DNA of 34,373 nt, taken from positions 1-34,373 of IMG/VR virus record IMGVR_UViG_3300049057_000245. One strand, written 5' to 3'. Below, piece after piece: positions 1 to 34,373 of this stretch. The notes under the pieces were generated by a model. That model made no database searches. It worked only from the letters and a program-made list of their open reading frames with translations, and was not told where the DNA came from. Both the position numbers and the translations under genes were made by a program. The stretch comes from a virus. The first letter of the stretch is position 1. Each line of letters starts with the position of its first letter.

Positions 1-2547
1 GATTTTGACCCTGTACCTGTATTGGGTGTGCATGCCGTTGGAAAACTTGAAGATGGAAGCATTGCGTTTCAATTTGATGCAAGTGAATCATGGGTGTTTG
101 GATCCACAATCACAGGTTATGAATGGATTGCACCAGATAGTGCATCCATTGATGATGATACGAGCACGACACCGATCATCACTTATGAAACGGCGGGCAA
201 TCATCCTGTGTATTGCATTGTGACTGCAGACAATGGAAAGTCTGCGACTGGTGTACGTTTTGCTTTCCGATTCGATGATGAAAATAAGCCACACGTTGTG
301 GAAATCACGGATGACCCAACGAGTGAATATGATAACGGTGGGTGGAGTTTGGGTTTGAAGATGTTTGCAGATGCAGACCCAACAGAAATTATTGAAGGTG
401 CGTTGTGCATCCTTTTCAGCGAGGATTGGTATGGGAACACGAAGCAGTCAGTCGGTCCGATTGAGGGGCGGGAAAATATCATTTGTGTTGGATATATCTC
501 TGAGAAGGAAAATATTATTTGGGACGCTGAAGCATCCAGTGTTGAATTCACGGTGCAGGGTCCGCAGTATTGGTTGAACAAAATCACAACGAACCCAACG
601 GGTTTGGGAATTGCAACGAATACACCTGATGAATGGAACGTGATGCCTGCGTTAACCGTTGACCGTGCGTTGTGGCACATTTTGCATTGGCGTAGTAATG
701 CAACAGTTTTGATGGATATTCAATTGACGGGTGATGCACGTTACACACCAAAAATGGAAACGATGGAAGGTTCATTGTGGCGACAGTTAGGTGAAGCGGC
801 TTGGAAAAAAATATTTGGGCGAATTGGGTGTGATCGGTTTGGAAGATTTTTTGCAGTGATTGAACCGCAGTGTGTGCCCGTGGAAGATAGAACGTGGGAC
901 ACTGTGATGACTTTGGTGAAGAAAGATTGGCGACAACGCGTGAGCACACGCCGAATTTCAGAACGTCAGTTGGCGATGTTGAGCACAAGCGGTTGGTTGT
1001 GTGATGCAACTGGCTCGGTGAACACGTTGTATTCTTTGGCGTTGGGCCACATTCATGCTGACTATGGCGATACAGAAATTATTGACCAGTTGTTGGTGGC
1101 CAGCCAAGCACAAGCGAATGAGCAAGCAGGTTTGTATATGGGTTGGATCAATAACCCCTTCCCTGAGTTTGAATTTGATTTGGGACAGAACAACCGCGTG
1201 ATTGATTTGTTTCCGAATCAGTTTTTGGATGTGAACTTATTAGCTGAAGATAATCCGCGTGGAATCGCGTATGAAGGCAACCTGATTCCACGGTCAATTA
1301 CTTTGCGCTTTGATTCTGAAGCTGGCTGTTGGGATACAGAAATATTTTGTGAAGCAGAGACATTCCCTGAGCTGGCGATTGATGGAGATATTCCAGCAAC
1401 GACAGGTATCGGTGACTATGATTTTTCATTACCGCCTTTGCCAGATTTCCCTGAATTGGATCTCGGGGCATTAGGAGATCTCGTTTACATGCCGCCTGAT
1501 GTGGTGAATGCAAACCACCCCAAACAAGTAGTGATTACATCGAATAATTTTGGCGTTTTATATACGGTCGATTTTGATGCGGAGAACCCCACTTGGCAAA
1601 CGATGAACAACGGTTTGAGCAGTACGGAAATTCAAGAAATTGCACAAATTGTTGTTGCGCGCTCAGGCGCACTTTACATCATGACAGGAGGATATTCTGG
1701 TTCAGGTGGCGGCTGGGACAGCATTTATCGAGCAAGCGCATTAGGTGCCACATGGGTGAAAGTTTTCAGTGCCACCGAATATTCAGCAACTGCAAAAATT
1801 AGTGGTTTGGGTGTAAACCCATTAGCGGATGACCAAGTTGCAATTGTTGTGGGAGATAGCTACATTAGTTTTGGTGATTTAGATACTCATAACATTTATG
1901 TGGGCAACAACGGTTCGTTTAGCGCGGGAGGCTTAGCCCGCCTTAAATTTAATTATTATCAAAAAGGGATTGTCTTTTGGAAAAACAATTGGATTGTCTC
2001 TGGGCATCGTCCCTTTGGTATTGGTGGTTCGTTGGCATCATCTCGATATTGGCAATTTGATGAAGGCGGCTCTTTAGTTGGCGACCAAGATGGAGTGTCA
2101 TGGGGAAGCGGAGCAGGTGCAACGGTTGGGGATGCGCATGCGATTTCGTCGGTCAATTTAATTTTATGGGGTTGCAACACCACGAGTGATTATTCGATTG
2201 TGGAAGATTTAGAAGGACTGAGCATTACAGATGTATTGACAGGCATTCATGTTTTGCAAGTGCAAGATATGGCCATTTCACCGACGAATGTGTATGCGAT
2301 GGGCAATGATTCGGGTGTGGCATATAAATCAACTGACAGTTTGGCAACATGGTCTGCGGTTTCAGGCGTGATTCCAAACGGCTCGGATGTGTGGGAAAAC
2401 TGTGGAGATAACAACCGCTTTCTTTTTGGCGGCGGCACGGTGATGCGCTTGACAATTGATCAGGGTGCTACCTACGTCAATAAAAATGGCAACCTTGGGT
2501 ACATTGCACCGTTGATTGACATCACAGGAATTAGGTTTATCGCATGA
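1..2547 (+). CDS. Tail-tip / receptor-binding structural protein with PKD-like and beta-propeller parts (5' partial)
   Basis: The frame is open from base 1, so the start lies upstream; 848 residues are visible. Residues about 10-100 look like a PKD/Ig-like domain (alternating strands, a GYEW motif followed by a serine/threonine-rich stretch). Residues about 100-460 resemble a phage tail-hub or tail-tip module. A proline-rich linker (about 465-500) leads to a C-terminal half with BNR/sialidase-like strands (for example STDSLATW near the end), typical of beta-propellers. The product is probably exposed at the tail end and binds the host surface. Its stop overlaps the next start by 4 bases (ATGA), so translation is coupled. 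The structural role rests on composition and neighbourhood; no exact family is recognised. Confidence 0.75.
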   Translation, partial: DFDPVPVLGVHAVGKLEDGSIAFQFDASESWVFGSTITGYEWIAPDSASIDDDTSTTPIITYETAGNHPVYCIVTADNGKSATGVRFAFRFDDENKPHVVEITDDPTSEYDNGGWSLGLKMFADADPTEIIEGALCILFSEDWYGNTKQSVGPIEGRENIICVGYISEKENIIWDAEASSVEFTVQGPQYWLNKITTNPTGLGIATNTPDEWNVMPALTVDRALWHILHWRSNATVLMDIQLTGDARYTPKMETMEGSLWRQLGEAAWKKIFGRIGCDRFGRFFAVIEPQCVPVEDRTWDTVMTLVKKDWRQRVSTRRISERQLAMLSTSGWLCDATGSVNTLYSLALGHIHADYGDTEIIDQLLVASQAQANEQAGLYMGWINNPFPEFEFDLGQNNRVIDLFPNQFLDVNLLAEDNPRGIAYEGNLIPRSITLRFDSEAGCWDTEIFCEAETFPELAIDGDIPATTGIGDYDFSLPPLPDFPELDLGALGDLVYMPPDVVNANHPKQVVITSNNFGVLYTVDFDAENPTWQTMNNGLSSTEIQEIAQIVVARSGALYIMTGGYSGSGGGWDSIYRASALGATWVKVFSATEYSATAKISGLGVNPLADDQVAIVVGDSYISFGDLDTHNIYVGNNGSFSAGGLARLKFNYYQKGIVFWKNNWIVSGHRPFGIGGSLASSRYWQFDEGGSLVGDQDGVSWGSGAGATVGDAHAISSVNLILWGCNTTSDYSIVEDLEGLSITDVLTGIHVLQVQDMAISPTNVYAMGNDSGVAYKSTDSLATWSAVSGVIPNGSDVWENCGDNNRFLFGGGTVMRLTIDQGATYVNKNGNLGYIAPLIDITGIRFIA

Positions 2548-3722
2548 GTGATTTAAGAAGCATTCAAAACACATTCAAGGCTTTGAGCAAGCGCAAAGAT
2601 ATTGAGATGCCTGGCTTCTTGGGTAACCTTGGAGGCGTTGTTCAAGCTGACAACTTCCAAAATGTGTATGTAACTCTGTGGAATGGTGAAGTTGTGACGG
2701 TGAATAATCAACGTGTGCCTAATATTCGACGATTGCCCGTCATTGTTGGTTATGACGCGACCAACCCGAATATGCGACAGGTATTGCGCTCGCGGGAAGC
2801 CTTCCCTGATAAGCATTTCAAGGATATTGCATTGCATGCTAAGACCCATGAATGGGGAGAGTTGGATACATTATGGATTCGGGCACAACAATTTTTACCT
2901 GGTTTGATAGTGCCTAACGATGATCTATCGGTTCATTACACAGGCGGATGGTATTTCTTAAATGGTTGGCATGTATTGCCCGCTCAAGATATTGATTTAT
3001 CCGCAAACGTTCCTGACAGTGGTGCGATTTTTGTTTTGCCTGAAGTAGATGAAGACGGTGTGATTACTTTAGCAGAAGGCAGCGCGGCTGATTCAAGAAG
3101 TGTATTGACCAATACGAATATTCCAAGCCAGAGTGATAATAAAAAATCACTCAAGTATGCAATTAAGTTATATGAGGGACAAACTACTGTACTTGAAACA
3201 AAAACTGATAGTGATCTTGTTGATTTGCGTTGGGGAGGTGCTGACCCTGCCGATTGGAATGAAATTTTCAATATGCCTGATTGGATTGGCAAAGCTTTAG
3301 AGCCAGCAACAATTGTTACTGGCAAAGAGATGCCGTCTTATTTTATAGATGGCACGCTGGCGGTTTACACAGATGTGACGGCATCTTTCGTTGCTCAAAG
3401 ATATATGAAACTACACAGCATTTTGATTCACTGCAAGGATAAAGGCAGTGCGGATACAACGATTGTAGATGCACATTTGAACGGCACAACGATTTTCACG
3501 GACCAAGATAAACGCCCGATGTTAGATTGGGACGCGACAGAAGATTATGCAATATCAGATACACCCGATGTGATTGAACTTGCCCCAGGTGATGTATTGA
3601 CATTTGATATTGATGAAATTGCAATGGATGTAAGTGGATTGACGATCACACCGTTTGAACGAGTTGTTGAATTGGTCACGATTGAAGATGACATCGCGAC
3701 CGTACAAGTGGAGATGACATAA
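2544..3722 (+). CDS. Phage tail structural protein, hypothetical, beta-rich
   Basis: This 392-residue protein starts inside the stop of the upstream tail gene (ATGA overlap) and ends in a TAATG junction with the next gene. It has no signal peptide or membrane segment. Residues about 30-65 read like a short beta domain that handles a changing value (NVYVTLWNGEVVTVNNQRV). The C-terminal part, about 265-392, has the alternating strand pattern of a jelly-roll or lectin-like fold ending in an acidic tail. No catalytic motif is visible. Its place between the tail-tip protein and tail-fibre genes supports a virion role, perhaps a baseplate or fibre-attachment protein. The exact function is unknown. 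Confidence 0.7.
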   Translation: MSDLRSIQNTFKALSKRKDIEMPGFLGNLGGVVQADNFQNVYVTLWNGEVVTVNNQRVPNIRRLPVIVGYDATNPNMRQVLRSREAFPDKHFKDIALHAKTHEWGELDTLWIRAQQFLPGLIVPNDDLSVHYTGGWYFLNGWHVLPAQDIDLSANVPDSGAIFVLPEVDEDGVITLAEGSAADSRSVLTNTNIPSQSDNKKSLKYAIKLYEGQTTVLETKTDSDLVDLRWGGADPADWNEIFNMPDWIGKALEPATIVTGKEMPSYFIDGTLAVYTDVTASFVAQRYMKLHSILIHCKDKGSADTTIVDAHLNGTTIFTDQDKRPMLDWDATEDYAISDTPDVIELAPGDVLTFDIDEIAMDVSGLTITPFERVVELVTIEDDIATVQVEMT

Positions 3723-4381
3723 TGGAATTAAAAAATACACCTTTAGGACAAAGACCAGCACTCATTAATTGGCATTATGCAGACACTACAGAACGTGAAG
3801 CTGCAACAGGATTCACAGAAGCTGACGTGGATAAATGTGCGTTGGATGAAGATAACGATTCTATTTGGCGGCTGAAAGACCATGACCCAATCACATGGGT
3901 TGAAGTGACTAGCATTGCTGATGAGGCATTGAATGACTACATTTTGATTAGTGATCAAAAGTCTGCAAACACAGATGGAGGTTCGTTCACCAGTGGCGCA
4001 TGGCGTACGAGGACTTTAAATACAGAAGTTTCAGATTCTGGAAATCATGCATCGGTGGCTTCCAATCAGATCACACTTGCGGCTGGAACTTATCGTGTTC
4101 GAGCCTCTGCACCTGGTAAACAATGTAATGGACACATGGTTAAGTTGTATAACATCACCAATTCGGTTGATATTCTTTTAGGCACTTCAATGTTTGCAGG
4201 AAGCGGATCGACTGGTGAGAACCGCTCTGAAGTAGTGGGGGAATTCACGATTGCAGCTCCAAAAGTAATTGAGCTTCAACATCGTTGTGAGACGACGAGA
4301 AATACTGATGGCTTTGGCGGACCTGCAAATATAGGTGAAACTGAAACCTATGCCATTGTAGAACTTGTGAAGGTTGCATAA
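3722..4381 (+). CDS. Tail-fibre accessory protein with C1q/TNF-like jelly-roll domain
   Basis: The start overlaps the previous stop by one base (TAATG), and the next gene begins at the base after its stop. Residues about 90-219 follow a pattern common in phage tail fibres: WRTRTLNTEV, then a short spacer, then ITLAAGTYRVRASAP, then KLYNITNS, and an ELQHRCET strand near the end. Related jelly-roll domains form trimeric knobs that touch host polysaccharides or proteins. The N-terminal 90 residues are probably the attachment part. Assignment to tail-fibre proteins is good on pattern; ligand and exact position are unknown. Confidence 0.75.
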   Translation: MELKNTPLGQRPALINWHYADTTEREAATGFTEADVDKCALDEDNDSIWRLKDHDPITWVEVTSIADEALNDYILISDQKSANTDGGSFTSGAWRTRTLNTEVSDSGNHASVASNQITLAAGTYRVRASAPGKQCNGHMVKLYNITNSVDILLGTSMFAGSGSTGENRSEVVGEFTIAAPKVIELQHRCETTRNTDGFGGPANIGETETYAIVELVKVA

Positions 4382-6160
4382 ATGCGTCAAGGTCAACGCG
4401 AAGTTGGTTCAGCTTATATTCAATTTCAATGCCAAGAAGATGATTTGGCAGTGTTAGTTCCAAATCCCGAAGGGGGAATGATTGCATTTATTTGGACAAC
4501 AGACCCAGAAGTAGATGGGAGGCTTGTTAAGTATGATCCTACTGTTCCTGAATGGTCGGAATTTGGCGCAGGTGGTGGAGGAAGTGGGACGGTTGAATCT
4601 GTCACAGGTGATGGGGTTGATAACACTGACCCTGATAATCCTGTAATAAGTTTTCCTACACCTGCTGATATTGGCGCAGAAGAAGTTGTAAATAAAGCAA
4701 CTGATTTTTCCACTGTAAACAATACGCTTTATCCATCTGTTCAAGCAGTCAAAAATTACGTTGATACATTGTCTGCTGGATTGAAGTGGAAGACATCCGT
4801 AAAAGTTGCTACAACAGTTACTGGAACATTAGCTTCTTCATTTGAAAACGGTGATACTGTTGATGGTATATCACTTGTTACTGGTGATAGAATTCTCATC
4901 AAAGACCAAGCAAGCGGAACTGAAAACGGTATTTACATTGTAAATGCTTCTGGCGCACCAACTCGTGCAACTGATGCAGATTCTGAAACTGAACTTGTTT
5001 CTGCTTCTGTGTTCGTTGAACAAGGAACAGCTAATGCTGATAAGGCTTTTGTCTGCACAAATGATGCCATAACACTTGGCGTGACTAATATAAATTTTGT
5101 TGCATTCTTGACAGTCCTTGGCGCGTTAATCGCTTCTAACGATTTGTCTGACCTAACAAATGTTAGTACTGCAAGAACAAATCTTGGTGGTACAACTGTT
5201 GGTCAAAATATTTTTACTGGTGCAGACCCAAGTGCCGTTCGTTACATAAGAATAAATGCTGACAATACTATTACATTTAGGTCTGCTTCTGAAATAATTA
5301 CAGACTTAGGTTTGACTACTGATGGTTGGGTAACTGATTCAAATACATGGACATTCAAGAACAGAACACAAGCCTATACTAATGACCCCGCCGCAGGACA
5401 ATCCATTACATTGAACATGATAAACACTGCCGATTTTTTGGTAGGAAGTGATGTAACCGTTTCAAGTTCTGCTGGAAGTGAACATACAACAATTTTATCT
5501 GTTGTTGCAAATACGTCTATCACAGTCAACCAGCTAATACTCAATCATACAACTACCAGTCGTTTAGTCACACTGTTAGATGTATTTGAAATTAATGCAG
5601 ATGTGACAGCGGATATAAAAAAGGGTACTTATCTTAAGTTCACACAAACGACTGTGAAATATGGCATTGTACAATCTTCAACTTTTGGCAGTGGCGTCAC
5701 AAAAATTGTAATGATACACAATACAGATTATGCGCTTGTAAACGCGGCAATATCTAGTACTTATTACAGCAATATTGTTTACCCTTCGGGTTGGCCAATT
5801 TTCTTTAATTATGACCCAGAGCCTTTAGGTTGGTCAACTTATCCAGTGACCGATATAAGCTATAAATACTATACAGTCGGTGCTGTAATGACCGTTATCA
5901 TTTCACAGAGTTCAGATGGTGGTGTAAGCAATGCAACTACTCTTACTTTTTCAGCACCTGTTACTATTACTAATGTTGTTGGTGTTGCACATTCTACAAC
6001 TGTTGACAACAGTAGCATATTAACTACAGCGGCAAGAACAGTAGTAACTGCGATTAGTTCTAGGTCACTAACTTCTCGTACTAATATGACAACTGGTGCA
6101 TGGACGGCATCAGGCGCAAAACGAGTAGTCTTTATGTTATCAAATCTACAATGGGATTAA
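4382..6160 (+). CDS. Tail-fibre protein
   Basis: The 592-residue product starts directly after the previous stop. Residues about 1-60 probably attach to the tail. A glycine linker (GAGGGGSG, near residue 63) follows. Residues about 105-130 hold the tail-fibre module reading NNTLYPSVQAVKNYVD, known from many fibre proteins. Residues about 130-245 form a domain rich in G-D-R-I-L-I-KDQ strands, also common in fibres. The remainder is threonine, serine and asparagine rich, as expected for a beta-fibrous stalk and receptor-binding tip. The gene is more AT-rich in its wobble positions than the preceding tail genes, which fits modular exchange of fibre genes. The receptor is unknown. Confidence 0.85.
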   Translation: MRQGQREVGSAYIQFQCQEDDLAVLVPNPEGGMIAFIWTTDPEVDGRLVKYDPTVPEWSEFGAGGGGSGTVESVTGDGVDNTDPDNPVISFPTPADIGAEEVVNKATDFSTVNNTLYPSVQAVKNYVDTLSAGLKWKTSVKVATTVTGTLASSFENGDTVDGISLVTGDRILIKDQASGTENGIYIVNASGAPTRATDADSETELVSASVFVEQGTANADKAFVCTNDAITLGVTNINFVAFLTVLGALIASNDLSDLTNVSTARTNLGGTTVGQNIFTGADPSAVRYIRINADNTITFRSASEIITDLGLTTDGWVTDSNTWTFKNRTQAYTNDPAAGQSITLNMINTADFLVGSDVTVSSSAGSEHTTILSVVANTSITVNQLILNHTTTSRLVTLLDVFEINADVTADIKKGTYLKFTQTTVKYGIVQSSTFGSGVTKIVMIHNTDYALVNAAISSTYYSNIVYPSGWPIFFNYDPEPLGWSTYPVTDISYKYYTVGAVMTVIISQSSDGGVSNATTLTFSAPVTITNVVGVAHSTTVDNSSILTTAARTVVTAISSRSLTSRTNMTTGAWTASGAKRVVFMLSNLQWD

Positions 6161-6162
6161 TT

Positions 6163-6609
6163 ATGACAATCATATCCGAAGAACAACAATGGACGACACT
6201 ACTTCAAAATGCAGGGCTTCCAGTTAAAAGAGCATACAAAGAAACGTTCGATGATGGTAGTTTTGTTATTCAAGCTGAATTTACAACTGGATTGACCACT
6301 GTTCAAAATGAACTGTTCTTAAGCCTAACGAATCCAGCAAAACTGCGCGAACAACAAGCAAGGCTACAGGCTAAAGCAATTTCAAACTGGTCAACATGGA
6401 CAGAACAACAAGCACTTGACTGGCTCCAAACAAATATTGGAGATCCACTCAACACACCAATACCACCAAACCCAATGACAGTACAGCAAATAAGAGCCGT
6501 GCTAGTCAGCATTGTCGATACCATGAAAAAACAATACGATGCAGAAAAAGCAATGGCGAGAATGATTGTTGCTTTGCGAAATAAAACATGGAGTGATTTG
6601 CCTGATTAA
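6163..6609 (+). CDS. Hypothetical small protein at the end of the tail-fibre module
   Basis: The ATG at 6163 lies three bases after the fibre stop; an ATG at 6151 in the same frame would overlap the fibre gene. The product has 148 residues. The N-terminal half is mixed beta, with the segment FDDGSFVIQAEFTTGL. The C-terminal half is helical and rich in glutamine and alanine (about 65-140), with a short proline stretch (NTPIPPNP) in the middle. There is no membrane segment or cysteine motif. Position directly after the fibre gene suggests a fibre-assembly chaperone or minor tail protein, but no family is recognised. Confidence 0.65.
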   Translation: MTIISEEQQWTTLLQNAGLPVKRAYKETFDDGSFVIQAEFTTGLTTVQNELFLSLTNPAKLREQQARLQAKAISNWSTWTEQQALDWLQTNIGDPLNTPIPPNPMTVQQIRAVLVSIVDTMKKQYDAEKAMARMIVALRNKTWSDLPD

Positions 6610-6630
6610 TCGGCATATTGACTTAATCTG

Positions 6631-8067
6631 ATGGCACCGCGTGAAACGCAAGATTTCAAAGAATTACTGAAGAGAGCAAAAAAACTTATAGGCGATGGCT
6701 CAGCCAAAAGTTTCACTGACTTAGCACAATTACTGAAGGTCAACCAAAGCACACTCAGGGTCGGTTTTCGTAGAAATTTTGATATCCAAACTGTTGACGA
6801 TATTTTGAAGTTTGTTTCGGATGGCTTTGAAGCAACAAATCTGATTGGTTCTGAAAATGCTGATAAGCTGGAAGTTAATATAGATGGCAATCAGGGCAAG
6901 ATCCGCAGTGTAATTGTTGAAGGTCAAATCAAAACCATAGAACAACTCCTGAAGCTTGCAGGGGTTGGCAAAGAGTATTACGTGCATAATCCCAAAATTA
7001 AAAAATGGGATGTTGCACTGAAGCGGAAAGTTGGTAAAGACGAAGAAGTGATAGAGGTCGTGCCGAGCATTTACATTGAGGCGCCACTTCGCAAAAAGAA
7101 TCCAATCGCGTTTGAACCTGTCATTGCACCAATTCATATCGAATTACCGAAACTTCCGAAAATGAAATCAAACAAGCAGGGTGGTGTGAAGCGTGGTTTG
7201 ATCATCAATGACACCCAGTTTGGCTTTCGCAGAACTCTACATACAACGCAACTGCATCCATTTCATGATCGTCGCGTATTGGATCTGGCATTACAAATTT
7301 GCCAGACCGAACAAATTGACCACATTTCTCATGGTGGTGATTTGGCAGATCTCAGTGAATGGTCCAATAAGTTTTTAGCTGAACCTGAGTTCTATTGGAC
7401 AACGCAACCCGCATTGTTAGAGACAGCATGGTGGTTGACACAGTTTCGGCTTGCACGACCTAACGCTGAGATGAAAATACTTGAAGGCAATCACGATCTG
7501 CGAATGCCAATTCTGATCACAAGTAATTTGCGACAGGCATATAAAATAAAAGCAGTGGATGAAATGGAACTGCCGCCTCAAATGACTATCCCGAGGTTGC
7601 TTGCTCTCCATAAGCTGAATATTGATTACGTGAATGGATATCCTGACAATGGATATTGGTTGAATTCAAATGTTTATATTACGCATGGAGATCTCGTTCG
7701 GGGAACACCAGGTAGAACAGCAAACGCGCTGACTGCACGACAAGCATTTACAACAATCTTTGGCCATATTCATCGCCGAGAAAGTGTCACACGCCGAATG
7801 AAAGTTCACGATGGAGATCTAATTTACACAGCATTTTGCCCTGGCTGTGCATGTCACATTGATGGGCGTGTGCCTGGCTCAAAAAGCAGTGATCAATGGC
7901 AACAAGGCTTGGCCATCATCGAATACTCGGAAGATAGTGAGAACATCATTCCGATATCTATTTCAGATGGAACAATGATTTATGGCGGAAAGGTATGGAA
8001 GGCTAGGGACCGCGAGGTCGAGATCAATCAGTTTTTGACTGAGAGTTTGGAAAGTGTTGCGGTGTAA
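6631..8067 (+). CDS. Calcineurin-like metallophosphoesterase with N-terminal HTH-like region
   Basis: The 478-residue protein carries the metallophosphoesterase motifs in order: D194-T-Q196 (usually D-x-H, so the histidine is replaced by glutamine), GGD at 235-237, GNHD at 286-289, THGD at 351-354 and GHIH at 378-381. These bind two metal ions and hydrolyse phosphoesters. Residues about 15-50 (KSFTDLAQLLKVNQSTLRVG) resemble a helix-turn-helix. Residues about 115-132 form a strand-rich linker seen in phage members of this family. No Shine-Dalgarno is obvious before 6631. The gene is the last rightward gene before the leftward integrase, with the two stops separated by one base. The role may be DNA or nucleotide processing in the host; the substrate is unknown. 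Confidence 0.85.
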   Translation: MAPRETQDFKELLKRAKKLIGDGSAKSFTDLAQLLKVNQSTLRVGFRRNFDIQTVDDILKFVSDGFEATNLIGSENADKLEVNIDGNQGKIRSVIVEGQIKTIEQLLKLAGVGKEYYVHNPKIKKWDVALKRKVGKDEEVIEVVPSIYIEAPLRKKNPIAFEPVIAPIHIELPKLPKMKSNKQGGVKRGLIINDTQFGFRRTLHTTQLHPFHDRRVLDLALQICQTEQIDHISHGGDLADLSEWSNKFLAEPEFYWTTQPALLETAWWLTQFRLARPNAEMKILEGNHDLRMPILITSNLRQAYKIKAVDEMELPPQMTIPRLLALHKLNIDYVNGYPDNGYWLNSNVYITHGDLVRGTPGRTANALTARQAFTTIFGHIHRRESVTRRMKVHDGDLIYTAFCPGCACHIDGRVPGSKSSDQWQQGLAIIEYSEDSENIIPISISDGTMIYGGKVWKARDREVEINQFLTESLESVAV

Positions 8068-8068
8068 A

Positions 8069-9727
8069 TTATTTTTTCTTTTTTGGTCTCCCTGGTGGGG
8101 GAATGGTAGCTTCAAAAAATAAACTGTGTCTATATATTGGTGCCCCTACGGGAGTAGGGAATATAGACACAGTCAGCTTAGTGGGAGGCTTTTTTTTTAG
8201 TTCAGGGGTGTGGTAGTAAACAACTCTACCGATGATGTGCCTGCCGTTGCGGTCGATGATGACTTCGTGGATGATTCCGAGCAAGGTTTGGCGGATGAAG
8301 GCGGGATCTTTGCTTTGCAGATCGGCTTTTATTTTGTGGATTGCAACTTTGGCCTGTTCTTCATTGGGAATGAAGACAGGCAAGTTGCTTTGACTTTTGA
8401 GTTTCGCGATCTGTGACTGCAATTCTATCTCTTCTTGCTCTAGGGTAGAGAGTTTTTTCAGCAGAGCTTGTGAATGAGCTTTTTCAGCGATGGCATTGAC
8501 AGTGTTTGATAATTTTTTTCGGACTGTGGCAAGCTGGGCGGTGAGAGAGGCTAGTTCTTCATCAATAGTTTGTTGACGATTTGCGTTTTGTGTTTGAAAT
8601 GTGGTGAGCACGTTGATTAAGTTTTGAGGTTCATCGAAAAATCTCAGCAGTTCCTTGATGACCATCTCTTCCACAATTTTTGCTGGTACAGGTTTTGCAG
8701 TACAGGTCTTTTTTATTTTTGCCGCCGCACAACGATAACGAAGATAGTCATCGCTGTATGGTTGTGGAGAGTTCATACCGTTCATTGGGGAGCCACAACG
8801 GGCGCACTTGATAATGCCTGAAAGAATGTATACGCTGTTTGTTCGACGTGGATGATTAGCGATGCTGTTCATGTGTTTTCTTTGCATGGCGGCTTGCAAT
8901 ATGGTTTGCACTTTATCCCATAATTTTCTTGGGACTGTGGGGGCACAATATTTTTCTATGATCATGTCACCAAAGTGGAGTGTGCCGATGTAGATGGGGT
9001 TTTGGAAAAATGTGGTGTATGAATTTATGGAGTTAAAGAGTTTTGTTTTTGCATGGATTTGACCAAGACTTTTGCCTTCAGCTTTCATTTGAAAAGCTTT
9101 GTTGATGCGGCTTTTGAAATTGGGATCTGGATCGCGACGGTGAGCTCTGCGCTCGATGCCATCAATACTGGTTATTTTGATGGGAGTGCGCTTCATGCCC
9201 ACTGGAGGAAAGCCTGGTACTGCACCTTGTTTTACGTTGTGACGAAGACCGCGCCATGCACCCATTGCCGCTTCATCTTTTTTTTGTTTGTTGGCAATAT
9301 CTATGATGGTTTCAATTACGGGACCAAATTCACCTTCGGGGATTTTATCTGTTAGGGAATGGATGACGATTCCGCGATGCCGCAGAATGGATTTGTAAAG
9401 TTGTGAATCAACTGCCCCGCCACGAGAGAAGCGCGCAAAATTCCAAACGAGTAAACCATTTGGTTTTTCACTTGAGGTGGATAAGCTCATCATGTAATCG
9501 AAGTCATTGCGCCCTTGCGTTGTGCCGCCTGACTTGTGTACGTCTTCAAATGGGGGGAGCGACAAGATGAGATTGTATTTGGTGCAGTATTCGAGAATCA
9601 TTTCACGTTGTTGTTCAACGGAGCGCTCTTGTGTGGGTCCGCCGCTGTCACGCAGATATGCCCAGACTGTTGAACCAGCGGGAAGCGAAGAGGGAGGCGG
9701 CTCTAAACGGAGTTTGTCAGAGCTCAT
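8069..9727 (-). CDS. Large serine recombinase (phage integrase family)
   Basis: The protein (552 residues from the ATG at 9727; an in-frame TTG lies at 9739) has the large serine integrase layout. The N-terminal resolvase domain carries WAYLRDSGG with candidate catalytic Ser28, VEQQREMI, and VWNFARFSRGG. The recombinase domain (about 160-300) follows. A zinc ribbon with CARC and later RYRC and a third cysteine comes at about 310-350. A coiled coil lies at about 395-450. It would cut and join DNA at short attachment sites. The start sits one base after the stop of the upstream leftward gene, so it is probably co-transcribed with the regulator. The 3' end carries a strong nested inverted repeat (8123-8173) that is translated. 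Confidence 0.92.
   Translation of the reverse strand: MSSDKLRLEPPPSSLPAGSTVWAYLRDSGGPTQERSVEQQREMILEYCTKYNLILSLPPFEDVHKSGGTTQGRNDFDYMMSLSTSSEKPNGLLVWNFARFSRGGAVDSQLYKSILRHRGIVIHSLTDKIPEGEFGPVIETIIDIANKQKKDEAAMGAWRGLRHNVKQGAVPGFPPVGMKRTPIKITSIDGIERRAHRRDPDPNFKSRINKAFQMKAEGKSLGQIHAKTKLFNSINSYTTFFQNPIYIGTLHFGDMIIEKYCAPTVPRKLWDKVQTILQAAMQRKHMNSIANHPRRTNSVYILSGIIKCARCGSPMNGMNSPQPYSDDYLRYRCAAAKIKKTCTAKPVPAKIVEEMVIKELLRFFDEPQNLINVLTTFQTQNANRQQTIDEELASLTAQLATVRKKLSNTVNAIAEKAHSQALLKKLSTLEQEEIELQSQIAKLKSQSNLPVFIPNEEQAKVAIHKIKADLQSKDPAFIRQTLLGIIHEVIIDRNGRHIIGRVVYYHTPELKKKPPTKLTVSIFPTPVGAPIYRHSLFFEATIPPPGRPKKKK
8123..8173. repeat. Nested inverted repeat inside the 3' end of the serine recombinase gene
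   Basis: A perfect 13-bp inverted repeat (ACTGTGTCTATAT at 8123-8135 and its complement at 8161-8173) encloses a second hairpin CCCTAC-GGGA-GTAGGG (8144-8159). The inner arm resembles the GCCCCTAC/GTAGGGGC element seen at 27710-27791 and 33319-33353. The whole element is translated in frame in the recombinase. It may also stop transcription of the convergent rightward gene, although the nearest rightward T-run (8190-8198) lies 16 bases past the stem. It is a candidate for an inserted palindromic element. Confidence 0.75.
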
Positions 9728-9728
9728 T

Positions 9729-10484
9729 TTAGTAGGCAAAATCTGTGCAGGTGACTATTCCATATTCTGCTGTGCTTGTAGATGTTTTTGTCTTTTCCCC
9801 ATTTATCCATATTTCGCAGGTGATGGAGCCACGTCCACCATTTTGTGCAACCAGGCTGAGTGAAGCACCTGTTTCAACGTTCATTTCTTTTTCCCAAGGG
9901 ATATTGGTATTGATTTGTTCAATGCCACCCGTTTGATTGAAGTATGTTACAGAAGCAGATTGTGCACTGCCTGAAATCACATAGCGCACTTCATAACCGC
10001 TAAATACAGATGGTGTGCCTGCTGGTGTTGGCGTGTTGAGATAAATAATGAAACAAAAACAACAAAACGCAACGATGAGACCAGAGACGACAATAATCAA
10101 TGTATTGTTATTGCTCTTTTGCGGGTGTGGGGGTGTGATAGGTTGTGGCGCAATTACCTTTTGTGGAACTGGCGCATATTTTTTACTTGGTTCCGCGACC
10201 ATTGGTTGTGGTTCAGGTTGAGTTGGGATTTGCGAAGCAGGGCGTCTTACTTTTTGAATGAGATCAGCACGGATTTTCTGGGCTTGTTCGTGAGTGGGGT
10301 TGAGTTTCAGAATTGATTCTAAAATGCTCAGCCGTTCATAGTCATCTTGGGCAGTTTGCAATAACCATTCCCAAGCCTTGATATGGTCTGGATGTTCTTT
10401 GACCACATTGCGGAAGATCTCGCGGGCTTTCTCTTTATTGCCCGCCTTGTATTCATTGATGCCGTCTTGCAGAAATTCAACCAT
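9729..10484 (-). CDS. Membrane protein with cytoplasmic TPR-like domain and exported MmpS-like domain
   Basis: The 251-residue protein has three parts. Residues 1-70 match TPR-like helices (AGNKEKAREIFRNVVKEHPD, then a second repeat). A proline-rich stretch spans 80-122. One membrane helix lies at 128-149. Residues about 162-251 resemble the extracytoplasmic domain of MmpS-family proteins, with a YEVRYVISGSAQSASVTY strand run, a PWEKEM turn and two cysteines (in SITCEIW and GIVTC) likely to form a disulfide. It has no enzyme motif. It is the third gene of the leftward lysogeny operon, between a small protein and the integrase. An expressed prophage surface protein might serve superinfection exclusion or host change; that role is inferred from position only. 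Confidence 0.75.
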   Translation of the reverse strand: MVEFLQDGINEYKAGNKEKAREIFRNVVKEHPDHIKAWEWLLQTAQDDYERLSILESILKLNPTHEQAQKIRADLIQKVRRPASQIPTQPEPQPMVAEPSKKYAPVPQKVIAPQPITPPHPQKSNNNTLIIVVSGLIVAFCCFCFIIYLNTPTPAGTPSVFSGYEVRYVISGSAQSASVTYFNQTGGIEQINTNIPWEKEMNVETGASLSLVAQNGGRGSITCEIWINGEKTKTSTSTAEYGIVTCTDFAY

Positions 10485-10487
10485 ATT

Positions 10488-10715
10488 TTATTTTACCCAA
10501 TGGGCGGGATAAGTTTTTCTTTCAATCCATTCCAAATAAAAAAATTTGATGTGTTCAATGATTTGGTACAAAGTGGGACGGGCGTGCCACACGACGAGAA
10601 TATAAATGCGCAGTTTTTGATATGGCTTGAGATATTGCCAAGCCTGATTAAGCTTTGCGAGCCTTTCGTCGCTTTGAAACTTTTGAAACCCTTGCGGATT
10701 CGTTCTGCGCTTCAT
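10488..10715 (-). CDS. Hypothetical small basic protein of the lysogeny operon
   Basis: From the ATG at 10715 the product has 75 residues and overlaps the end of the upstream regulator gene by 68 bases; an earlier in-frame ATG lies at 10763. GAGG and AAAGG sequences precede 10715. The stop is 3 bases before the TPR/MmpS-like gene. The sequence is basic and aromatic (WQYLKPYQKLRIYILVVWHA, then IIEHIKFFYLEWIERK), with a helical, slightly hydrophobic middle that could be a weak membrane or DNA-contact region. No family is recognised. The long overlap makes the exact start uncertain. Confidence 0.5.
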   Translation of the reverse strand: MKRRTNPQGFQKFQSDERLAKLNQAWQYLKPYQKLRIYILVVWHARPTLYQIIEHIKFFYLEWIERKTYPAHWVK

Positions 10716-11055
10716 ACCTTTCAACTTCCTCAGCAATTTTCTTTTGCTTTTCTTCGGGAACAAATTCCCATTTGCTATTGACCTTTTGTAAATATGGATT
10801 CGGCGGGGTCAGTTCGAGCAGTTCATACACTTCATTTCCGATTTTTTCAGCAAGCACAAAAAGATATTTGTAATCGGATGGCTTTGCTCCATTCATCCAA
10901 CCATCTAAAACTTGTTGAGTGACTTTTGTTTTAGAGGTGTTGAGAGAAAGCCAGCGCGCGAAAGCACTGAAGGATGAACGTTTTTTCGGCTGTGTTTTTT
11001 CCCACTCCAAGAATTTGTTGAAGAGATAGTCTTTGAATGGAGGGTAAGAAGTCAT
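10648..11055 (-). CDS. XRE/HTH-type transcriptional regulator, probable repressor
   Basis: From the ATG at 11055 the protein has 135 residues; an upstream in-frame ATG at 11106 would place two of the operator copies inside the gene, so 11055 is preferred. Residues about 25-80 fit a Cro/C1-like helix-turn-helix: FSAFARWLSLN, VTQQVLDGWMNGAKPSD, then LAEKIGNEVYELLEL. The C-terminal third is basic and lysine rich. The gene heads the leftward operon with the integrase and faces the Cro-like gene at 11177 across a control region with repeated sites. This layout is that of a temperate-phage immunity region. Which of the two regulators acts as repressor is inferred. Confidence 0.75.
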   Translation of the reverse strand: MTSYPPFKDYLFNKFLEWEKTQPKKRSSFSAFARWLSLNTSKTKVTQQVLDGWMNGAKPSDYKYLFVLAEKIGNEVYELLELTPPNPYLQKVNSKWEFVPEEKQKKIAEEVERYEAQNESARVSKVSKRRKARKA

Positions 11056-11071
11056 TTGTAACACGGATTTT

Positions 11072-11149
11072 ACCTGTAAATAACGCCTGTAAATTGGGCT
11101 TGACAAAATAGAAAGTTAATAGTAAATTACCTGTAAATCTAAATTTACA
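11072..11149. promoter_or_regulatory. Divergent control region with three CCTGTAAAT sites and a rightward promoter
   Basis: CCTGTAAAT occurs at 11073-11081, 11086-11094 and 11130-11138. The third copy is half of a palindrome TGTAAAT-N4-ATTTACA (11132-11149). A rightward promoter TTGACA (11100-11105), 17-bp spacer, TAAATT (11123-11128) lies between copies 2 and 3, so a protein at the third site would cover the start point. This is an operator layout for the regulators encoded on either side. No leftward promoter could be fixed with confidence. Confidence 0.7.
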
Positions 11150-11176
11150 ACTGACTTGTTAAAAATAAGGTGACCT

Positions 11177-11473
11177 ATGACTGAAATTATGTTTCAAAAA
11201 GTAGTTAAGAAATACCGTGAGGATTCAGGGCATTCATTGCGTGGCTTCGCAGATGCCTTGAACGAAAAACTCATCAATACCGATATTTCACACGCCACGA
11301 TTGCAAATTGGGAAAACAAACCAATCGAACCCGATAACTTACGTTTCTTTTTTGAATGCCTCGCCACTTATGAAGATTGGCGCAGAGCTTTTGCCGCTGA
11401 TAGTTTATGCGCCATGTTTCCTGACTTGGTGGAAAGTGGTCTCATTAGTTTCAAATTACCGTTGGCAGGGTAG
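11177..11473 (+). CDS. Cro/C1-type HTH DNA-binding protein
   Basis: The 98-residue protein has an AAGGTG ribosome site 4 bases before its ATG. Residues about 5-65 form an XRE-like helix-turn-helix: VVKKYREDSGHSLRGFADAL, then ISHATIANWENKPIEPD, then a helix ending in FFECLATY. The C-terminus (about 70-98) is a short hydrophobic helix and tail. It is the first rightward gene after the divergent operator region and so sits where Cro or an early activator is found. It may oppose the leftward regulator. Domain assignment is sound; the regulatory direction is inferred. Confidence 0.78.
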   Translation: MTEIMFQKVVKKYREDSGHSLRGFADALNEKLINTDISHATIANWENKPIEPDNLRFFFECLATYEDWRRAFAADSLCAMFPDLVESGLISFKLPLAG

Positions 11474-11484
11474 GGAGAAAAATT

Positions 11485-11736
11485 ATGGAAAGAAGAATTC
11501 GCGTTAGTTCAGACACTGTCAGCACAATGAAAGAGATTCGAAAGGTTTGGAAAATCCTGACGCTTTCAAAAGGCAACAAGACTTGCAGAGAAATTGCTTG
11601 CGAGATCCGCACATCGAAAACTCGCGTTTCACACATCATTCAATATCTCGAACGATTAGGACATATCAAACGCATTCCACGTTCCAAATTCATTACCGTC
11701 AATATTCCTTTTGTTGAAATTCTTAATACCCAGTAG
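11485..11736 (+). CDS. Small winged-helix DNA-binding protein
   Basis: The 83-residue basic protein is preceded by GGGAG 7 bases before its ATG. Residues about 18-65 show the pattern of a winged helix: VWKILTLSKGNKTCREIA (helices 1-2), RTSKTRVSHIIQYLERLGH (recognition helix), then IKRIPRSKFITVNI (wing). This is similar to MarR/ArsR-like or replication-control HTH proteins. It lies 11 bases after the Cro-like gene and 7 before the next, in one early transcript. A role in early gene control is likely. No specific family name can be given. Confidence 0.7.
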   Translation: MERRIRVSSDTVSTMKEIRKVWKILTLSKGNKTCREIACEIRTSKTRVSHIIQYLERLGHIKRIPRSKFITVNIPFVEILNTQ

Positions 11737-11743
11737 GTGAGTT

Positions 11744-11935
11744 ATGACACTCACCACTGGCGAACGTAAAAAAGTTCTCAGCCAGTGGACCTTTGAGATT
11801 TTGGTTGAGTTTGAACCACTCCCGAAGGATAAAGAATCAGCATATTGGGCAAGCTTGCAATATTTTGCTGATGTGATGTTCGAACAAGAAAACCTGACCG
11901 CTCCCACGCTGGAGTTGGAAGCGGTCACAGTCTGA
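11744..11935 (+). CDS. Hypothetical small acidic protein
   Basis: The 63-residue product begins 7 bases after the winged-helix gene, and the AGGTGAG before its ATG overlaps the previous stop. It is acidic, with a helical core (ERKKVLSQWTFEILVEFEPL, then a tyrosine-tryptophan helix) and no cysteine or membrane motif. Small acidic early phage proteins often bind host enzymes, but nothing here identifies a target. The tight spacing and good ribosome site support it as a real gene. Confidence 0.55.
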   Translation: MTLTTGERKKVLSQWTFEILVEFEPLPKDKESAYWASLQYFADVMFEQENLTAPTLELEAVTV

Positions 11936-12007
11936 AGAAGCAGTGGCGTGCTTCATACCCAAACTATACAGCCAAACTCCGCATTTGTCAGAACTTGGAG
12001 CATGGAA

Positions 12008-12091
12008 ATGAACGTACTCAGGGCAAAAATTTGTTTCGCGATCATCTTTTTGGGCACAATTCTATTGGTGGTACTTGCCTTATGGAAATGA
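12008..12091 (+). CDS. 27-residue single-span membrane microprotein
   Basis: An ATG at 12008 is preceded by GGAG (11997-12000), 7 bases away. The frame encodes 27 residues: a basic N-terminus (MNVLRAK) and one hydrophobic helix of about 18 residues ending in LWK. Its TGA overlaps the start of the next gene in an ATGA (12088-12091), so the two would be coupled. The good ribosome site, membrane-like composition and coupling support a real gene. The function is unknown; a small partner of the next membrane protein is possible. Confidence 0.5.
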   Translation: MNVLRAKICFAIIFLGTILLVVLALWK

Positions 12092-12417
12092 AAATTCTCT
12101 TAATCCTTATTGTTAGCATGGTTGTGATTGTTGCCACTTTCGTGCTTGCGCGTGAATACGTGACGATGCAAAACAAGTTGAAAAGTTTAGATGAACGCTT
12201 GTTGAAATTGGAAGAGGCGAATAAAGCACGTGTGCCATATCGTGTGCAAGATGCAGTTTTAGATGTCGTGGCACTCGTGAGCGACGTGATTGAAACCAAT
12301 CAAGACATGAATCAACTTGAAAAGCAACAGCGCGAACGCAACGAACGCAAATTGGAAGATGCGCTCAATCGTTTGAAAAACACATTGTCATTAGGCACGA
12401 AGCGCGAATCTAAATGA
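12088..12417 (+). CDS. Membrane-anchored coiled-coil protein
   Basis: The ATG at 12088 forms an ATGA overlap with the microprotein upstream; an ATG at 12082 in the same frame is the alternative. From 12088 the product has 109 residues: an N-terminal membrane helix (about 2-22, ILLILIVSMVVIVATFVLA), then a charged helix with heptad-like spacing (about 25-105: LKSLDERLLKLEEANKAR and EKQQRERNERKLEDALNRLK). The coiled coil would probably lie outside the membrane or along its inner face. It has no enzyme motif. It could act with the 27-residue microprotein, perhaps in host-envelope change. No family is recognised. Confidence 0.65.
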   Translation: MKILLILIVSMVVIVATFVLAREYVTMQNKLKSLDERLLKLEEANKARVPYRVQDAVLDVVALVSDVIETNQDMNQLEKQQRERNERKLEDALNRLKNTLSLGTKRESK

Positions 12418-12550
12418 ATGAACTTTGAAAAGTGAATAACGGGACCGAGCCATGAAGAAAGCACACGCGGCGATTAGCAAGATTATCGCTTTGGATTTTC
12501 AGCCATGAGTGAGAGCAAGTAAAGGTCTTTGAGTTCCCGTGTATTTGTGT

Positions 12551-12608
12551 GAGTGAGTTGGTCTGTAGGAGACCGCAATGATTTCAGGTTCGAGTCCTGA
12601 TCACTCCA
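12551..12608 (+). other. tRNA-like element: canonical T-arm and acceptor stem
   Basis: A 5-bp stem TCAGG/CCTGA (12584-12588, 12596-12600) closes a canonical TTCGAGT T-loop. It is followed at once by TCACTC (12601-12606), which pairs perfectly with GAGTGA at 12551-12556. Between them is only one hairpin, GGTCT-GTAGG-AGACC (12560-12574). A full D-arm and anticodon arm cannot be fitted and U33 is missing, so a working tRNA is unlikely. It could be a decayed tRNA, a tRNA mimic, or a tRNA 3' end carried as an attachment-site core for the tyrosine recombinase about 1.2 kb away. Confidence 0.45.
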
Positions 12609-12672
12609 CTAGGCAGAACTGATAACTCTGCCGAAGAGCGGAGCGATTTCGCTTCATTCTCCTCCTTAATAA

Positions 12673-12703
12673 GGTGCATGGAGATTCCAACTCTCTATGC
12701 ACC
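12673..12703 (+). other. Strong 12-bp hairpin before the zinc-ribbon gene
   Basis: GGTGCATGGAGA (12673-12684) pairs with TCTCTATGCACC (12692-12703), with one G-T pair and a 7-base loop. No T-run follows, so it is not a classic terminator. It lies 26 bases before the chosen start at 12729 and contains another in-frame ATG (12678), which would be hidden in the stem. It may affect translation or mRNA stability. Confidence 0.6.
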
Positions 12704-12728
12704 GAAGATAACGAAAGGTAAAAATCAA

Positions 12729-12953
12729 ATGTTTATTTGCAAACGAAGATCAGATTTAGCACCAAAAACGACCTGCCCACATTGCCGTGAAGAATACACG
12801 CTTGGGGTGAATGGTACGGTCCATGGTTGTGACGATTGCACAAACACATCCCGTGCAAAGAGCGGCTTTGTCATTCAAGAAGAAAAATGCTGTTGCTATG
12901 AAAAGATTGGTGACAACCCGAATTGCCCAGTGCCAAGTCACAAGGTGGGATGA
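12729..12953 (+). CDS. Small cysteine-rich zinc-ribbon-like protein
   Basis: From the ATG at 12729 (AAAGG 10 bases upstream) the product has 74 residues; an earlier in-frame ATG at 12678 lies within the hairpin. CPHC at about residues 16-19 and CDDC at about 34-37 are two cysteine pairs of a zinc ribbon. A further CCCYEKIGDNPNCP group (about 53-66) could hold a second metal or pair with it. Such proteins bind nucleic acid or proteins. It ends 4 bases before the coiled-coil gene, so both are probably in one transcript. The specific role is unknown. Confidence 0.65.
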   Translation: MFICKRRSDLAPKTTCPHCREEYTLGVNGTVHGCDDCTNTSRAKSGFVIQEEKCCCYEKIGDNPNCPVPSHKVG

Positions 12954-12957
12954 AGCG

Positions 12958-13839
12958 ATGAATACAAAAACTCAACTTCCTCAAATTGTTGAAGATCTCA
13001 TTGCTCAACAAAAGGCAATAATCGAAACTGAGCAGAAATTAAAAGCCGAAGCCAAGCATGAATTAGAACAAAAGAATATCGAAGCTGGAAGACAAGTTCT
13101 TCAACAGAAGCTCGAAGCAATTCTTATTACACTGCCTGAATGGTTGAGGCCATATGACGTTACCAAAGCGGATTGGAAAGATAGTGATCTAGAAAACCTC
13201 GGAATAAATCAGCGCATTATAGATAATTTATTGCTGAATTTCAATGTTCCAGGTCTCGCGCCCATTCAATACAAACATTCTGAGAAACAGTGGAGATCTG
13301 CAGAAGCTTATTCCGAATGGAATGGTGATGATCGTTTTCCAGCACTGAAACTCAACAACAGTTCTTACTGGAGAAATAGTTTTGAATACACCTTGTTGAT
13401 TGCTCGAGATAACTTGCTTGAATACGAAAAAATGAAAGCTGAACATGATAAAGAAACCCAACGTAGAGTTGAGCAGCGCAAGGCAGAAATTCTTCGCGAA
13501 GAACAACAACAAATTCAATATGAAGAGAAACGGGAAGTTGAAAAAGAAGAAGATAAACAATTATTTGAAGTCTTCAAAGATGATCCAGTAGTTATTTATC
13601 TTTTGAAAGCCTTCCTTGCAATCAAACAAGAGCGAGATATGTTCTCGTCACAAATTCAGGATGCAGAAGAAACGATCTATTCAATTGAAGAGCGCTGGTC
13701 ACGCAAAGCTTCTGACCTTCGCCGTCAGGCAGATGATGCTCAACGCCGCGCTGATGATGAACGCAGACGCTTGGAAGATGATTTAAGTGATGCGGAATCT
13801 AAAGTAAACAAGCTTCAAAAGCAAGAACGCGGTTGGTAA
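12958..13839 (+). CDS. Coiled-coil protein, hypothetical
   Basis: The ATG at 12958 follows the previous stop by 4 bases, with AAGGTGGG 9 bases before it. The 293-residue protein has a short helical N-terminus (about 5-60, rich in Glu, Lys and Gln), a globular middle (about 60-155, with aromatic residues such as YWRNSFEYTLL) and two charged helical regions: about 160-200 (KAEHDKETQRRVEQRKAEIL) and about 225-290 (RRQADDAQRRADDERRR). Heptad-like spacing is clear. It may scaffold or bind DNA during recombination or replication, since it precedes the tyrosine recombinase by 2 bases. No family is recognised. Confidence 0.65.
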   Translation: MNTKTQLPQIVEDLIAQQKAIIETEQKLKAEAKHELEQKNIEAGRQVLQQKLEAILITLPEWLRPYDVTKADWKDSDLENLGINQRIIDNLLLNFNVPGLAPIQYKHSEKQWRSAEAYSEWNGDDRFPALKLNNSSYWRNSFEYTLLIARDNLLEYEKMKAEHDKETQRRVEQRKAEILREEQQQIQYEEKREVEKEEDKQLFEVFKDDPVVIYLLKAFLAIKQERDMFSSQIQDAEETIYSIEERWSRKASDLRRQADDAQRRADDERRRLEDDLSDAESKVNKLQKQERGW

Positions 13840-13841
13840 TC

Positions 13842-14759
13842 ATGCAAACCCAAACCATCAGCCAAATCCAACTCCTAGAAACAGATCCATTTCGCGCATA
13901 CGTCGAAGCGACTTATAAAAATCAAAAAACGGTAGATGCCATTCATCAACATTTGCGCGTCTTTTCTCTTTGGTATCAAACCGCATTTGGCGAAGCCTTC
14001 CAAGCGCATGACCTCACCAATTACGCCGTTCAATGTTGGCGCAAACACAGTCTCTATGAAGCCAAAGTGAAAGCCAGCACATGGAATGCTCGTTTGTGGG
14101 CATTAGATGTGCTTGTGCAGTGGCTCGAGAAACCTGACTTGCTCGCAGGCGTCGAAGCCAAAGAATTCACCCGCGGCGAATCACGCAACCGTGCCCTCAC
14201 GCAAAACGAATATCACCGCCTGATGAATACCATGGAAACAAACATCAGCCGCGCACTGACAGCTCACGAATATTTCAACGCAGTGCGAGATTGGGCATCC
14301 GCTTCGCTCATGCTTCATGCTGGTTTGCGCGTGGATGAAGTTCGCTTAACTGAAACATCCGATATCACCATCAACGAACGCAGTGGCACGGTCCGTGTGC
14401 GCGATGGCAAAGGTGGCAAAGAACGAATTGTGGATCTCAACAAACATGCCCGCGCCGCGTTAAGCAAGTGGATTGAACTTCAAGATGGTGCTCAGCTTTT
14501 GTTTAATGGAATATCCATCCGCACCATTCAACGTGCAGTGAAAGAACTCGGAAAACAAATCGGCGTGCCAGATCTCACTTGTCACTGGTTGCGCTACACC
14601 TGCGCCAAGATGTGCGAAGAACATAATCACAAACGCGGTTTGCCCTATAGCCAGGTACTGCGCATCGTGCAAGAAATGCTGGGCCATAAAAATCCGCAAA
14701 CAACAGAAACCTACCTGCGCTCAGGTATCACCGAGCGTCAAGGCGCAATGGATTGGTGA
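13842..14759 (+). CDS. Tyrosine recombinase (phage integrase / XerC-like)
   Basis: The 305-residue protein from the ATG at 13842 (2 bases after the previous stop) has both domains of the family. Residues about 14-105 form the SAM-like core-binding domain. The catalytic domain carries R163 (LHAGLRVDEV), a basic loop with candidate lysines near 190-193, H248-x-x-R251 (HWLRYTCA), H282 (LGHKNPQTTETY) and the nucleophile Y291. All key residues are present, so it should be active. It could integrate the phage, resolve dimers, or invert a segment. It is the second recombinase here, of a family unrelated to the serine integrase. Confidence 0.92.
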   Translation: MQTQTISQIQLLETDPFRAYVEATYKNQKTVDAIHQHLRVFSLWYQTAFGEAFQAHDLTNYAVQCWRKHSLYEAKVKASTWNARLWALDVLVQWLEKPDLLAGVEAKEFTRGESRNRALTQNEYHRLMNTMETNISRALTAHEYFNAVRDWASASLMLHAGLRVDEVRLTETSDITINERSGTVRVRDGKGGKERIVDLNKHARAALSKWIELQDGAQLLFNGISIRTIQRAVKELGKQIGVPDLTCHWLRYTCAKMCEEHNHKRGLPYSQVLRIVQEMLGHKNPQTTETYLRSGITERQGAMDW

Positions 14760-14763
14760 GACT

Positions 14764-14955
14764 ATGTTTCCTGTAAAAGTCGAAACAAGAGTTTTGTTGA
14801 ATTGCCCTAATTGTAAATTCAGTTCAAGGTACGACGCTGAATTTTTATCTGATGCAATCAAAGAACATAAAAGCATTTCATGTGTCGCTTGTGGTGAACA
14901 CTTTCAAATCATTATCCAAAGTATTGAAAAGGTAAAAGATGCAACAAGTAGCTGA
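14764..14955 (+). CDS. Small zinc-ribbon protein
   Basis: The 63-residue protein begins 4 bases after the recombinase stop and overlaps the methyltransferase start by 17 bases. CPNC at residues 14-17 and CVAC at 40-43 give a clear two-knuckle zinc ribbon, separated by a helix-containing loop (FLSDAIKEHKSI). The C-terminal tail (IIIQSIEKVKDAT) is short and helical. It may help DNA binding by the recombinase or the methyltransferase; only the gene order suggests this. Confidence 0.68.
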   Translation: MFPVKVETRVLLNCPNCKFSSRYDAEFLSDAIKEHKSISCVACGEHFQIIIQSIEKVKDATSS

Positions 14956-16519
14956 TTTATTTTGTGGTGCAGGTGGCACATCCACTGGCGTGTTGCAAGC
15001 CGCTGATGAACTTGGTTTGAAAGTGAATTTGATTGCTGTCAATCATTGGGATTTGGCAATTGCCACGCATTCAGAAAATCACCCTGGCATGAGTCACTAC
15101 AATGCAGATTTGGAAGATATCAATCCAAATGAAGTTGTGCCATCAGGCAAATTGCGTTTATTGGTTGCATCACCCGAATGCACACATTTCAGCCGCGCAC
15201 GTGGTGGCAAGCCGATGAGTGATCAAAGCCGCACATCTGCCAAACACATTATCCACTGGGCAAAGGCTTTAGATATCGAAGATATCCTGATTGAGAACGT
15301 CCCTGACTTTGTAGATTGGGGACCGCTTGATCGCGAAACCATGCGACCTATCAAAGCACGGAAAGGTCAATATTTCCATAAGTTCATTCGTGATCTTGAA
15401 TCGCTTGGTTACAAAGTGGCATGGCGAATTCTCAATGCGGCTGACTATGGTGACCCAACCACACGCAAACGTTTATTCATCATTGCACGCAAGCATCAAG
15501 CCATTCGTTTCCCTGAACCAACACATCACAAAGATGGTGGCGATATGTTCGGTGCTCGTCCGAAGTGGAAACCAGCTCGCGAGATTATTGATTGGACCAT
15601 CAAAGGCGAGTCAATATTCAAACGCAAGAAACCACTTGCTGAAAACACTTTGCGTCGCATTTGGGCAGGCTTGATGAAATATGGTGGCAAAGCATTTGTC
15701 ATTGGTCAGCAATCAGGTGCAACTCCGCGTGATGTTGATCAACCTGTGCCAACAGTTGCTGCAGCAGGTGCAATTTCAATGGTAGAGCCATATCTTGTTG
15801 AATATCACAACGGCAAGAATTCAGAGCGCAGAACACGTTCAATTGAAGATCCACTTCCAACGCTTGATACAAGTAATCGCTTTGGATTATGTGAGCCATT
15901 CATAATCCCTCAGTTCTCTTCAAGTGCTCCCGTTAGCGTTGATAAACCTTTAGGAGTAATCACAACGACCAGCAGGGGTATCGGTTTAGTTGAGCCATTC
16001 ATCATTCCATTCTTTGGTGAACGTGATGGTCAAGAACCTCGCACACATTCAATTGACAATCCTTTGCCATCTGTTACATCACATGGTGCAGGAGCACTGA
16101 TTGAGCCTTTCATTATTCAAATGGAGCAAGGTGGCAGTTTGCATGATGTTGATAAGCCCATGCCAACCATCACAACTGCTGATGCCTTTGCAGTTGTGGA
16201 TCCATTTCTTGTTGAGTATTACGGCACAGGTGCAGTTGCTTCCATAGATGATCCAATGAAAACCATCACAGCTCGTGATCACTTCGCATTGGTTCAGCCT
16301 ATGGCATTTGAACAAGATGGCAAGAAGTATCTGCTTGACATTCGCTTCCGTATGTTGCAGCCACATGAACTGGCACGTGCCATGTCATTCCCTAAGTCAT
16401 ACAAGTTCAAAGGTACACGTGAGCAAGTAGTCAAACAGATTGGCAATGCTGTACCAGTCAACTTGGCAAAGCAACTTGCGAAAGCCCTATTGAAAACACC
16501 AGTCGCAAATGTCAACTGA
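14939..16519 (+). CDS. DNA (cytosine-C5) methyltransferase with repeat-built target-recognition region
   Basis: The start has AAAGG 6 bases upstream. Motif I is DLFCGAGGTSTG (residues 6-17). Motif IV is SPECTHFS with catalytic Cys81; the usual proline before the cysteine is replaced by glutamate. Motif VI is ENVP (119-122), and motif X is QIGNAVPVNLA near 500. The protein methylates C5 of cytosine with S-adenosylmethionine. Between about residues 255 and 465 lies a run of 5-6 similar units with a core like SIDDPLPT(I/V)T followed by EPF(I/L)I, where the target-recognition domain normally sits. Similar insertions are known in other phage enzymes. No cognate endonuclease gene is adjacent, so it is probably an orphan enzyme that guards phage DNA. 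Confidence 0.93.
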   Translation: MQQVADLFCGAGGTSTGVLQAADELGLKVNLIAVNHWDLAIATHSENHPGMSHYNADLEDINPNEVVPSGKLRLLVASPECTHFSRARGGKPMSDQSRTSAKHIIHWAKALDIEDILIENVPDFVDWGPLDRETMRPIKARKGQYFHKFIRDLESLGYKVAWRILNAADYGDPTTRKRLFIIARKHQAIRFPEPTHHKDGGDMFGARPKWKPAREIIDWTIKGESIFKRKKPLAENTLRRIWAGLMKYGGKAFVIGQQSGATPRDVDQPVPTVAAAGAISMVEPYLVEYHNGKNSERRTRSIEDPLPTLDTSNRFGLCEPFIIPQFSSSAPVSVDKPLGVITTTSRGIGLVEPFIIPFFGERDGQEPRTHSIDNPLPSVTSHGAGALIEPFIIQMEQGGSLHDVDKPMPTITTADAFAVVDPFLVEYYGTGAVASIDDPMKTITARDHFALVQPMAFEQDGKKYLLDIRFRMLQPHELARAMSFPKSYKFKGTREQVVKQIGNAVPVNLAKQLAKALLKTPVANVN

Positions 16520-16874
16520 AAGAAGCGCCCTTGAAATTGCACGTAGCTCGACCCGCCTGCCCGCCGCGCGCTGTCACTATGTATCAGTAGTAGAAGAAAT
16601 TCCCATAGTTCACTTGCAAATGGGCTCACGGGTGGGCACGTGCACAGAAAAGTTTGACCCTGTCACATAACAATCATTATGCGACAGATAGGCAGGGGTG
16701 CAGGCTGTTTCTAGCGGTTAGATTGCGTTGTAAGGCAAACATTTTTTGTCGCATAAAGTTGATGGGTAGGGGGGAGGGGTGTTCGGCGAAAAGCTTTTTG
16801 TAATTGGCGGGCTTGTAGGGCGGGCAAGTTTGAGTGGCTAAAAAAATTCTGGAAAAACGCTGGAGAAAAGGTTT
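16520..16874 (+). other. Non-coding stretch before the primase: possible origin or control region
   Basis: This 355-bp stretch has no convincing gene. It holds three TGTC[A/G]CATAA sites, a G-rich run (GGG, G6, G4 at 16764-16779), and an A-rich segment before the primase. Placement in front of primase and helicase genes, with repeated sites, would suit a replication origin or a promoter with operators. Neither is proven. Confidence 0.45.
16661..16756. promoter_or_regulatory. TGTCRCATAA palindrome and third copy
   Basis: TGTCACATAA (16661-16670) faces TTATGCGACA (16677-16686) across a 6-base spacer, giving a 26-bp palindrome with one mismatch. A third copy TGTCGCATAA lies at 16747-16756. A weak TTGACC (16654-16659) sits next to the first arm. 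The set looks like sites for a dimeric DNA-binding protein. Confidence 0.55.
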
Positions 16875-18044
16875 ATGACCAACTTTGATGATTTTGTTGA
16901 GAAGGTACGAGATGCAAACCCAATTGAAGATGTGATGCAAGCGAAAGAGTTTGGCGGCATCACGTTGAAAGGTAATGGACGTTTGCGCACAGCCACGGCG
17001 CATGACTCTTTGAAGGTGCGAACAGATATGGGACGGTTCTTTTGGTATTCGCAAAATATCTCTGGCGATGTTTTTGAATGGGTGGCAAAACACACTGGCA
17101 AGGAGTTCAGTGAGGTATTGAAAATGTTGGCAGAGCGAGCACGAATTGAGATGCCAAAGTTTCAGCAAGTGAATGAGGGTGAAGTAAAACGCGTGCGTGC
17201 TACTGCTGATGTATTTTCGGTGGCGGCGCAAGTTTTTCACCGTTGGTTGATGGGTGATGAAGAGCGCGGTGTAAAGGCTGATGCTGATGCTTTGACTTAT
17301 GTGCATGAACAACGTGGATGGACTGATGAAACATTGCGTGCGGCGTTGGTTGGTTTTTCAGGAAGAAAAACGGCTGCTCAATTGAATGATATGAAAAAAG
17401 AGATGCAGATGTTTGGAATTGATCTGCAATCTCCTGCGGCGGTGGCAATTTTTGGTTTGGATAAGGATATTGAAACTTGGGCTGCTGCTCACGACTTATT
17501 AGATGAAGCGCGTGATGCAGGTTGGCTTGAAAAATACCGAATTCATGGGTTGATGGATAAACCTGGCATTATTTACGCACACCCGTGGAAGGGTGGTGTG
17601 AGTTATTTGACCCGAAGACAATTGCCTGGCTTTGACATCATCAAAGATAAAAACGGCGAGCGAGTTTGGAAGTCATTCAATCCACATAAGGAATTGGTGG
17701 GTCCTAAACAAGCTTATGTGAATCACTTGCATCGAGTGGATGAGCCATTGATTTGTTGTGAGGGGCAAGGCGATGCGATCACATGGGGACAGTTGGGAAA
17801 AAGTGCTTTGGCATTCTGCGGTTTGATGGGTGAGATTGGTTACATGGCCACGGAAGATGCTGAACGATTGCGAAAGCTGGCGGCGTGGATTAACAAGCAC
17901 CCTGCAGTTTATTTATTTTTGGATGACGATGAAGCGGGACAAAAAGCGGTGAAGCAAGCGGCGCACTTAATCGGGATGAAGATTCAGGTTGGAAGAATGA
18001 CCCGACTGGTAGCGAGGGATGAGGCGAACCATGTCGAAGCCTAA
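16875..18044 (+). CDS. DNA primase with TOPRIM domain and degenerate CHC2-like N-terminus
   Basis: The start is preceded by GGAG and AAAGG. Residues 1-90 keep the order of a DnaG zinc-binding domain (ITLKGNGRLRTATAHDSLKV, FFWYSQNISGDVFEWVAKHTG, then the helix ending LAERAR), but the zinc-binding cysteines and histidine are absent. The TOPRIM core is at about 290-375, with E296 in CCEGQGD and the acidic D350-D-D of FLDDDEAGQ. It would make RNA primers on single-stranded DNA, working with the ATPase encoded downstream, whose start overlaps its end by 14 bases. Length (389) is near that of short phage primases. Priming without a zinc ribbon suggests another protein, such as a nearby zinc-ribbon protein, may supply DNA contact. 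Confidence 0.85.
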   Translation: MTNFDDFVEKVRDANPIEDVMQAKEFGGITLKGNGRLRTATAHDSLKVRTDMGRFFWYSQNISGDVFEWVAKHTGKEFSEVLKMLAERARIEMPKFQQVNEGEVKRVRATADVFSVAAQVFHRWLMGDEERGVKADADALTYVHEQRGWTDETLRAALVGFSGRKTAAQLNDMKKEMQMFGIDLQSPAAVAIFGLDKDIETWAAAHDLLDEARDAGWLEKYRIHGLMDKPGIIYAHPWKGGVSYLTRRQLPGFDIIKDKNGERVWKSFNPHKELVGPKQAYVNHLHRVDEPLICCEGQGDAITWGQLGKSALAFCGLMGEIGYMATEDAERLRKLAAWINKHPAVYLFLDDDEAGQKAVKQAAHLIGMKIQVGRMTRLVARDEANHVEA

Positions 18045-19857
18045 GAAGATGCCCGTCGGTGGACCAGTCAAAGACATCAATGACCAACTGGTGAAGTGGG
18101 TCCAATCCAATGTGCCCCTTGATCAACAAGTGCAGAGTGTTGAAGGTTGGCTGCGCAATGCTGAGCCGTATGTGGTTGCCTGGGCCAGAGAAGTGGGTGG
18201 GTTGCAAAACCTGAGCGAAAAAACCGAGGCGATGAATGAGTTTTTCAGACGCGGTGTATTGGGGTTGAACCCTGATGATCGCGCGGGCTTCAAGGAAGCG
18301 TTGTGCAACGCGTTGGGGATTAAGAGCGCTGAGTGGAATGAGCGCTTGAAGAATTTGAACGGAAATGGGAAGAAGAAAGATAAGGATGAAGACGAGGAAG
18401 ACCCGATCTTCATCACAGGTGGTTGGTATTTTGAACATTTCTTTGGTTTGGAATATGACTCCATTGATGACAAAACTTATTTTTGTGTGCGTTTCCCTGA
18501 TGGGCATTTGGAAGACCGACTTGAGCGCGTGATGATTGGCAAACAAAAGTATTGCCCGATGCCAGCCAATAACATCATCCGCAAGAGAGTGATTTTGTTG
18601 CCCACGCAGATGGTGGAGCTGCGGGATGAACAACAATTATTGTTTTCCATCAAAGCCCACAATGAAAAGTATTTTGACTTTGGGGCGGATAAAACTTTTG
18701 AGCAATTATGCATGATTTACCCGCTGTTCACCTATTTGGCGAGGCAGTTTCGAACGGTGCCTTACTTACGGGCGTTGGGTGATTATGGAACTGGCAAGAG
18801 CCGTTTGTTGAAGACGTTGGGACCGATTTGTTTTCAACCGATTATGACGAACGCGGGTTCTTCGGCATCTTCTTTGTTTCGAATTCTGGATCTGTTCACG
18901 GGCTCGACCTTGGTTTTGGATGAAGCTGATTTTTCAAACTCTGATGAGAGCTCGATGATCGCGAAGATTTTGAACGGCGGCAATGAAAAGGGTCAGCCGA
19001 TTTTGCGAAGTGAAAAAAATGCGATGGGTAACTTTGATGCGGCGGCGTTTGATGTGTTTGGGCCGAAGGTGTTGGGCATGCGACAAGATTTTCAGGACCA
19101 AGCGACTGCCAGCCGTTGTTTGACAAAAGAAATGTTGCCCATCATGCCGCATCCGCGCATTCCACTAGATCTGCCACCCGTGGAAATGTATGAACGCGAG
19201 TGCTTGGGCATTCGCAATGCGCTCTTCACTTATATGATGCACAACTTAGCAAAGGATTGCCAAGTGGATCTGAATGCTGTTGATAGAGCCATGGATTCAC
19301 GCACAGCACAGGTGACGGTTTCATTATTGACTGTGATGAAGAGTGAAGGTGGGCGTGACCTGGTGCGTGAATATTTGAAGAACGTGACCGAGGAACGCAG
19401 GGGAGAACGATATGCAACTTTCACGGCGCGGGTGCTGGAAGGGATTTTACGGGCATGGGCTTGGGGACCTGTAAGTGAACGACCCGAAGATGCACAACGA
19501 ATTTATTTGAAAGATATCGCTGAAGCGACCAACAAAATTGTGGATGAGCAAAACCGCCAGATGGGTGAGATGGATGAAGACGATGGCGACGATAAACACA
19601 AGGGCTTCAAGGCGAAGAGCCGAAAGATTTCCCACACGATGAAGAAGTTTTTGAACATTCGCACCATCCGTGCGACGGATGGGCTGCCTCAATATAAAGG
19701 CACAGCTTACATTGATATGGAGGCTGAAAGTGAACGTTTGCACGGTTTGTGTGAGCGGTGGGCAGTGGAATGGCTTGAAAGAGGTTCGATTGCGCGGGTT
19801 GAAGCTGAGCAAACACCTGTGCAAAAGGCTTGGTATGGAGAAAAAGAGCATGAATAA
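18031..19857 (+). CDS. P-loop ATPase, probable replicative helicase
   Basis: The ATG at 18031 has GAGG 6 bases upstream and is preferred to the in-frame ATG at 18019. Of 608 residues, the core shows Walker A GDYGTGKSR (250-258) and Walker B LVLDEAD (294-300), followed by a loop that may carry sensor 1 (near 335-350). The N-terminal 120 residues are helical and end in a run of charged residues (KKKDKDEDEED). The C-terminal 110 residues include another acidic stretch (EMDEDDGDDKH) and may bind DNA or the primase. It resembles helicases of phage and plasmid replication modules. Gene order (primase then helicase) supports a role in genome replication. Confidence 0.8.
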   Translation: MSKPKKMPVGGPVKDINDQLVKWVQSNVPLDQQVQSVEGWLRNAEPYVVAWAREVGGLQNLSEKTEAMNEFFRRGVLGLNPDDRAGFKEALCNALGIKSAEWNERLKNLNGNGKKKDKDEDEEDPIFITGGWYFEHFFGLEYDSIDDKTYFCVRFPDGHLEDRLERVMIGKQKYCPMPANNIIRKRVILLPTQMVELRDEQQLLFSIKAHNEKYFDFGADKTFEQLCMIYPLFTYLARQFRTVPYLRALGDYGTGKSRLLKTLGPICFQPIMTNAGSSASSLFRILDLFTGSTLVLDEADFSNSDESSMIAKILNGGNEKGQPILRSEKNAMGNFDAAAFDVFGPKVLGMRQDFQDQATASRCLTKEMLPIMPHPRIPLDLPPVEMYERECLGIRNALFTYMMHNLAKDCQVDLNAVDRAMDSRTAQVTVSLLTVMKSEGGRDLVREYLKNVTEERRGERYATFTARVLEGILRAWAWGPVSERPEDAQRIYLKDIAEATNKIVDEQNRQMGEMDEDDGDDKHKGFKAKSRKISHTMKKFLNIRTIRATDGLPQYKGTAYIDMEAESERLHGLCERWAVEWLERGSIARVEAEQTPVQKAWYGEKEHE

Positions 19858-20245
19858 CCCCTATTTGGTGAGGGTTGGTGAGGTTGAATCGGCATTTTTT
19901 CTACGGTTGAAAAATTTTTTTGAGCTTGTGGATGCCCTGCGAATCACCGTCACTGATGTTCACCGCATGTTTTTCGAGACCCTTCGCTGCACTCAGGGCG
20001 ACATTTCACCCCGTTTTTGTGCGTATAGACGTGAGAAAGTGACGGTGAGTGAGCATTCTATATCAAAAGTATATATATATAGATTTTTTGTTCTGTTTAT
20101 GGTGAGGATTACACAGGGCAGACCCTCACTAAGTGAACATCAATGTTCACCGTTACTCCCTTCGTCCCTTCGGGACACTTCCCCCAAATTGGGAGTGCTC
20201 CAATTTAGGGGAAGCATAAATGGAGGTGTTTTATGGCCAGTTTAG
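19850..20245 (+). CDS. Doubtful 131-codon frame, largely repeat-derived
   Basis: An ATG at 19850 overlaps the helicase stop, with GGAG 9 bases before it. The first 50 codons could be a real short protein (MNNPYLVRVGEVESAFFLRL). After that the frame crosses a stretch reading ETLRCTQGD, which looks like a dispersed repeat, an AT-rich run, the GTGAACAT palindrome and palindromic element B1. It probably continues by chance. Treat it as a remnant or a short gene with an eroded tail. Confidence 0.3.
   Translation: MNNPYLVRVGEVESAFFLRLKNFFELVDALRITVTDVHRMFFETLRCTQGDISPRFCAYRREKVTVSEHSISKVYIYRFFVLFMVRITQGRPSLSEHQCSPLLPSSLRDTSPKLGVLQFRGSINGGVLWPV
20133..20150. repeat. 18-bp perfect palindrome GTGAACAT-CA-ATGTTCAC
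   Basis: Arms GTGAACAT (20133-20140) and ATGTTCAC (20143-20150) are separated by CA. A similar half-site GATGTTCACCG occurs near 19957. It could be an operator for a dimeric regulator or part of a replication control site. Confidence 0.5.
20156..20214. repeat. Palindromic element B1 (two hairpins)
   Basis: First hairpin GTCCC-TTC-GGGAC (20164-20176). Second hairpin CTTCCCCCAAATTGGGAG (20178-20195) faces CTCCAATTTAGGGGAAG (20198-20214). Same plan as B2 (27727-27774) and B3 (28923-28972): a TGTCC-TTC-GGACA-type stem followed by a CCCCCAA/TTAGGGG stem. Confidence 0.75.
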
Positions 20246-20475
20246 CTGTGAAGCAGTTCTGTGCTGTGGCTTTTGGGACCGAGCAAGTCCATAAGCCTGT
20301 GCAAAGTTTGCGCGTTGAGAAGGTGACAGCAGAGGAAAGATATTGTGGGCGATGTTGTTCGGTGCGGGTGTGTGATGTGGTTTACCCCTCCCTCAGTCCC
20401 TCCCCATCATTGCATGATGGAGAAGGATGTAGTGTGGAGGTTGTGATCTGCCGTGTGTGCGGCGAGGAGGTGTGA
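20233..20475 (+). CDS. Small zinc-ribbon protein interrupted in frame by a palindromic element
   Basis: A GGAGG site 6 bases before the ATG at 20233 supports this start. The 80-residue product has CGRC (about 38-41) and CRVC (about 73-76), the two halves of a zinc ribbon. Between them the gene carries palindromic element A1 (20384-20427), read in frame as a serine/proline run (YPSLSPSPSL) and a short acidic tail. Without the insertion, the two cysteine pairs would be about 15 residues closer together, nearer the usual zinc-ribbon spacing. The next gene begins one base after its stop. The role is unknown. Confidence 0.65.
   Translation: MASLAVKQFCAVAFGTEQVHKPVQSLRVEKVTAEERYCGRCCSVRVCDVVYPSLSPSPSLHDGEGCSVEVVICRVCGEEV
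20384..20427. repeat. Palindromic element A1, inside a zinc-ribbon gene
   Basis: The element begins with ACCCCTCCCTC, has the stem CCATCAT-TGC-ATGATGG (20404-20420) and ends with AGAAGGA. It belongs to the ACCCCTCCC family and is translated in frame. Confidence 0.75.
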
Positions 20476-20476
20476 A

Positions 20477-20851
20477 GTGATTGAAGTGAAAAATATTCTA
20501 ACTGCTACTACTGCGGATTTGAATGTTGACGTTCGGGAAATTTTATTTGGGTGGCGAAGGCGGATGCGGCGGCGAGTGATTGGCTCGATTGCATTCTCGA
20601 CGAGAGAAGAGCATGAGCGCAATTTGCAAGGCTGGGTTGAAGGTTGTTGGAGTTATGGAAGCCGAGATTATTTTCACGATGGTGCAGATGGGATCTGTTT
20701 TGTGGAGCGGAAGATCCAGCTCGGGAAGTTTTTGAAACGGCGTGAGAGGTTGGTCGCGGCTTATGTGATGCGCTGGCTGTTGCTTGGGTTTGTGATTGAG
20801 GCTTTGGTGGTGGTCAGTTATATCGTTTGGTTTTTGCGTGGAGGTGTGTGA
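20477..20851 (+). CDS. Hypothetical membrane protein, basic N-terminal domain
   Basis: The GTG at 20477 has GAGGAGG 6 bases upstream and is one base after the previous stop; no ATG is as well placed. The 124-residue product has a soluble, arginine-rich first half (FGWRRRMRRRVIGS) and a C-terminal hydrophobic stretch (about 95-118: MRWLLLGFVIEALVVVSYIV), one long or two short membrane spans. A tryptophan-rich middle (GWVEGCWSYGSRDYF) is distinctive. The stop overlaps the next start by one base (TGATG). The function is unknown. Confidence 0.65.
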   Translation: MIEVKNILTATTADLNVDVREILFGWRRRMRRRVIGSIAFSTREEHERNLQGWVEGCWSYGSRDYFHDGADGICFVERKIQLGKFLKRRERLVAAYVMRWLLLGFVIEALVVVSYIVWFLRGGV

Positions 20852-21234
20852 TGAGTGACGAACAAAGACCACTCCCTGAGGACCTTGAACATATTGGTAT
20901 GGGGTTGGAATGTGTTGAGTGCGAAAGTGAAACAAGCTGGCTACCTTGCTGGAATTGTGGTGGTGAAGGCGGTTGGGATGGTGAGTATTTGATGGAAGAA
21001 GATCCACTTTGGTATGACGAGAATGATTACCGAGCCTGTGATGAATGTAAAGGTAAAGGTGGCCATCCATATTGCATTGTATGTAGAAAAATTGTTGAAG
21101 TGAAACCTGAACCAGATAAATATCACGTTTCGCAATATATGGAACCAAGTGAAAGTGATTTGACCCCTCCTCCAGCCCTTCCCCAATCGGGGAGCGCGAT
21201 TGGAGAGGGGAGTAAAGATGAAGGAGGTGGATGA
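20851..21234 (+). CDS. DnaJ-type zinc-finger-like protein with repeat-derived C-terminus
   Basis: GGAGG lies 6 bases before the ATG at 20851. The 127-residue product has CVEC, CWNCGGEGG, CDECKGKGG and CIVC, the CxxCxGxG type of the DnaJ cysteine-rich domain with two zinc sites; it lacks a J-domain. Such modules bind unfolded proteins or nucleic acid. The last 25 codons come from palindromic element A2 (21162-21213) read as LTPPPALPQSGSAIGEGS, then a glycine tail to the stop. The native end may therefore have been before the element. The next gene overlaps its stop. Confidence 0.72.
   Translation: MSDEQRPLPEDLEHIGMGLECVECESETSWLPCWNCGGEGGWDGEYLMEEDPLWYDENDYRACDECKGKGGHPYCIVCRKIVEVKPEPDKYHVSQYMEPSESDLTPPPALPQSGSAIGEGSKDEGGG
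21162..21213. repeat. Palindromic element A2, at the 3' end of the DnaJ-like gene
   Basis: It begins with GACCCCTCC, has the stem CCAATCG (21183-21189) and CGATTGG (21197-21203), and ends with AGAGGGGAGT. It is translated in frame and supplies the end of the preceding gene; the AAGGAGG site of the next gene follows within 10 bases. Confidence 0.78.
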
Positions 21235-21902
21235 TGTACGGTGAGTTGAAGACTTGGAAGTGGATGTCCCCAGCAATCTGTGCGTGTGTGATGTTGGCAT
21301 TCCAGTTGTGGTTGGTTGAAGTGGATGCTCGGTTTATTACGTGCGGTTATGCGAGCGTGCCCATCATTTTTATTTTGGCAATTCAGGCGTGGGCGGGTTT
21401 CCGTGCATATTACAGGCAGATCGAAGTTGATCAGTTTGCGGAAAAGAGGCGTGCATTGGCAGATACACCTGAAAACCGTTTGGCGGAATCATTACGCGGG
21501 ATGCACCCGACTACTGTGCAGATGTTTTTCAAAAATCGAATGGAGAAGTGGAGGATTAAAGAAACGGATATTGAAGAGCTGGTGGATTGGGTGTTGGATG
21601 CGGATCCGCGAATTCATGTGCGGTTTTTGGAGCATGTGTTGAATCACTCTACTGGTTGGGCGATTATGGCGAAGCGAACATTGGTTGATAAGTCTTATTC
21701 GTTTGACTCGACACGGGTGGTGACAGATTATGAGCAATATGATGCGTTGATCATGTTATTGCAACGGCGCGGGATGTTGACTGAAGGTTATGGCAATGAG
21801 CCAGGTCAGTGGATTGAGCCGTGGTTGCCTGAGTTGATCGCACGGAAGTTTGGGATTGAAGTTGAGAAGGATGAAGAGCAGACGTCAGCAGTTAGCGGTT
21901 AG
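21234..21902 (+). CDS. Two-span membrane protein with cytoplasmic helical domain
   Basis: AAGGAGG at 21221-21227 is 6 bases before the ATG at 21234; an ATG at 21231 is only 3 bases away and less likely. The 222-residue product has membrane helices at about 12-29 (AICACVMLAFQLWLVEV) and 38-54 (VPIIFILAIQAWAG), with a short loop between them, then a helical soluble part (about 60-222) including an acidic C-terminus. The soluble part contains a compact helical region (about 95-140), perhaps HTH-like, and a segment rich in aromatic and acidic residues. No known family is recognised. It may localise replication or early proteins to the membrane. Confidence 0.65.
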   Translation: MYGELKTWKWMSPAICACVMLAFQLWLVEVDARFITCGYASVPIIFILAIQAWAGFRAYYRQIEVDQFAEKRRALADTPENRLAESLRGMHPTTVQMFFKNRMEKWRIKETDIEELVDWVLDADPRIHVRFLEHVLNHSTGWAIMAKRTLVDKSYSFDSTRVVTDYEQYDALIMLLQRRGMLTEGYGNEPGQWIEPWLPELIARKFGIEVEKDEEQTSAVSG

Positions 21903-21933
21903 ATATTAGATGAAATAAAAAGGAGAAACAATA

Positions 21934-22203
21934 ATGGCAGAGTTAAGAGAAAAACCAGTAATAAATGTGAAAACAAGTATTGAATTATCGGAGTTAGAAC
22001 TTAGAGCCCTTTACGCAATAACTGAATATGGTTTTGAAGCTTTTACCAAAGTATTTTATGAACATATGGGTAAAAGTATTGAAAAATATGAACCTGGTCT
22101 TGCAACTTTATTTGATTCAATACGAGAGATGGCTCCGCCAATATTTAGACGTATTGATGATGCTAGATCTGTTTTTGTTGGTCAAAAGAAAATTAAGTAT
22201 TAA
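21934..22203 (+). CDS. Hypothetical small helical protein
   Basis: AGGAGA ends 7 bases before the ATG at 21934. The 89-residue product is largely helical (ELELRALYAITEYGFEAFTK, then EKYEPGLATLFDSIREMAPP), with a short beta start. There is no membrane segment or cysteine pair. It lies 16 bases before the ParM-like gene and may be in the same transcript. The codons are more AT-rich than those of its neighbours, which may show separate origin. The function is unknown. Confidence 0.65.
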   Translation: MAELREKPVINVKTSIELSELELRALYAITEYGFEAFTKVFYEHMGKSIEKYEPGLATLFDSIREMAPPIFRRIDDARSVFVGQKKIKY

Positions 22204-22219
22204 GTAAGGAGAAAAAATA

Positions 22220-23188
22220 ATGGAAACAAAAATTATTTCTGTTGGGTTGGATGCAGGGATGGGGGCGATCAAGTTGTGGAGCGATATGGGCGGGTTGGAT
22301 GTGCTTTCGCAAGTGGCTGTGAATGGAAGCGGTCACTTGGAAGGGATGATCGGTTTGAAGAGTGAGCGTCGCCCGTTGGTTGTGCAAACGGAAGAGGGTC
22401 AGTTTTATGTGGGGGCACGTGCTCACAATTATGGCAGACCGATTGAGAATTTAGATTTTGACCGTCTGTTTGGATCACCTGAAATGCGGGCGTTAGTATA
22501 TGGCTCGTTGACACGTTACATGGAGGCACATGGTGCTTTTGAGGCGCCGCTTTCCATCATGGTTGGTTTGCCGCTGCAGACGATGGGCGATGATATGAAG
22601 GAAGCGCGTAAGAGTTTGCGGAAGTGGTTGGCTGGTCCGCATGTGTGGAATGCTGATGGTAATGAATATAAGGTGAACGTGGAACGCGTGCGATGGACAT
22701 CTCAACCTGTGGGTGCGTTATTCGATTTTGTTTTGAATGGCGATTTGGATATTGCTCAGGGGCGCGGCTCCGCTCTGACCGATGAAGTGGGTGTGCTTTC
22801 GGTCGGTTTCAACACGCTGGAGCTGATGGTGGTGCAAGACCAAGTTGCGACTGAGCGCTTCACTGGTGGTGAGAAGTTGGGTGTGCGCCGTTTGTTGGAG
22901 CTGTTGAATGCGGGCAATCAATATTCACTCGGTGAGTTGGATGTAAAACTTCGGACTGGTAATTTGAAGTTCAAAGATAAGTTGCCGATTTGGGCACGTG
23001 AGGTGAACGGTGCAATTGAACGTGTATGGGGCGAGGCGTTGAGCCGTTTTGCCGCTGTGTTGGTTGTGGGCGGCGGGGCTGTATTGTTGGGTGAGCATTT
23101 GCAGTTGCGGGGGAAGGGTCAGGTTTTGGATAACCCTGTGATGGCGATTGCGCATGGTTTGCATAAGTTGGATAAGAAGAAAGGTTAG
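22220..23188 (+). CDS. ParM/actin-like ATPase (plasmid-segregation type)
   Basis: AAGGAG ends 8 bases before the ATG. The 322-residue product has the actin fold motifs: phosphate-1 VGLDAGMGAIK (8-18, D11), a middle segment VGLPLQT (115-121) and the adenosine motif VVGGGAVLLG (282-291). The phosphate-2 position reads VLSVGFNTLEL (192-202), where the usual aspartate is replaced by serine. ParM-like proteins form filaments that push plasmid copies or phage DNA apart. The partner, a ParR-like adaptor, might be the small protein encoded at 23858. The missing aspartate could change ATP hydrolysis or mark a distinct subfamily. Confidence 0.8.
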   Translation: METKIISVGLDAGMGAIKLWSDMGGLDVLSQVAVNGSGHLEGMIGLKSERRPLVVQTEEGQFYVGARAHNYGRPIENLDFDRLFGSPEMRALVYGSLTRYMEAHGAFEAPLSIMVGLPLQTMGDDMKEARKSLRKWLAGPHVWNADGNEYKVNVERVRWTSQPVGALFDFVLNGDLDIAQGRGSALTDEVGVLSVGFNTLELMVVQDQVATERFTGGEKLGVRRLLELLNAGNQYSLGELDVKLRTGNLKFKDKLPIWAREVNGAIERVWGEALSRFAAVLVVGGGAVLLGEHLQLRGKGQVLDNPVMAIAHGLHKLDKKKG

Positions 23189-23191
23189 TTG

Positions 23192-23845
23192 ATGCAACCA
23201 TATTATCAAGATGAAAGTGTGACTTTATATCACGGCGATTGTCGTGATGTACTGCCACATTTATCAGGTGAATATTTTGGATTTTCTGACCCGCCTTATA
23301 ACGTAAAAAAAGACTACAAAGGCTGGAATGACGATATGCCTGAGCCTGAATATCTTGATTTTTGTAAAACTTGGATTGAGCAAATCAAAAATCTTGCACC
23401 TGAGATGTGTATATATCCGCCGAAAAAATATCAACTTGATTATTGGTTGATGTTGGGAAAAGAATATAAACAAATTATTCTTCCGTGGACGCCTGAAGGT
23501 GAAATTCGTAATGGGTTTGTTGACCAGTTTGCTTTCTTGTTGACCAATGCGAAGCCAAAAGAACGTGTGAAAAATGTTTGGCTGAAAGTTCAATTGCAAG
23601 GGCTGGGTTATTTTTTCAAAGAAAATAATTTCGATCACCCTGGCTATACATCAGAAGATTTGACTGGTCGTGTGTTGAGATATTTAGCTGACCCTTCACT
23701 TCCTGTTTTGGATCCGTTTGGGGGCACGGGCACAACTGCAAGAATTGCAAAAAATATGGGTCGCAAATGCGTGACGATTGAATATTCAGAATATTGGTGT
23801 GAGTTTATTGCAAAGCAAAGACTTGCTCAGATGGTTTTGATTTAG
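23192..23845 (+). CDS. DNA methyltransferase, N4-cytosine/N6-adenine class (beta type)
   Basis: The ATG at 23192 is 3 bases after the ParM-like stop; an in-frame TTG at 23189 is possible. DPPY (33-36) is catalytic motif IV, and DPFGGTGTT (174-182) is the S-adenosylmethionine motif I, followed by a KCVTIEYSEYW helix. This order (IV before I) is that of the beta class. The product (217 residues) would methylate the amino group of adenine or cytosine. No restriction gene is next to it, so it is probably an orphan phage enzyme. The target sequence is unknown; the small target-recognition region is between the two motifs. Confidence 0.9.
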   Translation: MQPYYQDESVTLYHGDCRDVLPHLSGEYFGFSDPPYNVKKDYKGWNDDMPEPEYLDFCKTWIEQIKNLAPEMCIYPPKKYQLDYWLMLGKEYKQIILPWTPEGEIRNGFVDQFAFLLTNAKPKERVKNVWLKVQLQGLGYFFKENNFDHPGYTSEDLTGRVLRYLADPSLPVLDPFGGTGTTARIAKNMGRKCVTIEYSEYWCEFIAKQRLAQMVLI

Positions 23846-23857
23846 GAAAGGAAATTT

Positions 23858-24157
23858 ATGCCACGACCTAAGAAACCAGGCGCCGCACGTCATTTACATA
23901 TTGACCCTTATGTGTGGGTGAAAAAAGAAAACAATTCTGTGACTGTGGATGATGATCCACGCATGAATAAATTTTTGGCTTGGTACGATGCCATGCCTGC
24001 TGGTCAACGGACGAAGCTGTGTTTGGAGTTGATGGTCGCAGCGGCGAATGGTGAGCTGGGTGTGGCATCAACGGTGAGTTTGGTTGATGATGATTCGGCG
24101 CGGTCAAAGAAGGCGTTGGATGATCTGTTGAAGAATATGGTGCTGGATGAGGATTGA
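23858..24157 (+). CDS. Small basic-then-acidic protein, possible ParR-like adaptor
   Basis: The 99-residue product begins 12 bases after the methyltransferase stop, with AAAGG close before the ATG. The N-terminus is basic (MPRPKKPGAARHLHIDPYVW), the middle is helical with a short MPAGQRTKLCLELMVAA stretch, and the end is acidic and helical. A small DNA-binding protein with a basic start downstream of a ParM-like gene would fit a ParR-like adaptor, but the ribbon-helix-helix pattern is not clear. Its stop is followed at once by palindromic element A3. Confidence 0.6.
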   Translation: MPRPKKPGAARHLHIDPYVWVKKENNSVTVDDDPRMNKFLAWYDAMPAGQRTKLCLELMVAAANGELGVASTVSLVDDDSARSKKALDDLLKNMVLDED

Positions 24158-24160
24158 TTT

Positions 24161-24222
24161 GACCCCTCCCTCGGTCCCTCCCCAAATGACAAAGTACACG
24201 ATCGTCATTTGGAGAGGGAAGG
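24161..24222. repeat. Palindromic element A3 (intergenic)
   Basis: It starts GACCCCTCCCTCGGTCCC. The stem is CCAAATGAC (24182-24190) and GTCATTTGG (24204-24212), followed by AGAGGGAAGG. It begins 4 bases after the preceding stop. No T-run follows, so it is not a classic terminator. Confidence 0.8.
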
Positions 24223-24271
24223 TAATTAACCTCTATTTACTATGTGTTTGAAATTAACCGCTGTTTTGAAA

Positions 24272-24347
24272 CTCCCCCACTCTTGTGATTTTTTCTGCGT
24301 GCGCTGGGTGTTATGCAGAAAATGGATATCTCAGGTATGTGGGGGAG
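24272..24347. repeat. Long nested inverted repeat upstream of the gene at 24377
   Basis: Outer stem CTCCCCCAC (24272-24280) with GTGGGGGAG (24339-24347). Inner stem TTTTCTGC (24291-24298) with GCAGAAAA (24315-24322). It lies in the 5' region of the next gene and resembles the A family only in its GC-rich ends. It may be another mobile-like element or a leader hairpin. Confidence 0.7.
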
Positions 24348-24376
24348 GGGAGAAGATTTTATGAAAGGAAAAAATT

Positions 24377-24616
24377 ATGGAAACAAGAATTGATTTTGAT
24401 AGCAGAAATGTATTGAAACTTTATTTAAGAGCAGAGACCACGAAAGAGAATGTTGAATTACTAAATCTAGTGAAAAGATTGAAAGCACCTATTCAAAGTT
24501 TTGGAAGATTTGATGACAATGGTTTTCTTTGGATTTGGATCAATATGCCTGCGAATAAAAAGGTGGATAAATACGATGCGTTGGCTGTTAGTAATGGAGC
24601 GCCGTTTTTAGAATGA
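24377..24616 (+). CDS. Hypothetical small protein
   Basis: AAAGGAA precedes the ATG at 24377. The 79-residue product is charged and mixed alpha/beta: a helix (ETTKENVELLNLVKRLKAP) followed by strands (SFGRFDDNGFLWIWINMP). No cysteine pair or membrane helix is present. The next gene overlaps its stop (ATGA at 24613), so the two are co-translated. The function is unknown. Confidence 0.6.
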   Translation: METRIDFDSRNVLKLYLRAETTKENVELLNLVKRLKAPIQSFGRFDDNGFLWIWINMPANKKVDKYDALAVSNGAPFLE

Positions 24617-25062
24617 TTGAAGTTGTTGAAAATGTTTTAGGGCATGATGGGATTAAGTTTGTGAAGGTTCTGTCTTCTGTTGGAGAGAAGATCCACTTTC
24701 GCAGGTTTGTACCTGTCTATTTGCTGAAGCAATGTCCGCAGGTGGTTGAGGCGGCGCAGTCGGTAGATCAAGGCTTGGGGATTGTGACGACTGAAATCCG
24801 TTATCCGATATGTGGGCATGAAAAAATCGAAGTTGGTGATGGTGACATCCGTGATTTTGTGGTGGTGAATTTTCGGTATGGGACGCGGGTGAGTGATTGC
24901 ATCCGCTTGGGGGTCGAAGGTTTTTGGATTGGAACGAAGCGTGCACCTGAGCAGGCTTTTGTCGGTAAGATGCCGAAGAGTGCTGAGGATGGTGTGGAAG
25001 TACATGGGGTGCAGTTGTTTGAGGCAGAGTGGATGATGGAGAGCTGTGTGGCTGTTGGCTAA
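24613..25062 (+). CDS. Hypothetical protein
   Basis: The ATG overlaps the previous stop by 4 bases. The 149-residue product is strand-rich: KFVKVLSSVGEKIHFRRF, RYPICGHEKIEVGDGD and DFVVVNFRYGT, with a C-terminal acidic and aromatic end. Single cysteines are scattered, without a metal-binding pattern. No membrane segment is present. No family is recognised; the coupling to its neighbour suggests a joint role. Confidence 0.58.
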   Translation: MIEVVENVLGHDGIKFVKVLSSVGEKIHFRRFVPVYLLKQCPQVVEAAQSVDQGLGIVTTEIRYPICGHEKIEVGDGDIRDFVVVNFRYGTRVSDCIRLGVEGFWIGTKRAPEQAFVGKMPKSAEDGVEVHGVQLFEAEWMMESCVAVG

Positions 25063-25065
25063 TTA

Positions 25066-25470
25066 GTGAATGTTTGCATCGTTGACTCATGTCAACGATG
25101 TGGGCGATGGCAGCTTGAAGCCGCCTCGCCCGAAGGAGAACATATGAATGTTTTGAAGCAGTGGCGCTGTGAGAATAGTCATTTACTTGGTTTGGTTGTT
25201 AGGAATGGAAGCGGGGTGCCGCAGTTGATGGTGTATCGGCATGCGATTGATGCTCAGGCTGAGCAACCTGCTGAGGTAGATGTGATGATTGGTCCCGTGA
25301 CGGGTTTGTTGCCTGTGCGTTGTGATATCTGCATGGATGTTGCGGTGTGGGAGCCGAGCGTTGATGCGATGTTGCATCTATTCGATCGGTTGAAGGGTGA
25401 GCAGGCGCGACGTTTGCAGTTGAAATTAAGTGGCAGGCGCGTGAGAAGAAAAGTGAATCGGAATTTGTGA
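25066..25470 (+). CDS. Small protein with possible zinc-binding motifs
   Basis: Two starts compete. GTG at 25066 gives 134 residues and keeps CQRC (9-12) and a later C-E-N-S-H (34-38), a zinc-ribbon-like set. ATG at 25144 has a good AAGGAG 5 bases upstream but loses CQRC. The longer form is listed because the cysteine pattern is coherent; the shorter is equally possible. The C-terminal half has CDIC (about 87-90), pairing possibly with the first site, then a basic tail (KLSGRRVRRKV). It is probably a nucleic-acid-binding protein. The exact role is unknown. Confidence 0.6.
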   Translation: MNVCIVDSCQRCGRWQLEAASPEGEHMNVLKQWRCENSHLLGLVVRNGSGVPQLMVYRHAIDAQAEQPAEVDVMIGPVTGLLPVRCDICMDVAVWEPSVDAMLHLFDRLKGEQARRLQLKLSGRRVRRKVNRNL

Positions 25471-25483
25471 ATAGGAGTGTGTG

Positions 25484-25627
25484 ATGAAAAATTTATTTAT
25501 GGTTATAACTCTTGTATTGTTTTCGATCATGGGCGTCAATGATGTTCCACAATGGGTCATTGTAGTTTCAGCAGGTATCTATGTGTGTGGTTTTTTCACT
25601 GGAATTTTCAGTGGATTGAGAAGGTAA
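25484..25627 (+). CDS. 47-residue two-span membrane protein
   Basis: AGGAG lies 6 bases before the ATG at 25484. The product has two hydrophobic segments (about 4-17, LFMVITLVLFSIMG; and about 24-43, WVIVVSAGIYVCGFFTGIFS) and a basic end (GLRR). The stop abuts the next start. The good ribosome site and membrane pattern support a real gene. A role as a small membrane factor is likely; a holin-like role is only speculation. Confidence 0.62.
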   Translation: MKNLFMVITLVLFSIMGVNDVPQWVIVVSAGIYVCGFFTGIFSGLRR

Positions 25628-25630
25628 ATG

Positions 25631-26233
25631 ATGCCAGCCTATAACTTTCAAATGCAGTTTGTGCCGAAGATATTGAACGGGTCGAAGTCGCATACGATTC
25701 GGAGAATAAGAAAGCATCCAACGAAAGTTGATGATACTTTGAAATTGTTTTCAGGAATGAGAACAAAGAAGTGTTTTCAGTTCGCCGAGGTAGTTTGCAC
25801 TGATATCAAACCCATAAAAATCTATCTTGAACAAGATCGTCATATTTGGATTCCGTGGGTTACTTTTGACGAAGAAAGTAATTATGTTTTGGAACTTGCC
25901 CAAGCTGATGGGTTTGATTCTGCTGATGCGTTTTTCAAATTTTTTGAGTTATATAAACAGCCTGTGCTTGAAGATTTTGAAATTATTTACTGGGATCCAA
26001 AAGCAATGAAGAGATTGGTTTCTCTTTTAGACCCGAGAGTTGATACTAAGGTATTAGGTCGCAAGGCAAGTATGATTATCTTTGATGATCCGTTTGTGGA
26101 AGAAGCCAATAAAATATATGAACATTGGGAGCTACCGAATTTTCCAAAGGGAGGTAGCTTTCCTTTTAATCCGAAAGTAAATCTATTGGAATTTTTGAAG
26201 AAAAAGAGGGAGCCGTTGGTGTGGGAGAAGTGA
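25631..26233 (+). CDS. ASCH-like domain protein
   Basis: GAGAAGG lies 6 bases before the ATG at 25631; an ATG at 25628 also exists. Residues about 3-65 match the ASCH/PUA-like pattern: YNFQMQFVPKILNGSKSHTI, RRIRKHPTKVDDTLKLFSG, then a C-x-x-I-K-P-I strand. ASCH domains bind RNA or act on nucleotides and are common in phages. The remaining 135 residues are acidic and helical and are not assigned. The family call is by pattern; the substrate is unknown. Confidence 0.68.
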   Translation: MPAYNFQMQFVPKILNGSKSHTIRRIRKHPTKVDDTLKLFSGMRTKKCFQFAEVVCTDIKPIKIYLEQDRHIWIPWVTFDEESNYVLELAQADGFDSADAFFKFFELYKQPVLEDFEIIYWDPKAMKRLVSLLDPRVDTKVLGRKASMIIFDDPFVEEANKIYEHWELPNFPKGGSFPFNPKVNLLEFLKKKREPLVWEK

Positions 26234-26239
26234 AATATA

Positions 26240-26257
26240 TTAGAAAAAACTTTCTAA
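26240..26257. promoter_or_regulatory. Palindrome TTAGAAA-N4-TTTCTAA
   Basis: Perfect 7-base arms (26240-26246 and 26251-26257) with a 4-base spacer, upstream of the HicB-HicA promoter. It may be an operator for autoregulation of this pair, or a weak stop for the gene before it. Confidence 0.5.
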
Positions 26258-26297
26258 AAATGATAAATCTGTAATGTTTCAATTCCGTAATTCTATG

Positions 26298-26303
26298 TAT
26301 AAT
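26298..26303 (+). promoter_or_regulatory. Consensus -10 TATAAT (extended TG) for the HicBA-like pair
   Basis: TGTATAATATG contains a perfect TATAAT with a nearby TG. No good -35 is visible at 16-18 bases; the extended -10 may compensate. The start of HicB-like gene is 42 bases downstream. Confidence 0.6.
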
Positions 26304-26344
26304 ATGCTACGAAATACAAGGTATATCCAGTAGAAAGGGATAAA

Positions 26345-26707
26345 ATGGGAAGCACAAAAAAGAAACTCGCTTTACGATGTTTCGCTTATCCAGGTGTTAT
26401 AGAGGGACAAAAAGGTTTTTACGCTGTTTGTATTGATCTTAATCTTATTACGTGGCGACCAACCTTGAAAGAGGCTAAACGATCTTTGGACGATGCTGTT
26501 GTGGGTTATATGGATACTGTTGTTGATGTAATTAAGGATGAAGAATTTTCATCTGCCAACAAAGTGGTTAAACGTATTTTGCGCCGAGCACCTTTTTTCC
26601 CATATCAGTTACAATATTATTACTACAAATTGTTTGGATGGATGCATCTAAAAACCCCATCAACTTACAAAGAATCTGTATCAGTACCATTACCAAATCC
26701 TGTTTAG
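26345..26707 (+). CDS. hicB: HicB-like antitoxin
   Basis: AAAGGG is 6 bases before the ATG. Residues about 8-60 match the HicB partial RNase H-like fold: FAYPGVIEGQKGFYAVCIDL, then LITWRPTLKEAKRSLDDAV and GYMDTV. Such proteins neutralise HicA and often bind DNA to repress their own operon. The C-terminal half is basic and aromatic (RRAPFFPYQLQYYYYKLFGW) and does not show a clear HTH or ribbon-helix-helix. It is followed 15 bases later by the HicA-like gene, the antitoxin-first order known in this family. The pair may stabilise the prophage. Confidence 0.75.
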   Translation: MGSTKKKLALRCFAYPGVIEGQKGFYAVCIDLNLITWRPTLKEAKRSLDDAVVGYMDTVVDVIKDEEFSSANKVVKRILRRAPFFPYQLQYYYYKLFGWMHLKTPSTYKESVSVPLPNPV

Positions 26708-26722
26708 GACTTTTTCAACCCT

Positions 26723-27028
26723 ATGGGGCAACGAAAATACCCACCACTGACCCCCGCCGAAATTATTGCTATCGTGATTGCCCGTGGATTCATACTCCAT
26801 CACACAAAAGGCGACCACAAATATTACGTTCATACCGTTAAAGGCGAAAAACGTATTATGCAGGTAGATACAGGGAATCCGTTATACACTGATCATTGGT
26901 TGAAGTTAGTAATTACGCAAAGTGGAATGAGCCGTGAAGATTTCTATTGCTCAACCACCAGCACGGCCAAGAAAATCAATATGAAATGTGTCTCGGAAGA
27001 AGAATTAATAAACTGGGTACTGGCTTAA
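26723..27028 (+). CDS. hicA: HicA-like mRNA interferase toxin
   Basis: The 101-residue protein follows the HicB-like gene. Residues about 5-70 follow HicA: YPPLTPAEIIAIVIARGF, then HHTKGDHKYYVH with the candidate catalytic histidine H32, then a VITQSGMSREDFY helix. HicA cuts mRNA and stops growth when freed from HicB. Length is slightly above the usual 60-85, owing to a C-terminal extension (about 75-101). No good Shine-Dalgarno is present, so it may be translated by coupling. It is judged likely active by the preserved histidine. Confidence 0.75.
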   Translation: MGQRKYPPLTPAEIIAIVIARGFILHHTKGDHKYYVHTVKGEKRIMQVDTGNPLYTDHWLKLVITQSGMSREDFYCSTTSTAKKINMKCVSEEELINWVLA

Positions 27029-27036
27029 TTAAAACC

Positions 27037-27064
27037 TTGACAATTTTAGAACATTTGTTAAAAT
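27037..27064 (+). promoter_or_regulatory. Strong promoter TTGACA-N16-TAAAAT
   Basis: A perfect -35 TTGACA (27037-27042), a 16-base spacer, and -10 TAAAAT (27059-27064) with AT-rich surroundings. A start near 27071 would produce a short RNA ending at the terminator at 27126-27160. Confidence 0.7.
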
Positions 27065-27070
27065 TTTCGT

Positions 27071-27159
27071 ACAAGTAAATAGTTTTGGCTGTCCGCTCCC
27101 TGTGAGCGGTGGTGTCGGAGATTAGCGCCGTCGTGATTTTTGTCACGGCGGCGTTTTTT
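27071..27159 (+). ncRNA. Candidate ~90-nt small RNA or leader attenuator
   Basis: The unit lies between a strong promoter and an intrinsic terminator. It contains a hairpin CCGCTC-CCTGT-GAGCGG (27093-27109) and then the terminator hairpin. It has no start codon with a ribosome site. It may be an independent small RNA, or an attenuated leader of the late genes that start at 27241. Ends are estimates. Confidence 0.5.
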
Positions 27160-27160
27160 A
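27126..27160 (+). terminator. Intrinsic terminator
   Basis: CGCCGTCGTGA (27126-27136) pairs with TCACGGCGGCG (27143-27153) over 11 bp with one G-T pair; six T residues follow at once (27154-27159). This is the clearest rho-independent terminator in the window. Confidence 0.85.
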
Positions 27161-27181
27161 TTAATCCCAAATCGTTACAAG

Positions 27182-27205
27182 CTTTTATCTCTTCGGGGAT
27201 AAAGG
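27182..27205 (+). other. Hairpin with cUUCGg tetraloop in the 5' region of the holin-like gene
   Basis: TTTATCTC (27184-27191) pairs with GGGATAAA (27196-27203) around a TTCG loop closed by C-G, a very stable RNA tetraloop. It lies 36 bases before the start at 27241 and may protect the mRNA or set translation. Confidence 0.6.
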
Positions 27206-27240
27206 TTTGCGAGGAAGTGGGAAATTTATAGGAGAGTTCC

Positions 27241-27702
27241 ATGAAAAAGTTTTTCGCTTTAAGTTTGGTCGTGTTCGTGTTGTTTGCATTTGCAGCGCCT
27301 GTTTTCGCTCAAGGCAATGTACCTGTTGATGTGGCTGACCCTGTTCAGTTGTATTGGCTGGGTGTGATTGCTTCGGCGGTGGTTTATGTCGTCAAGTTAT
27401 TGGCAGATAAATATCCGCAGATCACAATCCGCCGCGAATGGTTGACTGCGCTTTTATATGTGCTTTCGCTTGGGCTTGCGATTACATGGGGCGGCGTAGA
27501 TATGCCAGCTTTCCCTGCTTGGGAAGACCCTGTGACTTTTGTTTCAGCTTTGTTTGGATTCATCAGCGCGTTATTGGTTGCGCTTGCTATCCCCACTTCT
27601 TTTGCAACTCTCATTTACAACATTTTATTGAAACGTGTATTTGATGGTTTGGCAGAAAAAGCAGGCTTGACTGATTCCGCTGGCGCAAAAGTCGGTAAAT
27701 AA
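27241..27702 (+). CDS. Holin-like membrane protein
   Basis: GGAGAG lies 4 bases before the ATG. Residues 1-23 look like a signal sequence (KKFFALSLVVFVLFAFAAPV, then AQG). Three more hydrophobic segments follow (about 37-53, 68-83 and 99-123) with short charged loops, and the end is basic. Size (153), several membrane spans and position in front of the terminase genes resemble phage holins, which make pores at lysis. No endolysin is adjacent, so the lysis role is only inferred. The gene is followed by a large nested palindromic element. Confidence 0.55.
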   Translation: MKKFFALSLVVFVLFAFAAPVFAQGNVPVDVADPVQLYWLGVIASAVVYVVKLLADKYPQITIRREWLTALLYVLSLGLAITWGGVDMPAFPAWEDPVTFVSALFGFISALLVALAIPTSFATLIYNILLKRVFDGLAEKAGLTDSAGAKVGK

Positions 27703-27709
27703 ATATTGA

Positions 27710-27791
27710 TAGGGGCGGAACCCCTTTGTCCTTCGGACATTTCCCCCAAGTTGAAAACCATCAACTTAGGGGAAAGGGAAATCCGCCCCTA
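27710..27791. repeat. Nested palindromic element (family C around B2)
   Basis: Outer stem TAGGGGCGGA (27710-27719) with TCCGCCCCTA (27782-27791). Inside lie TGTCC-TTC-GGACA (27727-27739) and TTCCCCCAAGTTGA (27741-27754) with TCAACTTAGGGGAA (27761-27774). The outer arm is of the type seen at 33319-33353, and the inner part is element B2. It ends 11 bases before the next chosen start. Confidence 0.8.
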
Positions 27792-27802
27792 CTGTGATTC
27801 TT

Positions 27803-28207
27803 ATGGTTCCAAAAACCAACGGCAACACGCAACAAGTTATTGACCTTACTCGACGAGTTCAAATGCTCGAAGAAGTCTTCTTGCCTATGGCAAAAACTGC
27901 TATGGAAATTATTGCAGGCAAAGATGGTAAGCCTGGCATGGCAGAAGATATGCGAAATGTAAGCAAAACTGTTGGCGAGTTGTTGAGGTCACATCAAGAA
28001 GAGTTGGCGAATACGAAGAATGTTCGTAAAGAAGGTTTTGCACGAATTGAACAACTAGAAGCATGGCAAAAAGAAGTGAAGGAAGATAAAGAAACAGAAA
28101 AAGAAAAAACTTTGTTAGGTATGAAAGTAAGTGCTGAAACCAGAATTGCAATTATCAATGGCATTTTTATTTTGTTAGGCGGTGTGGTTGGATGGTTGTT
28201 GAAATAG
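27803..28207 (+). CDS. Coiled-coil protein with C-terminal membrane anchor
   Basis: The ATG at 27803 (a GTG at 27794 in the same frame is possible) comes right after the palindromic element, and no Shine-Dalgarno is visible. Of 134 residues, about 12-105 are a charged helix (QMLEEVFLPMAKTAMEII, then KTVGELLRSHQEELANTK and AWQKEVKEDKETEKEK). The C-terminal membrane helix is at about 114-132 (IAIINGIFILLGGVVGWLL). The type resembles small phage membrane proteins sometimes called hemolysin-XhlA-like, which partner with holins. This function is inferred. The missing ribosome site suggests the element displaced it. Confidence 0.6.
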   Translation: MVPKTNGNTQQVIDLTRRVQMLEEVFLPMAKTAMEIIAGKDGKPGMAEDMRNVSKTVGELLRSHQEELANTKNVRKEGFARIEQLEAWQKEVKEDKETEKEKTLLGMKVSAETRIAIINGIFILLGGVVGWLLK

Positions 28208-28218
28208 GAAATGTGTAG

Positions 28219-28995
28219 ATGACAAATGGACGTTTGGAAAAACCAGTTTATCAATTGCCATTAGGTTTTGACTTAGTGGAGATTGACGAAGCCGCTCAAG
28301 AAGATGAGCGAGTTTCGAGTGAAGCCGCGCTTGCGGCTCTTTCTGCTTTACGCATCAAAGAACCGATTTATGAAACACGATACCAAAGAGATTCTGAAGC
28401 AGATGAGCTGGTTGAAAAAGTTGTAAGGGTTGGCGAGCGTGAAGTTGAACCCCGCTGGATGGAGTTATACAAACGTTTGATTGAAGGCGGTTGGAAATGG
28501 CGCGTGGCGGTTTATATCGCTTGGGCGGCGCAACCGAAAAAATATCGTTTCCCCAATACGCAAGAAGAATTGGCAACGCAATGTTTAGGTTTGAATTCAG
28601 ATCGCGCGATTGCAACATGGCGCAAAAAGAACCCCACGATTGATGAGACCATTTCGATGTTGCAAGGCTCGATTATTTTTGACGCATTACCTGATGCCTT
28701 CAATGCGATGGTTGAGGTGGCAACTGATTCAAATTACAAGGGGCATGCAGACCGCAAACTTTTGTTTGAGATGGCACAAGTTTATACGCCATCATCCAAA
28801 ATCACTGCTGAACTGGCGAAGAAACTTAAACGAAGCGGATCTGACAAGGAATACAGTGATGATGAATTGAGAGAGATTGCGGCTTTGGCAAATAATGAAT
28901 TGGAAAGCCGTGCAACCCCCTCTGTCCTTCGGACATCTCCCCCAAATTCGGAGAGCACGAATTTAGGGGAGAACGAGCAAGAGGATAACGAATAA
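28219..28995 (+). CDS. Terminase small subunit (phBC6A51-type HTH)
   Basis: AGGAA lies 8 bases before the ATG. Residues about 110-145 resemble the helix-turn-helix of phBC6A51-like small terminases (FPNTQEELATQCLGLNSDRA, then TWRKKNPTIDE). The protein would recognise the packaging site and load the large subunit, whose start overlaps its stop by one base. The C-terminal segment carries element B3 (28915-28973) read in frame as ATPSVLRTSPPNSESTNLGE, then an acidic end. Its usual end may therefore have been altered by the insertion. The neighbouring large terminase supports the role strongly. Confidence 0.8.
   Translation: MTNGRLEKPVYQLPLGFDLVEIDEAAQEDERVSSEAALAALSALRIKEPIYETRYQRDSEADELVEKVVRVGEREVEPRWMELYKRLIEGGWKWRVAVYIAWAAQPKKYRFPNTQEELATQCLGLNSDRAIATWRKKNPTIDETISMLQGSIIFDALPDAFNAMVEVATDSNYKGHADRKLLFEMAQVYTPSSKITAELAKKLKRSGSDKEYSDDELREIAALANNELESRATPSVLRTSPPNSESTNLGENEQEDNE
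28915..28973. repeat. Palindromic element B3, in frame in the small terminase gene
   Basis: TGTCC-TTC-GGACA (28923-28935), then TCTCCCC with CAAATTCG facing CGAATTTAGGGGAGA (up to 28972). Same plan as B1 and B2. It is translated as part of the small terminase C-terminus. Confidence 0.8.
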
Positions 28996-30569
28996 TGTCT
29001 CCTACCCCGAAACAAGCTCAGGCAGAGTTGGCGAAGCGTGAACTGGCACGTCGTCATCTGATTGATTTCAGTATGTATGTGGCGCCGTGGTACAAGCCCG
29101 CGAAGCATCATATTTATTTGGCTGAGAAATTGGAGCAAGTGAAAAAATATATTGAGACGCAAGGTGCTGAAGGCATCGGGCGTTTGTTGATTTGTGAACC
29201 TGCACAGTACGGGAAAACGGAACAGGCAAGCCGCCTGTTCCCATCATGGGTTTTGGGAGATCTACCTGACACGCGCATCATTTTGACTTCTTATGGTGCG
29301 GACCTTGCAACGGAGAACAGTCGTTATACCCGCAATTATGTTGGCAGTGAAGCCTATGCAAATATTTTTGGTGCACGTTCGGCGGTGGATGAACCTGTTG
29401 AGTTGAGCCCCGAAAGTAGATCGGTAGTCTCTTGGAATTTGAAAGGACATCGAGGATCTGTATTTGCGGCTGGTGTTGGCGGCGGTATTACGGGACGCCC
29501 AGCAAATTTAATTGTGATTGATGACCCATTCAAAAGCCGTGAAGATGCGGAAAGTGAAACGTATCGCAAAAAAGTAATGAGTTGGTATCGCTCGGTTATT
29601 TATCCACGCGTGGCAAATACGCCTGGTGCGGCGATCATTATTATGCACACACGATGGGACCAAGAAGATTTGGCGGGTCAGTTATTGACGCAGATGATCA
29701 GTGACCCTGAATCGGATCAATGGGAAGTTGTGTTCTTGCCCGCGATCGCTTTGGAGTTGGATAAGTATCCAAAGACGGTTGAAGAATATAAAGAGAATTT
29801 ATTGCGTGGGATTTATATCCCGATGGGTTCGGATGGTGATGCGCTTGGACGCAAGCCAGGTGAACCATTATGGCCAGAACGTTCGGATGCAAAGAAGTTG
29901 GCGGCTACACGTGCAAACATGATGGATTATGACTTTGAGGCGATTTTCCAACAGATGCCGAGAATGTCTGACGGTGAATTTTTTGATGATAAAGATTTCA
30001 TAATTATTGAACGCAATGAAGTGCCTGAAGGTTTGCAATGGTATCGGTTATCTGATTTAGCAATTGGTGAAAGTGAAACCAGCGATTGGAATTCAACCCT
30101 TGCTGTGGCTTTGGATTCGAAAAGCGGTGATTTGATTTTGAGGGATCGTATCAAAGTACATAAATTGGAAAAGTTTTTGCCTGATTTAAAAGTGGCAATG
30201 CTTTCGGATGCTGAAAAAGATACTGAATGGGGTATTGAGGATAATAACTTTCAAACTTTGGTAGTGAGAAATTTTTTGAAAGATCCTGATTTGGTGAAAG
30301 TTCGTATTCGGGCAGTTAGATCTGAAAAAGATAAAGTGTCACGCGCACGACCGTGGGCGTTGCGTGCGAAGCAAGGCCATGTGAAGTTGGTGCGTGGTCC
30401 GTGGAATTTAGATTTTATTCGTGAAGCAACTGCATTCCCGAAAGGCAGACACGATGATGATGTTGATAGTGTCAGCGGTGGTGTGGAGATGATCTCTGGT
30501 GATGGCGGTAATGAAAAAACGGCGAGCAGTGAGCCAGTTGTTGTGATGGCAGAGGAGATGTTTGCATAA
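28995..30569 (+). CDS. terL: Terminase large subunit
   Basis: The 524-residue protein has a P-loop-like motif LICEPAQYGKTE (65-76; a variant Walker A), a Walker B LIVIDDP (172-178) and a coupling motif MHTRWDQEDLAG (about 217-228). The C-terminal half is a nuclease fold with acidic residues in LSDLAIGESETSDW (about 353-366) and HDDDVDSVSGG near the end. It translocates DNA into the prohead with ATP and cuts concatemers. The start overlaps the small-terminase stop by one base. Portal is expected next but is not found. The motif set makes this identification firm. Confidence 0.95.
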   Translation: MSPTPKQAQAELAKRELARRHLIDFSMYVAPWYKPAKHHIYLAEKLEQVKKYIETQGAEGIGRLLICEPAQYGKTEQASRLFPSWVLGDLPDTRIILTSYGADLATENSRYTRNYVGSEAYANIFGARSAVDEPVELSPESRSVVSWNLKGHRGSVFAAGVGGGITGRPANLIVIDDPFKSREDAESETYRKKVMSWYRSVIYPRVANTPGAAIIIMHTRWDQEDLAGQLLTQMISDPESDQWEVVFLPAIALELDKYPKTVEEYKENLLRGIYIPMGSDGDALGRKPGEPLWPERSDAKKLAATRANMMDYDFEAIFQQMPRMSDGEFFDDKDFIIIERNEVPEGLQWYRLSDLAIGESETSDWNSTLAVALDSKSGDLILRDRIKVHKLEKFLPDLKVAMLSDAEKDTEWGIEDNNFQTLVVRNFLKDPDLVKVRIRAVRSEKDKVSRARPWALRAKQGHVKLVRGPWNLDFIREATAFPKGRHDDDVDSVSGGVEMISGDGGNEKTASSEPVVVMAEEMFA

Positions 30570-30574
30570 AGATG

Positions 30575-30638
30575 ACCCCTCCCCCAGCCCCTCCCCAAAT
30601 ATTCGCAAAGAGCAAGAGCGCGAATTTGGAGAGGGGAG
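30575..30638. repeat. Palindromic element A5 (intergenic)
   Basis: GACCCCTCCCCCAGCCCC starts the element. The stem is CCAAATATTCGC (30595-30606) with GCGAATTTGG, two bases shorter. It ends in AGAGGGGAGGAG. It fills most of the gap between the large terminase and the capsid gene. Confidence 0.8.
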
Positions 30639-30662
30639 GAGAGTTGAAATCAAGGAGTAATT

Positions 30663-33302
30663 ATGAAAAAGAAAATTGGTAAAGGTCAAGAAATTACAGA
30701 GTTGGTGAAGGGAAGCATGGATTACACGATGCAGGCGATTCGCAATGCGTTTCGTGCTCAGTTCCCATATAGCGAAGCTCACGATTATTGGATCGTTGAG
30801 ATGTTTGCCGATTATGTAATTGTGAACGATTGGAAAAGCAATGAGTTGAAGGTGGATGAATATTTCAAAGTAACTTATTCAAAAACTGGTGATGATGCTT
30901 ATACATTTGCTGAACGTGAGGCATGGGAAATTGTGGAGCTGACCTATCAGCCGCAATCAACTATCAGCGAGAACAAAGGCAAGAAGAGAAAAGGGCAACG
31001 CATTGAAGAGCGGGTTGATGCGGCTGTCATATTGGAAGAGGCGCAAGACGGTAAGGCGCGCCGAATCAAAATTGAAGGTGCTATCACGGCGGATGTTGTC
31101 AATGGCAACAAACGCCGATACCCAGTCCATGTGCTTGAAGCGGCGGTTGCTGAATTGAGCATTCATCTGAATGAAAGTGCTGGACAGGGACGAGCAGTTC
31201 AAGTTTTAGGTGAGGCAGAACATCCGTCTGACAAGGGCGGGCGTCCGAATTTGCTGGAGACCGTGACGAAATGGGAAGAAGTTTCGATGAGCGGTAAACG
31301 TGTGGACCTAACGGGACGCGTTTTAGAAACCAGTAAGGGGAAGGACATCCTGACTTTGATGGAAGGCGGCGTGATGCCAGGCGTTAGCTTGCGCGGCTAT
31401 GGTGAAGGCAAGAATATCAAACAAGGCGATGAAAAAATTTTTGAAGTGACGGAACTGCACATCACAGGTTTTGACTTGGTGCTTGAACCGTCATTTGAGA
31501 ATGTCGCCGAATTAATTGAATCAACTAATCAAGGAGAATTTGAAATGAACGAATTATTGGAACAACTTAAAAAGGCACGCGCCGAACACCCCGAATTGTT
31601 TGGTGATGTGACTGAAGCAAAACTTGAAGCTATGAATGAAAAGGCTCTCAAACAATTTGATGAGACTTTGCGCTCAAAACTTGGCATTGGTAAAGATGCA
31701 GATATTGCAAAAGCAATTGATGAAGCAACCAGCAAAGCCAAAAAATTTGATGAGTTGCAAGCCAAAGCCGAAGTGGATTCTGCAATCGCTGAAGCGACCA
31801 AAGATTTGAAATTTGGTAAAGAGTTGAATGAGGCTTATGTTGAAGCATTGAAAGATGCTGCACCTGCAACTGTTGAAGAAGTAAAGAAGTTAGTTGAGTC
31901 TCAAAACAAGACTTTTAGCAAACTCGCTTCAAAGAAAAACCTCAAAGGTATGGGCTTCAAAGGCGGCACTGGTGTGGAAGTTATCGGTGATGTGCTTGAG
32001 AACGAAACTCAAACCCCTGAGTTTGCACGTGCCTCGTTTGAGTTAGTTGAATCGGTGCGACGTACACAAAACCTTCCTGCACGCAAATTGACCGAAGGAG
32101 TCAGTGCAGCGGAAATCTTCACTCGCCGTTTGCTGAAACGCTTTGATGAATTGAATGGCGATGCCTTGCTTGCTGAAAGTAAGTTGTTACAGGAAGCAAC
32201 ATTGACCACCGATCTCAACATCCCCTACAGTGTATCGCGTGCAATCATCGAGGAAGCATTTCCGAACCTCGTGGCTGCGAATATCTTTGATGTAGGGACG
32301 ATCGAAACGAGCCCAACACGTTTGTATTTTGAAACAACTACAGGCGAGAGTGGCTATTCAGTCGACATTACCGATGAAGTTGAAGTTGCTGGCGCAGAAA
32401 ATGTTTGGTACGCCCTTGCGCATGGCCGCATCACCCCAGGAACTGTAGTCGTCACATCAAACCCAGCTGGCACTACTTATGTTGAAGGCGTTGATTTCGT
32501 AATCGATTATGCGGCTGGCAAGATCAAACCATTAACGCCTGGTGATATCGGTACAAACGATATTCTAGTGGATTATTCCTACACCTCGATCCGCAACGGT
32601 GAAATGCAACCTATTGAAAGAGTGAAAACCTCTCTTTCTTACATAACCATTGAAGCCGCTGCTGACCGCCTGGCTGACCAAATCAGCCGTGAAGCAATTG
32701 TATTTTCCCGCTCACAATTGGGATGGGATGCAGTTGCACGAACGATGACAAACTTGATCAAGCAGTTGCGCCGCAAGATTGACCAAGGCTTATTGTATGC
32801 AGCTTTCTCGGCTGTCATGTCTGTGCCAAATAATAGCACCGACCCTTGGACAGTTGGAACTTCACAAGAAGACCTTGAAGAATTGGTGCGCTTGATGGGT
32901 AATGCAAATGTGATCGTTTCAAACCGATTCTATGAACCCACTTTTTATTTAATGAGCGTGACGAATGCAGACCGCTTGAGCAATTGGCAAGGTTTCATGC
33001 GTGATGGTTTCCCGAATGTTTTGTTAAATGCAGCTGGCTTTGCTGGAATGGTGAAAGGCAAACCGATTTTTGCTTCAACAGAATGTCCTGACACCTTAAT
33101 CATCGCTGGCAACCGTGAATTGGTTCAACATCGTGTTTTCCAACCACTGAGCATCAAAGGTCCATTCCCAACCTATGCAACCTCTGGCGATGTGACCCGT
33201 ATTGTTGCGGCTGATCAATATTATGCCGAAGAATTCAATACGACAAATGTAACTGTAAATGAAAAGGGTGCGTTTGTTCCGATTGAAGAAGCTGGTTCGT
33301 AA
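30663..33302 (+). CDS. Fused prohead protease, scaffold and major capsid protein
   Basis: AAGGAG is 5 bases before the ATG. Residues 1-100 are a charged helical or mixed domain (DYWIVEMFADYVIVNDW), typical of phage prohead proteins. Residues 115-290 resemble a prohead protease: EGAITADVVNGNKRRYP, then EHP with H187, and GVSLRGYG with S242 as possible catalytic residues, then HITGFDLVLEPSF. Residues 295-430 are a charged helical scaffold-like part beginning at M295. Residues about 440-879 are a major capsid protein of HK97-like type (LNIPYSVSRAIIEEAFPN and later VRLMGNANVIVSN). A second strong ribosome site at 31531-31536 precedes M295. The gene may therefore make both the full fusion and a separate scaffold-capsid form. 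Confidence 0.85.
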   Translation: MKKKIGKGQEITELVKGSMDYTMQAIRNAFRAQFPYSEAHDYWIVEMFADYVIVNDWKSNELKVDEYFKVTYSKTGDDAYTFAEREAWEIVELTYQPQSTISENKGKKRKGQRIEERVDAAVILEEAQDGKARRIKIEGAITADVVNGNKRRYPVHVLEAAVAELSIHLNESAGQGRAVQVLGEAEHPSDKGGRPNLLETVTKWEEVSMSGKRVDLTGRVLETSKGKDILTLMEGGVMPGVSLRGYGEGKNIKQGDEKIFEVTELHITGFDLVLEPSFENVAELIESTNQGEFEMNELLEQLKKARAEHPELFGDVTEAKLEAMNEKALKQFDETLRSKLGIGKDADIAKAIDEATSKAKKFDELQAKAEVDSAIAEATKDLKFGKELNEAYVEALKDAAPATVEEVKKLVESQNKTFSKLASKKNLKGMGFKGGTGVEVIGDVLENETQTPEFARASFELVESVRRTQNLPARKLTEGVSAAEIFTRRLLKRFDELNGDALLAESKLLQEATLTTDLNIPYSVSRAIIEEAFPNLVAANIFDVGTIETSPTRLYFETTTGESGYSVDITDEVEVAGAENVWYALAHGRITPGTVVVTSNPAGTTYVEGVDFVIDYAAGKIKPLTPGDIGTNDILVDYSYTSIRNGEMQPIERVKTSLSYITIEAAADRLADQISREAIVFSRSQLGWDAVARTMTNLIKQLRRKIDQGLLYAAFSAVMSVPNNSTDPWTVGTSQEDLEELVRLMGNANVIVSNRFYEPTFYLMSVTNADRLSNWQGFMRDGFPNVLLNAAGFAGMVKGKPIFASTECPDTLIIAGNRELVQHRVFQPLSIKGPFPTYATSGDVTRIVAADQYYAEEFNTTNVTVNEKGAFVPIEEAGS
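31531..31547 (+). promoter_or_regulatory. Internal in-frame ribosome site and ATG in the capsid gene
   Basis: AAGGAG (31531-31536) is 8 bases before an ATG (31545-31547) in the same frame as the whole gene. It lies exactly at the joint between the protease and scaffold parts (residue 295). The product from here would be 585 residues. A nested scaffold start within a protease gene is known in lambda-like phages (C/Nu3). Confidence 0.7.
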
Positions 33303-33318
33303 TTTGTAATTTGAAATT

Positions 33319-33353
33319 TGTAGGGGCGGACGCTTCGCAGTCTCGCCCCTACA
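33319..33353. repeat. Palindromic element C1 (intergenic)
   Basis: TGTAGGGGCG (33319-33328) faces CGCCCCTACA (33344-33353), with a further GAC/GTC stem inside. It lies between the capsid stop and the start at 33365, with no T-run. It shares its arms with the outer part of 27710-27791. Confidence 0.8.
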
Positions 33354-33364
33354 TGGAATTATCA

Positions 33365-34373
33365 ATGTCTAACAATTATTGGATGAAGCCTGTTGATTTT
33401 TTTGCAAGACGTGCGCATTTTGTTGATCATCTTGCGCCGATTTATGCCGCTTTAGACCCGAGCATTCGTGGAAAGTTTTATGTGCCTGCGATTTTATTTG
33501 ATACTGCAGTTGCCAAAGGGATTGATGCAGTGGCTTTGAAATCACGCGGCGTGAATGACCCAACACTGGTTGTGCCTGAAGGTGAAGGTCCGTTGGTTGT
33601 TTGTGGTTACGGTGATTTGCAAATTGCACATCGTAAACAACCGAAGCGACCGATGATTTATCTTGAGCACGGCGTTGGGTTGAGCTTCAATCACCCTGCT
33701 TATTCAGGCGGCAAAGGTGTGAAGCGATCTGTGAGTTTATTTTTGGATCCGAATGAGCATGTGCGGGCGAAGAATCAGAAGGCGTTTCCGCAGACTGATG
33801 GGTTTGTGATTGGGACGCCGAAGTTAGATCGCATCTTTACCCCTCCCTTTGTCCCTCCCCAAATATTCGCAAAGAACAAGGGCGCGGAATATTTGGAGAT
33901 GGGAAAGAAGTCTGTTGTTTGTATTTCATTTCATTGGGATGGGAAGGCTGTGGCGGCTGAAGCTGGAAATGCTTTGGCTCATTACAAGTCTGTGTTGGCT
34001 GAGCTTGCACAACAAGATGATTTTGTTTTGATTGGGCATGGTCACCCACGCATTGTGGATGTGCTTGAACGTACCTATAAAAGTTTGGGGATTGAGTTTG
34101 TGCGAGATTTTGAAGAAGTGATGGAACGTGCTGATTTGTATGTGAACGATTGTTCGAGCACGTTGTATGAGTTTTGTGCAACTGGCAAGCCTGTGGTGAT
34201 TTTGAACGCACCGAATTTTAGAAAGAACGTTCATCATGGCATCCGCTTTTGGCAATATGCGGATGTGGGTCCGCAGGTGGAAGAGGCGAAAGACTTGTTA
34301 TCAGTTATCAGAGAACAACTTGACCCCACCCCCGACCCCTCCCCGAATTCTATGAATTCAGAGAGGGGAGTTA
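33365..34373 (+). CDS. CDP-glycerol glycerophosphotransferase-like transferase (3' partial)
   Basis: The frame is open from the ATG at 33365 to the window end (336 codons). Residues about 100-115 hold YLEHGVGLSFNHP, similar to the His-Gly motif of this transferase family. Residues about 258-275 hold NDCSSTLYEFCATGKPVV, typical of the nucleotide-binding C-terminal half. The enzyme type adds glycerol phosphate or sugar to a wall polymer or protein; in a phage it might change the host surface or decorate virions. Palindromic element A6 (33839-33905) is read in frame near residues 159-180, between the two halves. Another copy (A7) is at the window end. Confidence 0.75.
   Translation, partial: MSNNYWMKPVDFFARRAHFVDHLAPIYAALDPSIRGKFYVPAILFDTAVAKGIDAVALKSRGVNDPTLVVPEGEGPLVVCGYGDLQIAHRKQPKRPMIYLEHGVGLSFNHPAYSGGKGVKRSVSLFLDPNEHVRAKNQKAFPQTDGFVIGTPKLDRIFTPPFVPPQIFAKNKGAEYLEMGKKSVVCISFHWDGKAVAAEAGNALAHYKSVLAELAQQDDFVLIGHGHPRIVDVLERTYKSLGIEFVRDFEEVMERADLYVNDCSSTLYEFCATGKPVVILNAPNFRKNVHHGIRFWQYADVGPQVEEAKDLLSVIREQLDPTPDPSPNSMNSERGV
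33839..33905. repeat. Palindromic element A6, in frame in the transferase gene
   Basis: ACCCCTCCCTTTGTCCC starts the element. The stem is CCAAATATTC (33859-33868) with GAATATTTGG (33887-33896), 10 bp without mismatch. It is translated as TPPFVPPQIFAKNKGAEYLE, joining the N-terminal and C-terminal halves of the transferase. Confidence 0.85.
34322..34370. repeat. Palindromic element A7, in frame at the window end
   Basis: GACCCCACCCCCGACCCC starts the element. The stem is GAATTC (34345-34350) and GAATTC (34354-34359), then AGAGAGGGGAG. It is read in the transferase frame as DPTPDPSPNS. The gene may end shortly after the window. Confidence 0.7.

Follow-up and report, generated by a model that had tools for sequence, protein, structure and literature searches.

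A single gene of this tailed phage encodes, as one polypeptide, the head cassette that in T4 is made up of genes 21, 22 and 23, namely the prohead protease, the scaffold and the major capsid protein. The gene (30663–33302, plus strand; 879 amino acids, ATG start) lies in IMG/VR virus record IMGVR_UViG_3300049057_000245, positions 1 to 34,373 of which (34,373 nucleotides) form the window analysed here. Very likely, the scaffold's old ribosome-binding site and start codon have been kept within this frame as a nested start, giving two co-terminal proteins: the 879-residue full fusion and a 585-residue scaffold-capsid protein. Both forms would co-assemble via their common scaffold and capsid parts, and the protease would be carried into the prohead attached to shell subunits, its proportion being set by the two ribosome-binding sites. 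Once assembly is complete, the protease is expected to cut after glutamate residues at conserved sites, freeing itself near Glu286, degrading the scaffold and trimming the capsid protein near residues 505–512. We infer the two products, their co-assembly, the order of cleavage and the product ratio from the observations set out below.

The 879-codon frame with three functions, as claimed in the preliminary description, is present as an open reading frame, and its parts were confirmed by Pfam, Foldseek and VIA-align. The full-length product has its own AAGGAG ribosome-binding site (30652–30657, plus strand) 5 nt before the ATG at 30663. No promoter or terminator scoring above shuffled sequences was found before or within the gene. 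A G+C-rich hairpin (30573–30640, CCCCTCCCC...GGGGAGG) occupies the space between the terminase and fusion genes just 5' of the ribosome-binding site, the predicted fold of 30560–30690 having an energy of -33.4 kcal/mol, and a GTAGGGGCGG...CGCCCCTAC palindrome is found 3' of the gene at about 33320–33352. The polypeptide begins with an alpha/beta domain of 105 residues (30663–30977), which, judging from the model and the comparison of relatives, is optional: about a third of the relatives' fusions have no counterpart of it, and no separate copy was found next to most of those. In two relatives (L026 and L027) there is an additional insertion between this domain and the protease.

The protease domain covers residues 112–280 (30996–31502). 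Residues 118–278 match Peptidase_S77 in Pfam (E=1.6e-18, 67.3 bits against a family cut-off of 27), no Peptidase_S78 match was found in the fusion protein with Pfam, and the domain also matches phrog_207, 'head maturation protease' (E=8e-26). An AlphaFold2 model of residues 1–441 has a pLDDT of 83, with a low-confidence linker at 279–290 (pLDDT <50). Its protease part is matched by the T4 gp21 fold (5jbl; Foldseek E=1.2e-11, TM 0.74 on the target), an entry also found by sequence. His187 (31221–31223), Ser242 (31386–31388) and Asp271 (31473–31475) are invariant in 54 sequences and align with gp21 columns; the 5jbl chain has alanine at the aligned His and Ser columns and is presumably an inactive construct. 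By sequence and predicted fold, then, this is a prohead protease of the T4 gp21 type, with H187, S242 and D271 as candidate catalytic residues.

The scaffold or delta-domain region extends from residue 295 to about residue 505 (31545–32177), its end being placed by the conservation of Glu505 and Glu511 and by the HK97 alignment described below. AlphaFold2 predicts residues 291–429 to be entirely helical, as expected for a scaffold. The remaining part, from about residue 506 to residue 879 (32178–33299), was modelled with a pLDDT of 79.5 as an HK97-fold major capsid protein, closest to T4 gp23 and gp24 (7vrt, Z 18.7; 1yue, Z 17.6) and followed by HK97 prohead II (Z 16.6); a sequence search of the PDB with the C-terminal part matched no solved capsid protein. 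Residues 569–647 (32367–32603) form an insertion in the capsid protein that matches phrog_807, 'major tail protein with Ig-like domain'. Its probable location is the E-loop region, and it may serve as a built-in decoration or clamp.

The signal for the second product lies at the joint between protease and scaffold. On recounting, the joint proved to be laid out as initially described: an AAGGAG Shine-Dalgarno sequence at 31531–31536 and, after a gap of 8 bases, the in-frame ATG 31545–31547, which is codon 295 and would start a scaffold-capsid protein of 585 residues. For every in-frame start in the relatives, we calculated how well the preceding 16 bases pair with the anti-Shine-Dalgarno sequence, taking -7 kcal/mol or lower as strong. 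Of the 65 non-redundant relatives, a set in which kinship was reduced by a 90% identity filter alone, 63 (97%) have an in-frame ATG or GTG with a strong Shine-Dalgarno at residues 281–300. Elsewhere inside the gene, 20-residue bins show such a combination in 0–23% of these sequences, mostly in fewer than 10%; around the start of the gene itself, the figure is still only 56%. The best Shine-Dalgarno energy per joint has a median of -9.3 kcal/mol, the weakest being -6.4; for stretches of the same size from other parts of these genes, the figure is -5.0. The start and its Shine-Dalgarno are retained in relatives that are only 36% identical, as well as in Virus Rctr41k (KX853513).

Around this signal, the linker differs among relatives in both sequence and length. 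The Shine-Dalgarno falls in codon phase 0 in some relatives (NQGEFEM) and in phase 2 (SSMEDEM) or phase 1 in others, its spacing shifting to match, and is translated as QGE, MED, SED, QEE and others; the start codon is GTG in some relatives. This variability points to selection on the RNA signal rather than on the peptide, and the conservation of the predicted start indicates that it is very probably genuine. A comparison of synonymous codons at the Shine-Dalgarno (GGA in 17 of 17 phase-0 cases versus 10% overall; GAG in 46 of 46 phase-2 cases versus 52%) is circular, as the cases were picked by their GGAG motif, and is not used as evidence.

T4 gp21 cleaves behind L/I-X-E motifs and undergoes processing at its own C terminus (PMC9026906). 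In the fusion, all 65 sequences have Glu at residue 286, which precedes the internal start by nine residues, and 51 of them conform there to [LI]xE, in a linker that is otherwise weakly conserved. By analogy with gp21, Glu286 is a good candidate for the site of protease release, between E286 and S287 of the sequence LIES (31512–31523). Further conserved glutamates are found at residues 446, 463, 505 and 511. Residue 119 of HK97 prohead II aligns with residue 519 of the fusion, and mature HK97 gp5 starts at residue 104, so the mature capsid protein probably starts near residues 505–512 rather than near residue 440 as suggested at first. No solved structure of an actinophage fusion from which the mature N terminus could be read was found.

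The T4 head contains about 55 copies of the gp21 protease and 580 of the gp22 scaffold (PMC9958956), compared with which an equal product ratio would be unusual, so that by analogy with T4 the short form should be the more abundant one. A large excess is not predicted by the sequence, because the two Shine-Dalgarno sequences are about equally strong: -8.0 kcal/mol for the upstream and -8.5 for the internal one in the window, with the internal one slightly stronger over 60 relatives (-9.3 versus -8.1, uncorrected for relatedness). We therefore dropped the argument from Shine-Dalgarno strength for a large excess. Of the two products predicted in the preliminary description, the short scaffold-capsid form is supported by its conserved start, and the suggestion that the full-length fusion is rare draws little support from two nearly equal ribosome-binding sites.

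The upstream start with its good Shine-Dalgarno could also be the only one in use, in which case every shell subunit would carry a protease, later cut off, and the internal Shine-Dalgarno would be a relic or a chance purine-rich stretch. Cleavage at Glu286 would indeed release the protease from every subunit. However, a relic would be expected to decay, yet 63 of 65 relatives keep the strong Shine-Dalgarno and start despite turnover of the linker; in addition, a prohead could hardly accommodate one protease per subunit, T4 having about one protease per 10 scaffolds. We regard this possibility as improbable. Slightly less probable still is an exchange of roles, with the short product serving only as scaffold or core and the fusion as the main shell protein, or with the two starts being used at different times. 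Such an arrangement would fit the equal strength of the two Shine-Dalgarno sequences in the window, but the short product contains a complete capsid domain, and among in-frame starts in the 65 relatives there is no further conserved peak that would give the capsid protein alone. Co-assembly of two forms from two starts thus remains the preferred reading, and the interpretation in the preliminary description is largely borne out.

This reading presupposes that the fusion itself is genuine. Using patterns from the protease domain, we collected 88 viral contigs encoding relatives, 80 of which were kept. Protease and scaffold share one open frame in all 83 joint-spanning loci from these 80 contigs and other fetched relatives. 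A search with the capsid part returned 59 loci, of which 55 are fused, none is split and the other 4 are truncated by contig ends, some of the 59 coming from contigs that are also in the first set, as the two sets overlap. The same fusion is encoded in two assemblies of cellular genomes (Clostridiales bacterium PH28_bin88 and a MAG bearing the label Slackia) and in gene 30 of Virus Rctr41k (GenBank KX853513), whose product APU89242 is 62.7% identical over the full length. Neither protease-based nor capsid-based queries revealed a split relative, the four loci without a protease being contig ends, and no joint-spanning relative has a frameshift at the joint or a stop codon before the internal start. 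Frame breaks occur elsewhere, within the capsid part of L040 and the N-terminal part of L074, where the N-terminal domain (961–1542) is in a different frame that overlaps the remaining fusion (1257–3536), reflecting a frameshift or sequencing error. The TAA in the neighbouring frame (31526–31528) is present as pointed out earlier, but the single-base error that it was thought to hint at, by which an assembly or sequencing artefact would have joined two ordinary adjacent genes, is excluded, because independent contigs from many metagenomes, the two cellular assemblies and KX853513 are all open through the joint.

Gene 30 of Virus Rctr41k is annotated as 'putative phage capsid protein and protease', with mention of neither a scaffold nor an internal start. 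The order of functions in the fusion is that of T4 genes 21-22-23, with a homologous S77 protease (5jbl) and with gp23 and gp24 as the closest capsid folds, but T4 has three separate genes where the present phage has one. Three annotated phages with a related protease likewise have three adjacent genes in this order, and their 21/22 boundary corresponds in position to the joint of the fusion. A route from a T4-like three-gene cassette to one gene, by loss of the stop codon with the ribosome-binding site kept, is suggested by the conserved nested start. T4 gene 21 does have a second start codon (PMC9026906), but this start (Met45) is inside gp21, unlike the present one at the boundary of protease and scaffold.

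A parallel to the nested start is offered by the classical cases of lambda C/Nu3 and herpesvirus UL26/UL26.5, in which a product containing protease and scaffold is accompanied by a more abundant nested scaffold with the same C terminus. As in lambda, the in-frame internal start with its Shine-Dalgarno lies at the protease/scaffold boundary. In those systems, however, the capsid protein is encoded by a separate gene, whereas here it is part of both predicted products. The parallel to Nu3 drawn in the preliminary description thus holds for the position of the start and does not extend to a scaffold-only product, since the frame continues through the capsid protein, as was recognized there. In HK97, the scaffold (delta domain) is likewise fused to the N terminus of the capsid protein gp5 and removed by the protease, but the protease is encoded by a separate gene.

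Fusions of all three functions are known from small actinophages, namely clusters EE, AN, AX, FE, CW, DM and RRH1, according to PMC7302621, and capsid-protease fusions from Arthrobacter AM/AU phages, according to PMC5513430. With tripartite fusions already described and KX853513 annotated as one, the fusion as such is not novel. In Microbacterium EE and Arthrobacter AN phages and in RRH1, one gene likewise combines protease, scaffold and HK97-fold capsid protein; wherever Pfam assigns the protease, it is Peptidase_S78 (HK97 type) there and S77 in the present clade. No sequence relation between the two groups was found. As judged from these family assignments, the S77 clade is a different lineage from the actinophage S78 fusions, working alike with a protease of another family. 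The word 'internal' does not occur in PMC7302621, nor is a second start mentioned in the passages on AM/AU fusions consulted in PMC5513430. Our literature searches found no publication that links such a fusion of protease, scaffold and capsid to internal translation, and no description of an ATG with a Shine-Dalgarno at the joint of tripartite fusions. What is new here is the T4-type protease in a tripartite fusion together with a conserved nested start whose product includes the capsid protein.

A phage with a tripartite fusion faces the problem of how not to load several hundred shell subunits with one protease each, to which the nested start is a concrete, testable answer. We inspected 19 fusions from EE, AN, AU/AM and related phages, RRH1, a Faecalibacterium phage and a Lactococcus phage, and most have an ATG with a purine-rich Shine-Dalgarno directly after the protease; this ATG often outscores all others in the gene. 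Examples include Efeko (AGGAGG, -10.3 kcal/mol), Mudcat (AAGGAG, -8.5) and Oengus (AGGAGG, -10.3); the signal is unclear in Namo and Crocheter, and another ATG scores better in Berka, Sputnik and Penoan. The joint ATG and Shine-Dalgarno across S78 fusions is thus a lead. It is about as likely as not that S77 and S78 fusions follow a general rule, evolved repeatedly, of placing a nested ribosome-binding site at the protease/scaffold joint, with the ratio of the two starts setting the protease dose and shell subunits delivering it. Actinophage loci annotated as 'major capsid and protease fusion', such as L094, L163, L165 and L098, have an in-frame ATG with a Shine-Dalgarno just after the S78 protease. 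Such annotations probably miss a second product; annotated fusions have one product each, and most probably need a second start marked.

Several other genes of the window can be assigned to families. The ORF directly after the capsid gene (33359–34372), inside which the window ends, matches Glyphos_transf / Epimerase_2; in Rctr41k, its position is taken by small genes of unknown function. An ORF at 22220–23185 matches the partition protein family phrog_691, possibly a sign of plasmid-like maintenance, and 14939–16516 encodes a C-5 cytosine DNA methyltransferase (Pfam DNA_methylase).
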